DNA from: Microcoleus sp. bin48.metabat.b7b8b9.023
GTDB taxonomy: Bacteria; Cyanobacteriota; Cyanobacteriia; Cyanobacteriales; Microcoleaceae
Reading direction: 5' to 3'
Assembly: GCF_013299185.1 (NCBI RefSeq)
Contig: NZ_JAAFKG010000019.1
Location: 1 to 64,000, forward strand
DNA length: 64,000 bases
The translations under genes and the position numbers were made by a program. The number at the start of each line of letters is the position of its first letter. Position 1 is the stretch's first letter. The notes beneath the pieces were generated by a model, which saw nothing but the letters and a program-made list of their open reading frames with translations, did no database searches and was not told where the DNA came from. Shown here piece by piece: positions 1 through 64,000 of this stretch.

Positions 1-116
1 TCCCTAACTGGGTGATGCGATAATTGCACAGATTTCTGGGTGTTTTTACTCACTATTATCTCGGATAATTCACTTTTACCCCCTCAAGCAGTGTATGTGC
101 CAGTTGGGGGTGCGGA

Positions 117-581
117 ATGTGGGTTAAAAACGCACAAGAATTAGAGGATATGTTTTACCAGCGGTGGTTGGTTTTGCGATCGCCCCTGGGCATGGAAAGA
201 GGCAGCGAAAGGGACAGTCATGAGAACGGTGCTTGTCATATTATAGCAGCAACGGGCGATCGCACAATTATCGGCTCGGGCAGACTCCGAGAATTATCCC
301 CAGAATTGGGAAGCATCTCTTATATTGCTGTACTTCCTGAATTTCAAAACCAGGGAATCGGCACTAAACTGATGGAAAAACTAATCGCACAAGCTAAGGA
401 AAAGAATTTCAAAACAGTAAGACTGATGTCTCGCATTAACGCCGTTAAATTTTACAAAAACCTCGGATTTGTAGAAAAAGACAATCCCTTTGAATACCTG
501 GGAATCCCGCACATATTCATGGAGTTGAAGACGGCGGTTGAAACCGCGTCTATACAGACAAAACCCGCCTCCGCGGGTTGA
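117..581 (+). CDS. GNAT family N-acetyltransferase
   Basis: Probable acetyl-CoA-dependent N-acyltransferase; the acceptor is not predictable. The acetyl-CoA loop is visible at residues 72-85 (VLPEFQNQGIGTKL), followed by the usual helix and the C-terminal strand block KFYKNLGFVEK (111-121). The fold should end near residue 138. The last ~16 residues (TAVETA...KPASAG) are encoded by a palindromic intergenic repeat that has replaced or extended the natural C-terminus. The gene converges on the sucrase/ferredoxin-like gene, whose tail is built from the same repeat. The ATG is the first in the open frame and no strong Shine-Dalgarno is visible. Family is secure; substrate is unknown. Confidence 0.85.
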   Translation: MWVKNAQELEDMFYQRWLVLRSPLGMERGSERDSHENGACHIIAATGDRTIIGSGRLRELSPELGSISYIAVLPEFQNQGIGTKLMEKLIAQAKEKNFKTVRLMSRINAVKFYKNLGFVEKDNPFEYLGIPHIFMELKTAVETASIQTKPASAG

Positions 582-780
582 ACACAACGGTTGATATTAC
601 GTTATTTTCTTTAGTCCGCGGAGGCGGACATCGTTTGTGTAGGCGCGGTTTCAACCGCCGTCTCTCTTAGTCCGCGGAGGCGGACATCGTTTGTGTAGGC
701 GCGGTTTCAACCGCCGTCTCTCTTAGTCCGCGGAGGCGGACATCGTTTGTGTAGGCGCGGTTTCAACCGCCGTCTTATCT
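527..780. repeat. Palindromic repeat family C (GGCGGTTGAAACCGCG), four copies
   Basis: One copy (about 529-580) overlaps the 3' end of the GNAT gene. Three inverted copies (about 612-664, 670-724, 729-776) follow, the last overlapping the 3' end of the sucrase/ferredoxin-like gene. Each unit combines two small palindromes: GGCGGTTGAAACCGC, and a CCGCGGAGGCGG-type inner stem. Further copies lie near 7763-7895, 24210-24460 and, as a variant, 35790-36335. Confidence 0.85.
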
Positions 781-1784
781 CTACGAAAATCTCGAAAAGG
801 ATAAATCACAAACCTTGACTCCTCTTTCTTCGAGTAAAAGTAAGAATACTTTACCAAATATTTGACAAACTCTGATTCTTTTTTAGCGCCGCAGGAACCT
901 TTAAACCTGACTGTTTTAGCTTCATCTTTAACCAACTCAGCCCGATAGACATAAGTACCATCAACTGTTTCAAAAGTTAATTCAGCAACAAAATCATCAT
1001 TTTCAGGATTTTTCTCTACGATACAGCCTGAGACTTTGTAGTTGAACCAATCCCACCCGTAGCGGATGATGAATTCTCGTTCCAAAACCTGAATTTGGTT
1101 CGGCAAAATCCCCCAACCCCGATAAACCTGATTCAAACATTCAATATCGCCAGTCCGTGTTAAGATTGACTGAAATGAAATGCGATCGAGATTTCCATAA
1201 TATCTGCCATCACGCAAATCGATCGCAGTCGGTGCCATCCGATGTCCGCCAAAATGACTAGATTTCCAAACACGAATATCACTTAATCCTAACTCCGAAA
1301 CCAAAGTTGTTGCTTGGGCATAAAAAGGATTTCCATATCTCGCGCAACATCTATCATGACTCCCGTGAGTACAAACCAAAATATCTCTACTTGGGTTATT
1401 CTCAACTTCGCAATCCGGCACTTCTCCAGCTAAATAGCTTTTGACAATTCCCGCTACTTGCTCAATATTACTCGCGCTAAATTCCTGCTTTTCGTAACCA
1501 TCAAAAAGTCCTTGACTTTTGTTGTCATAGATCAACACTTTGCGCTTATCAGCACATTTAGTTTGGTCGCTATTTATCAACAAAAATCTAATTTTTTGCT
1601 TTGAATGCTCTACTTCCTCCACCAAATCCCTGAGATTCTGGGGCACTTGTTTGGAATCAAAAGCTTCTGATTCCCAAGGCAAACAGCATTCAATCAATAT
1701 ATAGGTTTGGTAATTAGTACCACTCCCAATAATATCCTCTTCAACGCATTTAGAAGCATCGGCGCAAAAAAAAGTCTCCGGCAT
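723..1784 (-). CDS. Sucrase/ferredoxin-like family protein
   Basis: Resembles the sucraseferredoxin-like family, which has a thioredoxin-like ferredoxin fold expected to bind a [2Fe-2S] cluster. Diagnostic stretches are CTHGSHDRCCARYG (138-151), with Cys138, His140, Cys146 and Cys147, and SSHFGGHRMAPT (175-186). The N-terminal part (1-125) carries further cysteines (C7, C13, C33, C34) and the C-terminal ~100 residues form an additional domain. At 353 aa it is about usual for the longer cyanobacterial members. The last ~17 residues (TAVETAPTQTMSASAD) come from palindromic repeat family C. Its electron-transfer partner is unknown. Family is fairly sure; the biochemical role is not. Confidence 0.8.
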   Translation of the reverse strand: MPETFFCADASKCVEEDIIGSGTNYQTYILIECCLPWESEAFDSKQVPQNLRDLVEEVEHSKQKIRFLLINSDQTKCADKRKVLIYDNKSQGLFDGYEKQEFSASNIEQVAGIVKSYLAGEVPDCEVENNPSRDILVCTHGSHDRCCARYGNPFYAQATTLVSELGLSDIRVWKSSHFGGHRMAPTAIDLRDGRYYGNLDRISFQSILTRTGDIECLNQVYRGWGILPNQIQVLEREFIIRYGWDWFNYKVSGCIVEKNPENDDFVAELTFETVDGTYVYRAELVKDEAKTVRFKGSCGAKKESEFVKYLVKYSYFYSKKEESRFVIYPFRDFRRDKTAVETAPTQTMSASAD

Positions 1785-1857
1785 TTTCCACCTCGTTATG
1801 TGTCATAAATTACTTTTTTAACAACCCATTCATTACAGCTAGTACCCTTCTCTAGTT

Positions 1858-3006
1858 TTAACCAACAAAAATAATTCCGTCAACTACTAACCTAGACAAA
1901 AGTGGCACTACATCAATTTCCCAATCATAATCGGGCAACCAATCCATCACATCCTCTCCTGTAAAAAATTCTGTACTGAATAGATTGTCCATAAATTTCT
2001 CCGTCACTCCTTTCAGAGATACTTCTTTACCTCCAACAACAACTTTGTATCCACACCCGTCAGGTAATTCGCGAATTCTCACCCGCAGAAACTTGGGAAT
2101 CCTAAACTTAGTTTGAATCCCGTAGGGAAAAATGTTGAACCCTGCTTGATAAGGGAGAGAGTATTTCGCCACAGGTTTTGCTAAACTGTCAAGGTAGCTG
2201 CTGTACTCTTCTCCAAGATTTTTACTGTTTGCGTAGCGCTGCAATTCAGCAATTAAATTATTTACACTTACATCAATGGAATCTGATTTTATTCGCAGCG
2301 GTAAACTTTGACGCCACTCTTCTTGTTGTCGCAATTCGCCCACTAACCATTCTAAAACGTCAATTCCGGTTTTGCAGTGAATTCCTAATGTTAAATGCAG
2401 CGACGGTTCATCTGAAGCAACTGCATAATGCCAATGTCCGCGCGGTATGTAAAGCACATCTCCGGGGTGCAAAGTACAGGTTAAATATGGTGGAGTTTCT
2501 GGTGGCGAAAATGCAGAGGATTTTTGGTCAATCAGCGGGTATTTAATTGTGTCTGCAAATACATACCACTCCTTAATCCCGTCTGTTTGCAATATAAAAA
2601 CTTCGTGGGTGTCGTAGTGGGAAGAAAATCCCTGTTTTTCTGGCCAAGAACAATAGGCATTTACTTGGTTTGGATAACCTAAATCTGCTTTTATTTCTGC
2701 CGCAAATTCAGCTATTTCTGGGATAAGTTTGTGAACTTGATTGACGATTAAAGTTGCTCCCGATTGGCACAGTTTTATGAGATTGACGTTTTCGCTGGCG
2801 TCGAGAACTTTTCCTGCTACTGCTAAGCGAATGTCGGGATATTTTAATTCGTGAAAGTTGAGCAGGTAGTTGAGTTTTTCCCAGGAAAATAAATGTGCAA
2901 AGTCTTTTTTCCCTTCGCTGGGAATGACAACTGCTTTGTTTGTCCAGTTGTTATTTAGAAAATCTTCGAGATTGTATGGTTTGAGTAGATTCGCGATCGA
3001 TCGCAT
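1858..3006 (-). CDS. JmjC/cupin_8 Fe(II)/2-oxoglutarate oxygenase (ROXA-like)
   Basis: Predicted non-haem iron, 2-oxoglutarate-dependent hydroxylase of the JmjC class related to the ribosomal oxygenase YcfD/RoxA. The iron site is visible: His130-x-Asp132 in SSHYDTHEVFILQ, with the distal histidine in YIPRGHWH (most likely His193). A C-terminal winged-helix-like region follows (about 300-382), as in ROXA proteins. The target could be a ribosomal protein or a peptide. A small ORF with a strong SD lies 160 bp upstream on the same strand, and the sucrase/ferredoxin-like gene lies 73 bp downstream, so the three may be co-transcribed. The start ATG overlaps a HIP1-like sequence. Substrate is unknown. 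Confidence 0.85.
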   Translation of the reverse strand: MRSIANLLKPYNLEDFLNNNWTNKAVVIPSEGKKDFAHLFSWEKLNYLLNFHELKYPDIRLAVAGKVLDASENVNLIKLCQSGATLIVNQVHKLIPEIAEFAAEIKADLGYPNQVNAYCSWPEKQGFSSHYDTHEVFILQTDGIKEWYVFADTIKYPLIDQKSSAFSPPETPPYLTCTLHPGDVLYIPRGHWHYAVASDEPSLHLTLGIHCKTGIDVLEWLVGELRQQEEWRQSLPLRIKSDSIDVSVNNLIAELQRYANSKNLGEEYSSYLDSLAKPVAKYSLPYQAGFNIFPYGIQTKFRIPKFLRVRIRELPDGCGYKVVVGGKEVSLKGVTEKFMDNLFSTEFFTGEDVMDWLPDYDWEIDVVPLLSRLVVDGIIFVG

Positions 3007-3165
3007 AAATTCTATTGATAAAACTTCTCAATAAATTTTGAACAATTGAATAATTGAGGACAATGCTTTATGCTTGCCCTCAATTAGTCCACATTTCCCG
3101 ACAGACAACAGTAAAATCTACTACTTGTTGCTTGGGGATGCGAAGTCTAACCGAAAAACCTGCTA

Positions 3166-3321
3166 TTACTCGTTGGTAACATCGCTGCCATCGGCATCAA
3201 CATTAAGCGCAGAAGAGATGTTTTTAGCTGTGGCGTGCTTGGCAATTTCCTTGACTTCTACTTGGATTTTGCTAGCACGGGACAGTTTGAGAGCAGATCC
3301 GTTGATTACCTTTGACATCAT
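3166..3321 (-). CDS. Small unrecognised ORF, 51 aa, strong SD
   Basis: Starts MMSKVINGSALKLSRASK and ends DADGSDVTNE. A GGAGG Shine-Dalgarno lies 3 nt before the first ATG and 6 nt before the second, so initiation at the second ATG (3318) is at least as likely. Composition is lysine/serine-rich and helical in the middle, with an acidic C-terminus. It lacks a signal peptide and cysteines. It is encoded just upstream of the JmjC oxygenase on the same strand. I do not recognise a family. The ribosome-binding site and ordinary codon use argue for a real gene. Confidence 0.5.
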   Translation of the reverse strand: MMSKVINGSALKLSRASKIQVEVKEIAKHATAKNISSALNVDADGSDVTNE

Positions 3322-3969
3322 GGCCTCCGATTGTTATATGAAACCCATTTCGCTGAAATATTCCCAGACTTTGACGTTAGGGCTTGCATTTTCAGCTTCG
3401 AGTAGAAGCCTAGCACAAAGTCAATAAATCATGCAAGTAATTAGTAATACTTTTCAATAAGCAGTCGGAGATCGCACTTCCGATCCCTTGCTAACCCAGT
3501 TGACAATTAAGCGTAAATCCTCTCTAGCTATTGATTCTGGACATTCAGCGACCGCTGGCTAGCCCGATCGCCCTTACGCACATACTGCTAAACCGGCAAT
3601 CCACTCTTGACAATAAGTTGTAAAAATATCAGTCTTTTGAAACAGAGGCATCTACCTTAAGGTAGAGTGTTGTTTGTGAGACTTAGGATTAAAACGAGCT
3701 ACTATCTAATTTGGGCGATCGAGAAAAACCGATTCCCAATCCCCAACCACCTATAGCGGTTATCAGAAAGATGAGGTATGTTGTTGGGATGCGAGCCCTC
3801 TTAGCTTAAGGGTGATAATAAGCTGTCAGTCATACCTCATCTTTTTGAGAAAGGCTATAGCTATTTCTTCCCTCCTACATCCGTTAACATCCGTTAACAT
3901 CCGTTACATCCGTTAACATCCGTTACATCCCGTACATTGCTCGCTGCCGAACTTCCTTCGTAATTATCA
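3322..3969. other. Gap: possible gene remnant, MITE, and short repeats before rlmL
   Basis: On the minus strand, 3334-3420 encodes a stretch that looks coding (LLLEAENASPNVKVWEYF) but lacks a start codon, so it may be a decayed gene end. Positions 3752-3861 hold a full MITE-like copy of family B. Positions 3882-3930 hold direct repeats of CATCCGTTAA, followed by a leader motif (3923-3960) also seen upstream of plsY and ycf66. Confidence 0.5.
3752..3861. repeat. MITE-like element, family B, ~110 bp
   Basis: The terminal inverted repeats are CTATAGCGGTTATCAGAAAG and its partner ending GAGAAAGGCTATAG; the GATGAGGTA / TACCTCATC blocks extend the pairing. Between them is a GC-rich GGGATGCGAGCCCTCTTA core. 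The ends are TATA-rich, compatible with TA target duplication. It is too short to encode a transposase. Related copies lie at about 13156-13262, 17572-17692, 40547-40678, 55391-55505, 61056-61172 and 61947-62075. Confidence 0.8.
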
Positions 3970-5094
3970 ATGAATCAATATTTTGCTACAGTTGCGCGCG
4001 GTTTAGAAACCATCGCCGCCCAAGAATTAGAAAGTTTAGGGGCGCAAGATGTCAAGCCTGATTTTACAGGAGTTTACTTCGCGGGCGATCGCGCTTTATT
4101 GTACCGCGTCAATCTGTGGTCGAGAACAATTTTTCGAGTGCTAGTTCCCATAGCCGAATTCCAGTGCTACGACTCAGATAAGCTCTACCGCGAAGTGCAG
4201 AAAATTCCTTGGGACGAATACCTAGAGCCTCACAATACCTTAGCAGTCAACTGCACCGGCGGCAACGATAAGTTGAACCACACTCACTTTACAGCATTGC
4301 AGGTCAAAAATGCGATCGCCGACCAACAGCGCCTGCAATTTAACAAACGTTCCAATGTTGATGTCGAAAATCCCGACTTACTAATTAACCTTCACATCCA
4401 TCGAGACCGCGCTATCTTGAGCTTAGACAGTTCCGGCGGCAGTTTGCACAGGCGGGGATATCGCCCCGCAATGGGGCTGGCTCCGCTCAAAGAAACCCTG
4501 GCTGCGGCTTTGTTAGAGATGGCAGAATGGACGGCAGATTTACCATTTTTAGACCCGATGTGCGGTTCCGGAACTTTGCCCCTGGAAGCGACTTTAAAGG
4601 CCTTGAACATTGCACCTGGATTGTTTCGAGAAAAGTTTGGATTTATGACGTGGCGGGATTTTGACGAACCTTTGTGGGATACATTGTGGGCCGAAGCTGA
4701 AAACAGCGAATTGCCGGAACTTAAAGAAATCATCGCCGGGTGCGATCGCGATTCTGATATGTTAGATCAAGCTCGCACCAACGCCCAACAAGCAGGTATT
4801 TCAGGTAAAATCAAGTTTGCTCGTACCGAGTTATCCGAGTTGGAAGCACCGACAGATAGAGGCATTTTGATTTGCAATCCTCCCTACGGAGAGCGCCTGG
4901 GAGATGCTAGCGAATTGGGAGATTTATACAAGATGTTGGGCGATATTTTCAAGCAGCGTTTTAAAGGTTGGAACGCGTTTATTTTGACTGGAAATAAGGA
5001 GTTGGGTAAACAGGTAGGACTCAGGACATCGAAGCGAATTCCGGTTTTTAATGGCTCGATTCCCTGTACTTTGCTCAAGTATGAACTGTATTGA
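3970..5094 (+). CDS. THUMP-domain 23S rRNA (guanine-N2) methyltransferase, RlmL-like
   Basis: Predicted SAM-dependent RNA N2-guanine methyltransferase. The N-terminal THUMP/ferredoxin-like RNA-binding region spans about 1-160. The Rossmann methyltransferase carries the SAM motif LDPMCGSGTLPLE (from residue 194), an acidic motif near IIAGCDRDSDM (255-264), and the catalytic NPPYGER (303-309) typical of N2-G methylation of single bases. At 374 aa it matches the N-terminal half of E. coli RlmKL; the RlmK half is absent, as in many bacteria. It begins 10 nt after a repeated leader motif shared with plsY and ycf66. Exact rRNA position is inferred from the family only. Confidence 0.9.
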   Translation: MNQYFATVARGLETIAAQELESLGAQDVKPDFTGVYFAGDRALLYRVNLWSRTIFRVLVPIAEFQCYDSDKLYREVQKIPWDEYLEPHNTLAVNCTGGNDKLNHTHFTALQVKNAIADQQRLQFNKRSNVDVENPDLLINLHIHRDRAILSLDSSGGSLHRRGYRPAMGLAPLKETLAAALLEMAEWTADLPFLDPMCGSGTLPLEATLKALNIAPGLFREKFGFMTWRDFDEPLWDTLWAEAENSELPELKEIIAGCDRDSDMLDQARTNAQQAGISGKIKFARTELSELEAPTDRGILICNPPYGERLGDASELGDLYKMLGDIFKQRFKGWNAFILTGNKELGKQVGLRTSKRIPVFNGSIPCTLLKYELY

Positions 5095-5178
5095 GGAGTT
5101 GTAAAACACAATTATGAGTAATTTATGTTTGCAATAAGGACTAAAGTCCTTACTACAAACGTCACTAATTACTGAAAA

Positions 5179-5598
5179 TTAATGCTCGATTTTGAGCGAA
5201 ATAATCTTGTCGCCTTGGCGGATCGCATTCACCACAGACATATCCTCAGTTTTGCCAAAAGTTGTGTGAACTCCGTCTAAATGAGACTGGGGAGAATGGC
5301 AAATAAAGAATTGGCTTCCACCAGTATCGCGGCCTGCGTGAGCCATCGATAAAGTGCCTGCCAAATGTTTGTTCGAGTTGATTTCACACTTGATTTTGTA
5401 GCCGGGCCCGCCTGTTCCAGTGCCTTTGGGGCAGCCACCTTGAATCATAAAGTTAGGAATGACTCGGTGAAACGATAGTCCGTCGTAAAAACCTTTTTCC
5501 GCCAAGTCAACAAAATTTTTCACTGTATTCGGCGCATCCGCATCGAACAGTTCTAAATTGATTGTACCTTTGTCGGTTTCCATAATAGCGCGGGTCAT
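5179..5598 (-). CDS. Peptidyl-prolyl cis-trans isomerase, cyclophilin type
   Basis: Compact cytosolic cyclophilin of 139 aa, no signal peptide. Active-site blocks are visible: [13 protein letters not shown] (43-55, with the catalytic Arg), GTGGPGYKI, and [15 protein letters not shown] (84-98). The start ATG is preceded by AGGAGAAATT in the minus direction, a good SD. The gap to the convergent methyltransferase gene contains a single copy of the family D repeat (about 5134-5160). Role: proline isomerisation during folding; a specific client is not known. Confidence 0.93.
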
Positions 5599-5834
5599 AA
5601 TTTCTCCTTGCTTCCGAAAATGAGTGTGCTGTCTGCGTCTTAATTGCGGACTTTGGTTTAATAGCGAAAGGTTTTAAGCTGTCGCTATATTTTGGCTTTC
5701 AGAAGTGTAGCATACTCCGGCAAATCTCATAGGACTTGGGCAGGCTTTCTGAGCAAACCCGGTTTCTGGCGAGATTTGTGGTTAGCAAAGCCAACATTTT
5801 CCCAGAAACAAGGGTTCAGAGGGTAAGTGCTATT

Positions 5835-6704
5835 TTAATTGTCGATCGCTTTTGGGCGATCGGGTTCTTCCTGCATATCGTTCATATTAAAAATGAAAGG
5901 AACCCGACTCGAATTGCTACCCATAACCAATACCTTTGGCATCTGAGCGCCGCCGCTTCTCCAAGCTTCGATCGCCTCTTTTTGCAGCACCAAATCGCCG
6001 CCTTGAGCCTTCAGAGTTTCCGCCAAAAGCCGTTGAGCTTCAGCCCTACCTTGAGCGCGGTTAATATCAGCTTGAGCTTGTTGTTCAGCTTCTTGAGCAA
6101 CATAAACAGCCCTTTGCGCCCGCTGTTCGGCTACCTGTTTTTCCTCAACTGCTTTCGCAAAATCTGTGGAAAATCGAATGTTGACAACGCTCGTGTCCAG
6201 CACAATTACATCATACTTTGATAGCCGCTCCTTCAGTGCAGTATCAAAGTCTCGTTTCAGTTCGCTTCTTTGAGTAATAGATTGTTCGGCGGTTCTCAGG
6301 GCAGCCGCTGTTTTAAATGCTTCTTGCGTCTGCGGAGCAATAATTTTAGAGACTATATTCTCCAAGGTTCCTTGAGTCCTTCTGACATCGACTACCTTTG
6401 CTGGATCGAGGCGAAAATTGATCGCAAAACTAGCATTTAAATCCTGAAGGTCTTTAGTAGCACTCTGGGCGGGAACTTCAAACTTTTGCACTGTGACATC
6501 GTACACATCAACCTTGGATATCAGCGGGGGTCTGAAGTGAAATCCCTCTAACAATGCTCCATCTGTGGCTTTTCCTAAAATGCTAACAACCCCTGCTTCA
6601 CCTGGATTGATGACAACAAAAGAGTTGAAGCCCAGGAGTAGCGCGACTACTAATAGAATTCCAGCGATCGCTGACGTTACGCTCTGGAAACTTTGACTTT
6701 TCAA
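5835..6704 (-). CDS. Prohibitin/SPFH (band 7) family membrane protein
   Basis: Single N-terminal transmembrane helix (AIAGILLVVALLLGF), then a band-7/SPFH domain (about 25-200) with VINPGEAGVVSILGKA, and a coiled-coil rich in A/E/Q (about 190-250). This is the prohibitin-1-type layout of cyanobacterial homologues (Synechocystis slr1106 type), which form large membrane-associated rings. An in-frame ATG lies upstream at 6728, but a consensus AAAGGAG sits 8 nt before the TTG at 6704, overlapping the longer ORF's first codons. I therefore prefer the TTG start, which gives 289 aa beginning (M)KSQSFQS. Confidence 0.85.
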   Translation of the reverse strand: MKSQSFQSVTSAIAGILLVVALLLGFNSFVVINPGEAGVVSILGKATDGALLEGFHFRPPLISKVDVYDVTVQKFEVPAQSATKDLQDLNASFAINFRLDPAKVVDVRRTQGTLENIVSKIIAPQTQEAFKTAAALRTAEQSITQRSELKRDFDTALKERLSKYDVIVLDTSVVNIRFSTDFAKAVEEKQVAEQRAQRAVYVAQEAEQQAQADINRAQGRAEAQRLLAETLKAQGGDLVLQKEAIEAWRSGGAQMPKVLVMGSNSSRVPFIFNMNDMQEEPDRPKAIDN

Positions 6705-6728
6705 AATATACGCTCCTTTGTGATACAT

Positions 6729-6968
6729 CTATTATATAGCAATCCTAAATCATTTGTGAATTTCTTACTCCCTCCCCTTTATAAGGGGAGGGCTGGGGTG
6801 GGGTAAAAAACTTTACGACTTCTGCAAGGACTGCTATATAGCACTCCTAAATGATTCGCAAACCTCTCTTCGATCAGACTTCGCGCTCTTTGCGTCTTCG
6901 CGGTTCGTAAAAAAATACAACTAACAACTCAAATACAATTGTTATGATAGATAAAAAAGGTAACAGCG
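6729..6968. other. Gap with G/C-rich palindrome, promoter region of the RNA ligase
   Basis: Positions 6768-6808 contain CTCCCTCCCC...GGGGAGGG, a degenerate copy of the family E palindrome found inside uvrC and the NatH-type gene. TATAGCAATCCTAAAT and TATAGCACTCCTAAAT flank it as a direct repeat (6737 and 6836). An AT-rich stretch with TATGATAGATAA precedes the ligase start. No gene seen. Confidence 0.5.
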
Positions 6969-7760
6969 ATGGTCGAAATTGTTAAATATCCTAGAACTTA
7001 TCACATCGAAGGTTCGCGTTTCCAGCCGGGTGATGAAGACCTCAACAGCGTGCCGTTTAGCGCTATTGCCGATCGCCCTTTAATTATCGAAGAAAAGGTA
7101 GACGGCGCCAATACAGGCATCAGCTTCGCGCCAGACGGGCAAATGCTGCTGCAAAGTCGCGGCCACTATCTCACCGGCGGCCCGCGAGAAAAACATTTTA
7201 ACTTGTTCAAACAGTGGGCTTTCAGTCTCAGCGGAGTCCTGGGAGAAGTGCTGGGAAATCGTTATATTTTGTACGGTGAATGGCTTTATGCCAAACATAC
7301 TGTTTTTTATGATTTTCTGCCGCACTATTTTATGGAATACGACGTGCTGGACTTGCAAACAAGTCAGTTTTTGAGTACAGAAGCCCGCCGCCAGTTGTTG
7401 AACGGAGTGCCGTTAGTCTCTGTTCCTGTTCTGTTTTCGGGAGTCGTAAAATCGCCCAAGCACATGATGCAGTTGATGGATAAATCTAATTTTATTCAAC
7501 CCGGACATTTGGATCGGTTGCGCTTGCAGTCTCGGGAATTGGGATTGGATGAAGAGCGGTGTTTGAAGGAGACTGATAATAGCGATCGCATGGAGGGTCT
7601 GTATATTAAAGTCGAAGCAGGTGGAATTGTCAAGGCGCGTTACAAGTACGTGCGCGCTAGCTTTTTGACTGCGATTAAAAATGCGGAGGGACATTGGCTG
7701 AATCGCCCGATTGTACCGAATATTTTGCGTCCCGGCGCTGATTTATTTAATTTTAGATAA
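6969..7760 (+). CDS. RNA ligase (ATP-dependent nucleotidyltransferase family)
   Basis: Covalent nucleotidyltransferase that should join 3'-OH and 5'-phosphate RNA ends through an enzyme-AMP intermediate. Motif I is EEKVDGANTG, with nucleophile Lys43 and Asp45-Gly46. Motif III-like YILYGEWLYAKH (about 97-108), motif IV MEGLYIKVE (about 207-215) and motif V GIVKARYKYVR (about 218-228) are all present in order. At 263 aa it is a minimal catalytic core without a large C-terminal domain. The next gene, 162 bp downstream on the same strand, encodes an HD phosphatase/polynucleotide kinase that would produce exactly the ends this ligase needs. The start ATG follows AAAAGGTAACAGCG, an SD. Confidence 0.88.
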   Translation: MVEIVKYPRTYHIEGSRFQPGDEDLNSVPFSAIADRPLIIEEKVDGANTGISFAPDGQMLLQSRGHYLTGGPREKHFNLFKQWAFSLSGVLGEVLGNRYILYGEWLYAKHTVFYDFLPHYFMEYDVLDLQTSQFLSTEARRQLLNGVPLVSVPVLFSGVVKSPKHMMQLMDKSNFIQPGHLDRLRLQSRELGLDEERCLKETDNSDRMEGLYIKVEAGGIVKARYKYVRASFLTAIKNAEGHWLNRPIVPNILRPGADLFNFR

Positions 7761-7922
7761 GACTCGGCGGTTGAAACCGCTGCTATACAAACAATGTCCG
7801 CCTCCGCGGACTAAGAAATTCAGAAATTTACAGATGAGACTCGGCGGTTGAAACCGCTGCTACACAAACAATGTCCGCCTCCGCGGACGAAGAAATTGCG
7901 TTATTAACAAATAGGTGAAACT
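7761..7922. repeat. Two family C palindromes between ligase and HD-Pnk genes
   Basis: Two near-identical copies (about 7763-7816 and 7842-7895) of the GGCGGTTGAAACCGC / CCGCCTCCGCGG element lie in the 162-bp gap. They could form hairpins in a joint transcript. GGTGAAACT (7913-7921) just before the kinase ATG contains a weak SD. Confidence 0.8.
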
Positions 7923-9074
7923 ATGACTGCTTTATTATCACAATCTGCAACTTGGACTTTTCCATTTTGTCCAGAACCGCCCGATTGGTTCCTAGATTGG
8001 GAGAGCATTTACAATCATTTTGATTGGATTCAAAACTTAGAAGGATGCCAGCAAGATCCGATTTATCACGCTGAAGGTGATGTCTTAATTCACACCAAAA
8101 TGGTCTGCGAAGCCTTAATATCTTCCCCGAATTGGCGGCAGCTTCCGGTGCAAGAACGTTCAATGGTTTTTGCGGCGGCTTTGCTGCACGATGTCGCAAA
8201 ACCTGCTTTTACAAAGATAGAAGAAAATGGCAGAATTAGCTCGAAAGGTCACGCCCGTCAAGGTGCGAGGATGGTCAGACAAATTTTAGCTCAATTTGAC
8301 CCGCCGGTGCAGTTTAGCATTCGGGAGACTGTTTGCGCGATCGTCCAATTCGGCAGTTTACCAATCTGGCTGCTGGAAAAACCCAACCCGCAGCAGTCTG
8401 TAATTAAGGCCAGTCAAGTTGTCCGCTGCGATTTCCTCGCACTTTTAGCAGAAGCAGACGTGCGCGGTCGCGAGTGTAGCGACAGACAAGAAATTCTGGA
8501 TAAAATACAACTATTTCGGGAGTTTTGTCAAGAAAATAATTGTTTGGATTCTCCGCGACAATTCCCGTCAGCCCACAGCCGATTTATCTACTTCCGCAAA
8601 GACAACGGAAACCCCGATTATGAAGCATTTGACGATACTCGATGCGAAGTCGTTTTGATGTCGGGATTGCCCGGAAGCGGTAAGGATTATTGGATAAGAG
8701 AAAATCTACCCAATTGGCCTGTTATTTCCTTGGACGCGCTGCGAAAAGAGATGAACGTTCCTCCCGATGAAACTCCCGGAAATGTCATCGTCGAAGCTAA
8801 ACAGCGAGGGCGGGAATACATGAAATCGGGATGTTCTTTTGTGTGGAATGCCACCAATACGACTAAACAAATGCGCCAGCAATTAATTAATTTCTTTGCT
8901 GATTATCAAGCTAGAATTCGGATTGTTTACCTGGAAGTTCCCTTGGAGGAAATTTTGCGGCGGAATCGATCGCGCGCAGCAGCAGTCCCAGAAGCGGTAA
9001 TTCAACGATTGGCCAATCGCCTGGATATCCCAGATGTCACTGAAGCGAATCAAGTCGATCGATTTGCGGGCTAG
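7923..9074 (+). CDS. HD-domain phosphatase / P-loop polynucleotide kinase (HD-Pnk type end-healing enzyme)
   Basis: Two-domain protein. The N-terminal HD phosphohydrolase region (about 45-220) has LIHTKM (His57) and ALLHDVAKP (His89-Asp90). The C-terminal P-loop kinase (about 241-380) has GLPGSGKDYW (Gly248 to Lys254), an acceptor/lid motif SLDALRKEM (Asp271, Arg274), and NATNTTKQMR (about 313-322). This order matches the characterised Runella HD-Pnk, in which HD removes 2',3'-cyclic or 3' phosphates and the kinase phosphorylates 5'-OH. With the upstream RNA ligase it forms a complete heal-and-seal pair. Domain calls are strong; activity is inferred from the family. Confidence 0.88.
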   Translation: MTALLSQSATWTFPFCPEPPDWFLDWESIYNHFDWIQNLEGCQQDPIYHAEGDVLIHTKMVCEALISSPNWRQLPVQERSMVFAAALLHDVAKPAFTKIEENGRISSKGHARQGARMVRQILAQFDPPVQFSIRETVCAIVQFGSLPIWLLEKPNPQQSVIKASQVVRCDFLALLAEADVRGRECSDRQEILDKIQLFREFCQENNCLDSPRQFPSAHSRFIYFRKDNGNPDYEAFDDTRCEVVLMSGLPGSGKDYWIRENLPNWPVISLDALRKEMNVPPDETPGNVIVEAKQRGREYMKSGCSFVWNATNTTKQMRQQLINFFADYQARIRIVYLEVPLEEILRRNRSRAAAVPEAVIQRLANRLDIPDVTEANQVDRFAG

Positions 9075-9387
9075 GCATTTTTTGAATATTTAGGTACGTT
9101 GTTGCGCTTTAGCGCTCTTTCCGGAGATTATCAAGAACGCTAAAGCGCAACTACATACCTTGATTTATTTGACATAGGTACGTTGTTGCGCTGTCTTCGC
9201 TCTTTCCTTAGATTATCAAGAGCGCTAAAGCGCAACTACATACCTTGATTAGTACGTTGTTGCGCTGTCTTCGCTCTTTCCTTAGATTATCAAGAGCGCT
9301 AAAGCGCAACTACATACCTTGATTAAGGTGACAGTTCCATCCAGGACTTAATGAGTCAATCAAGGACTGAAGTCCCTACTACGAACC
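9075..9387. repeat. Family A palindromes (three) plus family D half-copy
   Basis: Three consecutive hairpin units of ~65-70 bp (about 9094-9163, 9176-9245, 9251-9322). Each begins TACGTTGTTGCGCT and ends with its complement AGCGCAACTACATACCT around a loop TTTCC...GATTATCAAG. A family D end (GGACTGAAGTCCCTACTACGAACC) follows at 9363-9387. No gene. Confidence 0.8.
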
Positions 9388-9594
9388 TTAAGCTTTATAA
9401 TTTTCCTCAGTCCAGCAGCGCGGCAGAACTTCGCCGGAGGGGAAAACTAATTTATCCTTCTCAAAATGTGCCGGATCTTGCTCTTCTTCACCAGCTTGAA
9501 TTCGTCCCGCTACTTGATTTTGGGTAGGGCTGATTAAAGTCTCGATATCGATGATTTCTATCAAGTCGCCGGATTCTTTTTCTTGTAAAAGCAT
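9388..9594 (-). CDS. Small conserved-looking acidic protein, 68 aa
   Basis: Acidic soluble protein (MLLQEKESGDLIEIIDIETL... ...CWTEENYKA) with one cysteine, no membrane segment and no recognised catalytic motif. It is preceded by AAGGAGAAACT, a strong SD 5 nt before the ATG, so the start is well supported. It lies 27 bp downstream of the truncated alcohol dehydrogenase on the same strand and was probably co-transcribed with the full-length version. I do not recognise a functional family. Confidence 0.65.
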   Translation of the reverse strand: MLLQEKESGDLIEIIDIETLISPTQNQVAGRIQAGEEEQDPAHFEKDKLVFPSGEVLPRCWTEENYKA

Positions 9595-9621
9595 AGTTTC
9601 TCCTTGTGAAGTAATGGTGAG

Positions 9622-9958
9622 TTATGGTTTGAGAACAACTTTGATGCAGTTATCTTTTTTGTGTTTGAAAATCTCGTAAGTGTCGGGCGCTTCATCCAAT
9701 TTCATGCGGTGGGTAATCACGAAGGTTGGGTCAATTTCGCCTTTTTGAACGCGATCGAGCAAAGGGCGCAAATAGCGGTGAACGTGTGTCTGTCCCATTT
9801 TCATGGTCAATCCTTTGTTGAACGCTGCACCTAAGGGCACTTTGTCAACAAAGCCGCCGTAAACGCCGGGAATTGACACTGTGCCGCCTTTGCGACAGGC
9901 TTCGTAGTTGATGGTTTTGGCTTTGGCGGTGGCCATTTGCAGGGGTTCGGGTATTCTG
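9622..9958 (-). pseudogene. C-terminal remnant of a zinc-dependent alcohol/formaldehyde dehydrogenase
   Basis: The frame encodes only the last ~110 residues of a medium-chain dehydrogenase: [20 protein letters not shown], then [20 protein letters not shown] and a typical C-terminal [15 protein letters not shown]. The catalytic zinc site, structural zinc cysteines and most of the Rossmann fold are missing; full-length relatives are ~380-400 aa. The open frame starts after an in-frame TAG; an SD-like GAGGAGAA lies directly upstream but is followed by ATACAG, not a start codon. An internal deletion that joined the 5' leader to the 3' third of the gene explains this. An internal ATG at 9936 could allow a 104-aa product, probably non-catalytic. 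Confidence 0.75.
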
Positions 9959-10468
9959 TATTGTGTTCTCCTCTAGTTAACTCCCAGATTTTTGATGCTA
10001 AATCTTAAATTTACTCCGCAGCTAAATCAATTGGCTGTATTGTTTAATTTTAAGGATATAAAATGTGGCAGTTCTCTATCCGAGGTATAATTTTTAAATC
10101 TATCTTTCGGCTGTTTTAAGTTATAAAAAAGGTAGAGTTTATCCCAGCGTAAATTGCAATAGATTTAGGATTATTGTTTTAACAGCTAACAAGGATGGCT
10201 GAGGTTGTTTTTGGCGATCGCCAGTTTGTAGTGCGCCGGGAGTGTCCGCTATAAAGCAGTTTGTAGTGCGTCCTGGTGTCCGCAGGATAAGAACGGACAC
10301 CAGGACGCACTACGAACGGCACGACGAACCATATAACTGCGATCGCATCTTGAGAATCGCGCACCCTGCTTGAGGAGGATTAATCGTCAAAAATTGTATC
10401 ATTAGCTATAACTAAAAGCCGAGCTTGCGCTAAAGTTGTTAAAGATCAAAATTTATCGATCGCCTTTT
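9959..10468. other. Gap upstream of mutS with a perfect 20-bp hairpin
   Basis: Positions 10263-10313 hold a perfect inverted repeat, arms GTAGTGCGTCCTGGTGTCCG and its complement around an 11-nt loop. A decayed copy of one arm lies at 10228-10252. The rest is AT-rich and probably contains the promoters of both flanking genes. A TTG (10436) opens the mutS frame 33 nt before the preferred ATG. Confidence 0.6.
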
Positions 10469-13096
10469 ATGCCTTACACTGCATCTAGCCCAACAGACCC
10501 CAATCAAGAAAATATCCGCAATGCCGACCACCGCCTACTAGAATTCACCAAGCTGACGCCGATGATGCAGCGGTATGTGGAAGTGAAAGAACAGTATCCC
10601 CACGCACTTTTATTGTTTCGAGTCGGAGATTTTTTTGAGTGTTTTTTTCAAGATGCCGTGACGATTTCGCGGGAATTAGAACTTGTTTGCACTAGCAAAG
10701 AAAGCGGCAAAGAAATCGGTCGAGTGCCGATGACAGGAGTGCCGCACCACGCCCTCGATCGCTACACTTCTCAGTTAGTAGAAAAAGGCTATGCTGTAGT
10801 AGTTTGCGATCAAGTTGAAGATGCCTCGATCGCCGCCCGCGAAGGCCGCCAAGTCAAGCGCGAAATCACCCGCATTCTCACTCCCGGAACTTTGACAGAT
10901 GACGGAATGCTCAAACCCCGACAAAATAACTTTTTAGCAGCAGTCGTCATCGCTGGAGAACATTGGGGATTGGCTTATACTGATATTTCTACGGGAGAAT
11001 TCGTCACTACTCAAGCCGACAGTTTAGAACAATTAACCCTAGAATTGCTCCGTTTGCAGCCTTCGGAAGTCCTGGTTCCGACTAATGCGCCGGATTTGGT
11101 GACGATGTTGAGGCCGGGAGAGAAATCCGAGCATTTACCCGATTGTTTGCCGAATTCGTTTTGCTATTCTTTGCGATCGCAAATCCCGTTTACTTTGTCC
11201 GAAGCCAAACAGCGAATCCTGCAAAAGTTCAAAGTGCGATCGCTCGAAGGGATGGGATGCGCGCACCTTTCCCTCGCAGTGCGCGCCGCCGGGGGTTTGC
11301 TGCAATATCTCGAAGAAACTCAAAAAGAAAAAGCAGTTGCTTTACAAAGATTGCACACTTACACACTCACCGATTTTCTGACACTAGACTATCAAACCCG
11401 CCGCAATCTCGAAATTACTCAAACAGTCAGAGATGGCGTGTTTCACGGTTCGCTGCTGTGGGCTATAGACAAAACCAGCACCGCCATGGGAGGCCGCGCT
11501 TTGCGCCGCTGGTTGCTGCAACCTTTACTCAGCATTAAAGGTATTTGCGCCCGCCACGATACGATTCAAGAATTAGTAGAAAATAATCCGCTGCGCCAAG
11601 ATTTGCAGCAGTTGCTGCGCCAAATTTACGACATCGAAAGACTCACAGGGCGCGCCGGTTCTGGAACCGCTAGCGCGCGAGATTTGGTCGCTTTAGCCGA
11701 TTCTCTGTCAAAATTACCCCAATTGGCTGCGATCGCAACTGAAGGAATCTCGCCCTATTTAAAAGCGCTGCAAAATGTCCCGCCCATTTTAGAAGAATTA
11801 GCAACTCAAATTCACGCTTCTTTAGTTGACGAACCGCCGATTCATTTAAAAGAAGGAGGTTTAATTCGATCGGGCATTAATTCCATGCTTGATGAAATGC
11901 GCCACACTGCATCAGCCGATCAAGAATGGATTGCCACTTTAGAGGCTAACGAACGGCAACGCACCGGAATTTCTAATTTAAAAGTCGGCTACAATAAAGC
12001 TTTCGGCTATTACATCAGCATTACCAAATCGAAAGTTGACCAAGTACCGAACGACTACACCCGCAAGCAAACTCTCACCAATGAAGAACGCTACAGCACA
12101 GAAGAATTAAAAGAAAGGGAAGTGCGAATTCTGACGGCGCGGGAAGATTTGAATCACTTGGAATACGATATTTTTGCGAAATTGCGATCGGAGGTAGGAG
12201 AGCACGCCGAAATTATTCGCAACGTTTCCCGGGCGGTGGCGGCGGCGGATATTTTGTGCGGTTTGGCGGAAGTAGCGGTTTATCAAGATTACTGTCGCCC
12301 GATGATGACAGAAAGTCGGGAAATTAAAATTATTGAAGGTTGTCATCCGGTGGTGGAAAAGTCTTTACCGCCGGGATTTTTTGTCCCGAATTCGGCTTTT
12401 TTGGGTCGGGAAGCAGCGCTAAGTCGCCCAGATTTAATTATTTTAACTGGGCCGAATGCTAGCGGCAAAAGTTGTTATTTGCGCCAGGTTGGTTTGATCC
12501 AGTTAATGGCGCAGATGGGCAGTTTTGTCCCGGCGAAGGCTGCGACTTTGGGAATTTGCGATCGTATTTTTACCCGAGTCGGCGCCGTGGACGATTTAGC
12601 AACCGGTCAGTCTACGTTTATGGTAGAAATGAATGAAACTGCAAATATTCTCAATCACGCGACGGCGAAATCATTGGTTTTATTAGATGAAATCGGCAGG
12701 GGAACGGCGACGTTTGACGGCCTTTCGATTGCTTGGTCTGTGGCAGAATATTTAGCCAGCGAGATTCGGGCGCGGACGATTTTTGCGACTCACTATCACG
12801 AGTTAAATGAATTAGCTTCTATTTTGGATAATGTGGCAAATTATCAGGTGACTGTGAAGGAATTGCCGGATCAAATCGTATTTTTGCACGAAGTTCACCC
12901 CGGCGGTGCTGATAAGTCCTACGGAATTGAAGCGGGGAGGTTGGCTGGTTTACCGCCGTCGGTGATTGACAGGGCGAGACAGGTGATGAAGCAGATTGAG
13001 AAACATAGCAAAATTGCGATCGGGCTGCGGAAGGGTGTTAAAAAAGATGGCAAAAAAGAGTCTGAGGGACAAGAATTAGATATCTTTGACGATTAA
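10469..13096 (+). CDS. mutS: DNA mismatch repair protein MutS
   Basis: Mismatch-recognition ATPase. The N-terminal mismatch-binding domain has [10 protein letters not shown] (the Phe-x-Glu wedge, about residues 50-60), followed by connector, lever/clamp (about 290-580) and the ATPase with Walker [10 protein letters not shown] (about 660-668), Walker [12 protein letters not shown] and FATHYHEL. The final ~40 residues are lysine-rich. The ATG at 10469 gives 875 aa beginning [13 protein letters not shown]; a TTG at 10436 would add 11 residues. I chose ATG because the extra segment looks non-conserved and neither site has a clear SD. MutS usually pairs with MutL, which is not in this window. Confidence 0.97.
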
Positions 13097-13118
13097 AATT
13101 CTCACGAAAAAAGGTTCA

Positions 13119-13297
13119 AGGTACGTTGTTGCGCTTCAGCGCTCTTTCCTGTATATATAGCCTTTCTCAAAAAGATGAGGTATAATTTGCAGCTTGTATA
13201 ACCGCTTAGACTAAGAGGGCCCAAGCCCAACAACGTACCTCATCTTTTTGAGAATCGCTATACATGAAAGAGCGCTTAAGCGCAACAACATACCTCA
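13119..13297. repeat. Family A palindrome with a family B MITE nested in its loop
   Basis: The left arm of family A (TACGTTGTTGCGCTTCAGCG, 13122-13141, plus CTCTTTCC) and its right arm (GAAAGAGCGCTTAAGCGCAA to about 13294) are separated by a complete family B element (about 13156-13262, TATAGCCTTTCTCAAAAAGA ... GAATCGCTATA). The nesting shows that family B inserted after family A was in place. Confidence 0.85.
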
Positions 13298-13299
13298 AA

Positions 13300-14010
13300 T
13301 CATTTGCCATTTTTCAACTTTCTTACCTCTTTGTGTACGCTCATCCCAATTTCCAGAGCCTCATTTAGCAACCGCCCGTATTCAGTCGCCCGATCGCTCA
13401 CATCCAGCGCCATCAAAGCCGCCAAATTACTTTCAATATTAGCAAATAACTCGTAGCGGCGACCAATGAATTTATGATTTTCCCTGAGAATTTTCTCTGT
13501 TTTTAAAGCACAAACTAAACTTTCTCTAGTAATCTTTAAGGCCTCAATTGCATCTTGTCGGTTAATTAAATTGGCTTGTAAATTGCCAGCAGCCGTTAGG
13601 CGATCGATAATATCTAAAGCCTTAATCACCTCATGATACTTCTCAACTTCATCCAACAGACCCGCCAGCGTTGCTAAAGGCTTTGCCTTCAGCCATTGAT
13701 AGACATTCCAAGCAACAGTAATCGCCAGCGACAAACCCAAAGTTATTTGTAAAACCCGGACAAATATTTCAGCATCGCTAGCTGAACTAACTTCATGTTT
13801 GTTGGCCAGCAAAGCAACCGGGAGCGAGATAACAAGTGTTACGCAAAATATCAGCAACTCATGCAACAAAAGAGCAAACAGCTTTTTGCCGTTTCGGAGT
13901 GTATCGGGGTGATAAAAATTCCCTGAAAAACCGTCGCTCAAAGCTATTCCGCTCAAATCCTCCAACTCCTTCTCAGGAATTCTCAACTCATCCAAATCCG
14001 CTTGTATCAC
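13300..14010 (-). CDS. Hypothetical protein with two transmembrane helices and a C-terminal helical domain
   Basis: 236 aa. Two hydrophobic segments, about 45-70 (LFALLLHELLIFCVTLVISL) and 83-108 (VLQITLGLSLAITVAWNVYQ), separate an acidic N-terminus from a long soluble helical part (about 115-236) rich in E/K/L. It follows the other membrane protein gene with a 29-bp gap, so they are probably one operon. The stop codon lies inside the flanking family A repeat region. No family recognised; it may anchor or signal at the membrane with its neighbour. Confidence 0.75.
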   Translation of the reverse strand: MIQADLDELRIPEKELEDLSGIALSDGFSGNFYHPDTLRNGKKLFALLLHELLIFCVTLVISLPVALLANKHEVSSASDAEIFVRVLQITLGLSLAITVAWNVYQWLKAKPLATLAGLLDEVEKYHEVIKALDIIDRLTAAGNLQANLINRQDAIEALKITRESLVCALKTEKILRENHKFIGRRYELFANIESNLAALMALDVSDRATEYGRLLNEALEIGMSVHKEVRKLKNGK

Positions 14011-14039
14011 TATGGCAAATCTCCTTAAATTGGCATTAA

Positions 14040-14756
14040 TTAAAATCCTCCCAGAGACCTAATTGAATCCCACAGACTCAGATAAAAATTGCTCTCTCGG
14101 CTGCGGAAAAGTTGAAAAGCTTGTCCCGGTGCGCCAAAAAAAGGTCTCAGCGTCCATCCCAACTGACTGCCCACAAACGCATACAGTCCCAACCAGAAGC
14201 GCAAAATATTTAGCCTGATGTCTTTGCCTTCGGCATCTTGTTCGGACATAAAGTGCATTCCTTGATAGATAAAACTTACCCCCAAAAATCCTGTGACTGC
14301 CATAATAGCAACATTCAACAGCAGAAAAAAGCTGTAATTGGTACTGCTAATCAGAAAAAATAGGCTGACAGGTGCAAATCCAAACAGCAAAACGCTAATC
14401 ATCGCCATTGATGTCATCAACAATGTCAAATACTGTTCAAAAGTTCGTTTTGAACCAAACATGACATTAAAAAAGTACAGTGTGGGAAAGCAGATAATCA
14501 GCGTCAGTAAGTAAAGCGCTGGCAGTTTGATTGCTGACACCAGACATTGCATCCACGTACTAGATGCACCTAATATCGCTCCGTATATACCAAAAAATAT
14601 GGTACTGGAAATTAACAAACCAAAAATTTTAGATTTGAGCTTGACACCTTCGCGAATTTCTTCGAGAAACTGTTGCCGTTCCCGCAGCAAATACATTACT
14701 ACTGAAAAATATTTCACGGGTTCTCCTTCTGACTGATGCGACTCCGAATCAGTCAT
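14040..14756 (-). CDS. Conserved-type polytopic membrane protein, 238 aa
   Basis: Soluble N-terminus (1-45, with a basic EEIREGVKLKSK segment) followed by about five hydrophobic helices between residues 46 and 165 (LLISSTIFFGIYGAILGA, ALYLLTLIICFPTLYFF, MAMISVLLFGFAPVSLF, FLLLNVAIMAVTGFLGV), then a tail with WLGLYAFVGSQLGWTLRPFF. The tail and membrane layout resemble a cyanobacterial family sometimes labelled actin-binding WH2-like in databases, a label I do not trust. First gene of a two-gene unit. Function unknown. Confidence 0.75.
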   Translation of the reverse strand: MTDSESHQSEGEPVKYFSVVMYLLRERQQFLEEIREGVKLKSKIFGLLISSTIFFGIYGAILGASSTWMQCLVSAIKLPALYLLTLIICFPTLYFFNVMFGSKRTFEQYLTLLMTSMAMISVLLFGFAPVSLFFLISSTNYSFFLLLNVAIMAVTGFLGVSFIYQGMHFMSEQDAEGKDIRLNILRFWLGLYAFVGSQLGWTLRPFFGAPGQAFQLFRSRESNFYLSLWDSIRSLGGF

Positions 14757-15065
14757 AACTCAAGCTGAGTGCGATCGACAATCTTGCCAACTGGAGGCAC
14801 TCTATGTTAACTCATTATTCTTCCAGATACAGGACTCATACAACTCCCATTATCTAGGGTTCCACGCACACCCCACCTTACTGCTATTGCCTGTCGGCTG
14901 GATATTTACAGTCAAATTCTAGTCAAATTGTGTTCAAATTGTATTCAAATTGTATTCAAAAAGGGCGATCGGGCAGTCACTTGATACTCAGTTTGGTCGT
15001 TTTGTCGTCAATTTGTATCCAATTTCTAGTCTTTTTGACGCCCCACCCAGCCAAAAAATCGGCAA
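14757..15065. other. Gap; short direct repeats, no gene
   Basis: 14912-14960 contains the tandemly repeated stretch TCAAATTGTATTCAAATTGT. The rest is unique sequence that presumably includes the promoter of the membrane-protein pair. No coding region seen. Confidence 0.5.
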
Positions 15066-15104
15066 TAAAAAACCCCAAACCGTTGATTTATCGTTGGTTT
15101 GAGG
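15066..15104 (-). terminator. Rho-independent terminator after tRNA-Gly
   Basis: On the minus strand CCTCAAACC pairs with GGTTTGGGG around a 14-nt loop and is followed by TTTTTT. It lies 15 bp beyond the 3' end of the tRNA. Confidence 0.75.
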
Positions 15105-15118
15105 CTTTTTGTTTAATA

Positions 15119-15189
15119 AGCGGGTGGCGGGAATCGAACCCGCATAGTTAGCTTGGAAGGCTAAAGTTTTACCACTAAACTACACCCGC
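15119..15189 (-). tRNA. tRNA-Gly(UCC)
   Basis: Full cloverleaf of 71 nt. Acceptor GCGGGTG pairs with CACCCGC, the D-arm holds AGTGGTA, the anticodon stem TTAGC/GCTAA holds loop CTTCCAA (anticodon TCC), and the T-arm is GCGGG-TTCGAAT-CCCGC. CCA is not encoded. The discriminator is U. Confidence 0.97.
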
Positions 15190-15327
15190 ATTCACACAGA
15201 ACCTAAACATACCACAAGCTTCTGAGAATTGCAATAGGCCCGTGCAAAATTTCTCAAGTTCTCCTTGAAAGTGGTTGAATAGGGACTCGTAGCCTCCCAA
15301 ATCCCCTCTCCCACGCTACTAAAGGCT

Positions 15328-17550
15328 TTACGGATGGAAATAATCGTAGATTTGCTGCGCCAGACGCGGGCCAATTCCAGAAACTTCGGCCAACTGTTCG
15401 GGAGTCGCTAAACGCAGGTAGTCGATCGACCGAAAATGCGCTAACAACAGTTTTTGGCGGTGGTGTCCCAACCCGGGAATCTCATCTAAGCGCGATCGCT
15501 TCATTCTCTGACTTCTTTGATCTCGGTGAAAACTCACAGCAAACCTGTGGGCCTCATCCCGCACCCGTCGCAGTAATTGTACACCCGGTTGCTCAGAATT
15601 AGTTGGCAGCGGCAAAGATTCCCCCGGCAAAAATATCTCTTCTCGCTGCTTCGCCAAACTCACAACCCGCAACTCGTCTAGCAAATTCATCTCCCGCAAA
15701 ACAGCCACAACTGCTGACAGTTGACCTTTGCCACCATCTATCATAATCAAATCCGGTTTGTCAGCAATATTAGGAGAAACTGAAGACACATTACTGACTG
15801 CTTCCGCATCTGGTAACTTGCTAAATTCATCTTGCTGCTTGCTGTTTCTTTCTGCGTCTTTGAGCCTAAATCGTCTGCCGATAACTTCTGCTAAACTAGC
15901 AAAGTCGTCAGAATGACCGGATTTAATTTCAGGATTCTTAATTTTGTAGTGGCGGTAGTGTTGATTCGCTGGTAAACCGTCGATAAATACGACGCGGGAA
16001 GCTACCGCATCCGAACCTTGAATGTGAGAAATATCGTAACCTTCTATGCGGTGCGGCATTTCTGGTAAATCGAGAATTTCGGCTAAATCTTGCATTGCTT
16101 GAGAATTGCGATCGCTCAATCGTTGCATTCTCGCCAATTCGTACTCAGCATTCCGTTCCACCATCTCAATTAACTCCGCCTTAGTTTGGCGCTGCGGAGT
16201 CAAAATAGTCACTTTTCGCCCCTTGCGGTTGCTCAACCAATCTGCTAATATTTCGCCTTCTGGTAAGTCGTACTGTACAGAAATTTCGCTGGGAATTTCT
16301 ACGGCTTCGACATTTTGATAGTGTTCTTCCAAAACTCGCTGCAAAATCGCCCCGGCTTCTACCCCCCCTCGTTCCCCCCCTTGGTAAGGGGGGGAGGTAA
16401 GAGAATGTTGAGATAATTCTTCTTCCCCGGAATGTAGGGGCGGTGCCCCTGTGCCCGCCCTAGGTATTTCTTCCCCGGAATGTAGGGGCGGTGCCCCTGT
16501 GCCCGCCCTAGGTATTTCTTCCCCGGAATGTAGGGGCGGTGCGCCTGTGCGCGCCCTAGGTATTTCTTCCCCGGAATGTAGGGGCGGTGCCCCTGTGCCC
16601 GCCCTAGGTATTTCTTCCCCGGAATGTAGGGGCGGTGCGCCTGTGCCCGCCCTGGGAATCTCCGCCATAAAGCCCAGTCTGCCGACTAATTGACCTGCAC
16701 GAATCTGGAATAATTGAATGCAGGCGTGCTGCGTGTCTGCTGCCAGGGCGATCGCATCCCTGGAAACGGTATCATTAGGTAAAGACACTTTTTGACCAGC
16801 ACTCAAAGATTGCAAACCTTTAATTTGGTCGCGAATCCTGGCCGCAGTTTCAAAGTTCAAATCTTCCGCAGCTTGTTCCATTTGTGGTTCCAGAATATCC
16901 ATTAATTCCTGAGTCCTTCCCTGGAAAATCATCGCCACTTTTTGAATAATTTTTCGGTATTCCTCCGGCGAAGTTAGCCCCTGACAAACGCCGACGCAAC
17001 GGCCGATGTCGTAGTTGAGACAGGGACGGTCTTTAAACAGCGGTTGAGGGCGCTGTCGCAGGGGGAAAATCCGCTTAATTAAATGCAGCGTACTGCGAAG
17101 CGCGCCTGTATCGACGTAGGGGCCGTAGTAGCGGTCTTTTGCATTACCCGGCCGACGTTTGCGGGTGATGAAAATGCGCGGGTATTCCTCCGACCAAGTT
17201 ATGCACAAATAAGGATATTTTTTATCGTCTTTGAGGAGGACATTAAAATAAGGTTGGTGCTGTTTTACGAGGTTGGCTTCTAAGGCCAAAGCTTCGGCTT
17301 CTGTGTCGGTGGCGATGAATTCAATTTCGCGTACTTGCTGCACCATCATCGCAATGCGAGGACTGAGGTTTTGGCTTTCGCGGAAGTAGGAACGGACTCG
17401 GTTTCGGAGTTTTTTGGATTTGCCGATGTACAGGATGCGATCGCTCTCGTCGCGCATTAAGTATACACCGGGAACTGCCGGAATTTCTCTGAGGCGGCTT
17501 TCTAGGCGTTCTGCATCTTTAATTAGTGGCAGGGTTTTTGTGGACGGCAT
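15328..17550 (-). CDS. uvrC: Excinuclease ABC subunit C (UvrC) with an in-frame repeat insertion
   Basis: Dual-incision nuclease of nucleotide excision repair. GIY-YIG domain at about 20-105 ([20 protein letters not shown]), UVR motif (about 215-250), RNase H-like C-terminal nuclease (about 470-650: [29 protein letters not shown]) and helix-hairpin-helix tail ([29 protein letters not shown]). The protein is 740 aa against ~620-640 usual. The excess is residues ~297-397, made of five 16-aa repeats ([16 protein letters not shown] type) plus [11 protein letters not shown], both translated from intergenic repeats. The insertion lies between the UVR region and the C-terminal nuclease, and the frame is preserved on both sides. 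Confidence 0.97.
16355..16405. repeat. Family E G/C palindrome inside uvrC
   Basis: CCCCCCCTCGTTCCCCCC followed by TTGGTAAGGGGGGGAGG, able to form a strong hairpin. It encodes [11 protein letters not shown] in UvrC. A second full copy sits inside the NatH-type permease gene (19672-19722) and a degenerate one lies at 6768-6808. Confidence 0.8.
16420..16660. repeat. Five tandem 48-bp repeats inside uvrC
   Basis: Unit starts at 16420, 16468, 16516, 16564 and 16612, period exactly 48 bp. Each contains the palindrome GTAGGGGCGGTGCCCCTG followed by TGCCCGCCCTAGG. Units differ by single C/G changes. The 48-bp period keeps the uvrC frame. Confidence 0.92.
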
Positions 17551-17944
17551 ATAAATTTGAGATTTTATGACTTATAGTGGTTCTCAGAAAGATTAGGTAT
17601 GTTGTTGGGATGCGAGCCCCCTTTGTTTAAGGTGTTATGTAAGCTGTCAGTGATACCTCACCTTTTTGATAAAGGCTATATATCTACTATTGTAACGCTG
17701 TTATCTGGGTCAAGCGAATCAATCACAAAAAATAGTTCGTAGTGAGGACTTTAGTCCTCTGATTTTATGCGGACTAAAGTCCTCACTACGAACCTATTAA
17801 TGTTTTTAATGATTGATTTGGTCTTCTGATTGGATGCGGACTAAAGTCCTCACTACGAACCTATTAATGTTTTTAACGATGAGTTTAGTCTTCTGGATGC
17901 GGACTAAAGTCCTCACTACGAACCTATAATGACGTAAGTTCCGT
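17551..17944. repeat. Gap with one family B MITE and three family D palindromes
   Basis: Family B copy at about 17572-17692 (TTATAGTGGTTCTCAGAAAG ... AAAGGCTATATA). Family D hairpins (GTAGTGAGGACTTTAGTCC / GGACTAAAGTCCTCACTAC) occupy about 17730-17793, with further right arms at 17838-17863 and 17899-17924, separated by short TTAATGTTTTTAA(T/C)GAT direct repeats. No gene. Confidence 0.8.
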
Positions 17945-18697
17945 TTACAATATCTGAGATAAAAACTTGCGCGTGCGTTCTTCTTTCGGGTTCTGAAAAA
18001 ACTCTTCCGGGCGTGCTTCTTCCACTAAAACGCCGCCGTCCATCAATACAATGCGATCGGCAACTTCGCGCGCAAATCCGACTTCGTGAGTCACTACTAC
18101 CATTGTAATTCCTGTTTTCGCTAAATTCCGCATGACATCTAAAACTTCCCGCACCATTTCCGGATCTAATGCTGATGTCGGTTCGTCAAATAGCATGATT
18201 TTCGGCTGCATTGCTAGGGAACGTGCAATAGCAACCCGTTGCTGCTGTCCGCCAGATAATTGTCCGGGATATTTTTGGGCTTGAGACAAAATCCCGACTC
18301 TTTCTAATAGTTGCATCGCTACTTCTTCGGCTTTTTTCTTGGGCCAGCGACGCACCCATACGGGCGCTAGCATGACGTTTTGCAGGACTGATAGGTGGGG
18401 AAATAGGTTGAATTGCTGAAACACCATTCCGACTTCCTGGCGAATTTTTTCGATGTTTCGCAAGTCGTGGGAAAGTTCGATTCCGTCGATCGTAATTTTA
18501 CCCTGCTGGTATGCTTCTAATGCGTTGAAAGTACGAATAAACGTCGATTTGCCGGAACCTGAAGGGCCCATCACGACGACGACTTCGCCTCGGTTGACGT
18601 TCATGCTGACGCCGCGCAGTACGTGAAATTGTCCGTACCATTTGTGGACGTTTTCTGCTACGATTACTGTTTCTGGAACTGTTAGTTTATCTTGCAT
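17945..18697 (-). CDS. Amino-acid ABC transporter ATP-binding protein
   Basis: GlnQ/BztD-type ATPase that energises polar or neutral amino-acid import. Walker [11 protein letters not shown]-loop [11 protein letters not shown], signature [15 protein letters not shown], Walker [15 protein letters not shown] and the H-loop [12 protein letters not shown] are all intact in 250 aa. It is the last gene of a minus-strand group (binding protein, permease, unrelated ORF, permease, ATPase). 248 bp rich in tandem repeats separate it from the upstream permease. In Anabaena the N-II system uses a shared ATPase (BgtA), so this product could serve more than one system; that is inference. Confidence 0.93.
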
Positions 18698-18739
18698 AGT
18701 TTTGTCCTTTAAATAATGACGGATAATTATTGCCTGATG

Positions 18740-18945
18740 ACTGTTGACTGCTTTACCGGAGGGGAGGTTTATGTATATTTGGGTTGGGTGGGGGCGGGTT
18801 TATATATATTTGGATTGGGAGTTATATTTTGTTGGTGAACCCGCCCCTACAGACTTCGGTTTATATATATTTGGGTTGGGAGGGGGCGGGTTTATATGTA
18901 TTTGGGTTTGTAGTTCTATTTTGTTGGTGAACCCGCCTCTAGAGA
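18740..18945. repeat. Tandem GT-rich repeat between ATPase and permease genes
   Basis: TATATTTGGGTTGGG, GGGCGGGTTTATAT and TTTTGTTGGTGAACCCGCC recur twice with a period near 110 bp (about 18768-18862 and 18868-18945). GGCGGGTTTA / TGAACCCGCC can pair. No gene. Confidence 0.7.
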
Positions 18946-20178
18946 CTAATGACTTTTTTCTAGACTTTTTTCAATTTTGCGGCTGGCTAGTGACATTGAA
19001 TAGCAAAATACCCAATAAATGAGGCCGACGAATATGTAAACTTCGGCGTATCTGCCTATATATGATGGATTTGCTAAAACTGCGCGGGATATGCCGATTA
19101 ATTCTAACATTCCAAATAGCGAAAGCAGGGATGTATCCATAAACAATCCGATGAATTGACCGCCGATCGCCGGAATGACTGTTCGCAGTGCTTGAGGTAG
19201 TACAATCAGAATGGTCAGTAGGGGTGTGTTTAGCCCGATCGCTCTTGCTGCTTCTATTTGTCCCCTGGGTACGGCCTGCAAGCCACCCCGGACGTTTTCG
19301 GCTAGGTAAGCCGCACTAAATAATGTTAATCCGGCGATCGCCCGAATCACTCTATCTAATTTGGGATATTCGGGCGGTAAGAATAATTGCAGCATGACTT
19401 GACCTAAAAACAAAATGCCAATTAATGGCAAACCGCGAACAATTTCAATGTACAATGTTGAAAGTAGTTTGACGACTGGCAAAGAACTTTGTCTCCCGAG
19501 GGCGAGCAATACTCCCAAGGGAAACGACAGCACAATACTAATAATTGCTAAAAATAGCGTCAGCACTAAACCGCCCCAGTCATTTGTCGAGACTTCTGTC
19601 AAACCCAATCCGCCTTTAATTAGCCACAGAATTACTGGGAAGGAAAGAGTCCAAATTGCAGGCATCCAGCTAACCCCCCCTCGCCCCCCCTTACTAAGGG
19701 GGGGTTGGGGGGGGTTAGGGTTAATTTGTCGCCCAGCGATATAGCTGGCGGCGGCTGCGATGATAATTCCTAAGAGGTAGAAGCGAGAGGTGAGGTCGAT
19801 CGGCGAAATGACCGCACCAACAACGGCAGCACCCAGTAAAATTAGTGTAGGCGGATTCCAAAGACGTTCATCTCGCTGAATATTGCCCCAAGTTAAACCT
19901 CCCAACAAGGCAATTATTCCGGCTACTATCCACAGCCGCCAGTAGGATTCGCTGGGAAATCTGCCCACAAAAAATAGTGGCAAGTTGGCTTCTAACACGC
20001 GCCATTTAGCTTTTGTAGTTGCCCAAACGATAATTCCTTTGACTGTTTGGAAGGCGACAATTAAGCAAAATACTGTCAGAATGCTGTTGTACCAGGTACT
20101 AAATAGGTTTTTGCGCGCCCAATTCCAAGGGGTGGGCGATTCGGTGGCGGGAGGCGGCAGTACGGGGGAAGTTTCCAT
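18946..20178 (-). CDS. Amino-acid ABC transporter permease, NatH/BztC type, with in-frame repeat insertion
   Basis: Second permease of the importer. N-terminal extension with several hydrophobic helices (about 30-150), then the canonical permease core (about 200-400) with the EAA loop EAARAIGLNTPLLTILIVLPQALRTVIP. BztC-like length (410 aa). Residues ~153-170 (NPNPPQPPLSKGGRGGVSW) are encoded by the family E palindrome (19672-19722) and lie in a loop between helices of the extension, where an insertion should be tolerated. Starts 20 bp after the stop of the PD-(D/E)XK-like ORF. Confidence 0.9.
   Translation of the reverse strand: METSPVLPPPATESPTPWNWARKNLFSTWYNSILTVFCLIVAFQTVKGIIVWATTKAKWRVLEANLPLFFVGRFPSESYWRLWIVAGIIALLGGLTWGNIQRDERLWNPPTLILLGAAVVGAVISPIDLTSRFYLLGIIIAAAASYIAGRQINPNPPQPPLSKGGRGGVSWMPAIWTLSFPVILWLIKGGLGLTEVSTNDWGGLVLTLFLAIISIVLSFPLGVLLALGRQSSLPVVKLLSTLYIEIVRGLPLIGILFLGQVMLQLFLPPEYPKLDRVIRAIAGLTLFSAAYLAENVRGGLQAVPRGQIEAARAIGLNTPLLTILIVLPQALRTVIPAIGGQFIGLFMDTSLLSLFGMLELIGISRAVLANPSYIGRYAEVYIFVGLIYWVFCYSMSLASRKIEKSLEKSH
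19672..19722. repeat. Family E G/C palindrome inside the NatH-type gene
   Basis: TAACCCCCCCTCGCCCCCCC followed by TTACTAAGGGGGGGTTGGGG, a long hairpin translated in frame as PPQPPLSKGGRGG on the minus strand. Same family as the copy in uvrC. Confidence 0.8.
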
Positions 20179-20198
20179 AAGTTGTTAGTTGTTATTTG

Positions 20199-20798
20199 TT
20201 AATTTCTAATTGCACTTGCTAAAATCCCCAATATTTTATTGACATTGCTCAGGAAATACTCGCTACTATCAATTTCTACGGCTGTTCCTTCTAGCTTAAT
20301 AAATTTCCATACTGTTCCCGTAGTCACAGTCCCAAGAATTACTTTAATTTCCTTACCTTCACGTTGGTTGAATATTTGAGCAGCTAACATTTCTGCCACG
20401 CACTGTCCTAATCCCGAACTTATATTCTCCTTTTTAGCTTCTACAATTGCAATGACTGGGGATTTTACAATCATCAATTCTGGAGAACGGGTAATTAGAA
20501 AATCGCAAATTCCATTTAAACCTCTTTCTGAATTGACAGTAAAGTCTATTCCTGAAAATAAACCTATTTTGTCTTGTAACTGTGTTCTCAATTCTAATAA
20601 AATTGGCGCAATAATCATTTCAGAACGAGATTTTTCTGTATTGCTGCCAACAGCTATGGGCAGATATCGCCGTAAAGTTTCTGCGAGTGATGGACTACAT
20701 TCTAATTCCGGTTCGTTTGCAAACAAATCAGCGATTTCAGAATAACTTAATTCAAATGTTTTCAAAACGTTGTTTAAGTTAAAGTCACTGTAAGCCAT
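20199..20798 (-). CDS. Nuclease-fold-like protein, MAYSDF paralogue 1
   Basis: 199 aa, starts MAYSDFNLNNVLKTFEL. The central block GLNGICDFLITRSPELM (about 104-120) followed by PVIAIVEAKKENISSGLGQC (about 125-144) shows the D...E-x-K spacing of PD-(D/E)XK nucleases: Asp in CDFL and Glu-x-Lys in VEAKK. A close paralogue at 37211-37822 shares the start, the ...EKSRSE/EKARSELIIAPILLE block and the VEAKK region. It sits between two permease genes of the transporter operon with only 20 and 46 bp gaps, which suggests insertion. I see no partner methylase or toxin motif. Function unknown. Confidence 0.72.
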   Translation of the reverse strand: MAYSDFNLNNVLKTFELSYSEIADLFANEPELECSPSLAETLRRYLPIAVGSNTEKSRSEMIIAPILLELRTQLQDKIGLFSGIDFTVNSERGLNGICDFLITRSPELMIVKSPVIAIVEAKKENISSGLGQCVAEMLAAQIFNQREGKEIKVILGTVTTGTVWKFIKLEGTAVEIDSSEYFLSNVNKILGILASAIRN

Positions 20799-20844
20799 TT
20801 TATTTTTCCTTTCCCCTCTTGGTAAATTTCAAAAATTTGAATTT

Positions 20845-22059
20845 TTATCTTTCCTTTAGTTGTACGGTTTTATTGTACCAATTCATGAAGAGAGAAACTA
20901 TCAAACTAATTGTAAGATATGTTGCCATGATAATTATCATTGTTTCGATCGCCCTTCCGGTCTGATTCAGCGTCGGAGAACCCACCACAAAGTAAACGTC
21001 GGGATAAGCCACCGCCACGGCTAAACTCGAATTCTTTGCTAAATTCAGATACTGACTGGTTAACGGCGGCACAATCACCCGCAAAGCTTGCGGCAAAATT
21101 ACCATCCGCATCAGGGTTCCAGATTTCAGTCCCAAAGATTTTCCTGCTTCCCATTGGCCTCGCGAGACTGACTGAATTCCGGCGCGGACAATTTCTGCTA
21201 TGTAACTGCCAGTATACAAGCTGAGTCCTGTCACGAGGGCTGCAAATTCTGGAGTTAATTTTAATCCTCCTTCGAGTTGCAATGCTGGTGTGAGGCGCGG
21301 GAAATCGACGCGGAAAGGTAGATTTTGGGTGATAATCCCAGCTAAAATTGCACTGAGGACGATCGCACCTGCGGCCCAAAACAACTGTCTTCCCGGCTTC
21401 GCTTCTTCCACCATCACCCGCGCCCGCCACATCCACAGCCCCGCCGCAGCCAAAACTCCCACAGTTAGCAAAATTAACCAAATCTCAAAACCTGGCAAAG
21501 TCGCAGGCCAAGGTACAGCAATACCCCGATTTGTAAAGTAAAGAGGGCCCTTCATCTGCTGGTTGTCTTCGAGTTTGGGCATGGAAATGAACACTGCAAA
21601 ATACCAGAAAAATAATTGCAGCAATAATGGTGTATTCCTCAAAATCTCCACATACAAAGCTGCTAAATTACGCAAGATCCAATTGTCGGAAAGGCGGGCA
21701 ATTCCTACGGTCAAACCTGCAATTGTTGCGAAAACAATTCCCAACCCCATTACTCGCAGCGTGTTGAGTAATCCGACAAAATAAGCTTGTCTGTAACTGT
21801 TTTCCGGACTGTAGGGAATTACACTTTCGCCGATGTCGAAGGATGCTTGGGAATTGAGAAAGTCAAATCCAAATGCAATCCCCAGTTGCGCGTAATTGGC
21901 GGTGAGGTTGTCCCAGAGAATGGCGATGACTGTTATTACTAAAATTAGGGCGATCGCCTGTCCGGCTATTTTCCAGAAGCGATCGTCCCGCAGCAGTGTT
22001 GATATATCTTTAATTTTGGATGATTTCTCGGATTTGTCCGGTTTAGGTTCTGTCTTCAT
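20845..22059 (-). CDS. Amino-acid ABC transporter permease, NatG/BztB type
   Basis: 404 aa. One N-terminal helix (IAGQAIALILVITVIAILW), a long periplasmic/loop segment, and the permease core with LRVMGLGIVFATIAGLTVG, FWYFAVFISMP and the EAA loop EAGKSLGLKSGTLMRMVILP. This is the heteromeric partner of the NatH-type permease. It follows the binding protein by 206 bp filled with family A repeats. The family is a high-affinity neutral/polar amino-acid importer in cyanobacteria (NatFGH) and alphaproteobacteria (BztABCD). Confidence 0.93.
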   Translation of the reverse strand: MKTEPKPDKSEKSSKIKDISTLLRDDRFWKIAGQAIALILVITVIAILWDNLTANYAQLGIAFGFDFLNSQASFDIGESVIPYSPENSYRQAYFVGLLNTLRVMGLGIVFATIAGLTVGIARLSDNWILRNLAALYVEILRNTPLLLQLFFWYFAVFISMPKLEDNQQMKGPLYFTNRGIAVPWPATLPGFEIWLILLTVGVLAAAGLWMWRARVMVEEAKPGRQLFWAAGAIVLSAILAGIITQNLPFRVDFPRLTPALQLEGGLKLTPEFAALVTGLSLYTGSYIAEIVRAGIQSVSRGQWEAGKSLGLKSGTLMRMVILPQALRVIVPPLTSQYLNLAKNSSLAVAVAYPDVYFVVGSPTLNQTGRAIETMIIIMATYLTISLIVSLFMNWYNKTVQLKER

Positions 22060-22265
22060 AGCTTAAATATTATTTTGATTAAATCTGCTGCGTATGTTGC
22101 GTAGATCGGGGCGCTGAAGCGCAACTACGTACCAAGATGGCGCTGAAGCGCAACTACGTACCTAAGAGGGCGCTGAAGCGCAACTACGTACCTTTGTTTA
22201 AGTTGATTTTTAGGTTTGTAGTTGCGGACACGCATAGGGCCCAAGCGCAACTACAAACCTGTTGA
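22060..22265. repeat. Family A half-palindromes in the transporter operon
   Basis: Three direct copies of GGCGCTGAAGCGCAACTACGTACC (about 22110-22192, ~28-bp period) and a fourth variant at 22236-22260. No gene. Confidence 0.75.
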
Positions 22266-23348
22266 TTAGCGGAAGGGTGGCGAGTACAGCAAACCGCCAT
22301 CTTTCCAGAGTTTGTTTTGACCCCGGTCTAACTTAAGTGTACTTTTTGGGCCGAGGTTGCGATCGTACATTTCGCCGTAATTCCCGACTTTCTTCACAAC
22401 GCGGACGGCGTAGTCGTTGGGGAGTCCGAAACCTTTACCTAAATCTCCTTCTTTTCCTAGCAAACGTTTGACGCTTGGATCTGTAGTGCTTGCCACAGTT
22501 TGGTCTACATTTGCTGAATTAATTCCTAAATCTTCAGCTTCAATCGCCGCAAAAATAATCCATCTCACCGCATCCGACCATTTAGGATCGCCGCTTTTCA
22601 CCGCTGGGGCTAACGGTTCTTTTGACATTACGATCGGCAAAACAACATTATTCTCAGGATTCGGTAGAGTTGTGCGCTTCGACACGAGTTGCGATCGATC
22701 GGCTGTAACACCTTGACAGCGACCTTCTTGATAAGTGCCAAAGGTAGTATTCGCATCTTCAAACACCACAGGAGTGTATTTAACTCCTAATTTTCGCATT
22801 TGGTCGGACAAATTTTGTTCGGTACTCGTACCTGTCTGCACGCAGATAGATTTGCCCGCAAAATCTTTTAAGCTTTTGATGCCGCTATCTTTTTTGACCA
22901 TGATGCTTTGAGAGTCATAAAAGATAATTGGGGCAAATTCCAAGCCGGTAGTGCTGTCGCGACTCGCCGTGTAGGTGGTATTTCGGCTGAGAATATCGAT
23001 TTCTCCGGCCTGCAAAACTGTAAACCTATCTTTGGCGTTGAGCTTTCGGTATTCGACTTTTTCGGGATCGTCAAATATAGCCGCAGCGATGGCCCTGCAA
23101 ATATCCACATCCAAGCCGGAGTATTTGCCTTTTTCGTCTACAAAGCTAAAACCAGGTAGTTCGCCACTAACGCCGCAAATTAGTTTACCGCGGCTGACAA
23201 TTGTATCTATCCGGCTCGAAGTTTGTTGTGGCGCGTTTCCCGCAGGCGAGGCTGGTGTTTGTCCGACTTGTGCCGATCGATCCCTACAAGATGCCAGCGG
23301 TGCCACAAACAACACACTTGCCAGCAACAGAAATCCCAATTTACGCAT
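22266..23348 (-). CDS. Amino-acid ABC transporter substrate-binding lipoprotein, NatF/BztA type
   Basis: Family 3 extracellular solute-binding protein. Signal peptide with lipobox LASC (Cys21 as lipidation site). After a Ser/Pro/Gln linker (to about residue 45) comes the binding domain with SRGKLICGVSGELPGFSFVD and GLDVDICRAIAAAIF, then the second lobe with SICVQTGTSTEQNL. 360 aa is typical for the NatF/BztA branch, which is longer than GlnH. First gene of the operon, so its upstream region (23349 onward) should hold the promoter. Confidence 0.93.
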   Translation of the reverse strand: MRKLGFLLLASVLFVAPLASCRDRSAQVGQTPASPAGNAPQQTSSRIDTIVSRGKLICGVSGELPGFSFVDEKGKYSGLDVDICRAIAAAIFDDPEKVEYRKLNAKDRFTVLQAGEIDILSRNTTYTASRDSTTGLEFAPIIFYDSQSIMVKKDSGIKSLKDFAGKSICVQTGTSTEQNLSDQMRKLGVKYTPVVFEDANTTFGTYQEGRCQGVTADRSQLVSKRTTLPNPENNVVLPIVMSKEPLAPAVKSGDPKWSDAVRWIIFAAIEAEDLGINSANVDQTVASTTDPSVKRLLGKEGDLGKGFGLPNDYAVRVVKKVGNYGEMYDRNLGPKSTLKLDRGQNKLWKDGGLLYSPPFR

Positions 23349-23731
23349 ACATTTTACCAGTAGAACACTTTCTCGACGATCCTAACTTGTCAGTGTCGAG
23401 AACTGTTGCGATCGGCAATCTAGAACACCTTACCGTTTCAAATTAACCATTCTCAACCCGGTGTCGCACCCTGAAAAGCGCACCGGCTTACCGCCTATTA
23501 TTTTTTTTGCCCGCTGCGGGCGATCTTGCCTACAATCTTGCTTACCAGAAAGAATTGGTTGAAAGCCCCAAGCCTTTGAGGGAGAAATTAAAATCAGACT
23601 ATTCATTACTCCAATACTCGGACTTATAGGTAGAGGTCGCTCTCCTTCTGTCAACTGTCAACTGTCAACTGTCAACTGTCAACTGTTGAAAATCTTGCCT
23701 ACAATATTTATCCAATTTTGATTTAATGCGC
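23349..23731. other. Gap: dispersed ~105-bp element, copy 1, followed by GTCAACT STRR
   Basis: The element runs about 23543-23645 and begins ACCAGAAAGAATTGGTTGAA. A variable hairpin follows, then ACTATTCATTACTCCAATAC and GGTAGAGGTCGCTCT. The GTCAACT array (23649-23688) starts within 5 nt. Copies 2 and 3 are at 40739-40841 and 46143-46245. No credible gene in this gap. Confidence 0.75.
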
Positions 23732-23959
23732 TTAGAACCGCTCTGGTGCTAGGCGCTGCTCGGCTAAATCGCGGATTAGCGACAGCCGAGACTCGATGTA
23801 CTCGTTCAGCAAATCTGTTTCGTTACCATTGAGCGCAGAGTTCATCTTCAACTGCTTCAGCAGCCACTGTACCAGGGTGGCATCGTCCAAATTGACTAAC
23901 AGAGTCGCTTGGGTGGTTTCAATTAATGACCAGAGTTGGCGTAACATGACTGGAGTCAT
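23732..23959 (-). CDS. Small conserved-type helical protein, 75 aa
   Basis: MTPVMLRQLWSLIETTQATL... to ...LAEQRLAPERF, predicted all-helical and soluble. I chose the ATG at 23959 because GAGG lies 5 nt upstream; an in-frame GTG at 23986 would add nine residues (RIYAQRGF) without an SD. The size and sequence style fit a small cyanobacteria-specific protein, but I do not recognise a named family. No obvious operon partner. Confidence 0.7.
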   Translation of the reverse strand: MTPVMLRQLWSLIETTQATLLVNLDDATLVQWLLKQLKMNSALNGNETDLLNEYIESRLSLIRDLAEQRLAPERF

Positions 23960-24483
23960 AAAACCTCGTTGAGCGTAAATACGCACTTAGTGGGCTGGCT
24001 GGGTGATGAGTTGGTCTTAGTGTTTCAAGCCGATAGACGAAAAGTAGCCGTCTTGTCATCGGCTTAATGATTATTTTATATTTGACCACAATAACTTAAT
24101 ATAGTAGTGTCAAAAGCTACAACACACAAGATGTTATAAGAGTTCCCAATCTCGTCACATACAGATAAATATCTTGATAAAAAATTAAGAATCTTTACAT
24201 AGGATTTGAGAAACCCGGCGGTTGAAACCGCGTCTTGTCAAGCAAAACCCGGATGGTGCGCGGGTTGAAGAGTCGTAGCGTAGCACACCCGGCGGTTGAA
24301 ACCGCGTCTACACAGACAAAACCCGCCTCCGCGGGTTGAAGAGCCGTAGCGTAGCGGGGCGTAAGCCATCGCACGCACATTCTCTCAAATTCCATATTTC
24401 TTAGTCCGCGGAGGCGGACATCGTTTGTGTAGATGCGGTTTCCAACCGCCCAGGATTTCTTTAGTCCTGAGAAAATTGATCGA
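23960..24483. repeat. Gap with three family C palindromes
   Basis: Two direct copies at about 24215-24270 and 24286-24345 (GGCGGTTGAAACCGCGTCT) and one inverted degenerate copy at 24400-24452. Between them is GTAGCGTAGC-type sequence. 23960-24200 is AT-rich unique sequence and may hold the promoter of the 75-aa gene. No gene. Confidence 0.75.
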
Positions 24484-27400
24484 TTAACCAGATAATTCAG
24501 CAGCAACCAACTGTTTAACCCCCGCTAGGATTATTTCTAATTCAGCGATGATTTTCGTGGCGCCTTCCAAATCGTTGGATTCGGCGTGAGTTTGAAGCTG
24601 AGCAGCCATCTCCGGCATTAACCGCACCGCCGCCGTAGCGCTGACACCTTTAATTTGATGCGCGCGGCGGGCCAGTGTCTCCATGTCTCGCGAGGCGATC
24701 GCACTTTTAGCAGATTCTAAATAACTGCTAGTATCCACCACAAAAGCTTGCAATATTTCCCGCTCAAAGTCCAAATCAGTGCCCGCAATTTCGTGCAAGC
24801 GTGCCATATCGACTACGCATTCTAGATCCGAAGCAGAGTTTTGGACTTCCTCACCCTTAAACTGAGGAATTTCAACTTTTAACTGTACCGACCAATTTTC
24901 TAGTACAGATTTTAACTTTTCGATGGAAATAGGTTTGCTAATATAATCATCCATGCCCGCCGCCAGACACTTTTCCCGATCGCCCTTCAAAGCATTTGCC
25001 GTCATTGCAATCACCACCGTCTTGCGATCGGGATCCATCTTCCCAGCAGCAGTGCCTGTCGCTTCCATGCGGCGCAATTCCAGCGTAGCTTCGTAACCGT
25101 CCAAAACTGGCATCTGACAGTCCATCAGCACAATGTCATACTTTTTGATAGCCAGCATCGATAGCGCCTCAGCGCCGTTATTTGCCACATCCGCCGCACA
25201 TCCCAAAACCTTGAGTTGATTCAGACCAACTTTTTGATTGATCGGAGTATCTTCAACTAACAAAATCTTTAGGCTAGCTAACTCCCGGTTGTCAATAGAG
25301 GAGTCTGGATTTGTCGTTGAATTTGCCAGCCGCGAGTCAACCACTGCACCCGGGGCGATCGCATTTACCAAGCACTCAAACAGCCGGTGAGCTTTCACAG
25401 GTTTAGTTAAATAACCGCTAAAACCAATATCTACCAAACGTTTAGCCTCCGATATCTGAGTAATTGAAGTCAGCACCACCCAATGCGTCTGCTGCATTGC
25501 CGGCTCAGCAATCATCAAACGTTCCAGACTTCCCGCCACCATTTCCGGCAACTGAATATCAACCAAAATGATATCGTAAGGGGATTTTATGCTGACAGCT
25601 TTGTACAGAGATGCGATCGCCATCCAACCATTCTCAACCTCATCAACTTCCATCCCCCACAAAACCGCCATTCTCAGCAGCACTTTTCGCACTGTGGGCT
25701 TGTCGCTAGCAACTAACATTTTCTGCCCCGCCAGCACCGTTTGCAAATTCACTGAGCACGCTGTCCCAGCCCCAGTTAAATTTTCCTTAAGTGCCGGCAC
25801 AGTAAACCAAAAACTCGATCCTTTACCGGGGGTACTTTCCACACCAATTTTACCCCCTAGCAGCTCCACCAACTGCTTAGAAATAGCCAGACCCAAACCA
25901 GTGCCACCGTACTTTCTCGTAGTAGAAGCATCAACTTGACTAAAAGATTTAAACAGCTTTTTTTGGTCTTCGGCAGCAATCCCAATCCCTGTATCTGTGA
26001 CCTTGAACAGCAGGAACAGCGAGCGATTGATTCCTAGTTTTAATGGTTGGATACTCTCTAATTTTTTCTGGTCGTCGCTGGCTGCCAATATCCCAGGAAT
26101 CCTGCCAGTTGAAACCTCAATTACTATTTCTCCTGCTTCCGTGAACTTAATCGCATTGTTAATTAAATTAGTGAGGATTTGCCGCAATCGCGCTGCATCC
26201 CCTTTAATTTGCAGCGGCACGTCGGTATCAATCAACGCCACCAATTCTATACCTTTAGTTTGTGCGGGAGTTGCCAACAAATCCAGCACTTCATCCAGAC
26301 AGATACTGAGGTCAAATTCGATGGTTTCTAAGCGCATTTCTCCTGCTTCCAGTTTAGAAAGGTCAAGAATATCGTTAATGATCGACAGCAAATTTTGACC
26401 GCTGAGTTTCAGCGTCTGCACAAAGTCTAGCTGTTCGGGAGTAAGATTTGTTTTCAGCAGCAAATCTGTCATCCCCATCACTCCATTCATCGGAGTGCGG
26501 ATTTCGTGACTCATATTTGCTAAAAATAGTGACTTCATTCGAGACGCTTCCAGAGCGGCTTCTCGGGCTTGCTGCGCTTGCTCGAACAAAGTAGATTGCT
26601 GAATGGCGATCGCCAACTGCACGCTCAACCTTCCCAGCAAATCCACCTCAGAATCAGTCCAAGCGCGCGGGGCACTGCACTGGTGGGCAACCAGCAACCC
26701 CCACAACCGATTTTGACGCTTGTCCAAACTCTCGATCTGCGACTTAATTCTAGGAGTTTCTGGCGAATATTCTATTGCTAATTCCTGACTTTCGTCGCCG
26801 ATAAAAATTGGTACAACTAAATTAGCCCTTACCTGCAATTTCACCAGTAAATCTCGGTGAATCTCGCTCAAATTAGCATTATAAATATCTTCAACTGCTT
26901 GAATCTTGCCAGCGCGGTACATCGCTTTGTAACTTTCCCCAAAAGATTTTTCCTGAAGTTTTCTGCCCAGCATAGGCATCCAATCAGATCCTACAGATTC
27001 GACAACCACAATCCCTGTGTCATCGGAATCAAAACGATAAATTACCGTGCGATCGGTTGCCAGTAATTGCCGTACCTCTTGTACAGCCGTGCTCAGAGTT
27101 TGAGTGAGGTTGAGAGACTGTCGCACTCGCTGGGCGATCGCCGAAACCAGCCGTTCCTGTTCTGCTTGTTCCAGCAGCATTCTTTCAGCTTGCTTGCGTT
27201 CTGTAACATCGCGAATTACCGCAGCAAAGCACAGCGGTTCGCTACTTTGAGGGTGCTTGACCAGAAAAGCATTCATCACAACATCAATACTTTTTCCAGT
27301 ACGCAAGTGCTGCATTTGACCTTCTCCTTGCCACTGGCCGTGACTGACAATTATTGGCAAAATCTCTTGACTGAATTCCTGTTTAAAAGTTTCGCCTATA

Positions 27401-29601
27401 TAATCCCAGATCTCGGTATCAAGCACTTCCGACATATTCTCTATACCCACCAGTTTTTGACCGGCTTCGTTAACAAACAGCGTTTGACCTTCGAGAGTAG
27501 CCATACCGATAAAATCGCTGCTATTTTCAATCAGCGACACAAATTTTTGTCGTTCTTCTTCACCTTTTTTGCGTTCGGTAATATCGCGCTTAACGCAGAC
27601 GTGACAAATTATATCGCCGCTGTTGTTAATTACAGAGTATGCCGCCACCTCGATCGCCAGCGTGCGACCTTTTTTAGTAAAGTTAGTAATTTCGCCCCGA
27701 AAAGTTCCAGTTTTCGCTAAACTTTTGGAAATCGCAGAAAAGCGTTCCCCCGCCACCAGCGGCGGCGTTTCTATTTCTAATTCAGCGTCTGTATATTCTA
27801 ATAGCGATTGGTGAGCGCGATTTTGTTCGAGGAAAAACCCATCAGCATCGATAATCACCATCGCATCGTTGGAGTTTAAAAAGATTTCTCGGTAAAGTTT
27901 GAGTTTTTCCTCAGCTCGCTTGCGTTCGGTGATATCCCTTTTGACGCTGACGTAACAAACCACATCCCCAGCATCATTGAGAACCGCAAAAGCCGAAAGT
28001 TCCACCTCAAAGATTCCCCCTTGCAAATCCTTAACACAGCTCATTTCGCCTCGATAACTCCCTGTTGCGATCAATATTTGCAGCACCGATGCAAATGTCT
28101 CTTCTCCCGTATGAATTGCAGGAGTTTTACCCCACAATTTTGATGCACTGTAACCCAGCAAAGCCGTGTGAGCTTGATTAGTTTCCAAATAATAGCCTTG
28201 CGGGTCTAAAATGGCGATCGCATCATTGGACTTTAAAAATATTTCTTGATAAAGTTGCAGTTTTAACTCAGCTTGTTTGCGATCGCTAATATCCGTGAAC
28301 AAGCCATAATAAACTATCTCTCCCGATCCTTGCATTTCCGGTTGTGCAGCCCCTTGAATCCATTTAAGTTTTCCAGAGGGGGTAATAATTCTACCTTCCC
28401 ACCGCCAAGGCTGCAAATTTTCCGCAGCCAGCCTTACCGAGTTCCGAAAATCATCTCTATCTTCGGGATGAATCATGTCAACAATTGCACGAATATCCTG
28501 CTGAGCCACCTCCGGTTCTATTTCATACAATTCTCGGCAGCCCGCGCTCACAAACGAGAAGGCTATCGAGCCATCTAGATGCAAGTCAACTTGATATACC
28601 GTACCGGGTACGCTAGCAGTAATTTTTTGCAGTTTGGCTTGGCTTTGATTCCGGGCTTCATCTGTCGCCTCCCATTGAGCAATCTCCCGAGAAATGCCCA
28701 AAATCGCAAATATATTGCCTTTCGCATCGCGCAGGGGCAGTTTTTGCGTGTCAAAGACCTGCTGTTTGCCACCTGCAAAGGCGATCGCCTGGTAGGGATT
28801 GCGAACCGTCTCCCCCCCCAGCACAGCTCGGTCGTCCTCGCGGATGCCCCTAATTGAGCCGTGGCGATCGCCAAATACTGCTGCTTCTGAGAAACCTAAT
28901 TCGAGATCGTCTTTGCCAATAATTTCTTCAACCTTTTTCCCCAAATATGCAGCAAAACTTTGATTGACAAAAATGTATCTAAAATTTCGATCTTTGGCAA
29001 ACACTCTGTCGTCAATACTGTCTATTAAAGCCCGCAACAATAGCTCTTGGCTTTCCGCATCTAGAGCAAAATTATTTTGAACAGTTCCCTTGACATCCGT
29101 CTGTTTAGCTGCTAAAGTAATTAACGATTTAACACAAATTTTAGCGACCGTGTGGAGCAAACAAAGGTGTTCAAAATTAAAAGCAGTTCCCTGCTCTGCA
29201 CCGATGAAAAATACTCCCAACAATTCTTCACTGTCCTCCGGGTTAGCCGGTGCCACCAACACCGACTTAAACTGAGCAATTGGCGGGCCAGCGATGTTGT
29301 ACGCCCAGTCTCGACTTCCTGCCAGCCATTGGGTGCGAGTAGCTTGCAAGCAGGCTGCTATTTCAGATTTGACCGATTCAGTTAACGGGTGTAAGTGTTG
29401 CAGGTAGATGCGATCGTCCGGTAGAGTTAAAAGTGCGATCGTCTCACCAGGAATCAGGCGCCCGAGATGTGCCAGACAAGCAGACCAAATTTCATCAGCA
29501 ACCGCAGCAAGTTGTACATTCTCCGTAAGTTCGTTGAGAACTTGCAGTTCCAAGGTACGCTGGCGGACTTTGGCCTTGAGGCTGGCGGCTAGGATTTGCA
29601 T
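24484..29601 (-). CDS. Hybrid sensor histidine kinase: GAF, multiple PAS, GAF, HisKA, HATPase, two receivers, HPt
   Basis: Very large phosphorelay protein (~1705 aa). In order: GAF-like (about 20-165), five PAS/PAC modules (about 190-820, each ending near DITERK-type linkers), a phytochrome-like GAF (about 840-1015, LLATDRTVIYRFDSDDTG), HisKA with NMSHEIRTPMNG (His near 1032), HATPase with NLINNAIKFTEAGE and GTGLGLAI, receiver 1 (DIILVDIQLPEM), receiver 2 (DIVLMDCQMPVLDGYEAT), HPt with RRAHQIKGVSATA (His near 1648). No transmembrane helix, so cytosolic sensing. The GAF lacks an obvious bilin-binding cysteine motif. ATG at 29601 has GGTGAG upstream; GTG at 29613 is an alternative. No response-regulator gene adjoins it. 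Confidence 0.93.
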   Translation of the reverse strand: MQILAASLKAKVRQRTLELQVLNELTENVQLAAVADEIWSACLAHLGRLIPGETIALLTLPDDRIYLQHLHPLTESVKSEIAACLQATRTQWLAGSRDWAYNIAGPPIAQFKSVLVAPANPEDSEELLGVFFIGAEQGTAFNFEHLCLLHTVAKICVKSLITLAAKQTDVKGTVQNNFALDAESQELLLRALIDSIDDRVFAKDRNFRYIFVNQSFAAYLGKKVEEIIGKDDLELGFSEAAVFGDRHGSIRGIREDDRAVLGGETVRNPYQAIAFAGGKQQVFDTQKLPLRDAKGNIFAILGISREIAQWEATDEARNQSQAKLQKITASVPGTVYQVDLHLDGSIAFSFVSAGCRELYEIEPEVAQQDIRAIVDMIHPEDRDDFRNSVRLAAENLQPWRWEGRIITPSGKLKWIQGAAQPEMQGSGEIVYYGLFTDISDRKQAELKLQLYQEIFLKSNDAIAILDPQGYYLETNQAHTALLGYSASKLWGKTPAIHTGEETFASVLQILIATGSYRGEMSCVKDLQGGIFEVELSAFAVLNDAGDVVCYVSVKRDITERKRAEEKLKLYREIFLNSNDAMVIIDADGFFLEQNRAHQSLLEYTDAELEIETPPLVAGERFSAISKSLAKTGTFRGEITNFTKKGRTLAIEVAAYSVINNSGDIICHVCVKRDITERKKGEEERQKFVSLIENSSDFIGMATLEGQTLFVNEAGQKLVGIENMSEVLDTEIWDYIGETFKQEFSQEILPIIVSHGQWQGEGQMQHLRTGKSIDVVMNAFLVKHPQSSEPLCFAAVIRDVTERKQAERMLLEQAEQERLVSAIAQRVRQSLNLTQTLSTAVQEVRQLLATDRTVIYRFDSDDTGIVVVESVGSDWMPMLGRKLQEKSFGESYKAMYRAGKIQAVEDIYNANLSEIHRDLLVKLQVRANLVVPIFIGDESQELAIEYSPETPRIKSQIESLDKRQNRLWGLLVAHQCSAPRAWTDSEVDLLGRLSVQLAIAIQQSTLFEQAQQAREAALEASRMKSLFLANMSHEIRTPMNGVMGMTDLLLKTNLTPEQLDFVQTLKLSGQNLLSIINDILDLSKLEAGEMRLETIEFDLSICLDEVLDLLATPAQTKGIELVALIDTDVPLQIKGDAARLRQILTNLINNAIKFTEAGEIVIEVSTGRIPGILAASDDQKKLESIQPLKLGINRSLFLLFKVTDTGIGIAAEDQKKLFKSFSQVDASTTRKYGGTGLGLAISKQLVELLGGKIGVESTPGKGSSFWFTVPALKENLTGAGTACSVNLQTVLAGQKMLVASDKPTVRKVLLRMAVLWGMEVDEVENGWMAIASLYKAVSIKSPYDIILVDIQLPEMVAGSLERLMIAEPAMQQTHWVVLTSITQISEAKRLVDIGFSGYLTKPVKAHRLFECLVNAIAPGAVVDSRLANSTTNPDSSIDNRELASLKILLVEDTPINQKVGLNQLKVLGCAADVANNGAEALSMLAIKKYDIVLMDCQMPVLDGYEATLELRRMEATGTAAGKMDPDRKTVVIAMTANALKGDREKCLAAGMDDYISKPISIEKLKSVLENWSVQLKVEIPQFKGEEVQNSASDLECVVDMARLHEIAGTDLDFEREILQAFVVDTSSYLESAKSAIASRDMETLARRAHQIKGVSATAAVRLMPEMAAQLQTHAESNDLEGATKIIAELEIILAGVKQLVAAELSG

Positions 29602-29805
29602 AGTGCTCACCACACTGGTTTCCTTATATTATAATTATTCATCTTCAAAGTTTTTTAAACAATCATCTTAAAATACATCAGGCGAAAAGACAACTTTTTT
29701 ATATTTATATAACTTTTAATTGCTAAAAAACCAAAAGCGCGATCGGGAGCGAAGCGACACCGCAAGGCACCTGCTTCGCTCCAGCAGCGAGGTTTAAAGG
29801 CGAAA

Positions 29806-30207
29806 TTATCCCATTAAAATCACGTTATCGATGACGTGGATGACACCGTTGTCAGCTTCGATATCAGCCGCGACAACAGTAGCATTCTTCACCTCAAAAC
29901 CGTCTGAACAATCAATTTTAATCGGCGAACCTTCTAAGGAAGTAACAAAACCGAGTTTTGCCAAATCTGCCTTCATAAACTTGCCGGAGACGACGTGAAA
30001 CATCAAAATCCTGCTCAGTTGGGGGACATTCTGCACTAGGGTTGTGATAGTTCCCGGTGGCAATTTCGCAAAAGCATCGTCAGTCGGTGCAAAGACAGTG
30101 AAAGGGCCCGGACTTTTGAGCGCATCTACTAAATTTGCTACTTGCACCGCAGTTACCAGGGTTTGGAACGAACCCGCACCTACGGCAATATCAACAATAT
30201 CAGGCAT
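29806..30207 (-). CDS. Fasciclin (FAS1) domain protein
   Basis: Single FAS1 domain filling all 133 aa. H1-like block [18 protein letters not shown] (about 38-55), [12 protein letters not shown] (about 67-78) and the H2-like terminal block [13 protein letters not shown] (about 119-131). It has no signal peptide, so it is a cytosolic single-domain form as found in several cyanobacteria and not a secreted adhesin. The ATG is preceded by CGAGGTAGAACCAA (SD GAGG). Role unknown; the FAS1 family is linked to adhesion and stress responses. Confidence 0.92.
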
Positions 30208-30507
30208 TTGGTTCTACCTCGTTTGGCAAAAAAGTTCTATTAAGTATCGTAAACTGATGCGTGCAACAATACCTACTATGTTTGTTAAAAAATTGGTAAT
30301 TCGTTTGTAGTGAGGACTTCAGTCCTCTCTTTTTTTGCGGACTGAAGTCCTCACTACGAACCTTTTCCAACCAGGTTCGTAGTGAGGACTTCAGTCGTCT
30401 CTTTTTTTGCGGACTGAAGTCCTCACTACGAACCTAATAATGGTTATTTTACACATAAAATTACTAAGCAATTTACTTTTTAACGGCGCAATACTTTTAA
30501 ATTGCTA
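30208..30507. repeat. Two complete family D palindromes
   Basis: Near-identical hairpins at about 30303-30362 and 30376-30436. Arms are GTTCGTAGTGAGGACTTCAG and its complement around a TCTCTTTTTTTGC loop. The second has one T-to-G change (CAGTCGTC) breaking the stem. No gene. Confidence 0.85.
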
Positions 30508-30771
30508 CTAGACTGCGGTTGCTTGTGATACTAAAACCTCCGTTTCTAATTCTGCTATTTCCAAATTTAAATCCTCTCCCTTATGAATGCTAAAACTGCC
30601 ATACAAAATTGAAATTTCAAAAATGTCTGTAGTAATTACAGCAGGCTTGCGGTGTTCCGGTTCGCCCAAAGAAATTCCTAAAAATTCTGCTTCAAGTTCG
30701 CCAACTTCTTCTTCATCGCGTACAGTCCACCCGATATCGCGACAGTCCTTAAATGCCAGAACATAAGGCAA
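30508..30771 (-). CDS. Hypothetical acidic protein, probably 5'-truncated
   Basis: 87 aa from a TTG start (PYVLAFKDCRDIGWTVRDEE...). The frame stays open upstream to a TAG at 30853 and the extra residues (LGLFAPTYLSIECVYNPEER) also look protein-like, but contain no start codon. Directly upstream is dispersed repeat sequence (CGTTGGCGAAGCCTGTCCGT). The simplest reading is a gene that lost its N-terminus to a repeat insertion. Acidic, no membrane segment, family not recognised. Confidence 0.5.
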   Translation of the reverse strand: MPYVLAFKDCRDIGWTVRDEEEVGELEAEFLGISLGEPEHRKPAVITTDIFEISILYGSFSIHKGEDLNLEIAELETEVLVSQATAV

Positions 30772-30853
30772 TCTTTCTTCTGGATTGTAGACGCATTCGA
30801 TCGATAAGTAGGTAGGCGCAAATAAACCGAGCTGTGTAACAAAGTATGAAGCC

Positions 30854-31275
30854 TACAAAAACCTTGCGTTGGCGAAGCCTGTCCGTAGGACTTATGCTTC
30901 ACTTCACTGCGTTACGCTCGCTGCGGACATAGTTATGAATTTTCGTACCGACTTACTTAGTTAATGCTGAGGTAGCCAAACGATTTGAGATTGTAGAATT
31001 AACTCTAATGATGAATCTGGTAGCTGGAACTGAACTCTCTAATTTTCGCTCTCCACGACTCCTGTAGGAAAGCAAATATCCGTTTTTGGGCGAAGTCAGT
31101 GGATTTGAGATTTGACTCCACTGCTGAATCAAAGGACGAGGAGCTTCGATAGAGACTGTTTCGCTGGAGGGGGCGCGATTCGATGCACAGCAACCCAACA
31201 ATTTGAGATTTTAGATGCGCGATCGAGAATTCCCTACATAAAATCTCAAATCCCAGATTTCAAATAGAAACACCA
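30854..31275. other. Gap; dispersed repeat fragment, no convincing gene
   Basis: 30863-30930 carries repeat-like sequence (TTGCGTTGGCGAAGCCTGTC, then CGTTACGCTCGCTGCGGAC). From 30950 to 31260 short ORFs exist on the minus strand without an SD or protein-like composition. I see nothing else. Confidence 0.4.
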
Positions 31276-31563
31276 TTAACCCCACCGTGAATGCTGATAA
31301 GAAGCGTAGGTATCAAACAAAGCACCCACTAAACTAAAAGCTAGGCCAATCACCAAAAATCCCTGGAGAGGACAGCCACTGCCAAAAGTGGCTAAGAACT
31401 GCAAAATCTGGTCTTCTCCAGAACGACCTACTGCTTGCAGAGCAGGCACAAGACCGATCAACGAAAAGCTAGTCAATCCCGCGCCGATTAACAATAAGGG
31501 AGCGACAAAGCTCAGGAGGCTGGTCAGCAGTAAAGAGCGAATAAAATTAGGAAAGATGCTCAT
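31276..31563 (-). CDS. Small membrane protein, 95 aa
   Basis: Two clear hydrophobic helices: residues ~8-40 (LLLTSLLSFVAPLLLIGAGL) and ~66-86 (LQGFLVIGLAFSLVGALFD). It ends YASYQHSRWG. The size and layout fit a cyanobacterial DUF-type membrane protein. It is divergent from the MlaE-type permease gene, with a 184-bp gap likely containing both promoters. Function unknown. Confidence 0.75.
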   Translation of the reverse strand: MSIFPNFIRSLLLTSLLSFVAPLLLIGAGLTSFSLIGLVPALQAVGRSGEDQILQFLATFGSGCPLQGFLVIGLAFSLVGALFDTYASYQHSRWG

Positions 31564-31747
31564 AACAGTCAGTAAATTCAGCTAAACTGCCGAAAGGTGC
31601 AAGTAAAATAAACTTGTCCTTTTCTACGATAGGCAGCGATCGCCCTCAGTGGCCAATTCTGTCAGAAATCTTAAATCTTAGAGAAGAAACTTGTTTAAGA
31701 TTTGTAGATAGATTTCATTTTTGCAGTTGTTCTACAGTCAAAATCCC

Positions 31748-32542
31748 TTGAGCACAACTACACCATCAAGCCTCAGTTTGTGGAGTCAGCGGTTACTGGC
31801 AGCCATTTTATTGGGCGGCCAAGTCATGCTGCACTTGCTAACTCGCAAAATTAACCGTCGCAACACCCTCGACCAAATGGCAGCAGTCGGCCCGGAATCG
31901 CTGCTGATTGCTTTGCTGACTGCGGGTTTTGTCGGCATGGTATTTACGGTTCAGGTAGCCAGGGAGTTTATTAACCTCGGTGCGGGTAATGTCGTCGGCG
32001 GGGTTTTGGCTTTGTCTTTGACTCGCGAACTCGGCCCGGTGTTAACAGCCGTAATCGTGACGGGACGGGTTGGTTCGGCTTTTGCTGCGGAAATCGGCAC
32101 GATGCAAGTCACAGAGCAGATAGATGCCATGCTGATGCTCAGAACAGACCCGATCGACTATTTAGTAATTCCCCGCGTTTTAGCTTGCTGCTTGATGCTG
32201 CCAATTCTGACAATATTGTCCCTCGTCACGGGCATCGCCGGCGGGATGCTGATTGCGACGACAATGTACGGCATCTCTCAAAATGTGTTTTTAGAATCAG
32301 TCCGCCATTTCCTGAGTCTGTGGGACATTTGCAGCGCTGCTATTAAGGCTTTTGTGTTCGGTGGTTTGATTGCTGTCATCGGCACTAGCTGGGGTTTGAC
32401 GACTACCGGCGGCGCCAAAGGCGTCGGCCAATCGACTACCACAGCGGTGGTGACGGCTTTGCTGGCTATTTTTATTGTTAACTTTTTCCTGACTTGGCTG
32501 ATGTTTCAGGGTACTGGCTCTAGCGTGCTCAAAGGCCTTTGA
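31748..32542 (+). CDS. MlaE/TGD1-type ABC transporter permease
   Basis: Permease of a lipid-trafficking ABC importer of the MlaE family (plant TGD1, Synechocystis slr1045 type). About five membrane helices and conserved GFVGMVFTVQVAREFINLG, LTRELGPVLTAVIVTGRVGS and EIGTMQVTEQIDAM are present. There is no ATG. TTG at 31748 gives (M)STTTPSSLSLWSQRLL, which I prefer; TTG at 31721 would add nine residues. Its usual cyanobacterial neighbours, DUF3119 and DUF3086 genes, follow at 33984 but are cut off by an IS200/IS605-type element whose end begins within a few bases of this gene's stop. Confidence 0.92.
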   Translation: MSTTTPSSLSLWSQRLLAAILLGGQVMLHLLTRKINRRNTLDQMAAVGPESLLIALLTAGFVGMVFTVQVAREFINLGAGNVVGGVLALSLTRELGPVLTAVIVTGRVGSAFAAEIGTMQVTEQIDAMLMLRTDPIDYLVIPRVLACCLMLPILTILSLVTGIAGGMLIATTMYGISQNVFLESVRHFLSLWDICSAAIKAFVFGGLIAVIGTSWGLTTTGGAKGVGQSTTTAVVTALLAIFIVNFFLTWLMFQGTGSSVLKGL

Positions 32543-32620
32543 CATACTCCCCTGCCTGAAGGCGAGGGGATTCTAAGATCAAACAGCAATTGCAGGCATA
32601 GCCTGTCTAACATCGCCTAA
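32541..32620 (-). ncRNA. Probable omega-RNA (reRNA) region at the tnpB 3' end
   Basis: TnpB proteins use an RNA formed from the 3' end of the gene and the element's right end, with the guide read from flanking DNA. Here that would be the minus strand from inside tnpB through the GGGGA-hairpin to about 32541, the guide then being the 3' end of mlaE (antisense). Position is inferred from family knowledge; exact ends are not visible. Confidence 0.4.
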
Positions 32621-33712
32621 CTTAACGGTTGATGCCCCAACCGCACAAATATTTATTGCAGCGTTCTCGTCTCTGTCGTTTACATTCTGACAGGACGGAC
32701 AACGCCATTGTCTCACTGACAAATCCAACTCTTTCAGAACGTGTCCGCAATGAGAACAAGTCTTGCTAGATGGATACCAAGTGTCGATAAAAACTACTTG
32801 TTTTCCTTTCTTTTTGGCAACCCATTCGAGAATTTGGAGAAAATTACCAAATGCAATGTCTGAGATTTTACGTCCCCAAAGTCGCTGCATTCCCTTTAAA
32901 TTCAGAGTTTCAAAGCACAGCACGTCGAACTTATCAGTGAGTTCGCGAGCCAATTTCCAGAACCAATCAGAGCGACGATTTACTACGTCCTCATGTTTGC
33001 GAACCAAATTAAGTCTTGCTCTTTCTCGATTGGCAGAGCCTTTTCGTTTTTTGGAATGCTGACGATTTGCTTTCTTGATAGCACTGAGGGACTGTTTTAG
33101 GAATTGCGGTGATTCAATCTTGGAACCGTCAGAGCAGGTGAGAAACGTCTTTAAGCCGAAATCAAAGCCAGCGGTTCTACTCGTCTCGACTTTGATTTCA
33201 GATTCTTTAACACTGTCAACGACTACAACCATAAATAACTCTCCCAAAGGAGTCCGTTTTATGGTTAACGTCTTAACTTTCCCTTCTATTTCTCTAGAAT
33301 TCCAATACTGATAAACGCGATTCCCAATCTTAATTCGATTGCCGCCTAATAATTTGTAGCCGGCTTGCTTAAGGGTGAATGATTTATATCTGCGGACTTT
33401 TTTGAAACCAGGAGGTCTAACGCCTTTATTGTGATGCTTGAAAAACAGTTGGTATGCCTTCTCAATGCGTTGACAGATATCCTGCACAGCTTGAGAACCC
33501 ACTTGTTGCCAGAAAGATTTACGCTTTCTGAGTTTGGCGATATGACTTTGAAGTTTGCTGCAATTCAAGTGCTTGCCCCACATCCGGTAGTACCGTTTGT
33601 GAAGTGCAATGCAATGGTTGTAGATCGCCCCGGCAGCATTGATGCTTCGCTTGAGGTGTCTGTTCCGCTTGCTTTGATATAGCTTGAACTTCAATGTTTT
33701 CATGCTAACCAT
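32579..33712 (-). CDS. tnpB: RNA-guided endonuclease TnpB (OrfB, IS200/IS605 family)
   Basis: 377 aa, full length. RuvC-like residues are intact: GFDFGLKTFLTCSD (first Asp), LCFETLNLKGM (Glu) and DRDENAAINI (last Asp). The zinc ribbon TCSHCGH...RCPSCQN lies between them. N-terminal helical DNA/RNA-binding domain with LKFKLYQSKRNRHL. It is divergent from the small RHH gene with a 32-bp gap. Expected activity is programmable double-strand cleavage guided by its own right-end RNA, promoting element retention; this is family knowledge, not shown here. Confidence 0.95.
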   Translation of the reverse strand: MVSMKTLKFKLYQSKRNRHLKRSINAAGAIYNHCIALHKRYYRMWGKHLNCSKLQSHIAKLRKRKSFWQQVGSQAVQDICQRIEKAYQLFFKHHNKGVRPPGFKKVRRYKSFTLKQAGYKLLGGNRIKIGNRVYQYWNSREIEGKVKTLTIKRTPLGELFMVVVVDSVKESEIKVETSRTAGFDFGLKTFLTCSDGSKIESPQFLKQSLSAIKKANRQHSKKRKGSANRERARLNLVRKHEDVVNRRSDWFWKLARELTDKFDVLCFETLNLKGMQRLWGRKISDIAFGNFLQILEWVAKKKGKQVVFIDTWYPSSKTCSHCGHVLKELDLSVRQWRCPSCQNVNDRDENAAINICAVGASTVKLGDVRQAMPAIAV

Positions 33713-33744
33713 GATATCATGGTGGGTAGCAATCGGGTAGCCAA

Positions 33745-33885
33745 ATGATTAAACAAAGATTAAGTATTCGGGTTGCGGTGAGTCGGCTAGAAAAGTTACG
33801 GAGAATTGCCAAGCAGAAGGAAAAAACAATGACCCAGCTTATCGAGGATTGGATTGATAAACTCAAAGAGGAAAAGCCGTCCTAA
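33745..33885 (+). CDS. Ribbon-helix-helix (CopG-like) small protein of the tnpB element
   Basis: 46 aa: short N-terminal strand (MIKQRLSIRVAV) followed by two helices (SRLEKLRRIAKQKEKT and MTQLIEDWIDKLKEEK), the RHH pattern. It is divergent from tnpB with the two starts 32 bp apart, so it could bind the shared promoter. Its stop codon lies inside the terminal hairpin of the element. Small RHH genes divergent to tnpB recur in cyanobacterial elements; a regulatory role is inference. Confidence 0.75.
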   Translation: MIKQRLSIRVAVSRLEKLRRIAKQKEKTMTQLIEDWIDKLKEEKPS

Positions 33886-33983
33886 AAGGACGGGGCTTTA
33901 GACCCAGTTCTTTGGTAAGCTAGGAAATAGATAAAATATGAATAATGGGCAATATTCCTTTAACTACCCCTTGATTTAAACCC

Positions 33984-34376
33984 GTGACTACAACTACCTC
34001 TGGGACTGCACCCACAGATACGATCGAACTTGCACCGAGTTATGCGATTCCGCTAGTCCTGGTACTAGCTGCTGTACCGCTGCTGTTCGTGCAGAAGTGG
34101 GTGAGTTTGCCGCTTTCGCTGTTCGGCTTGTTTCTGATGTACCAAGCCGCTACTATCCGGCTACAGTTTACTCCAACGGATTTGGACATTTATCGATCGT
34201 CCAAGTTGATCCGCCAATTTCCTTACCGACAATGGCAAAATTGGCGGATATTTTGGCCTGCTGTGCCGATTTTGTTTTACTTCAAAGAAATTAACAGTAT
34301 TCACTTTCTGCCGGTTCTGTTCGATCGTAAAATGCTACAGACCTGCTTAGAACAGCGCTGTCCCCGTGAAGACTAA
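33984..34376 (+). CDS. DUF3119 family membrane protein
   Basis: 130 aa from a GTG start, Thr-rich N-terminus. Two adjacent hydrophobic helices (about 20-55: YAIPLVLVLAAVPLLF, VSLPLSLFGLFLMYQA) are followed by a PH-like soluble part with YRQWQNWRIFWPAVPILFYF. This matches the cyanobacterial/chloroplast DUF3119 family, whose gene commonly neighbours the MlaE-type permease. It is 59 bp upstream of the DUF3086 gene, probably co-transcribed. With the IS element in place, expression from the mlaE promoter would have to pass through ~1.4 kb including a convergent tnpB. Confidence 0.85.
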   Translation: MTTTTSGTAPTDTIELAPSYAIPLVLVLAAVPLLFVQKWVSLPLSLFGLFLMYQAATIRLQFTPTDLDIYRSSKLIRQFPYRQWQNWRIFWPAVPILFYFKEINSIHFLPVLFDRKMLQTCLEQRCPRED

Positions 34377-34435
34377 ACAAGTTGTTAATTTTAAATTTTT
34401 AACTTCTTCTGTGCCCCACGCCGAACAAATTTCCC

Positions 34436-35755
34436 ATGAATTCAGACGAATCTCCAACCAAAGAACCGCAATCGCAACCAGCCGCTGATGGCGAACCAAC
34501 TCTACCCGTGAATGAGACGGAAAATCTATTGCCATCTCAAATACAGGAATTGTCGATCGCCCAAAACGATCTCACATCGCAAATTCCTCCCGAAATAGAC
34601 CCCTGGGACGAGGAAAATCCCCAAATCACCCCTGTGGTGGACGAAGCGCGCACGATCGCCCAAATTTCGCCAGAAACTGAGGATAGCGAATCTGAAAGTG
34701 CGATCGCCCAAAGTTCCCCAGAAACAGACTCCCAGCCAACAGCAACCGCAGAAACGGTAACGCCCGTACCAGAAAATGTTACCGAAAGTTTGGCAGATAG
34801 AGTCAAAGCATTGCAACAGCAAGAACAAGATTTGACCGCAAGAATTGCCACCTTGGAAGCTGACAAAGCTAAGGCGTTAGAAGCGTTGGGCGAGGCTCAA
34901 GCATCAATAGGGCGTTTGGTACAAGACGGCTTGATACAGCTAGATCATCGCAAGCAAGCCCTGCAAATTGAAGTAGAAAAACTCGAACGCAGGCGCGATC
35001 GAATTCAAAAGGAAATGCGAACTACTTTCGCCGGAGTTTCCCAAGATTTAGCAATCAGAGTTCAAGGTTTCAAAGACTATCTAGTCGGCAGTTTGCAGGA
35101 TTTAGCAGCTACCGCCGAACTCTTAGATATGACGCCGCCGGTGCAAGAAACTTCCAAGCAAATTTCTGTTGAGGAGTCTCAATCCTCTTCCCCCGTAAAT
35201 CCCAGATTTGCTGAACAAGGATTTCAAGAACAAGCCAAACAAATTCGCCGCACCCTAGACCAATATCGCACTCTCCCCGACTATTACGGCCCGCCTTGGC
35301 AACTCCGGCGCACTTTTGAACCCATCCACGCCGAACGAGTTTCTAACTGGTTTTTCACCCAAGGAGGAAGGGGTGCATTGCGAACAATGGGTTCGCGCTT
35401 GCAAAATATCTTGATTAGTTCGACCATTATTTCTGTACTCAGAAGCGTCTACGGCACGCGGGTGCGGACGTTGGTGCTCGCGAACAGTCCCGAACGTTTG
35501 GGTGAGTGGCGCCGGGGTTTGCAGGATTGTTTGGGGATTACTCGCACCGATTTTGGCCCGGAAGGTGGCATTATTATGTTTGAGTCTGCGGAGGCTTTGG
35601 CTCAAAAAGCCGATCGACTGGTGAGAGATGGTAAGTTGCCTTTAATTGTGATAGACGAAACAGAAGATTTAATCAGTTTGTCGATGCTGCAATTTCCGCT
35701 GTGGTTGGCCTTTGCTTCCGATCCGCAAACTTTAACGACTTCTAAGGATTTTTGA
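34436..35755 (+). CDS. DUF3086 family coiled-coil protein
   Basis: 439 aa. Acidic, disordered N-terminus (1-110), a long coiled coil (about 118-205, ADRVKALQQQEQDLTARIAT onward), then a conserved C-terminal domain (about 275-435) with YYGPPWQLRRTFEPIHAERV, GGRGALRTMGSRLQ and VRTLVLANSPERLGEW. This is the DUF3086 architecture found next to DUF3119 and MlaE genes in cyanobacteria. A role in lipid transport or membrane organisation is inferred from neighbourhood only. The frame ends 34 bp before the 112-bp tandem array. Confidence 0.85.
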   Translation: MNSDESPTKEPQSQPAADGEPTLPVNETENLLPSQIQELSIAQNDLTSQIPPEIDPWDEENPQITPVVDEARTIAQISPETEDSESESAIAQSSPETDSQPTATAETVTPVPENVTESLADRVKALQQQEQDLTARIATLEADKAKALEALGEAQASIGRLVQDGLIQLDHRKQALQIEVEKLERRRDRIQKEMRTTFAGVSQDLAIRVQGFKDYLVGSLQDLAATAELLDMTPPVQETSKQISVEESQSSSPVNPRFAEQGFQEQAKQIRRTLDQYRTLPDYYGPPWQLRRTFEPIHAERVSNWFFTQGGRGALRTMGSRLQNILISSTIISVLRSVYGTRVRTLVLANSPERLGEWRRGLQDCLGITRTDFGPEGGIIMFESAEALAQKADRLVRDGKLPLIVIDETEDLISLSMLQFPLWLAFASDPQTLTTSKDF

Positions 35756-35789
35756 TTTCCAATCCGGCTTTAACACGTTCAATTCCGGC

Positions 35790-36335
35790 AATTCCCGGCG
35801 AATAGAATTCGCGGCTATACAAACAAAGTCCGCCTCCGCGGACTGAATAAATTCCGGGTAAATTAACCAGAATTAGTTCTAGATTCTGACTTCTGACTTC
35901 AATTCCCGGCGAATAGAATTCGCGGCTATACAAACAAAGTCCGCCTCCGCGGACTGAAGAAATTTAGGGGGTAAATTAACCGGAATTAGTTCTAGATTCT
36001 GACTTCTGACTTCAATTCCCGGCGAATAGAATTCGCGGCTATACAAACAAAGTCCGCCTCCGCGGACTGAAGAAATTCCGGGGTAAATTAACCGGAATTA
36101 GTTCTAGATTCTGACTTCTGACTTCAATTTCCGGCGAATAGAATTCGCGGCTATACAAACAAAGTCCGCCTCCGCGGACTGAAGAAATTTAGGGGGTAAA
36201 TTAACCGGAATTAGTTCTAGATTCTGACTTCTGACTTCAATTTCCGGCGAATAGAATTCGCGGCTATACAAACAAAGTCCGCCTCCGCGGACTGAAGAAA
36301 TTTAGGGTAAACTAACCGGAATTAGTTCTTCCTTC
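35790..36335. repeat. Tandem array of ~112-bp units (five copies)
   Basis: Units start at 35790, 35901, 36014, 36126 and 36239. Each contains GGCGAATAGAATTCGC (palindrome), CCGCCTCCGCGGACTGAA, TTAACCGGAATTAGTTCTAG and ATTCTGACTTCTGACTTC. Spacing is 111-113 bp and divergence is very low, which indicates recent duplication. The first half of each unit is a family C variant. All parts of the unit are repeated, so this is not a CRISPR array. Confidence 0.92.
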
Positions 36336-36347
36336 TGCTTGACATCA

Positions 36348-36381
36348 GTTACATAATTCGTTGCCGAACTTCCTTCTGTAC
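36348..36381 (+). promoter_or_regulatory. Shared leader motif upstream of plsY
   Basis: GTTACATAATTCGTTGCCGA then ACTTCCTTCTGTAC. The same GTTACAT...TGCCGAACTTCCTTC string precedes the rlmL-like gene (3923-3960), and a diverged version precedes ycf66 (57203-57240). Confidence 0.4.
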
Positions 36382-36401
36382 AACAAATCTAAAATCAAAA
36401 C

Positions 36402-37082
36402 ATGGCTAGCTGGATAATTTTAAATGGCGCATTGTTAATCGCAGCTTACTTGCTGGGTTCGATTCCAACTGGGTACGCTTTGGGTAAATGGATGCTGGGG
36501 ATTGATATTCGGGAAGTAGGTTCTGGTTCGACTGGCGCGACTAACGTACTCAGGACTTTGGGAAAGGGGCCGGGGTTGGCGGTGTTGCTGGTTGATGTGT
36601 TGAAGGGCGTAAGTGCGATCGTCCTGATCCGTTACATCTACTCTCTAGATTTTACCAGCCAGCTCGCGATCGGCGCCAATTTAGAAGATACTGCAACAGT
36701 CATCCCTTGGATGGCAACTTTAGCCGGTTTGTTTGCTGTTTTGGGCCACAGCAAATCAATTTGGCTGGGGTTTACAGGTGGCAAATCCGTCGCTACGAGT
36801 TTGGGAGTTTTACTAGGTTTGTACTGGCCCGTCGGCTTGGGGACTTTCGGAATTTTCGGGATAGTTTTTGCCCTATCGCGAATTGTTTCTTTGAGTTCTA
36901 TTATCGGAGCAATTAGCGTTTCTGGATTGATGTTTGCTTTACATCAGCCGCTAGCTTATGTGTTGTTTGGACTTGCGGGCGGCGTATTTGTAATCGTGCG
37001 GCACCGCAGCAACATTCAGCGGCTTTTGAACGGTACTGAACCGAAAATTGGGCAGAAATTGGAAACAGCAGCCAGCGAGTGA
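36402..37082 (+). CDS. plsY: Acyl-phosphate:glycerol-3-phosphate acyltransferase PlsY
   Basis: Integral membrane enzyme that acylates glycerol-3-phosphate with acyl-phosphate, the first step of phospholipid and glycolipid synthesis. The three PlsY motifs are visible: GSIPTGYALGK near residue 19, GSGSTGATNVLRTLGKGPG (about 41-59), and GHSKSIWLGFTGGKSVATS (about 115-133). About five helices. 226 aa is slightly longer than the ~200-aa bacterial norm, with a short polar tail. Start ATG follows AAAATCAAAAC with no strong SD. Confidence 0.95.
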   Translation: MASWIILNGALLIAAYLLGSIPTGYALGKWMLGIDIREVGSGSTGATNVLRTLGKGPGLAVLLVDVLKGVSAIVLIRYIYSLDFTSQLAIGANLEDTATVIPWMATLAGLFAVLGHSKSIWLGFTGGKSVATSLGVLLGLYWPVGLGTFGIFGIVFALSRIVSLSSIIGAISVSGLMFALHQPLAYVLFGLAGGVFVIVRHRSNIQRLLNGTEPKIGQKLETAASE

Positions 37083-37210
37083 TAATTAGTTTGATTTATA
37101 GCACTTCCCAAAAAAGTTCGCGGACATTTTTGGGATGCGAACCCTCTTATATTTATCATATAGCAATCCTGAATGATTCACAAAATTTTTAGGGTGGTAG
37201 TGCCCCGTGC

Positions 37211-37822
37211 CTACCCCTTATCTATCGGAGGTATAGCGCTTAATAAAATCCCTAAAATTTTTCCCACATCCCTCAGATAATACTCGATCGCATCAATAGA
37301 CACAATCTGTCCCTCTAACTTCAAAAATCTCCACACAGTACCCGATGTCACGGCCCCATAAATAATCGGAATCTGATTTCCCTCTTCCTCATTAAATAAT
37401 TGAGCGGCTAACATTTCGGCTGCACACTGCCCGAAACCAGCCTTAATATCTTCTTTTTTCGCTTCAACAAGGGTAATCACAGGAGCACTGATAAACAAGC
37501 GTTCCGCTGACAAACTCATTAAAAAATCGCAGGTTCCATTTAATCCTTTTTCAGGAGCTACATTAAACTCGGAACCGGAAAATAAACCAATTTGATAATT
37601 CAATTGTCGTCTAACTTCGAGTAAAATTGGTGCGATAATCAGTTCAGAACGCGCTTTTTCGGTATTGATGTCTACCGCTAATCCTGCGTTTTCTTTTAAC
37701 GATACTTTCAGAATTTCGCTAGATTCTACTTCTAATATATCGGCAAATAAATCTTGATTTTCCTTGATAATTAAGTCAAATTGTTTGACAATTTCTTTGA
37801 GCTTGAAGTCGCTATAAGCCAT
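37211..37822 (-). CDS. Nuclease-fold-like protein, MAYSDF paralogue 2
   Basis: 203 aa, starts MAYSDFKLKEIVKQFDL. Shares with the 20199-20798 gene the EKARSELIIAPILLEVRRQL block, GLNGTCDFLMS (Asp), VITLVEAKKEDIKAGFGQCA (Glu-x-Lys) and AEMLAAQLFNEEEG. The C-terminal ~30 residues (GTVWRFLKLEGQIVSIDAIE) are also conserved between the two. It lies 16 bp downstream of proC on the same strand and is probably read through from it. Possible PD-(D/E)XK hydrolase relative. Biological role unknown. Confidence 0.72.
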   Translation of the reverse strand: MAYSDFKLKEIVKQFDLIIKENQDLFADILEVESSEILKVSLKENAGLAVDINTEKARSELIIAPILLEVRRQLNYQIGLFSGSEFNVAPEKGLNGTCDFLMSLSAERLFISAPVITLVEAKKEDIKAGFGQCAAEMLAAQLFNEEEGNQIPIIYGAVTSGTVWRFLKLEGQIVSIDAIEYYLRDVGKILGILLSAIPPIDKG

Positions 37823-37838
37823 TGTAAATTATCTTTTT

Positions 37839-38678
37839 TTATTTACCCAATTCTTGAGAGCGCAAACAAGCTGCTTTCACTGCTTCGATCGCAGCAGAGC
37901 GAAAACCGTTACTTTCTAATGTAGCAATTCCGGCGATCGTCGTACCGCCGGGACTTGTCACCCTATCTTTCAATTCTGCTGGGTGCATTCCCGTTTCTTG
38001 CAACAGCTTCGCCGTACCGAATACTGTTTGGATTGCTAATTGAGAGGCGATCGCCCGCGGCAGTCCAGCACAAACACCGCCATCTGTCAATGCTTCGATA
38101 AAAATCGCAACATAACCTGGCCCGGAACCGGAAAGGCCAGTCACCGCATCCAGCATACTTTCAGGCACTTCCACCACTTCTCCCACGGCCTGAAACATCC
38201 GCTTGACTAATTCTAAATCCGTCGGTTGCACGAGTTTCCCCGGGGCGATCGCGCTCATGCCCGCCCCCACCGTTGCCGGAGTATTTGGCATCACCCGCAG
38301 CACAGAGCGCCCCGGGAAGGCTGCTTCGAGCTTGTTCAGGGGAACTCCCGCCAAAATCGACACGATCGCAGCTTCTGGCTGAGAATTAGCTGTTTCTCCA
38401 TTATTTGCTTGTGGGCGATCGATCGCCACGGCCAATTCCAAAGCTACTTGCTCAAAAATTTGCGGTTTAATCGCCAAAAACAGCACTTCCGTAGCGTTAG
38501 CAACTTCTAGATTGCTGGCTGTTGTTCCGATTCCGTAGGTTGCAGTCAAAAATTCGCGCCGTTGCGGTTGCGGATCGCTCACCAATATTTCTGAAGGACA
38601 ATAAACTTTTTCTGCTATTAAGCGGGATAAGAGAGCCTCTCCCATTACTCCGCCGCCGATCGTACCAAATTTTATCAT
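37839..38678 (-). CDS. proC: Pyrroline-5-carboxylate reductase
   Basis: Last step of proline synthesis, NAD(P)H-dependent. Rossmann start FGTIGGGVMGEALLSRL (3-19), APAAT-like VRVMPNTPATVGAGMSAI (about 128-145) and the C-terminal signature DAVTGLSGSGPGYVAIFIEALTDGGV-type helix region. 279 aa is normal. It belongs to a minus-strand group with sepF, pipY and pipX, an order seen across cyanobacteria, though here gaps of 300-400 bp of repeats separate the genes. Confidence 0.96.
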   Translation of the reverse strand: MIKFGTIGGGVMGEALLSRLIAEKVYCPSEILVSDPQPQRREFLTATYGIGTTASNLEVANATEVLFLAIKPQIFEQVALELAVAIDRPQANNGETANSQPEAAIVSILAGVPLNKLEAAFPGRSVLRVMPNTPATVGAGMSAIAPGKLVQPTDLELVKRMFQAVGEVVEVPESMLDAVTGLSGSGPGYVAIFIEALTDGGVCAGLPRAIASQLAIQTVFGTAKLLQETGMHPAELKDRVTSPGGTTIAGIATLESNGFRSAAIEAVKAACLRSQELGK

Positions 38679-39083
38679 AGTTAATTAGTTATTAGTTATT
38701 GGTTATTTGTTATTGGTTATTTGTTATTTGTTATTGGTTATTTGTTAACAGTGCGTTGTTTGTAGGGTGCGTCGCTTTCGACCATCTAAAACTTCCATTG
38801 CTCATCTGGTAGCGACGCACCTGACTATACTGGTTTTTTGAATGAATATCTGTCAACAACTGTCAACTGTCAACTGTCAACTGTCAACTGTCAACTGTCA
38901 ACTGTCAACTGTCAACTGTCAACTGTCAACTGTCAACTGTCAACTGTCAACTGTCAACTGACTACGCACCTTACTATAGTGTTTTTTTGAATGAATATCT
39001 CTCAACGACTTTCGGAGTCAACTGTCAACAGCCAACAGCTTTTGGAATCAACTGTCAACTGTCAACTGTCAACTGTCAACTCA
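38679..39083. repeat. STRR cluster: TTATTGGTTATTTG and GTCAACT arrays
   Basis: 38687-38747 is a TTATTGGTTATTTG-type array. 38853-38959 is an array of about 14 GTCAACT units. 39051-39080 is a shorter array of the same unit. Between them, 38760-38821 is a family H palindrome (GTAGGGTGCGTCGCT ... AGCGACGCACC), and GTTTTTTTGAATGAATATCT recurs at 38832 and 38981, which suggests segmental duplication. No gene. Confidence 0.85.
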
Positions 39084-39722
39084 CTACTGAGCCAATTGAG
39101 CTTGTTCAGCCGGCCAGACTGTCGGTGCGGGAGCAGCCGCAGCAGGGCGCGGGCGGCCTTGGGCTGGGGGCACTTCGTGAACCACACCAGACTGAGTTCT
39201 TACTTGCACGCAGCTAGGCGTAAACAAGAAAATGCTTTCGCCAATACGCTCTTGATGACCGTCAAGGGCATAAGTACCGCCCGCCACAAAGTCCACAGCT
39301 CTTTGCGCTTGGTCTGGATCCATCACCGTTAGGTTCAGAACCACAGATTTGCGTTCTTTAAGAGCTCGAATTGCTGCCGGCATCTCTTCAAAAGTGCGCG
39401 GCTCCATTACTACTACTTCCGAAATCCCGTTCATAGATCCAGGCATTCCAATCACATTATTCATTACTGATCCTACTCCCCCGGTTGGTGCAACAACATC
39501 CGTACCTGTCGATCCTACTACTGACCGCTCCCGCATTCTGCGATTTTGGCGGCGTTCTTCTTCTGCTGCGGCGATCGCAGCAGCAGAAGCGGCAGCGTTT
39601 GGTTCAGGTGGTTGGTAGGCGTTCGCAAAGCGTTCGCTTTCGGTTTCGTCGTACTCGTAATCGTATTCAGGCTCATTGTTGAAGCCTACAAAATCTCGTA
39701 GCTTAGAAAAAATGTTCACCAT
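39084..39722 (-). CDS. sepF: Cell division protein SepF (Cdv2)
   Basis: FtsZ-binding division factor. Amphipathic N-terminal membrane anchor ([14 protein letters not shown]), acidic linker ([14 protein letters not shown]), a low-complexity [16 protein letters not shown] segment, and the SepF fold at about 105-185 with [20 protein letters not shown] and [20 protein letters not shown]. The C-terminus is Pro/Ala-rich. 212 aa is usual for cyanobacteria. Lies between proC and pipY; its stop abuts a GTCAACT array. Confidence 0.96.
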
Positions 39723-39836
39723 TGAAGCTCCTTTACGACTGTGCTGCCCCGACTATACTCGCGTTGCGGGTTAGCCGCGGGTCGTTAACTACTCTATATT
39801 TAACCTAAGTTGTGCTTATCAGAAGATTTGAACAAT

Positions 39837-40511
39837 TTATCCCCTCCTAGAGCCAAATAAGGTTTGTCCTAGCCGTACCATAGTAGCACCTGCTTGAATT
39901 GCCAAATGATAATCTCCCGACATCCCCATGGAGAGCTGCTGCATTTGAATGTTTGGCAAATTTTGCTCCTGGATTTTGTCAGCAAGTTCGCGAGTGCTCT
40001 TAAACAATTGTAGGATTTGCGAGTCATCTAATCCCAGCGGAGGTATTGTCATCAAACCTTGAATTTTTATATGCTCACATTTATTGAGTTCACAGAGGTC
40101 GGCAAGCAGTTCTGGGACGTTCCACCCGTATTTATCGGGGTCTGGCAATATTTTGACTTGCAGGCAGACTTGCGGGGTGCAAGACATTTCGCCAGCTAGG
40201 CGCGAAAGCCTCTGAGCCAGTTTTAAGCTGTCGAGCGAGTGAATCCACTGGAAATGCTCTAGGGCCTTTGCTGCTTTGTTGGCTTGCAAGTGGCCGATCA
40301 AGTGCCAGTTGATATCTGGCAAATCTTGCAGTTGGCTTTGTTTTTCGGCAGTCTCTTGAACTTTGCTCTCGCCAAAATCTCGGATGCCCGCGTCGTAGGC
40401 TTCGCGGATAGCATCAGTCGGTACTTGTTTGCTAACGGCAATTAACCGCACTGATTCCGGCAACTGTTGGCGAAGGCTGTTAATTCGAGAGGCAATGGTC
40501 ATGGTACTCAA
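39837..40511 (-). CDS. pipY: PLP homeostasis protein PipY (YggS/PLPBP family)
   Basis: Single-domain alanine-racemase-fold PLP protein that buffers pyridoxal phosphate. PLP-lysine region is VRLIAVSKQVPTDAI (Lys28). Further signatures are FGESKVQETAEK, WHLIGHLQANKAA and QLSMGMSGDYHLAIQAGATMVR. 224 aa, full length. In cyanobacteria pipY is normally co-transcribed directly after pipX; here 378 bp of repeats separate them. Confidence 0.95.
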   Translation of the reverse strand: MSTMTIASRINSLRQQLPESVRLIAVSKQVPTDAIREAYDAGIRDFGESKVQETAEKQSQLQDLPDINWHLIGHLQANKAAKALEHFQWIHSLDSLKLAQRLSRLAGEMSCTPQVCLQVKILPDPDKYGWNVPELLADLCELNKCEHIKIQGLMTIPPLGLDDSQILQLFKSTRELADKIQEQNLPNIQMQQLSMGMSGDYHLAIQAGATMVRLGQTLFGSRRG

Positions 40512-40889
40512 CGCTCTTGACAGGAGGGCAGGACAATTAAGACAGATATAGCCTTTCTCACTAACATGAGGTACTCATAGGCATTGGGCATAGGGCATAG
40601 GGCATTGGGCATTGGGAAGAAGGCCAAACAGGGCATTGGGCATTGGGCATACCTCACTTTTCTGAGAACCGCTATATCAATTACCAAGTTACCAATTGCC
40701 GATTACCGATTACCAATTACCGATTACCAATTACCGATTACCAGAAAGAATTGGTTGAAAGCCCGCCCGCCGGAGCGGGATCAATTAAAATCAGACTATT
40801 CATTACTCCAATACTCGGACTTATAGGTAGAGGTCGCTCTCTAGCTGTCAACTGTCAATTGTCAACTGTCAACAGTTGAACGATTTTGG
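40512..40889. repeat. Repeat block between pipX and pipY
   Basis: Family B MITE ends at 40547-40572 and 40653-40678 flank a GGGCATTGGGCATAGGGCAT STRR that has replaced the usual core. Then come a CGATTACCAATTACC array (about 40690-40740), copy 2 of the dispersed ~105-bp element (40739-40841) and a GTCAACT array (40844-40874). The whole block separates two genes expected to be adjacent. Confidence 0.85.
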
Positions 40890-41159
40890 CTATTGAAAGG
40901 TGCGCTGGTGAATTGCCTGCAATTGGTCGTATTCCTGATATTGACCGCTGCGACGGAGGGTTCGCAGGCGAATTTCGACCATGAGGCGAGCGTCCGATCG
41001 ACTGATAGGATCGAATCTGAGGCCGCCAGGGCCGTTGGTTACTAAGAAAAATAGGCGCTGGGCGTATAGGGTGGTAAATAATTCTTGGCTGTCTTCAACC
41101 TGGGATACCCTGAAGAGGAGGCCAAAGTTTGGATGATTCAGGTAGGTTTCGGTAGTCAT
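40890..41159 (-). CDS. pipX: Nitrogen regulator PipX
   Basis: 89-aa cyanobacterial protein that binds PII (GlnB) or co-activates NtcA depending on 2-oxoglutarate. Tudor-like domain at 5-50 (YLNHPNFGLLFRVSQVEDSQ, LYAQRLFFLVT) and two C-terminal helices (SDARLMVEIRLRTLRRSGQYQEY). Family length is 89 aa. It lies 42 bp downstream of acpS on the same strand, so acpS-pipX may be co-transcribed. Confidence 0.96.
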   Translation of the reverse strand: MTTETYLNHPNFGLLFRVSQVEDSQELFTTLYAQRLFFLVTNGPGGLRFDPISRSDARLMVEIRLRTLRRSGQYQEYDQLQAIHQRTFQ

Positions 41160-41201
41160 TCACTCTCACAATCGATCGATATTAGATTAAAGATTTAGAT
41201 T

Positions 41202-41639
41202 TTAGATTTGAGTTTCGCTCGATCGCGGGGTGCAAAGGGCGATCGCGGTAGCCATACTATAGTCTCCATCGTGACTGAGGCTCAACTGCCACTGGCAATT
41301 TCCCCAAACAGAGGCTTGTGCTGCGGCGGTTCCGTGCAGTTGCACGTTAGGAGCACCGTTTTCGGAGCGCTGAATTTCGACATCAGCATACCGTATTCCC
41401 CGCCATCCCGTGCCTAGAGCTTTGACAACAGCTTCCTTTGCTGCCCACCGCCCCGCTAGTTGGTTGCAGGAAACTCGGTTCATTTTACCTTTAATGCTGC
41501 TGTCTTGAGAATTTAGTTGTCCGCAGTCTCTTTGTTCTGCCCTCGTGTAAACTTTTTCTAGGAAGCGATCGCCAAATCGATCTAATACAGCTTGAATGCG
41601 CGGAACATATACGATATCTGTCCCAAGATAGATGTTCAA
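41202..41639 (-). CDS. acpS: Holo-[acyl-carrier-protein] synthase AcpS
   Basis: Transfers 4'-phosphopantetheine from CoA to apo-ACP. Signatures are GTDIVYVPRIQAVLDRFGDRF (Asp8 for magnesium) and AGRWAAKEAVVKALGTGWRG (Glu in WAAKEA). C-terminal LSLSHDGDYSMATAIA completes the fold. It is 145 aa; an extra polar loop (about 42-60, LNSQDSSIKGKMNRVS) explains the slight excess over ~125 aa. Upstream is intergenic, so it heads the acpS-pipX unit. Confidence 0.95.
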   Translation of the reverse strand: MNIYLGTDIVYVPRIQAVLDRFGDRFLEKVYTRAEQRDCGQLNSQDSSIKGKMNRVSCNQLAGRWAAKEAVVKALGTGWRGIRYADVEIQRSENGAPNVQLHGTAAAQASVWGNCQWQLSLSHDGDYSMATAIALCTPRSSETQI

Positions 41640-41968
41640 GGTCTTGGATCTCTAAATATTTGCATCCATTACTTTAGCAGGACGATCGCGTGGAAGTATC
41701 TCAGATTATTTGAGATTTGAGGTTGAAGAGTTGAAGAATTGGGGATGACTGACTGGATAGGCGCTTTGTAGGACTAAGTAAGCTGTGGAGCATTTAAACC
41801 ACTAACTATTTACGTAGGGTGCGTCAGCTACAACACTGACCGTACATGGGAAACGCCTTAAAATTGACGCACCCTACAATACCATTTTAAATGCTCAACA
41901 GCTTACACCTGCATTATTGTTGGAAACTGTCAACTGTCAACTGTCAACTGTCAACTGTCAACTGTTAA
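41640..41968. other. Gap with a family H palindrome and STRR
   Basis: 41816-41875 is an inverted repeat (GTAGGGTGCGTCAGCT ... TTGACGCACCCTAC). 41890 to 41965 leads into a GTCAACT array (41927-41964). Otherwise AT-rich, presumably with the acpS promoter. No gene. Confidence 0.6.
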
Positions 41969-42964
41969 CTAACTGTCCCAACCCCAAACCAAGCGGGCAC
42001 TCCAGAGGAGGATCAAGCAGCCGAGGGCGATCCAGTCTCGGATTTTGAAGTGCAACTGGTGCCATTCTACACGGTGTCGATCGGGACTGGTGAAGCCGCG
42101 AACTTTCATGGCGCTAGCAATTTGTTCGGCTCGCAGGAGCAAGTTTTCTAACAGGCGCTCGGCGATAGTCAACCAAACTTGAGCGGCGCGGCGAAATCCG
42201 AGTTTTTTCCAGTTTATGGCTCTGGTGCTGACCGATCGCACTAAATTTTGTATTTCTTCTAATACGAGGGGAATGAAGCGCAAAGATAAGGTTAATGTTA
42301 GGGCAATTTCGGTGACTGGCCAGCGCAAGCGGCGCAACGGCTGCATTAAGTTTTCGATGGCGGCGGTAATTTCTTCGCTGGCTGTGGTGAGCAGGTAGAG
42401 GTTGGTGCTGTAAATTACTGTAAAGAATAGAGTGCTGACGTTGATAGCTAAATCTAAGGATTTGCGGGTGATTTTAACAGGGCCTTGTTTGAATAAAACG
42501 TAACTGTAGTTTGTGGGTTGGGGGAGTTTATTTTGGGTTTGAACTTTAGGAGTTTGGGTTGGAGAGTTTGAGCCTAAATTAAAAGGTTTGTACCAGGGTT
42601 TGGGATTCTGAGCGGGTGGAAGGGTTGCGGGTTGTTGGGAAAAGGTTAATTCGTCGGCGGGGATGCGGGGCCGATGTTCTGATGGAAGTGCGTCAGGGGC
42701 GATCGCGCTGAGGCAAAATACTAAAAGGCAGAATAGCAGCAGCAGTCCCATTTGCTGTTTCCAGACACGGAAGGGAATGGCTGCGCTTAGTGTCAGTACG
42801 ATTAACATTACTACTAGCATCAACCGCCAAACGGGATTGGCGAGTATGGGCGCAATTAGAAATGTCATCAACCAGGCTAGTTTGACGCGGGAGTCTAGCC
42901 GGTGCAGCCAGGTTACGGGTTGTTCTAGATAAAGTCCAATAGGGAGCGAGCGAAGTAAATCCAT
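41969..42964 (-). CDS. ECF transporter T component (EcfT/CbiQ family)
   Basis: Energy-coupling membrane component of an ECF-type vitamin or metal importer. About five helices (LAWLMTFLIAPILANPVWRL, LLLLFCLLVFCLSAIA, LFFTVIYSTNLYLLTTA, ILLWSARLVWGW). The ATPase-contacting motif is visible as AMKVRGF (the Ala-Arg-Gly type motif is partly conserved). A non-conserved Pro/Thr/Gln loop (about 92-155) interrupts the membrane region. No S component or ATPase genes are nearby, so the substrate cannot be inferred. Confidence 0.88.
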   Translation of the reverse strand: MDLLRSLPIGLYLEQPVTWLHRLDSRVKLAWLMTFLIAPILANPVWRLMLVVMLIVLTLSAAIPFRVWKQQMGLLLLFCLLVFCLSAIAPDALPSEHRPRIPADELTFSQQPATLPPAQNPKPWYKPFNLGSNSPTQTPKVQTQNKLPQPTNYSYVLFKQGPVKITRKSLDLAINVSTLFFTVIYSTNLYLLTTASEEITAAIENLMQPLRRLRWPVTEIALTLTLSLRFIPLVLEEIQNLVRSVSTRAINWKKLGFRRAAQVWLTIAERLLENLLLRAEQIASAMKVRGFTSPDRHRVEWHQLHFKIRDWIALGCLILLWSARLVWGWDS

Positions 42965-43369
42965 GTTGTCGGTTTGAGATTTTTAATAATATTAATAGAC
43001 TTATTGCATTCATTTCCAAATTATCTGGAAATTATCTGCGTTTGTCTGTGTTTATCTGCCTTATATCTGCGGTTTTTGTATCAAACTGATTGACCGCAAT
43101 AAGGTTCGTAGTGTGGACTTTAGTCCGCAAAATGCTGCGGACTAAAGTCCACACTACGAACGGTTTTTGTTATGGTAATCGACGGGACGTGATGATACAA
43201 GAGATCTAATTTATTGAACCGCGAAGACGCTTTAGGCGAAGCCGCGCGTCAGCGCTAGGACGCGAAGGAAGAGAAAGAAGAAAGAGAAAGAAGGAAGGAA
43301 GAGAAAATAAAAAAACGCAATTTGCTTAGATCGTTAAACTGCGTTTTTTCTTTAATCTCAAGTCTGGAA
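42965..43369. other. Gap with family D palindrome and der terminator
   Basis: 43102-43162 holds a family D hairpin (GTTCGTAGTGTGGACTTTAG ... CACACTACGAAC). 43262-43308 is a purine tract (AAGGAAGAGAAAGAAG type). A stem-loop follows at 43311-43349. No gene. Confidence 0.65.
43311..43349 (-). terminator. Rho-independent terminator of der
   Basis: On the minus strand AACGCAGTTT pairs with AAATTGCGTT (one mismatch) around AACGATCTAAGC and is followed by a T-run. It starts 20 bp after the der stop. A- and T-runs on both sides would let it work in both directions. Confidence 0.75.
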
Positions 43370-44731
43370 TTACTTCACGCGCAGTGCTCTGTTTGTGGTG
43401 CTGACTTCGCTGGCGCGAACTTTTTTGCCTCTCCACAGCAGCCGCATTGGTGTACCAGTAAAGCCTAGGTGTTTGCGGAATTGGCTTTCCATGTAGCGGC
43501 GGTAGTTTTCGGTGAAGCGTTTGGGATCGTTGACGAATAGCGCGATTGTTGGCGGTTGCGATCGCACTTGGGTACCGTAATAGATTTTGCCTTGTTTTCC
43601 TTGGCGGGTAACTGGTGCTGAGTGCCAGGTTGTGGCTTCTTCTATGACTTCGTTGATGACGGCGGTAGCGACGCGGCGTTTGTGTTCGTCGGAGGCTTTG
43701 TCTACTAATTCAATGACTTTTTCAACTCGCTGTCCGCTCATGGCGCTGACAAAGATCATTTCTGCCCAGTCGAGGAAATACAGTTTAGTTCTTGCTGTTT
43801 TTTCGTACTCGTAGATGGTGTCGTTGTCCTTTTCTATGGCATCCCATTTGTTGATGACGATGATGCAGGCTCGACCTTCTTGGCTGATGCGATCGGCTAA
43901 TTTTTGATCTTGGTCGGTAACGCCGTCAATTGCATCTATTACTAGCAGTATGACATCTGCCCGACGGATGGCTTTGAAGGCGCGGTTGATTCCGAAAAAT
44001 TCGGCGCCGTATTCGACGTTTTTCTTTTTACGAATTCCGGCTGTGTCGATCAGGCGGTAGGTTTGACCGTTGCGTTCTACTATGGTGTCAATTGCGTCGC
44101 GGGTTGTGCCGGAAATTGGGCTGACGATGGCGCGGTTTTCTCCGAGAAATGCGTTTAGCAAACTGGATTTTCCGACGTTGGGACGACCGATAATTGCTAC
44201 TTTGATTTCATCTACTTCTGGCTCTATTTCTGTGGGAAGGTAAGTCATTAATTGGTCTAGCAATTCGCCGGTACCGTTACCGTGAATCCCGGAAATGGGG
44301 TATGGTTCTCCCAGTCCCAACGTCCAAAAGTCTGCTGCTTGGGTAAGTCCGGTATTTTCCGATTCGCACTTGTTGACGGCGAGAATGACGGGGACTTTTT
44401 GCACTCGCAGCCAAGAGGCGATGGATTCGTCGCCGCCGGTGAGTCCGGTTTTTCCGTCTACTACAAAAATGGCTGCACTGGCTTCTGCGAGGGCCGCCAT
44501 TGCTTGTTCGCGGATTAATGGCAGAAATTCGGTCTCGTCATCGAATACTAGCCCGCCGGTGTCTACGACTTGATATTCGCGATCGCCCCAGTATGCTGGC
44601 CTGTACGTGCGATCGCGCGTAATTCCCGGTTCGTCGTGGACGATCGCGTCTTGGCTGTTGGCTAAACGGTTGACGATCGTCGATTTGCCTACATTGGGGC
44701 GTCCAATAATAGCAACTATAGGTAGAGGCAT
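43370..44731 (-). CDS. der: Ribosome biogenesis GTPase Der (EngA)
   Basis: Two consecutive GTPase domains and a KH-like domain. G1 motifs GRPNVGKST (9-17) and GRPNVGKSS (about 183-191), G3 DTGG and DTAG, G4 NKCE and NKWD. The C-terminal KH-like part (about 355-453) contains [20 protein letters not shown] and [18 protein letters not shown]. 453 aa is the normal length. Required for 50S assembly. Divergent from nupC with a 62-bp gap, so both promoters must lie in this short interval. Confidence 0.97.
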
Positions 44732-44793
44732 AAAAGTAGCAGCAATTAGGCTGCGCCGTAATTTTGAGCTTTAATCTTTAATTATAAGGGAAT

Positions 44794-46011
44794 GTGACTG
44801 AAATGGAAAGACTTATTTCTGTGTTGGGGCTAGGAGTTTTTGTCGGTTTGTGCTACGCCTTTTCAGTCGATCGACGGGCTGTTAAGTGGCCTCCCGTACT
44901 GTGGGGAATTGCTTTGCAGCTAATTTTTGCAATTTTGATTCTCAAAACTGCTCCGGGTTTGGTGGCATTTAAATTTTTGGGAGATTTAGTCACTCAATTT
45001 CTGAATTTTTCTGATGCTGGGGCAAAGTTTGTATTTGGTGATAAATTTACCGATCACTTGATCGCTTTTAAAGTCCTGCCCACTATTATCTTTTTCTCTT
45101 CATTTATCACCCTACTTTATCACTACGGTATTTTGCAGCGAGTGGTGAAGGCAGTCGCTTGGGGCATGATTAAAACCATGAAAACTTCCGGTGCAGAAAC
45201 TCTTTCCTGTGCTGCCAATATTTTTGTCGGTCAAACAGAAGCACCACTGTTAATTAAACCCTATGTAGCAACGATGACGCTCTCGGAACTGCACGCTGTG
45301 ATGACGGGGGGTTTTGCGACAATTGCTGGCGGAGTCATGGCGGCTTACATTTCTTTTGGCGTGTCTCCTCAACATTTAATTGCTGCGTCGGTGATGTCGG
45401 CACCGGCTGCTTTGGCAATTTCTAAATTGCTGTATCCAGAAACTGAAAAGTCCCTGACTGCTGGCGAGGTGGAAATTAAGGTAGAACAGGTTTATGCTAA
45501 TGCCGTGGATGCTGCTGCTTCTGGTGCTAGCGACGGCTTGCAATTAGCGGCTAATGTGGGGGCAATGCTGATAGCTTTTTTGGGTTTGTTGGCATTTTTT
45601 AATGCGCTTTTGGGTTGGTTTGGAGGGCTGATTAGTTTGCCTCAGTTGTCACTGGAATGGATTCTTTCTTATTTCATGGCTCCGGTGGCTTGGCTGATGG
45701 GCGTGCCTTGGGCGGATTGTGGAAAAATAGGAGTTATTTTGGGGAAGAAGACGATTTTAAATGAGTTTATTGCTTATTTGGATTTGATGGAATTGGTGAA
45801 GCAACAGGCTATTTCGGAACGATCGGTAATTATTGCGACTTATGCTTTGTGCGGCTTTTCTAATATTGGTTCCATCGGGATTCAAATTGGGGGGATTGGT
45901 GCGATGGCGCCATCGCGCAAGGGTGATTTGGCTCGGTTGGGCGTGAGGGCGATGATTGCTGGTTCTGTGGCTTGTTTCATGACTGCTTGTATTGCGGGAA
46001 TGCTCGTTTAA
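44794..46011 (+). CDS. Concentrative nucleoside transporter (NupC family)
   Basis: 405-aa cation-coupled nucleoside symporter. Helical protein with the CNT signatures NIFVGQTEAPLLIKPYVATM (about 141-160), MTGGFATIAGGVMAAYISFG, and GKKTILNEFIAYLDL (about 318-332). The C-terminal gate block ALCGFSNIGSIGIQIGGIGA is intact. Start: GTG at 44794 gives (M)TEMERLIS; ATG at 44803 is an alternative. No neighbouring nucleoside-catabolism genes. Confidence 0.93.
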   Translation: MTEMERLISVLGLGVFVGLCYAFSVDRRAVKWPPVLWGIALQLIFAILILKTAPGLVAFKFLGDLVTQFLNFSDAGAKFVFGDKFTDHLIAFKVLPTIIFFSSFITLLYHYGILQRVVKAVAWGMIKTMKTSGAETLSCAANIFVGQTEAPLLIKPYVATMTLSELHAVMTGGFATIAGGVMAAYISFGVSPQHLIAASVMSAPAALAISKLLYPETEKSLTAGEVEIKVEQVYANAVDAAASGASDGLQLAANVGAMLIAFLGLLAFFNALLGWFGGLISLPQLSLEWILSYFMAPVAWLMGVPWADCGKIGVILGKKTILNEFIAYLDLMELVKQQAISERSVIIATYALCGFSNIGSIGIQIGGIGAMAPSRKGDLARLGVRAMIAGSVACFMTACIAGMLV

Positions 46012-46387
46012 AAGTTTTGAGTTTTGTAAGGTGCGCCACAAGCACCCAACTCTCTACTCTCAAGGTTATTAAATAAAAGTTAAAATTTGACAATTAAAGT
46101 ATGTTTGACAGTTGACAGTTGACAGTTGACAGTTGACAGTTTAAGAGCGACCTCTACCTAGAAGGAAGAAGATTGGAGTAATGAATAGTCGGATCGTAAT
46201 TTCTTCCGCTCGGGGTTGGGGCTTTCAACCAATTCTTTATGGTAAATGTTTAATAAAATATAACGAAAAACATCTAATTTTAGCGATCGGCTATTATGGA
46301 AAACAAGCAGGAATTTAGTCTGTAACAACAGTATATGGAAAGTGGCAACTAAATTCTCTTCTAAGCGAAATTAATAGGTGATGTAAT
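46012..46387. other. Gap: dispersed ~105-bp element, copy 3 (inverted), with STRR
   Basis: A TTGACAG array (46106-46141) abuts the inverted element (46143-46245: AGAGCGACCTCTACCT, GATTGGAGTAATGAATAGTC, GGCTTTCAACCAATTCTTTA). 46250-46380 is AT-rich and should contain the promoter of the ARD-like gene. No gene. Confidence 0.7.
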
Positions 46388-46930
46388 ATGGCTGTTCTGC
46401 AACTAGAAGACGGTAGGACATATACCGATATCGGGGCGATCGCCAGCCAACTGGCTGTTTTAAATATTGAGCTCGATCGCCTGTCAAATCAGGAAAATCC
46501 TGCGGTTAAACAAATTCTACTGCAAGACATTCTCAATGTCACAGAAAAACAGCACATTCTCGCAGCATTTAAAACCGAGTTTGAATACTTCAAGCGCGCC
46601 AACGGATGTCAGTGGTGCGACTTAAAAGTGCTGCATCCCGGTTCGCCACAGATTTACCCGCTGATGACTCAAAGCGATCGCACTCACACCCACGCAGATG
46701 CAGAAGTTCTGCACGTTTTAGCTGGGGAATGTGTTTTTGGGTTTGTCTATCCTAACGGCTCTCAGGTACAATTAATGTTGCAAGCTGAAGAATATATTAA
46801 AGTACCGCCTAATACAGAACATTGGTTTTATCTTACTCCGTTGCTGTACTTGAAAGCTGTGCAGTATTACACCACTGCTCAAGGGTGGGTTCCTCAGTAT
46901 ACTAATAGGAAGTTGAAAATTAAAAACTAG
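46388..46930 (+). CDS. Acireductone dioxygenase-like cupin
   Basis: 180 aa with the ARD layout: an N-terminal helical part followed by a cupin barrel. Metal motif 1 is THTHADAEVLHVLAGE (two His and a Glu, about 99-114) and motif 2 is KVPPNTEHWFYL (His, about 138-149). ARD catalyses the acireductone step of methionine salvage. Motif 1 lacks the usual HxHxxxE-x-R form (Leu-His after the Glu), so the substrate could differ. No other salvage gene is nearby. Stop region contains AAATTAAAAAC. Confidence 0.8.
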   Translation: MAVLQLEDGRTYTDIGAIASQLAVLNIELDRLSNQENPAVKQILLQDILNVTEKQHILAAFKTEFEYFKRANGCQWCDLKVLHPGSPQIYPLMTQSDRTHTHADAEVLHVLAGECVFGFVYPNGSQVQLMLQAEEYIKVPPNTEHWFYLTPLLYLKAVQYYTTAQGWVPQYTNRKLKIKN

Positions 46931-46969
46931 GTCGAAGATAAAACGTATATGAAAGCTAATTTTTAGGTA

Positions 46970-47272
46970 TTAGGTATGTTGTTGCGCTTCAGCGCTCATT
47001 CATCTAGACAAGAGTGCAAAGATCGCAACTACGTACCTTTAGATGTTGTTGTGTTTTTTGTGCTATTTCATAAGTCTAAAGAGCGCTGAAGCGCAACTAC
47101 GTACCTTTAGAATGTTGTTGCGATTTTTTCGCTATTTTATAAGTCTAAAGAGCGCTGAAGCGCAACTACGTACCTTTAGATGTTGTTGTGTTCTTTGCGC
47201 TATTTCATAAGTCTAAAGAGCGCTGAAGCGCAACTACGTACCTTTGGATGTTGTTGGGTTTTTTGCGCTATT
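46970..47272. repeat. Tandem array of ~66-bp family A derivatives
   Basis: One complete palindrome (46976-47040) is followed by about four direct units of ~66 bp (right arms ending at about 47039, 47105, 47176, 47242). Each has AGAGCGCTGAAGCGCAACTA and CGTACCTTTAGATGTTGTTG with a TTCATAAGTCTAA connector. The right end reaches the CBS gene stop codon. Confidence 0.85.
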
Positions 47273-48070
47273 TCATAGAGAAATTTCAATTTCTTCACAT
47301 CGCTGCAACAGCGCTTCTATTTCCTGGGCGAGAAGAATTACTTCCGGCCACGAAGAACCGTTGATTAAGTCTTGGGCGTGTGCTAATTTGTTTCTCAATG
47401 CTTCTGCTGACTTCAAAAAACGCTCCCCGTAACGTTTGGATTTGAGCCCCAGTCGATCGACTATTTCGGCATTCGTCAGGATTAAATCTCGCTTGTCGCA
47501 GAATTGCAGGTAATCGATCAAGTCAATTGCCTCATTTCGCGATCGCCCCAATTCCCACAGGTGTTTTGCTGCTACAATACGATCGCCCTTCAGCCACTTC
47601 TGCCACGAATCTTGGGGAAAGTAAATCCGCACAATCCGCAATAAATTCATTTCCAGCAGCGTCACCAACCCAAACAGCAGCATCCGCACCGGCGCTTTTT
47701 GCAAATCGCCGCAGGTGACAATCCCGTTGATGCGGTTGCTTTCCAAGACAAACAATCTCGGTTTTTCTCGCAGCAGCGGTAGCAATTCCATCAACGGAGT
47801 CGAGGCGGCGATTAACTGCGATGGGTGGAAAATTTGCTGGTAATCGCTGCACTTACCTGTCATTAAGTGCGCTTTTTCCACATAGCCGCAAACCGTCCCG
47901 TTTTCTTCGATCCCGAGCACATCAAAATCGCGCGCCTCCATCCACGATCGCAATTTAGCAGCATCTTCGCCCGCCGGCACAGATTTTAGCGGTTCCGCAA
48001 GGTATTTAACGGTGATGCTGTCTTTGAATAAATCCCGCAAATCGGCGGAACTTGATTTTAAATGTTTCAT
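47273..48070 (-). CDS. CBS-domain protein
   Basis: 265 aa. Two CBS motifs at about 20-130 (DSITVKYLAEPLKSVPAGED with DVLGIEENGTVCGYV, and LLREKPRLFVLESNRINGIV), followed by a helical C-terminal region (about 135-265) with WLKGDRIVAAKHLWELGRSR and YGERFLKSAEALRNKLAHAQ. The C-terminal part resembles a HEPN-like or helical-bundle domain (R...LRNKLAHAQ), but I would not insist. Adenosyl-ligand sensing by the CBS pair is expected. The stop codon lies within the flanking repeat array. Confidence 0.8.
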   Translation of the reverse strand: MKHLKSSSADLRDLFKDSITVKYLAEPLKSVPAGEDAAKLRSWMEARDFDVLGIEENGTVCGYVEKAHLMTGKCSDYQQIFHPSQLIAASTPLMELLPLLREKPRLFVLESNRINGIVTCGDLQKAPVRMLLFGLVTLLEMNLLRIVRIYFPQDSWQKWLKGDRIVAAKHLWELGRSRNEAIDLIDYLQFCDKRDLILTNAEIVDRLGLKSKRYGERFLKSAEALRNKLAHAQDLINGSSWPEVILLAQEIEALLQRCEEIEISL

Positions 48071-48178
48071 CTCATGCGGGGTAATTTCCTGAGTCGTGGC
48101 GCGACAAGAGGAATATTAATCATATTTTAACTGCAAATAGAGACGCGGGATTGCCGCGTCTCTAAATATTTTACAATC

Positions 48179-48646
48179 TTACTTGCTGGCTAATTCCGGG
48201 CAGTAATGATTGCCTGCAAGAGTTGTGATAATATCGGCTTCGGCGAGAAAACTTTCTTTAGCCGTGGGATTTTCGATACTACCAGCTTGCCCGATCGCCC
48301 TTAATTTAAATTCCGGCAGAGAAACTCCCGCTTTGGCTTGGGCGCATATGCTTTTCGCGGCCGCAATTTTTTGATTGGGGTTGCTTTGGATTCCTTGCAA
48401 TAAAGCGCCTGTTGCGTCGGGAGAGTAGTTTTTGGCTAACCGTTTGTAGTCTTCGATAAATTTCCCGTCGTCTCCTGTTAGCTTGACTCCCGAGTCTTGG
48501 GGCGTGCACAACTGGTTTAAGTTAATTACTTCTCCCGCTGAGTTGACTAGAAAGCATCCTTCACGTTCTTGGGCGATCGCACTTTTGGGAACAAATTGTA
48601 TAATAACGGCGGACATTAGAGCAGTTAAACGCCAGTAATTTAGCAT
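48179..48646 (-). CDS. Secreted hypothetical protein, 155 aa
   Basis: Signal peptide MLNYWRLTALMSAVIIQFVP... with cleavage expected after AIA (AIA-QE). The mature part is helical with three cysteines (C30, C47, C101 region, C at ELA end) and NYSPDATGALLQGIQSNPNQ. The region around LLQGIQSNP...AKSICAQAKAGVS resembles DUF732-like secreted proteins, uncertainly. I chose the ATG at 48646, preceded by AAAGGATAG. A longer frame from 48685 is encoded by the GTCAACT repeat and would mask the signal peptide. Confidence 0.75.
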   Translation of the reverse strand: MLNYWRLTALMSAVIIQFVPKSAIAQEREGCFLVNSAGEVINLNQLCTPQDSGVKLTGDDGKFIEDYKRLAKNYSPDATGALLQGIQSNPNQKIAAAKSICAQAKAGVSLPEFKLRAIGQAGSIENPTAKESFLAEADIITTLAGNHYCPELASK

Positions 48647-49035
48647 GGCACTATCCTTTGACAGTTGACAGTTGACAGTTGACAACGACCTATAGCGGTT
48701 CTCAGAAAGATGAGGTACGTTGTTGGGCTTCAGCCCTCTTACTTGGAGTAATGAATCGTCTTCTTTTAATTTGTCCTGGAGTTCCTCCGGCTTTATGAGG
48801 TACGTTGTTGGGCTTTAGCCCTCTTAGCTTGGAGTAATGAATCGTCTTCTTTTAATTTGTCGCGGAGTTCCGGCTTTATATCGTTTCCGGTTGGATCGGA
48901 ATTATTTAACCGCAGAGGGCGCAGAGAACACAGAGAGAGAAGATAGAGATGAATGCAAGAGGATGCGATCGAATTTGATGTTAATCCAATTTTTCCTATT
49001 AAGATGCCCGTCCCAGAATAGATTTAGGTATGGAT
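48647..49035. repeat. Gap with half MITEs and degenerate copies of the dispersed element
   Basis: TTGACAG STRR at 48657-48684. Family B left half at 48690-48730 (CTATAGCGGTTCTCAGAAAG) runs into CTTGGAGTAATGAATCGTCT; the pair (GAGGTACGTTGTTGGGCTT + TTGGAGTAATGAATCG...) repeats with a ~98-bp period at 48711 and 48789+. 48900-49030 is unique sequence without a gene. Confidence 0.65.
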
Positions 49036-49623
49036 TCAAACGAGCCTTTCGTTATTTGTAGAAGATTTGATTAACAGCAAACATCCCCCCTCGGTGATGG
49101 GCGAATGAATGGAACCGGGAACCGATCGAATATAATCGCCTTGATAGCAAACTTCCCCTTCTACAGTTAAGTCTCCTTCTAATACAAATACCTCCTCCGA
49201 GTCCGCGTGTCGGTGCAGGGGAAAAGTTACTCCCGGTTCCAGCCTCATTAAACAAGTAATTTGGTGCTTTTTTTTGTCAAGATAAAGCTTGCCGATCGAG
49301 ATTCCCGGAACTGAGTAGGGTCTCCATTTGACATCGCGCGATCGCACAATTAAAGATGGCGGATTATTTTCTGTGGGCGATGTAACAATTGGTAGTTCGG
49401 CTATGCGCTGCAACAGGCGGTTTTTGAGGTCGGGGGCGACGGGAACGGCAGGGGCTGTATAGGCGATCGCAGAAATTGCTGTTTCAAAGGCAGCTAATTC
49501 GCTTTGAAGTTCTGGGGATGCTTGCAATTTCTCGGCAAGTGCGCTGCGTTCTGACTCATCAAGGGTATCGAGAGCTTTAAGCGCTGCAAGCAGATTAAAC
49601 TCCTCGTCTGGCATCATTTCCAT
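49036..49623 (-). CDS. Cupin-type anti-sigma factor, ChrR-like
   Basis: 195 aa. N-terminal helical sigma-binding region (1-75, EEFNLLAALKALDTLDESER) and a C-terminal ChrR-type cupin (about 95-190) with FPLHRHADSEEVFVLEGDLT and YIRSVPGSIHSPI; His-x-His and Glu form the metal site. The N-terminal region lacks the His/Cys zinc motif of classic ZAS anti-sigmas such as Rhodobacter ChrR, so sigma release may depend on the cupin alone. Lies 140 bp after the ECF sigma gene on the same strand. Expected to sequester that sigma until an oxidant or metal signal. Confidence 0.85.
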   Translation of the reverse strand: MEMMPDEEFNLLAALKALDTLDESERSALAEKLQASPELQSELAAFETAISAIAYTAPAVPVAPDLKNRLLQRIAELPIVTSPTENNPPSLIVRSRDVKWRPYSVPGISIGKLYLDKKKHQITCLMRLEPGVTFPLHRHADSEEVFVLEGDLTVEGEVCYQGDYIRSVPGSIHSPITEGGCLLLIKSSTNNERLV

Positions 49624-49763
49624 CAGTTCTCCGGCATTATCAATTTTAGACTTTAAATTTTAGATTTTCGATTTTTTTTTGCCATTGCACTCAAGATGGA
49701 AGATTGGAGATGCCATAGGTTTAGATCGATATTAAACAATTTAAATTTTGTTTTTTTGACAAT

Positions 49764-50330
49764 CTAAAACTCTTCGCTCAAAGTTTGGCGCAACTTAGAA
49801 ATTCCCAACCGAATTCTAGTTTTAACTGTACCTGTCGGGATACCGAGTTTAGTGCCGATTGCCGCACAAGTCAATCCTTCGTAATAGGCTAGTTCGATCG
49901 CAATTCGCTGTTCTGGTGGCAGTTTTTCTAGGGCTGCGCTGACTTGGGCGCTGCGTTCTTCAAGTATTGCATCTTCCATCGGTTCTGCAATACGCGCAGA
50001 CGGAATTTTAGCATCTTCCAGACAAGCGTCTGCGGCGCGGACTGTTCGCTGCAACACTCGGAGGCGATCGAGGGAACGACTGCGGGTAAGCATAAATAAC
50101 CAAGTATCCGCACGAGAGCGACTGGGATCGTAAGTTGCTGCTTTTTGCCAAATTTGGGAAAAAACATCGAGCACAACTTCCTCAGCTTCTTCTACCGAAC
50201 CCAGAATTTTGTAAGCGAGACCGAAACTTGCACGACCGTAGCGATCGTACAGTTTAGCTAATGCTGCTTGGTCTTTCTGGGCAATCTGCACTAACAGCAG
50301 CGATTCATCACTTAACTTTTCCCCTGTCAT
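49764..50330 (-). CDS. ECF sigma factor (RpoE/SigK-like)
   Basis: 188-aa sigma-70 family factor with only regions 2 and 4. Region 2 at about 22-90 (LYDRYGRASFGLAYKILGSV, WQKAATYDPSRSRADTWLFM) and region 4 at about 130-182 (LEKLPPEQRIAIELAYYEGL, IPTGTVKTRIRLGISKLRQT). The cupin anti-sigma follows it. Divergent from DUF4331 with a ~380-bp gap containing two identical-layout ECF promoters that read toward DUF4331. Assignment to the ChrR-linked ECF group is from the partner gene. Confidence 0.93.
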   Translation of the reverse strand: MTGEKLSDESLLLVQIAQKDQAALAKLYDRYGRASFGLAYKILGSVEEAEEVVLDVFSQIWQKAATYDPSRSRADTWLFMLTRSRSLDRLRVLQRTVRAADACLEDAKIPSARIAEPMEDAILEERSAQVSAALEKLPPEQRIAIELAYYEGLTCAAIGTKLGIPTGTVKTRIRLGISKLRQTLSEEF

Positions 50331-50361
50331 CTCAGTGTACCTGAAAAATTTTGTTTTGAGC

Positions 50362-50393
50362 GTACAGATCCAAAATTAAATATTCGGCGTATA
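50362..50393 (+). promoter_or_regulatory. ECF-type promoter, distal copy
   Basis: GTACAGATCC (-35) and CGTATA (-10) with a 16-bp spacer. Identical boxes and spacer length recur at 50541-50572 while the spacers differ, which is the pattern of selected promoter elements. The GATCC box recalls the TGATCC -35 of ChrR-controlled RpoE in Rhodobacter (family knowledge). Reads toward DUF4331. Confidence 0.6.
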
Positions 50394-50540
50394 TCACTAT
50401 AGAACATAACTGTAAGTCAATTGGGGATGCAAGCATAAGTATGCCTTTGCGGGCTAATTCTGTGATGCTTTGAATTGTAATCTATCCGATTTATATTGCA
50501 GTTTATCACTTCTGCATAGTTTTTCATACCTAATCTTGCT

Positions 50541-50572
50541 GTACAGATCCAAAATAGCCAAAACTTCGTATA
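50541..50572 (+). promoter_or_regulatory. ECF-type promoter, proximal copy
   Basis: GTACAGATCC, 16-bp spacer, CGTATA, followed by a purine about 8 nt on. The expected transcript has a ~135-nt leader before the DUF4331 start, including the 50612-50634 inverted repeat. Confidence 0.62.
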
Positions 50573-50714
50573 CCAATTACGAGAAGGCTCAGCAACCTCC
50601 CAAAAGCCCGACAGGTTAACAAGTTGAACCTGTGGCGACCAAAGTAAAACCCGCGAAGGTGGGTTATTTGCGATTAATTTTTGTAAAAATCTCAGTAAAA
50701 GATAGGTGCTAACT

Positions 50715-51929
50715 GTGAAACTCACCAAGAAAATTCGCCGAATTATCCTAGCAATTGAAGCAGCTTTAATTGTTGTATTAACTCCTGGGATAATTGCCGC
50801 TTCCGACCACGATGACGGCGAAGTCGATATCAAAGGTCGCGCTGTCAATTTAACCGACTTATACGTCTATCGCGAAAAAGATCAAAACTCCGGCGCTGCG
50901 GACGGGGATTTAGTCTTTACAATGAATTCAAATCCTCGGTCTGTAGCCCGCTATCAATATTATTTCAGCACCACAGCCCTTTACCAATTTCACATCACGC
51001 AGGTAGGTGATGTAAATTCTACACCGACTGGACGTGCCGATATTATCTTGCGGTTTGCCTTCAGTCCGCCTAACAGTAAAGGTATGCAAGCGGTAGCGAT
51101 GACTGTTGTGCGCGGCGGCTCCCAGACCACAACTAAGACAACGGTTAATGGCGGTTTAATTGCCACAACTCCGCTGAATTCTAATGCTGTTTTGAATACA
51201 GTACCTGTGGGCGGTTCTAACTTAACTGTATTTGCAGGTTTGCGGGAAGATCCGTTTTTCTTTGATGTGGAACAATTTTTTAGAGTCCGGGCTGGGGCTT
51301 TGGGAACGGGCCCTAAAGTAGGTTTCAAGCCAGCCAGTCAAGCGCTCGACTTTGCTAAAGGCTACAACGTCAATACCATTGCGGTGCGCGTTCCGAAGGC
51401 ATTTCTGCAAGCAGGAACAGGCGCGAATACTTTTGATGTTTGGTCAACTATTTCTGTGAGGGATGGAGCTGGCGGTTTCAAACAATTCGAGCGTTTGGCG
51501 AGACCGGGAATTAATGAGGCGTTGATAGTTACTCCCCAGTTTCTGGAAGCATTTAATACTATTTCTCCGAGATTGGATTTGAGTGCTGCTGCTGCTCCGG
51601 TGCGACAGGAAGCTGTTGCTACTCTCAATGCTGTGGATCTTTTGGACGGTAAGGATAATGTGGATGCAAATGCGATCGCCAAAGCTTTCTTACCGGATGT
51701 CCTGCGGATCGATACCACAAGGCCCAGCGGCTACGGTAGTGCGGCAAATGCTCAAGGAAGTTTGATCGGAGGTCGTTTGCTTTTGGACGATGTTGTTGAT
51801 ATCACTTTGGGAGCTTTGGTGGGTTCTCCGGCTAGCGATAACGTTTCTTATAACGGAGCTCCTGGAAATCCGGCTCAGGGACACAAACCGTTAGAACCGA
51901 ATTTTCCTTATTTGGCTTTGCCGAATTAG
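50715..51929 (+). CDS. DUF4331 family exported protein
   Basis: 404 aa. Hydrophobic N-terminus (MKLTKKIRRIILAIEAALIV) ending in TPGIIAASDHDDGE: a signal peptide with cleavage probably after IIAA, exposing a His/Asp-rich start. The body carries the DUF4331 signatures GRAVNLTDLYVYRE, DLVFTMNSNPRS and RPGINEALI. Beta-rich, extracytoplasmic. GTG at 50715 has AGGTG upstream; GTG at 50706 would add three residues. First gene of a plus-strand group with TPR and NicO/RcnA-like genes, downstream of two ECF promoters. The function of DUF4331 is unknown. Confidence 0.88.
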   Translation: MKLTKKIRRIILAIEAALIVVLTPGIIAASDHDDGEVDIKGRAVNLTDLYVYREKDQNSGAADGDLVFTMNSNPRSVARYQYYFSTTALYQFHITQVGDVNSTPTGRADIILRFAFSPPNSKGMQAVAMTVVRGGSQTTTKTTVNGGLIATTPLNSNAVLNTVPVGGSNLTVFAGLREDPFFFDVEQFFRVRAGALGTGPKVGFKPASQALDFAKGYNVNTIAVRVPKAFLQAGTGANTFDVWSTISVRDGAGGFKQFERLARPGINEALIVTPQFLEAFNTISPRLDLSAAAAPVRQEAVATLNAVDLLDGKDNVDANAIAKAFLPDVLRIDTTRPSGYGSAANAQGSLIGGRLLLDDVVDITLGALVGSPASDNVSYNGAPGNPAQGHKPLEPNFPYLALPN

Positions 51930-52376
51930 TTAATAGTCATAGGTATGTAGTTGCGCTTGGGCGCTCTTTCCTAATATTTATCAAGAGCGCTGAAGTTATT
52001 TGTAGGGTGCGTCGCTATCGATAATACTGAAAAAAAAGCAACAATGTCAGAGCGACGCACCTTCTACAATCACCGAGGAAACGGGAGCATCTCTTTTTTG
52101 CAAATATATTCGTAGGGGCGAAGCATTTCGGCGGTAAATCTCAGATTATGGTTCATAAATTATGTGCCGAAATGCTTCCTTCGCCCTTGCCACAATTAGA
52201 TGCACCCGAGAAAACTAACCTAACAATAGGTACGTTGTTGCGCTGTCTTCGCTCTTTCCTAATATTTATAAAGAGCGCTGAAGCGCAACAACGTACCTTG
52301 GCTCAAGCATGAGCCGACCTTATCAAATAAAATCGTAGTTTTTCGTGCTAAATCCAATAATGACGCACCCTACAAT
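51930..52376. repeat. Gap with families A and H palindromes
   Basis: 51940-51995 is a truncated family A copy. 51999-52068 is family H (GTAGGGTGCGTCGCTATC ... AGAGCGACGCACCTTCTAC). 52109-52185 is an inverted repeat (TAGGGGCGAAGCATTTCGGC ... GCCGAAATGCTTCCTTCGCC). 52230-52300 is a complete family A hairpin. 52358-52375 is a family H end that runs up to the TPR start codon. No gene. Confidence 0.75.
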
Positions 52377-53777
52377 ATGACTGCCAACAAATCACAAAAA
52401 CCTAAATCCGATCTTTTCTGGTGGTTGCTTCTCATCGGACTGCCGATAGTGGGAATTGTCGCAGTTAATTTGCTGCCCAATCTGCGTGAAATCTCAGGAA
52501 AAATTGCTAATAAAAGTACGGCAAATCTCGATGCTAATTACCGCTATCAGTTTTCGGAAACTTTGAGGAACAATCCGAATCAAAAGGAAGCTATTCAGCA
52601 GGAAATTGCTTTTTACCAGCAGCGATTGGCTGTTGATTCAAAAAGCGGTTTGAATCGGGCTGCTTTGGCGAGTGCTTATTTGAAAATGGCTCGCGTAACT
52701 GGGGAAGGTGGTTGGTTTTTATTAGCCGAACAAGCCGCAGAAAGATCGATCGCCCTTTTGCCTTTTGACAACAAAGGCGCGCTGCTAGTTTTAGCTCGAA
52801 TTGCCGAGGCCAGACACGATTTTGCGACGGCTTTGCGCTTGGCGAAACAGGTGGGTTTTGACAATGAAGATGCGATCGCCCTTTCCGTCACATCTCACTT
52901 AGCCACCGGAAAAATCGGTGAGGCAAGTATAGCCGCAGAAGCCTTAGTTAATCGGATTCCTAACTTAGGTTCTCTCACATTAAGAGCGTTAGTGAGAGAA
53001 TCGCAGGGGCGAGACGCGGAGGTTTTGCAGGATTACCGGCAAGCAATGGCTGCGGAGGAACCGGGAGAGATTGCTGGATCGGCGCGAGTTCGATCGCTCT
53101 TGGGTCGATTTTACGCCCGCCGCGGGCAGTTTGTGCAGGCGAAAGCGCTATTTTTGGAAGCGTTGCGGTTGGTTCCGCGATACCCGCTAGCGCTGATTTA
53201 TTTGGCGGATTTGGAGACGCGCCAGGGAAATTATCGGGAAGCTGAGGCTAATTACAGCAAGGTTTCTGCCTATTCTGGCGGGGCTGCGACGGTGTTCGAT
53301 CGCCTGGTGGATCGCGGTATGGCGAGGGTGAAGGAGTTGCAGGGAGATGCGAGATCCTCGGGGAGACTGCGCGACAAAGCAGAAGCTGGGCTGCGACAGG
53401 AACAGGTTTCTGGCGGTTTCGGGCACCGGCGCGATTTGGCGAGTTTGTTGCTGGAAAAAGGTCGATCGCAGGATGTCGCCGAAGCGCTGTTGTTAATGCA
53501 GGAAGAGGTGAAAATTCGCAGGGATGCGGTGACTCTGGATATTTACGCCTGGGCGCTTTCTAGTGCTGGCGAATGGCAAAAAGCCGATCGGGTGATGGTT
53601 GAAATTGTGCGATCGGGAATTCGCGATGCTGGGATGTTTTATCGGGCTGGTGCGATCGCTAAGACTTTAGGAAAAGATGCCGAATCTCGCGCTTATTTTC
53701 AAAAGGTGAAGGAAATCGATCCGAGTTTTGATAGTCGATCTCGTCAAGCATTGGGTTTGGGAAGTTATGAATTTTGA
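52377..53777 (+). CDS. Membrane-anchored TPR protein
   Basis: 466 aa. One N-terminal helix (LFWWLLLIGLPIVGIVAVNL, about 13-32) then a periplasm- or lumen-facing superhelix with about seven TPR-like units between residues 70 and 455 (for example ALASAYLKMARVTGEGGWFL, FVQAKALFLEALRLVPRYPL, YREAEANYSKVSAYSGGAA, AESRAYFQKVKEIDPSFDSR). It overlaps the next frame by 11 bp, indicating translational coupling to the NicO/RcnA-like transporter. Probably scaffolds DUF4331 and/or the transporter; that is inference from the operon. Confidence 0.85.
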   Translation: MTANKSQKPKSDLFWWLLLIGLPIVGIVAVNLLPNLREISGKIANKSTANLDANYRYQFSETLRNNPNQKEAIQQEIAFYQQRLAVDSKSGLNRAALASAYLKMARVTGEGGWFLLAEQAAERSIALLPFDNKGALLVLARIAEARHDFATALRLAKQVGFDNEDAIALSVTSHLATGKIGEASIAAEALVNRIPNLGSLTLRALVRESQGRDAEVLQDYRQAMAAEEPGEIAGSARVRSLLGRFYARRGQFVQAKALFLEALRLVPRYPLALIYLADLETRQGNYREAEANYSKVSAYSGGAATVFDRLVDRGMARVKELQGDARSSGRLRDKAEAGLRQEQVSGGFGHRRDLASLLLEKGRSQDVAEALLLMQEEVKIRRDAVTLDIYAWALSSAGEWQKADRVMVEIVRSGIRDAGMFYRAGAIAKTLGKDAESRAYFQKVKEIDPSFDSRSRQALGLGSYEF

Positions 53778-55311
53778 AATTAGCCACAAACACATCAAAT
53801 TAAAACCAACCATGCACAAAAACTGGCAAAAAATGCGAAAATATTTAATTCTTTTTTCGCTCACAATCTTACTATTTTGTACAAACTCAACCCAACCAGT
53901 TTATTCCCACTGGTCAGACTTATCAGTAGCCGAAATCATCGTCAACGATTTGCAAACCGAAATAACATTAACCTTTCCCACCGGCCTAACAAAATTTGCC
54001 GACGACAATGGAGACGGACAGTTACAACTGGCAGAAGTTAGGAATCACAAAACAGAACTAGAAAAGTTTTTTAGTCAAGAAATTAGCATCACCAAAAGTA
54101 GCAAGATTCCCGGATCGGTTACAGTAAAACCCCTGGAAATAGCTAAGAGTGCCAGCTCGATCCAGCAGCCCAATACCCATAGCACCTTAATCTTAAACTA
54201 CACCTGGCCAGAATCTAGCGTAACTTCAAAAAACAACAAAATGCGGATTAAATACAATTTATTTTTGCCCGGAGTTCCGACAGCTAGCTGTCAAGCTACA
54301 ATTGTCGAAGCTGGTGCTGTCAAAAGCATTGTATTTACGCCACACAACCGAGAATTTTTGTTAGCTGGAAAAGAATCAATCTGGGAGTCAGGTTGGAGTT
54401 TTGTGCTAGCAGTAGTCGGAGCATTTACTTGGGGATGCGTGCACGCGATGTCACCCGGACATGGGAAAACCATAGTCGGCGCTTATTTAGTTGGTTCGCG
54501 GGCTACTCCAGTACACGCTGTATTTCTAGCAGCAACAACTACAATTACTCACACTGCTGGCGTGTTTGCTGTAGGCGCAATTACATTATTTGCTTCTAAC
54601 ATAATCGAGCCAGAAAAACTCGATCCTTGGCTGAGTTTAATCTCAGGCTTATTAGTAGCAATCATCGGCATCAAACTACTTTCAGAAAGAATCAAAACCA
54701 GGTTCGTAGTGAGGACTTTAGTCCGCAAAACCAGGTTCGTAGTGAGGACTTTAGTCCGCAAAACCAGGTTCGTAGTGAGGACTTTAGTCCGCAAAAACCC
54801 AAGGACTAAAGTCCTTACTACGAACCTTGAGGAACCAGTAAATCTTTTGAGTAGGGGAACTTGGGAAAGAGAATTTAAACCTGTCAAACCACCTATATCT
54901 CAGCACTACCACCATCATGGAGACGGCCGCCTTCATTCACATTTGCCACCAGGATCTGACGGTTCTCCGATTACTTGGAAAAGCTTGTTAGTGTTGGGCA
55001 TTTCCGGGGGATTGTTGCCTTGTCCTTCCGCATTGGTGATGCTGTTGAGCGCGTCGGCTTTGGGCAATGTTGGTCTGGGGATGACGCTCGTGGTAGCCTT
55101 TAGTTTGGGATTGGCTTTGGTGCTGAGTGCGATCGGCTTAATCTTAGTTTATGCCAAACGGAATTTTGATAGACTGCCGAAACAGATTGCAGCAGTCAAA
55201 TTTATGCCTGCAATTAGCGCGGTGGTGGTAATGTTTTTGGGGCTGGGCATTACCGGAGAGGCTATTCTAAAAATATTGGCTGCGAATCAGTGGGTAATTG
55301 GCAATGGATAA
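53767..55311 (+). CDS. NicO/RcnA-like nickel-cobalt transporter with in-frame repeat insertion
   Basis: About 514 aa. A hydrophobic signal helix (KYLILFSLTILLFCT), an extracytoplasmic domain with an EF-hand-like DDNGDGQLQLAEV, then a polytopic domain with HAMSPGHGKTIVGAYLVGSR, the hallmark of RcnA/NicO proteins, a His-rich loop ISQHYHHHGDGRLHSHLPP, and GGLLPCPSALVMLLSASALG. RcnA members export Ni/Co. Residues ~310-355 (KTRFVVRTLVR three times, then NPRTKVLTTN) are translated from family D repeats inserted before the His-rich loop. Start 53767 overlaps the TPR gene by 11 bp; ATG 53812 or 53834 are alternatives. Confidence 0.88.
   Translation: MNFEISHKHIKLKPTMHKNWQKMRKYLILFSLTILLFCTNSTQPVYSHWSDLSVAEIIVNDLQTEITLTFPTGLTKFADDNGDGQLQLAEVRNHKTELEKFFSQEISITKSSKIPGSVTVKPLEIAKSASSIQQPNTHSTLILNYTWPESSVTSKNNKMRIKYNLFLPGVPTASCQATIVEAGAVKSIVFTPHNREFLLAGKESIWESGWSFVLAVVGAFTWGCVHAMSPGHGKTIVGAYLVGSRATPVHAVFLAATTTITHTAGVFAVGAITLFASNIIEPEKLDPWLSLISGLLVAIIGIKLLSERIKTRFVVRTLVRKTRFVVRTLVRKTRFVVRTLVRKNPRTKVLTTNLEEPVNLLSRGTWEREFKPVKPPISQHYHHHGDGRLHSHLPPGSDGSPITWKSLLVLGISGGLLPCPSALVMLLSASALGNVGLGMTLVVAFSLGLALVLSAIGLILVYAKRNFDRLPKQIAAVKFMPAISAVVVMFLGLGITGEAILKILAANQWVIGNG
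54694..54828. repeat. Three tandem family D units plus one inverted unit inside the NicO gene
   Basis: Direct 33-bp units at 54694, 54727 and 54760 (AAAACCAGGTTCGTAGTGAG + GACTTTAGTCCGC), identical, followed by an inverted unit at 54801-54827 (AAGGACTAAAGTCCTTACTA). The 33-bp period keeps frame. Confidence 0.92.
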
Positions 55312-55698
55312 GACAATTTAAGATGCTATGGTGCGTCAGCTTTGATGATTTTGTGAATCAAAAATCTTTGTACTGAGGCATCTGATAAAGTAATACCAGT
55401 TTTTCTCAAAACATGAGGTATGACTGACAGCTTATATAACCACTAAACTATCAACTAAGAGGGCCCAAGCCCAACAACGTACCTCATATTTCTGAGAACC
55501 GCTGTACCAGTTTTTCAAAGTAATGCTACAAAATAAGTTTTTTTGTTTGAGTGTTTTTGTAGGAGTGCGTCGCTATGAGATTGTCGATATTTTTTTAGGG
55601 ATTTTTCTTTCTTCGACGCACCCTACGGCTGTTTTACCAGGAATTGCTGGTAACGAGTAGATTTATTCAATTGGCGGGAAATCCCCACCTATTGAAAA
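55312..55698. repeat. Gap with family B MITE and family H palindrome
   Basis: Family B copy at about 55391-55505 (TACCAGTTTTTCTCAAAACA ... TTTCTGAGAACCGCTGTACC). Family H arms GTAGGAGTGCGTCGCTATG and TCGACGCACCCTAC at 55560-55628. TACCAGTTTTTC is repeated on both sides of the MITE (55392 and 55503), as expected of a target-site duplication or flanking repeat. No gene. Confidence 0.75.
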
Positions 55699-56142
55699 TC
55701 AGCTCGCGGTATGTTTATTTATAATTGCGGCTAAATCTGGTATGCCGTTTTCGACGTAAGTCTTAGCGGAGGGGCGGAGTTTGCCATAGGCGCCTTTGAC
55801 AACTGCTCTGGTGCTGTTTTCGGCTTTTTTGTCACTGATTTGGAGCAATTGATCTGCTACTTGAGCTTTTCTTTCAGTTAGATATGCGACTGGGTTGCCA
55901 TTGTTTACGGCTTCAGTCCACATTGGATCGAGTGCGATCGAGATTTCGGGCAAAAGTTGATCGACGACTTGGGCGCAATAGTCAGCCCGTATCCCCTTAA
56001 CGGTAGAGTAGGCAGCTTTCAGAGCAAGGCCGCCCAATCCCGGTGCTGCTGCAACTTGTTTGTCTATCAACTTTACACAGTCATCAACAATAGTGTCTCT
56101 CTTGTTTTCATTCAAAAGAATATCGCTAAGTCCCATTTTCAC
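55699..56142 (-). CDS. Hypothetical soluble helical protein, 147 aa
   Basis: Starts MKMGLSDILLNENKRDTIVDDC and contains KQVAAAPGLGGLALKAAYSTVKGIRADYC-type glycine-rich hydrophobic helix and AVVKGAYGKLRPSAKTYVENGIPDLA. No signal peptide. It resembles a family shared by actinobacteria and cyanobacteria (DUF6918-like, from memory and uncertain). The second ATG (56136) sits after AAGTGAAAATG. Two cysteines (C22, C56). Isolated by gaps on both sides; function unknown. Confidence 0.75.
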   Translation of the reverse strand: MKMGLSDILLNENKRDTIVDDCVKLIDKQVAAAPGLGGLALKAAYSTVKGIRADYCAQVVDQLLPEISIALDPMWTEAVNNGNPVAYLTERKAQVADQLLQISDKKAENSTRAVVKGAYGKLRPSAKTYVENGIPDLAAIINKHTAS

Positions 56143-56625
56143 TTTCCTTGATTTAACAGTCTATGTGGTTATCAGCTTTGAGCTTCATCTGGCGATTATA
56201 TATCAATACGCTTCAGATCGGATAGTCCCGGAAGCAAAACTCTGTACAACACAGATAGTGCAATTGCTTTCTGGTTGTGCGATCGCAAAAAAAATTAACC
56301 CAAGCGCGATCGTAGATCTATTTTGATGCTTTACTCGGGATTACAGATTTTTTTGGGTTTGAAGGTTTTGACTGCACAACTTGATGTTGAGATTTGTTAA
56401 ATGTTTTATGGCAATTAATATCGGAGCTGCTACTCATTATTCATTTAGGGTTTGTAGCAAGCACTTCCGTTATTGTTAGCCGGTCTTAATGAGGACTGAA
56501 GTTCTTACTACAAAGCGATCAGTTGTGAAGAGTCAAATAGAAAAGAGAACAGCTTGAAAAAAAAACTTTAGACAGGCTCTGCCTTGCGATAAATCCCACT
56601 TGCACGTACTATTTGGCACGGATCG
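56143..56625. other. Gap, mostly unique sequence with a family D end
   Basis: 56489-56513 contains GAGGACTGAAGTTCTTACTACAAA, a single family D arm. The rest is AT-rich sequence with HIP1-like sites near 56279 and 56305. I see no gene. Confidence 0.4.
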
Positions 56626-56808
56626 TTAGGATTCGACGTTTGACTTGAAGCTCGCAGGTACTGTAACAAAGGGAAGTTTCTGGATTTGTGTCGGACGATC
56701 GCTCGATCGCAATACGAAATTTACCGGTAATTTCGCGGAAGTGCCGACTCCGGCAAAGATGTGAACTAATAAAGTTAAGCTCGCTGCTAAAAACAGTTTT
56801 TCACACAT
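56626..56808 (-). CDS. Small exported peptide candidate, 60 aa
   Basis: MCEKLFLAASLTLLVHIFAG then VGTSAKLPVNFVLRSS: a plausible signal peptide with cleavage after GTSA and a ~36-aa basic mature part ending SFKSNVES. GGAGA lies 8 nt before the ATG. No cysteines in the mature part. No recognised family. Short, so the call rests on SD plus signal peptide. Confidence 0.5.
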   Translation of the reverse strand: MCEKLFLAASLTLLVHIFAGVGTSAKLPVNFVLRSSDRPTQIQKLPFVTVPASFKSNVES

Positions 56809-57338
56809 GGCATTGTCTCCAATACATACGCCCTAAGGCATAACTTCTTTTACACCTACAACATACAAAACATCGTCTACCGCAGGTGCGATCGCGCCAA
56901 CGCTAGTTTAGTGATAGATATCACGATCGAGGAGAGGGGGAGAGGGGGAGAAGGGGAGAAGGGGAGAGAGGGAAAGGGGGAGAGGGGGAGAGGGGGAGAG
57001 GCGAAATATTGCCTGCGATTTCTTCGTTATTGGTTTTTGTTTCTTTTCTCTGACTTCGGGAGCCTCTGTGTTTTGCATTTTATAGTGCTGTCCCCGAAGA
57101 GCGAAGTGTATATCGCGAGCGAGGAAGGGACTCAAAGAAAAAATATATTTTTGCAAAAATTGAGATGCTCCTCAGAATTCCACCCTTAAATCCTGTCAAT
57201 CCGTTACATCCGGTACAAAATTCTTTGCCGAAATTCGTTCCAAATCGGGAATTGTCCTTCAGAAAGAAGCCGTTGAGTGTCTCGCAAAGGTAGAATTAGC
57301 GCGTAGAAGTTATTTGACACAGCGGAGGTACCGACAAG
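56809..57338. other. Gap with GGGGGAGA STRR and ycf66 leader
   Basis: 56931-57002 is a purine-only strand repeat of GAGGGGGAGAGGGGGAGA type. 57203-57240 is a diverged copy of the leader motif seen before the rlmL-like gene and plsY. No gene. Confidence 0.6.
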
Positions 57339-58922
57339 ATGCTTGCATACATTCTGGCGTTGGCGGTCGGTCTGGGCAGCTTTAGTATTTACATGGCGGC
57401 CTTCTTTTTTCCAGAGGTTCACCGGAAAAGTGATTTTACCTGGAGCGGGGTAGGACTTTTTTATGCGTTAATTTTATGGACTTGTGCGGGGCGAATTACT
57501 GGTGCTCTCCTGCTTGGTCAAATGGCGGGTGTGGCTCTGCTGGGCTGGTTTGCCTGGGAAACTCTGACTTTGCGCCGGCAGGTGACGCCGGTGGCTCAGC
57601 AAACGCCGATTCCTCAGGCGGCGAATTTGGCCGGGGCGATGGGCGGGCCTTTATCCGGTTTGTTTGGTAAGAAACCTGAACCCGCAGCTAAAAAACCGAA
57701 GTTTGTTCGATCGCCCAAACCAAAAGCTGATGCTGTTCCAGCACCTGCGAATCAGGGCCAGGCAAAGGTAGAAGCACAACCGGCGACTGGGCAAATCGCT
57801 GAGATTATTCCCGAAAGCATTCCCGAAAGCATTCCCGAAAGCATTCCCGAAAGTGCGATCGGCCCTGACTTAAAAACTCCCGACTCAAAAGCACCCGCAA
57901 TTACAGAAATACCGGTGTTTTCGGTTGACAATGCTCCTGCTGAGACTTCACCAGCCCCAGCAGAATTAGCCAGCAACTTCACTCCTTTGCCTTCACCTCT
58001 AGAATTTTCAGAAATTGCGGCTGCACCAACGGTAGAGCCAGCAGAGGCTCAGCCAGAAGCCAAAAAGCAGGCTGATGATGATGACGATGATGATGATTTT
58101 GACCAGATGTGGAGATCGAGGGCTAAAGAGTCCCAGTCTGATGCTACAACGGCGGCCCCAACGGCGACAGCAACCGCAACCGCAGCCCCAACGGCAAACC
58201 CAACTCCTGCCAAAACAGCTAAAAAATCAGGCGGTTTCGGAAGTCTGTTTGGCAATCTCAAAAATAGTCTCGGCGGTATGTTGGGACGGGGTGCGGCTAA
58301 AAACAAGCCTGATGCAAATACTCCGGTGACAAAGCCGAAAGTGGCACCTGAGTCGATCGCACCTGAATCTCCTGAATCTAAGGTAACGACAATTCCTGCA
58401 CCGGATATCGACCAGATTCTCGAATCAGAATTAGCCGAAGCTGCTGCCGAAGTGGCATCCGAAACCAGCGAAGCAGTGGCGTTTCCCACCGATGTGGAAG
58501 CAATGGCCGAGTTGATAGCAACAGAAACTGCGGCGAATTCTGCCAAAATAGGGGAAAGTTCGATTTTAGACGACGGATCGCCGGCACAAAGCCAAACAGA
58601 TCCGTTGGCTCAAGAAACACCTGCGGATGCGGTTGGTGAACCCAAAGCAGCAGCAGGCGTAACGGAAGCAGAAGCTCCTGCTGTATCTCTAGAAATGACT
58701 GTGGTGGAAATCGTTTCAGCACCGCCTGTAGAGATAGAAGTACCGGGAGAACCAGGGTTGAGCGTTCAGGTAGAAACGGTTTCAGTATCAACAATCTCGA
58801 TCGAATCCACAGAAGAAAAACCCTCGTCTGACGGAGCGCAACCGGATTTAGTTGAACAGGCCAAACCAGCCACTGAATCGAAGTCTGAGAATGTATCCGG
58901 CGAAGATAGGCCGTCATCTTGA
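57339..58922 (+). CDS. Ycf66 family protein with long disordered tail
   Basis: 527 aa. The N-terminal ~90 residues form the Ycf66 domain with about three hydrophobic helices (MLAYILALAVGLGSFSIYMA, GVGLFYALILWTCAGRITGA, LLLGQMAGVALLGWFAWETL). The remaining ~430 residues are Pro/Ala/Glu-rich and disordered, with tandem IPES units (about 150-166), an aspartate run then FDQMWRSRAKES (about 247-265), and a GGFGSLFGNLKNSLGGMLGR segment (about 298-317). Ycf66 is encoded in cyanobacteria and some plastids; its function is unknown. Start: ATG after CGGAGGTACCGACAAG, a good SD. Confidence 0.92.
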   Translation: MLAYILALAVGLGSFSIYMAAFFFPEVHRKSDFTWSGVGLFYALILWTCAGRITGALLLGQMAGVALLGWFAWETLTLRRQVTPVAQQTPIPQAANLAGAMGGPLSGLFGKKPEPAAKKPKFVRSPKPKADAVPAPANQGQAKVEAQPATGQIAEIIPESIPESIPESIPESAIGPDLKTPDSKAPAITEIPVFSVDNAPAETSPAPAELASNFTPLPSPLEFSEIAAAPTVEPAEAQPEAKKQADDDDDDDDFDQMWRSRAKESQSDATTAAPTATATATAAPTANPTPAKTAKKSGGFGSLFGNLKNSLGGMLGRGAAKNKPDANTPVTKPKVAPESIAPESPESKVTTIPAPDIDQILESELAEAAAEVASETSEAVAFPTDVEAMAELIATETAANSAKIGESSILDDGSPAQSQTDPLAQETPADAVGEPKAAAGVTEAEAPAVSLEMTVVEIVSAPPVEIEVPGEPGLSVQVETVSVSTISIESTEEKPSSDGAQPDLVEQAKPATESKSENVSGEDRPSS

Positions 58923-58934
58923 GACAAAAAGCAA

Positions 58935-58975
58935 AAGGTAGAAACCAGAATTGTTTTAATTCTGTCTTCTACCTT
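58935..58975 (+). terminator. Terminator-like stem-loop after ycf66
   Basis: AAGGTAGAA pairs with TTCTACCTT, with an inner CAGAAT/AATTCTG stem, 13 bp after the stop codon. The downstream sequence is T-rich (CTTCTGTCTTCC) but not a clean T-run. Confidence 0.5.
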
Positions 58976-59292
58976 CTTCTGTCTTCCTTCTTCCTTTTAG
59001 GACTTAGGTGCGGGTGGCGACAAATGTGGTTTTCCCTCAAAACCAATTCGTTGTCACCCCTAGAGCCAATAAAAAAACCATTTATTTGGTCAAATTTTGT
59101 AAGCTATAAATCCTAGATTTTAAATTTTTCCTTGTTCCTTATTCCTTTTAAATTTTTCGTTGTTCCTGTTTGCTTCGGTCAACCGTCAACTATCAACTAT
59201 CAACCGTCAACCGTCAACCGTCAACCGTCAACCGTCAACCGTCAACTACCAACTGTCAACCGTCAACTGTTTTTACATTCTAAATTAATATT
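58976..59292. repeat. Gap with GTCAACC/GTCAACT STRR upstream of cobQ
   Basis: 59178-59272 is an array of about 13 seven-base units, mostly GTCAACC with some GTCAACT. 59132-59168 repeats TTTTTC(C/G)TTGTTCC. I looked for a cobalamin riboswitch box and saw none. Confidence 0.75.
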
Positions 59293-60759
59293 ATGAAAGC
59301 AATTATGGTCGTGGGAACAACATCTCACGCAGGAAAATCTTTACTGGTTGCAGCATTGTGTCGAATCTTTTCTCGGCGAGGCTGGCGGGTAACTCCGTTT
59401 AAAGGTCAGAATATGGCACTGAATTCCTATGTCACAGCCGCCGGCGGAGAGATTGGCTATGCTCAAGCAGTGCAAGCTTGGGCTGCGGGCATCGCACCTT
59501 GGGTAGAAATGAATCCGATTTTGCTCAAGCCGCAAGGAGATATGACTTCTCAATTGATTGTCAAGGGCAGGGCGATCGCAAATGTGCGAGCATCTCAATA
59601 TTACGAGCAGTATTTCGATCTCGGCTGGCAAGTGATTCGGGAATCTTTAGAATTTCTCGGTCAAGAATTTGACATGATTGTGTGCGAAGGAGCAGGAAGT
59701 CCAGCAGAAATCAATCTCAAACACCGCGATTTAACTAATATGCGGGTAGCAAAACATCTGAATGCTCGGACTTTGCTAGTAGTTGATATCGATCGCGGTG
59801 GCGCTTTTGCTCACATTATCGGTACTTTGGAATTGCTCGATCCTGACGAACGCGCTTTAATTAAAGGATTCATTATTAATAAGTTCCGAGGCCAAAAATC
59901 GATTTTAGATCCGGGCTTGACTTGGCTGGAAGAAAGGACGGGAATCCCCGTAGTTGGGGTGATTCCTTGGATAGATGAAGTGTTTCCCTCGGAAGATTCC
60001 CTCGATTTACTCGATCGGCGTTCTCCCAATTCTCAAACCGACTTGAATATTTCTGTCATCCGGCTGCCCCGAATTTCCAATTTTACCGACTTTGACCCCC
60101 TGGAATCGGAAACCACTGTCACTGTCAAATATATCAGCCCCAAAGACCCGTTAGGCCATCCAGACGCGGTGATTTTACCAGGCTCTAAAACTACAATTTC
60201 AGATTTGCAGGTGCTGCGTCAAACAGGCATGGCAGAAGCGATTAAAAATTACTTAGTAGCTGGCGGTACAGTGATGGGAGTTTGTGGTGGCTTTCAGATG
60301 CTGGGAGAAAGTATTACTGATAGAGAAGGCCTTGAGGGAGAAAAGGGAGAGTTCAAAGGATTGGGGTTATTGCCTTTGAAAACTGCGATCGCACCAAACA
60401 AAATTGCCCGCCAGCGGATCGTAACATCTAACTATCCTCAACCGGGTTTACCAGTTTCCGGTTACGAAATTCATCAAGGAAGAACCCAGATGATAGAGTC
60501 AGATTTGACTCAACCGTTATTTGACGATCCAACTTTAGGAATTGTCAACACTTCTCAATCAGTTTGGGGGACGTACCTGCACGGCATATTTGACAATGGA
60601 GCTTGGCGGCGGGCTTGGTTAAATCACTTGCGCCAACAGCGGGGACTCCGTGCATTGCCCACAGGTATTCCGAATTACCGAGAACATAGAGAAACTCTAT
60701 TAGAAACTCTAGCAGATACAGTGGAAAAGCATTTGGATATCAAGCATATTTTAGGTTAG
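59293..60759 (+). CDS. cobQ: Cobyric acid synthase CobQ
   Basis: Glutamine-dependent amidation of four carboxylates of adenosylcobyrinate diamide (cobalamin pathway). N-terminal DTBS-like P-loop domain: GTTSHAGKSLLVAALCRIF (8-26), KGQNMALNSYVTAAGGEIGY, VCEGAGSPAEINL. C-terminal class I amidotransferase: LPGSKTTISDL, nucleophile Cys in GGTVMGVCGGFQMLGESI (about 328-345), and His in GTYLHGIFDNG (about 437-447). 488 aa is normal. No other cob genes nearby. The stop codon runs directly into a TTGACAG array. Confidence 0.97.
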   Translation: MKAIMVVGTTSHAGKSLLVAALCRIFSRRGWRVTPFKGQNMALNSYVTAAGGEIGYAQAVQAWAAGIAPWVEMNPILLKPQGDMTSQLIVKGRAIANVRASQYYEQYFDLGWQVIRESLEFLGQEFDMIVCEGAGSPAEINLKHRDLTNMRVAKHLNARTLLVVDIDRGGAFAHIIGTLELLDPDERALIKGFIINKFRGQKSILDPGLTWLEERTGIPVVGVIPWIDEVFPSEDSLDLLDRRSPNSQTDLNISVIRLPRISNFTDFDPLESETTVTVKYISPKDPLGHPDAVILPGSKTTISDLQVLRQTGMAEAIKNYLVAGGTVMGVCGGFQMLGESITDREGLEGEKGEFKGLGLLPLKTAIAPNKIARQRIVTSNYPQPGLPVSGYEIHQGRTQMIESDLTQPLFDDPTLGIVNTSQSVWGTYLHGIFDNGAWRRAWLNHLRQQRGLRALPTGIPNYREHRETLLETLADTVEKHLDIKHILG

Positions 60760-60873
60760 TTGACAGTTGACAGTTGACAGTTGACAGTTGACAGTTGACA
60801 GTTGACAGTTGACAGTTGACAGTTGACAGTTGACAGTTGACAGTTGACAGTTGACAGTTGACAGTTGACAGTT
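60756..60873. repeat. TTGACAG STRR, ~16 units
   Basis: Uninterrupted 7-bp tandem array beginning at the cobQ stop codon, the longest in the window. It is the reverse complement of the GTCAACT arrays. Confidence 0.92.
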
Positions 60874-61179
60874 GTTTGTTAGAGCGGAGGTTATAATTTA
60901 AATGACAAAAATTTGTTTTTTACCAATCGTAGGGTGCGTCGCCATGAAAAAAACCTAACTAAGTACCAAAAATCTCAGAGCGACGCACCTGTGGTTGATA
61001 GTTCTTATCAATAAACCTCAATTTTTTTGAGAGCAAAACTTGGTAAAAAATGTGTTATGGCCTTTCTCAAAAAGATGAGGTATGACTGACAGCTTATATA
61101 ACCACTTAAAATAAGAGGGCTAAAGCCCAACAACGTACCCCATCTTTCTGAGAACCGCTATATCAAAAGGAAAAATTAA
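60874..61179. repeat. Gap with family H palindrome and family B MITE
   Basis: Family H at 60928-60990 (GTAGGGTGCGTCGCCATG ... AGAGCGACGCACC). Family B at about 61056-61172 ending GAACCGCTATATC, 7 bp before the AAAGGA SD of the ferredoxin gene. The MITE thus forms most of the ferredoxin upstream region. Confidence 0.8.
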
Positions 61180-61416
61180 ATGATAAAGATTGTTTTTTTG
61201 CCAGATAATGTGACAGTCGAAGCAGAAGCGGGAGAGCTTTTGCTAGATGTAGCCAAACGTGCAGGGGTTTCTATTCCTACTGGTTGTATGATGGGTTCTT
61301 GTCATGCTTGTGAAGTAGAAATTGATGACGGGGAGGCGATTTGTGCTTGTATTTCCGGCATACCTTCGGGGAAAAAGCAAGTTACAATTAATGTGTATGT
61401 CGATCCGACTTGGTAA
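61180..61416 (+). CDS. [2Fe-2S] ferredoxin, short plant-type
   Basis: 78 aa. The cluster motif is GCMMGSCHACEVEIDDGEAI: C-x4-C-x2-C followed by a fourth cysteine in ICACIS. The beta-grasp start IKIVFLPDNVTVEAEAGELL fits. It is shorter than PetF (~98 aa) and lacks several of its acidic surface residues, so it likely serves a specific redox partner and not photosystem I. ATG with AAAGGA 8 nt upstream. A zinc-ribbon protein gene follows after 28 bp. Confidence 0.93.
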   Translation: MIKIVFLPDNVTVEAEAGELLLDVAKRAGVSIPTGCMMGSCHACEVEIDDGEAICACISGIPSGKKQVTINVYVDPTW

Positions 61417-61444
61417 TCGATATATTTTTTAATGGCATCTTTGT

Positions 61445-61723
61445 ATGAGCGATCGACAATTTAAGCCCTGTCCCATCTGTTCCATCCCATCGCCATATTG
61501 GGATCGATATCCCCGTCTAGTATGTTCGACTTGCCGTAGCAAAGCCTGTGACAGTCAAGGGCGCAAGGTACAATTTTTTAACAACTCCATGGATGGAGGT
61601 GTTGAGGCTGTCGTAGTGGATACTCAAGAAGAGTATCCCAGCCAGCTTTGCTATATTGAAGGGGTCAAGTGTTGGGCCGAGGAAGGGAGATATGGCGGTA
61701 TTGCGATCGAGGTGTGCGATTGA
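61445..61723 (+). CDS. Zinc-ribbon-like small protein, 92 aa
   Basis: The N-terminal half has CPICSIPSPYWDRYPRLVC and CSTCRSKACD, two Cys-x2-Cys pairs that would bind zinc. The C-terminal half (VEAVVVDTQEEYPSQLCYIE, KCWAEEGRYGGIAIEV) looks like a small beta domain. It probably shares a transcript with the ferredoxin gene 28 bp upstream. I do not recognise a named family. Confidence 0.72.
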   Translation: MSDRQFKPCPICSIPSPYWDRYPRLVCSTCRSKACDSQGRKVQFFNNSMDGGVEAVVVDTQEEYPSQLCYIEGVKCWAEEGRYGGIAIEVCD

Positions 61724-62092
61724 TTGATACGCCGTTGTTTCTGACTGCCTTGTAATTGTCAAGTAGGGTGTGTTAATGTGCAGAAATGCGATCGCACTTT
61801 TAAATATTTCAATCGTCACCCACAGATTCGTTCGTAGTGCGGACTTAAGTCCGCATTTCTGAGGACTAAAGTCCTCACTACAAACTAATCTTATCGGTTC
61901 GTAGTGCGGACTTTAGTCCGCAGAAAGAAGGACTAAAGTCCTCACTATAGCATTTATCAGAAAGATGAGGTATGAATGTAAATGGAGTTTTTGATGCGAC
62001 CTCGCTTACTATATAATCACTCTCAGAGGGCTGAAGCCCAACAACGTACCTTACCTATTTGAGAAAGGCTATACTAACCGACTACTACTTAA
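61724..62092. repeat. Gap with two family D palindromes and one family B MITE
   Basis: Family D at 61829-61883 and 61897-61950. Family B at about 61947-62075 (CTATAGCATTTATCAGAAAG ... GAGAAAGGCTATACT), directly abutting or overlapping the second family D copy, whose right arm ends at CCTCACTATAG: the MITE appears to have inserted into its terminus. No gene. Confidence 0.8.
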
Positions 62093-63439
62093 TTATTTTT
62101 GCCATTCTTGCTGTTTTTTGCGAGCAGATTGCAGCCATTTTTGAGATTCGGGATAAACAGTTGTCCCAGGTTTGACAGATTCTAATTGATTGATAATCTG
62201 TTGCAATTGGCTGAGGGCGTAACCAGGATTTTGACTGGGAGAATTTACATTATTTTGCAAGTTAGCAAACAAACTTTTAGCTTCTTGTAAAGCTTTGGCA
62301 GAATCTTTTTCTGCTTGGACTCTAATCTGGGAAATTCCTAAATTTTTCTGGTATTGGGCGAGTTTGGTTTGAGCATCGAGATAGCCCGGGTTATCGACAG
62401 GAATCATTTTCAGTCGGTTAATTGCTTCTTCCCACAATCCTGCTATTTGTTCCCACTGTGCGGCTGGATGTGGCGGTTTTTGGGAGGCGACGGCGGCAGA
62501 AAAAGCAAATTCTTTGGCTGCTTCAATTAAGTTGTCGGCGTGTACCGAACCGGTGGCGATTCCTCCCATTGCTTGAAAATCTCTCTGCGCTGCTTGGAGT
62601 TTTTTCTTAGCAGTTTCTCCGGCGAGGGTTTCGGCGGGAATTTGATTGAGTTTATCGATCGCACTTTGCCAATTTCCAGTCGCTTTTTGCCTGTCGGCGG
62701 CAGTTTTCGCTTGCTGGTACTGCTGTTTTGCGGCGTCGAGAGTTTGTTCGACTTGATTTAACTCAGCAAAAGCATTTTTTTGCTGAAAAATTTGAGCATC
62801 CATCCGCCCGATATTTTTGCGGGCGGCTTGAAATTCATCCACTGTAAAGCGCCAAGTGCAGCCGGAAAAAGAGCAATAAGTTTTTGGATAGTAGCCGAGG
62901 AACCACACCGGCAAAGCATCGAGGTGTTTTTGAGCTTGTTTTACTTTCGTGTCGCCATATTCAAAATCTGCCGCAGCCGTAGCTTTGTTAACCAGTTGAT
63001 CGGATTGTTCCACGAGGGCGATCGCCTGTCGGTAATTGTAATCCATACTAATAAAGCTAGGCAGCAGCAGGATCGGCATAGTGTTCGCCACGGGCCACCG
63101 AATCATCGGGAAAGGCAGGTTAATCAGCCAAATTATCCCCCCTGCGCCACCCAGCAAACCGCCAACCCAGATGATTTTATCAAACAATCCGGGCGCGCGG
63201 TTGGCTTTGACAGCAGCTTTGAGAGCTTCTTCGCTGAATGTGGGAAATTCGTCTTTGAAAGTATCGCGGATTTCTTCTCTGGATGCGAAAGTGCCGTTTT
63301 GCGATCGCAATTTCTCCAGCCGCTTCATCACCATCTTGCGGTAAACCCCACCCGCTAGAGCATCATCAGCCGCGCACTTGTCAACTTCCGCCCGTAAAAT
63401 GTCAAAAGCTCGATCGGTAAGACGCCCCATAAAACTCAC
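62093..63439 (-). CDS. Hypothetical membrane protein with extended coiled-coil region
   Basis: 448 aa. Soluble N-terminus (1-85, ILRAEVDKCAADDALAGGVY), one or two hydrophobic segments (about 86-130, IIWVGGLLGGAGGIIWLINL, VANTMPILLLPSFIS), then a long helical part (about 140-448) of repeated A/Q/K-rich helices (LNQIPAETLAGETAKKKLQA, INRLKMIPVDNPGYLDAQTK) that look like degenerate helical repeats with an NPGY signature. Cys187 and Cys192 are in TYCSFSGCTW. Start ATG with AAGGTGAG upstream. Conserved-looking but of unknown function. Confidence 0.75.
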   Translation of the reverse strand: MSFMGRLTDRAFDILRAEVDKCAADDALAGGVYRKMVMKRLEKLRSQNGTFASREEIRDTFKDEFPTFSEEALKAAVKANRAPGLFDKIIWVGGLLGGAGGIIWLINLPFPMIRWPVANTMPILLLPSFISMDYNYRQAIALVEQSDQLVNKATAAADFEYGDTKVKQAQKHLDALPVWFLGYYPKTYCSFSGCTWRFTVDEFQAARKNIGRMDAQIFQQKNAFAELNQVEQTLDAAKQQYQQAKTAADRQKATGNWQSAIDKLNQIPAETLAGETAKKKLQAAQRDFQAMGGIATGSVHADNLIEAAKEFAFSAAVASQKPPHPAAQWEQIAGLWEEAINRLKMIPVDNPGYLDAQTKLAQYQKNLGISQIRVQAEKDSAKALQEAKSLFANLQNNVNSPSQNPGYALSQLQQIINQLESVKPGTTVYPESQKWLQSARKKQQEWQK

Positions 63440-63567
63440 CTTAATGTTGCAAGGAGGCTCCCGCTATAACGAAGTTTAGCAGCGAGAGGAATTACAACCA
63501 GTATAAAACGTGCGACAGCACAACGGCGATAATTAAGCTATTCTCATAGAAGTGAGTTTTTGGTGAG

Positions 63568-64000
63568 ATGAAACAAGTCCTGACCTTAGTTGTAAAGTTT
63601 CAAGCCAGTACCGAACAGCAACAATTGTTCTCCCAGATGGCTGATGCTTTTGCGTCGGCTTGTAACTGGATTAATCAAAATGTTAATCCTAACCTAACCA
63701 ACAAAAACTCAATCCAAGCTGTCTGCTACAAAGACGTAAAAGACCAGTTTGGACTAACAGCTAACCATGTAGTTAGAGCTTGCGCTAGAGTCGGAGCTAA
63801 CCGTCTGACAGCTCTTCAGAAAGGGAAAAAGGTTAAGAGCTTTAAACCAACTAGCTTTGATTGCGATGCCAGAACTTTTCGATTTATCGAAGAAAATTGG
63901 ACTGTTAGCATTAGCACCACAGGAAAACGATTAATTTCTCCAATCAGAGCTAGTAACTACCATCGCGGTAAATTAGCTGGGCAAAACCCTACTTCGGCTC
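63568..64000 (+). CDS. tnpB: RNA-guided endonuclease TnpB, 5' part (runs off the window)
   Basis: Partial CDS of 144 codons continuing past the window end. It starts MKQVLTLVVKFQASTEQQQL and includes the N-terminal helical domain (ADAFASACNWINQNVNPNLT, VVRACARVGANRL, KKVKSFKPTSFDCDARTFRF). SD GGTGAG lies just before the ATG. This protein is clearly a different subgroup from the tnpB at 32579-33712 (little shared sequence). The RuvC motifs would lie beyond the window. The left end of the element is somewhere in 63440-63567. Confidence 0.88.
   Translation, partial: MKQVLTLVVKFQASTEQQQLFSQMADAFASACNWINQNVNPNLTNKNSIQAVCYKDVKDQFGLTANHVVRACARVGANRLTALQKGKKVKSFKPTSFDCDARTFRFIEENWTVSISTTGKRLISPIRASNYHRGKLAGQNPTSA

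Follow-up and report, generated by a model that had tools for sequence, protein, structure and literature searches.

A Microcoleus contig, whose first 64,000 nucleotides were analysed (hereafter the window), carries a gene for an exported DUF4331 protein back to back with genes encoding an ECF sigma factor and a cupin-type anti-sigma factor. This arrangement raises the question of whether the pair controls DUF4331 and the genes that follow it, and for what function. In the literature searched, no paper was found on DUF4331 under that name, including in connection with an ECF sigma factor.

Organization of the locus

The five genes that an earlier note on this DNA had described are all present, in the following order:

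49036-49623, minus strand: cupin anti-sigma factor, 195 aa (Pfam Cupin_7, E 4.5e-21)
49764-50330, minus strand: ECF sigma factor, 188 aa (Sigma70_r2 and r4 matches)
50362-50393, plus strand: promoter-like site 1, toward DUF4331, in 28/28 aligned genus loci
50541-50572, plus strand: promoter-like site 2, toward DUF4331, strict motif in 27/28 genus loci
50706 (probably 50715) to 51929, plus strand: DUF4331 exported protein (PF14224, E 1.2e-58)
51930-52376: DUF4331-TPR gap, 447 bases, with nested palindromic repeats
52377-53777, plus strand: TPR protein (TPR models; N-terminal membrane anchor by eye)
53812 (corrected start) to 55311, plus strand: NicO/RcnA-like membrane transporter (PF03824; start by comparison)

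The locus was compared within a genus set of 29 genomes, with record names Microcoleus and allies, and with 80 named loci, an uneven sample that represents the best 80 of 213 DUF4331 relatives and was collected in part with an ASDH-containing seed. A TPR gene lies downstream of DUF4331 on the same strand in 61 of the 62 loci having at least 5 kb of downstream sequence, and NicO is present in 51 of 55 DUF4331 loci; as judged by this comparison, the DUF4331-TPR-NicO set is conserved as such. The three genes may well be co-transcribed, but the term operon is deduced here from the kept gene order because the 447-base repeat gap separates DUF4331 from TPR. No terminator-like site was found on the plus strand of this gap (51930-52376).

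A ChrR-like sigma/anti-sigma pair

Among solved structures, the closest relative of the sigma factor is Rhodobacter sphaeroides SigE (2q1z_A, E 1e-24), which together with ChrR belongs to ECF11 (PMC6852236). In NCBIfam, PRK12519 scores best, followed by the SigK subfamily, and neither reaches its cut-off; the sigma factor is therefore described here by its likeness to ECF11, with no group assigned beyond it. Five paralogous cyanobacterial sigma factors fall outside the cupin-linked clade (support 100/100), three of them having RskA-like neighbours by eye.

The adjoining anti-sigma factor consists of a helical sigma-binding domain followed by a ChrR-type cupin, the two-domain build of SigE-ChrR and of the ChrR-paired systems of Pseudomonas and Shewanella, with the same HxH-x3-E...H cupin ligands. 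These metal ligands (H137, H139, E143 and H173) do not vary among 35 aligned sequences and correspond in kind to H141, H143, E147 and H177 of ChrR (PMC6852236). The AlphaFold model (pLDDT 87.4, pTM 0.57) has ChrR 2q1z as its best match (Foldseek E 3e-10), and the score against the ChrR family model TIGR02451 is below cut-off (37.8 vs 124.5 bits). Unlike in SigE-ChrR, the zinc HHCC site (ZAS) is missing from the sigma-binding domain, as the earlier note had remarked: none of 35 outside-genus homologues has HxxxCxxC, and in the window's protein neither His nor Cys appears before residue 91. The note had added that the trigger could therefore be new; the sensing cupin retains the ChrR metal ligands, and zinc-less sigma-binding domains are already known (PMC7406223). 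A paper on cyanobacterial sigma factors (PMC11119718) does not contain the word cupin. A zinc-less N-terminal domain is shared with SigK-RskA, SigK being also the second-best, below cut-off subfamily of the sigma factor, and a weak match to RskA_N was obtained (E 0.005). Unlike RskA, the protein continues into a cupin and has no transmembrane stretch by eye, its model showing helices and then the cupin; it is probably cytoplasmic.

Tandem promoter-like sites in the window and the genus

Site 1 comprises GTACAGATCC (50362-50371) and CGTATA (50388-50393), and site 2 comprises GTACAGATCC (50541-50550) and CGTATA (50567-50572), each with a 16-base spacer whose letters differ between the two. The description of two plus-strand sites with identical boxes and different spacers, both reading toward DUF4331, is thus exact, and the matched sites have the form A-GATCC-N16-CGTATA. 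This resembles the promoters of ChrR-paired sigma factors, TGATCC-N16-CGTA (PMC5507510, PMC4336711), with A for T as first base as in the phrB promoter of P. syringae (PMC5507510). In the window, GATCC-N(15-18)-CGTATA was observed twice vs 0.05 expected, and none of 100 shuffles reached two. Thirty-seven bases separate the GATCC of site 1 from the start codon of the sigma gene, and the site reads away from that gene. The possibility that a housekeeping promoter of the sigma gene lies at this position was also considered, but none is among the consensus hits.

In the genus set, GATCCAAA-N(12-14)-CGTATA occurs 70 times in 28 of the 29 genomes while the reversed control pattern gave 0 hits. Fifty-five of these sites are at the sigma/DUF4331 locus (28 genomes), 14 precede a gene encoding an RTX/DUF4394 protein and one is elsewhere. 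The single genome devoid of the motif (G021) has also lost the sigma, TPR and NicO genes, with pieces of both the anti-sigma gene and DUF4331 remaining. The exact site was found before the unlinked RTX/DUF4394 gene in all 17 genus genomes having it near full-length, whereas the 11 genomes in which the gene has no match show no third site; in the literature searched, no paper was found linking DUF4394 with a sigma factor. A regulon search allowing one mismatch was set aside, its per-genome counts being little above those of the reversed control (at least 10 vs at least 7 in G000), and exact motifs were used. Extra exact sites among the matches listed in that search were three at the RTX/DUF4394 gene, one inside another coding frame (G002:C180) and, in a single genome, one lying 40 bases ahead of a small gene for a cupin protein (G007:C131).

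Promoters before the sigma gene, taken as autoregulation in Pseudomonas and Shewanella ChrR-paired systems (PMC5507510, PMC4336711), have no equivalent here: [AT]GATC[CT]-N16-CGTA in the sigma-ward direction within 700 bases was found in 0 of 26 genus loci. Among 31 outside-genus loci, it was found in L228 (-586) and L249 (-615) only; the L228 site suits the SnoaL-like gene that follows it after 32 bases. A candidate inside the window's sigma gene (GATGC-N16-CGTATT) was rejected, since 69 of 300 synonymous shuffles match or exceed its score, and none of the 26 genus loci has a site within the sigma gene or ahead of the anti-sigma gene. In some other lineages, sites occur before the anti-sigma gene alone, and L177, L179, L180 and L265, whose putative sites either are of this kind or lie within the sigma gene, are offered as a lead.

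Association of the motif with the pair outside the genus

Upstream of DUF4331 outside the genus, AGATCC-N16-CGTAT was found in all 22 loci having the sigma/anti-sigma pair vs 5 of 34 without it (P 3.8e-11). The difference held when at least 1.5 kb of upstream sequence was required (22/22 vs 5/31, P 2.1e-10) and when loci were merged at 90% (17/17 vs 4/25, P 4.7e-8) or 80% (9/9 vs 3/18, P 4.7e-5) DUF4331 identity. Sixteen was the sole spacer length recovered among lengths 10 to 22, and no motif was found on the opposite strand at these loci. In five loci, the motif is present although the fetched stretch contains no complete pair. Conversely, two genomes (G434 and G435) have a cupin anti-sigma gene elsewhere and the strict motif nowhere. 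In 15 outside-genus genomes, the strict motif gave 25 sites genome-wide vs 18 for the reversed control; it is therefore not rare there, and lone sites off the locus are weak evidence.

Conservation of the boxes in relatives and co-occurrence of DUF4331, TPR and NicO with the sigma gene, on which the earlier note had staked its reading, are thus both found, in the genus (the boxes in 28 of 29 genomes) and in outside-genus loci. Its proposal of an ECF sigma factor with a cupin anti-sigma, likely acting on DUF4331-TPR-NicO, gains support from this tracking of motif and pair. The suggestion of a self-contained system is not supported in that form: the same promoter form precedes the unlinked RTX/DUF4394 gene, and the pair is absent from the fetched stretch in 34 of 56 outside-genus DUF4331 loci, which implies that other regulators can also govern the cassette. 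The linkage of sigma, motif and genes, the form and direction of the promoter and the anti-sigma architecture are demonstrated here by sequence comparison.

Predicted products of the cassette

The DUF4331 protein scores 199.7 vs a cut-off of 27 bits with PF14224. Its start is probably GTG 50715, preferred because the first codon (GTG 50706 in the window) is GTA in 3 of 13 listed genus loci. The domain begins at the predicted mature Ser (codon 50802), the mature N-terminus being predicted as S-D-H-D-D. SDHDD is present in 80/80 named loci (best 80 of 213), a count biased by the ASDH seed, and in 30/30 of those not fitting the seed, which form the unbiased part. The preceding residue in the best 80 of 213 loci is Ala in 73, Ser in 5 and Thr in 2. 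When sequences were drawn across the phylum by a whole-protein search, SDH was found in 10 of 11 outside-genus cassettes; the start of the eleventh was not read. The amino-terminal Cu/Ni (ATCUN) motif consists of X-X-His at a free N-terminus, and Ser-Asp-His would form such a site if cleavage takes place at the predicted position. The predicted structure (pLDDT 65) did not resolve the fold, and no PDB match was obtained at E 0.001 or better.

An 11-base overlap reported between TPR and NicO hinges on start choice, and disappears with ATG 53812, which leaves a 34-base gap. In three loci (L045, L050 and L053) the NicO match starts at a Met aligned with this ATG, and in L039 a stop lies within the extra N-terminal stretch. 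An N-terminal domain precedes the NicO match. Like RcnA/NicO nickel-cobalt exporters, the protein matches the NicO Pfam model and has a His-rich loop by eye, as well as HAMSPGHGK and GGLLPCPS stretches which we take to be RcnA/NicO motifs. Unlike RcnA, it falls below the cut-off of the nickel/cobalt efflux family NF007454 (89.3 vs 195 bits), has the extra N-terminal domain and neighbours DUF4331 and TPR. The NicO family includes importers as well as exporters. Of the two segments previously pointed out, EF-hand-like and His-rich, both can be seen by eye, but the EF-hand is not invariant: of the 43 named loci with the NicO motif, 18 match a narrow EF-hand pattern (motif in 43/80, best 80 of 213). 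No solved relatives of NicO were found, the one row returned (E 0.57) being due to chance.

Proposed regulation and alternative explanations

We propose, with a probability of ca. 0.6 for the account as a whole, that the ChrR-like anti-sigma factor, with its zinc-less sigma-binding domain and metal-binding cupin, keeps the ECF sigma factor, itself akin to those paired with ChrR, bound until the cupin senses a signal, most likely a photo-oxidative or metal change, that would set the sigma factor free. The released sigma factor would direct RNA polymerase to AGATCC-N16-CGTATA at the two tandem sites before DUF4331-TPR-NicO and, in the genus, at one promoter before the unlinked RTX/DUF4394 gene. 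The products would act in the envelope, where their most likely task would be to handle and export Ni, Co or Cu: the secreted DUF4331 protein would bind this transition metal with its Ser-Asp-His N-terminus, and NicO would transport it. Such targets, along with probable ferritin-like genes elsewhere, differ from those of known ChrR-paired systems.

The same circuit could instead serve envelope defence against singlet oxygen or peroxide, with metal a by-product or NicO having another substrate. The promoter, the anti-sigma architecture and the cupin ligands all match ChrR systems, and five loci from other lineages encode a ferritin-like protein next to the pair, but photolyase and glutathione peroxidase, which are targets of ChrR-paired sigma factors (PMC5507510, PMC4336711), are absent behind the exact genus sites examined (exact sites only); we regard this photo-oxidative regulon as possible, if somewhat unlikely. 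That the motif is an operator bound by some other regulator whose gene lies nearby, the sigma factor being a bystander, would agree with site 1 pointing away from the sigma gene at 36-37 bases from its start. This is very improbable given two boxes at a fixed distance in one orientation, equal to the promoters of ChrR-paired sigma factors (PMC5507510, PMC4336711), which track sigma and anti-sigma across lineages and also precede ferritin-like neighbours of the pair. Shared neighbourhood ancestry rather than selection, to which the syntenic flanking genes of the genus (CBS, DUF6918 and others) might point, can scarcely account for the association, since spacer letters vary between outside-genus loci and are less conserved than the boxes, and since loci grouped at a DUF4331 identity of 80% or above include some that lack both pair and motif (L212, L214, L215 and L239) and others that have both (L213, L217, L218, L221, L223, L226 and L228).

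A broader and tentative suggestion is that a ChrR-type circuit was rewired in cyanobacteria from photo-oxidative repair to envelope metal control. The cupin would read metal or redox state, and the sigma factor would turn on DUF4331 as a secreted ATCUN protein, the TPR protein as a scaffold and NicO as an exporter. In several lineages, not including the window's genus, the sigma gene would not activate itself; the only feedback would be on the anti-sigma gene, from a promoter lying within the sigma gene or in the short interval that precedes the anti-sigma gene.

What appears to be new here is the RTX/DUF4394 promoter, the anti-sigma-only sites, the ferritin-like neighbours and the Ser-Asp-His with which mature DUF4331 is predicted to begin. 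DUF4331 thereby gains a candidate regulator, partner genes and a testable chemistry, and exact promoter positions are now given for its genes. The proteobacterial code of promoter, sigma and anti-sigma is extended to cyanobacteria, which suggests that one code has been joined to different target genes in different lineages.

Locus and conservation within the genus

The genome that holds the window is cyanobacterial and measures 7.5 Mb. The five genes and both promoter-like sites lie at the positions given in the earlier note; the TPR/NicO overlap that it claimed is not upheld by gene comparison, and the true start of DUF4331 probably lies nine bases further in.

49036-49623, minus strand: cupin anti-sigma gene (the "brake")
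49764-50330, minus strand: ECF sigma gene
50362-50393, plus strand: site 1, toward DUF4331
50541-50572, plus strand: site 2, toward DUF4331
50715-51929, plus strand: DUF4331 gene, with its probable start (earlier 50706)
51941-52375: nested palindromic repeats filling the DUF4331-TPR gap
52377-53777, plus strand: TPR gene
53812-55311, plus strand: NicO gene
54706-54838: dispersed repeat of the GTAGTGAGGACTTTAGTC family, in frame within the NicO gene, with three tandem copies and one inverted

Other copies of the GTAGTGAGGACTTTAGTC-family repeat occur in the window near 5156, 17739-17919 and 61881.

The genus sample comprised 29 genomes; named relatives with 85-94% DUF4331 identity bear labels such as Microcoleus, Tychonema, Lyngbya and Oscillatoriales. 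A search at E 1e-20 detected the sigma gene in 27 of the 29; in G026 it is cut off because the contig begins 66 bases before site 1. In G015 it is divided over two frames (L055, 9414-9976), which reflects either a genuine frameshift or a fault in the assembly. The motif GATCCAAA-N(12-14)-CGTATA occurs 70 times, in 28 genus genomes, and its reversed control not once in the same 29. By our count, 55 occurrences correspond to the two DUF4331-locus sites (both in 27 genomes, a single one in G009). The genus locus L191 has no site inside the 600-base limit used below since it retains site 1 alone, 1.2 kb from DUF4331. Genome G021, which is devoid of the sigma gene, TPR, NicO and the exact motif, and in which a piece of the anti-sigma gene adjoins what is left of DUF4331, its 3' part, encoded on the other strand (L127, 6808-7522), is by its gene content a natural loss of the system.

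Because synteny within the genus extends to the flanking genes, linkage in these genomes is weak evidence, and the association was therefore tested outside the genus.

Association of the motif with the sigma/anti-sigma pair outside the genus

For DUF4331, a contig scan provided loci for the best 80 of 213 relatives, of which 24 were genus-type (DUF4331 identity of at least 80%) and 56 were not. Among these best 80, 22 of the 56 outside-genus loci carry the pair on the fetched stretch. AGATCC-N16-CGTAT occurs within 600 bases upstream of DUF4331 in all 22, versus 5 of the 34 without the pair (Fisher P 3.8e-11), or 5 of 31 when at least 1.5 kb of upstream sequence is required (P 2.1e-10). Loci were also merged by DUF4331 identity, a cluster being scored as having the pair or motif if any member has one. 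At 90% the motif is found in 17/17 clusters with the pair versus 4/25 without, and at 80% in 9/9 versus 3/18 (P 4.7e-5); the 70% level (P 0.018) says little, since two mixed clusters take up most of the loci there. In these 22 pair loci, neither other spacers of 10-22 nor a site on the opposite strand were detected. In the 24 sites, whose boxes themselves are fixed by the search pattern, an A always stands two bases ahead of AGATCC and letters following CGTAT are conserved too, spacer letters being mostly variable. The observation of the earlier note is thus confirmed, and this cross-genome comparison strongly supports its reading of the sites as promoters.

Of seven genomes with a pairless DUF4331 locus, two (G434 and G435) have a cupin anti-sigma elsewhere, yet are devoid of the strict motif genome-wide; one has a partial match (residues 4-84), and four have no anti-sigma match at E 1e-15. 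The cassette is thus not tied to one sigma, the one described here. Across 15 outside-genus genomes, AGATCC-N16-CGTAT occurs 25 times versus 18 for the reversed control: 10 sites precede DUF4331, two the anti-sigma gene, and the 13 located elsewhere are by number within chance given the 18 of the control.

The DUF4331-TPR-NicO gene set and its possible role

Among the same best 80 of 213, and with the genus included, a TPR gene follows DUF4331 on the same strand in 61 of the 62 loci whose downstream stretch is at least 5 kb long (47/48 outside the genus), and NicO in 51 of the 55 where it reaches 7 kb or more (37/41 outside). An even draw of 292 genomes from the phylum contained DUF4331 in 16, 11 of them outside the genus, where TPR is nearby in 11/11 and NicO in 9/11. 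The contig stops behind TPR in L131; in L130 it stops 0.9 kb past TPR, with an opposite-strand reading frame there; L133 has the order TPR-NicO-DUF4331. Second, divergent DUF4331 genes with no TPR or NicO matches nearby occur in L139 (G111, 7624-8592) and L140 (G027, 7547-8590), the latter with no signal peptide by eye.

A structure model of DUF4331 was of low confidence (pLDDT 65) and had no PDB match at E 0.001. The Pfam DUF4331 domain begins at the Ser of SDHDD, after a hydrophobic signal-like stretch. Among the best 80 of 213 relatives, SDHDD is present in 80/80 named loci and preceded by Ala in 73, one of the two scan seeds having contained ASDH; each of the 30 loci that depart from this seed has it as well. 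The divergent second gene of L140 has no SDHDD. If cleavage occurs there, the mature protein would start with Ser-Asp-His, the form of a Cu(II)/Ni(II) site of the ATCUN type. Together with the neighbouring gene for a NicO-type transporter, which has a His-rich loop, this putative start makes the handling of Ni, Co or Cu in the envelope the most economical guess, the direction of NicO not being readable from sequence.

Further candidate targets

Of the 15 genus motif occurrences away from the locus, 14 are located 47 to 325 bases ahead of the reading frame for one protein, which combines RTX repeats with two DUF4394 domains; the last is elsewhere. Near full-length matches to this protein occur in 17 genus genomes, all 17 with an upstream AGATCCAA-N14-CGTAT. 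G024 has a gene fragment alone, without the site, and an exact-motif genome search detected no third site in the 11 genus genomes with no RTX/DUF4394 match. The site before RTX/DUF4394 in L099 (3943-3969) has letters of the spacer and after CGTATA in common with site 1 (window 50367-50393), as if copied from it. In G007 only, a small cupin gene has an exact AGATCCAA-N14-CGTAT 40 bases ahead of it (L320, G007:C131:76720-76746).

Regulon targets may differ by lineage. A ferritin-like gene adjoins the pair in five other-lineage loci (a Ferritin_2 match in L141, L177, L183 and L185, the four that were scanned; by resemblance in L184), preceded by GATC[CT]-N16-CGTATT in L141, L177 and L185 and, by eye only, by AATCC-N16-CGTATT in L183 and L184. 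Four of the 13 unlinked sites stand in a promoter-like place before a gene: 32 bases before a SnoaL-like gene in one Calothrix and one Nostoc genome, 31 before an AMP-ligase-like gene (named by eye) in another Nostoc, and 314 before a ferritin-like gene in G436. In view of the reversed-control count, these are leads only.

In 7 of 31 outside-genus pair loci, several of the seven being close relatives, an exact-spacer site lies in the gap that precedes the anti-sigma gene. In these (L250, L251, L255, L256, L257, L259 and L238), AGATC[CT]-N16-CGTA follows the sigma gene and immediately precedes only the anti-sigma gene, making brake-only feedback possible. Four of the 31 have an exact-spacer site inside the sigma coding region, directed toward the anti-sigma gene and located in the linker region (L177, L179, L180 and L265); neither other spacers of 10-22 nor antisense sites occur there in the 31 loci. 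For three of these, synonymous shuffles reached the intragenic score in 5/300 (G347), 0/300 (G377) and 1/300 (G066) cases. None of 26 genus loci has a gap or intragenic site toward the anti-sigma gene, and brake feedback is a lead from other lineages rather than a finding on the window.

Relationship to ChrR systems

The best PDB sequence match of the anti-sigma is 3o14, deposited as ChrR, and covers the cupin part. The AlphaFold model of the anti-sigma (pLDDT 87, pTM 0.57) has ChrR in the SigE complex as top Foldseek match (2q1z, E 3e-10, both domains) with an rmsd of 16-17, presumably reflecting domain placement in the model. In 35 aligned sequences, the metal ligands of the cupin do not vary; in a second, outside-genus set, HxH...E...H was present in 34/35 homologues, the exception being truncated at the end of its contig, and HxxxCxxC, the zinc motif, in 0/35. 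A second cupin anti-sigma gene with no intact sigma frame found beside it was observed in G111 (L182).

The closest solved relative of the sigma is R. sphaeroides SigE (E 1e-24), followed by SigK (E 1.7e-21); NCBIfam ranks PRK12519 first and SigK second, both under cut-off. In a midpoint-rooted tree of 40 sigmas, those linked to a cupin group together in a single clade that excludes five cyanobacterial paralogues (support 100/100), the three inspected having RskA-like neighbours by eye. Within this clade, the long branch L186 has an anti-sigma without cupin and, by eye, with HxxxCxxC.

Promoters of ChrR-paired sigmas have been described as TGATCC-N16-CGTA in Pseudomonas syringae (PMC5507510) and, with mapped starts, as TGATCC with CGTATT or CGTAAT in Shewanella (PMC4336711). 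The window motif matches the promoters as given in these descriptions, except that A replaces the first T. The likeness of anti-sigma, sigma and promoter thus suggests a machine working like the ChrR system, from which it differs in the zinc site, which is missing here, and in the promoter before the sigma gene, which none of 26 genus loci has within 700 bases. Judged by its sequences, the system is a ChrR-like sigma circuit whose brake lacks the zinc site and whose predicted regulon, centred on DUF4331, is unusual.
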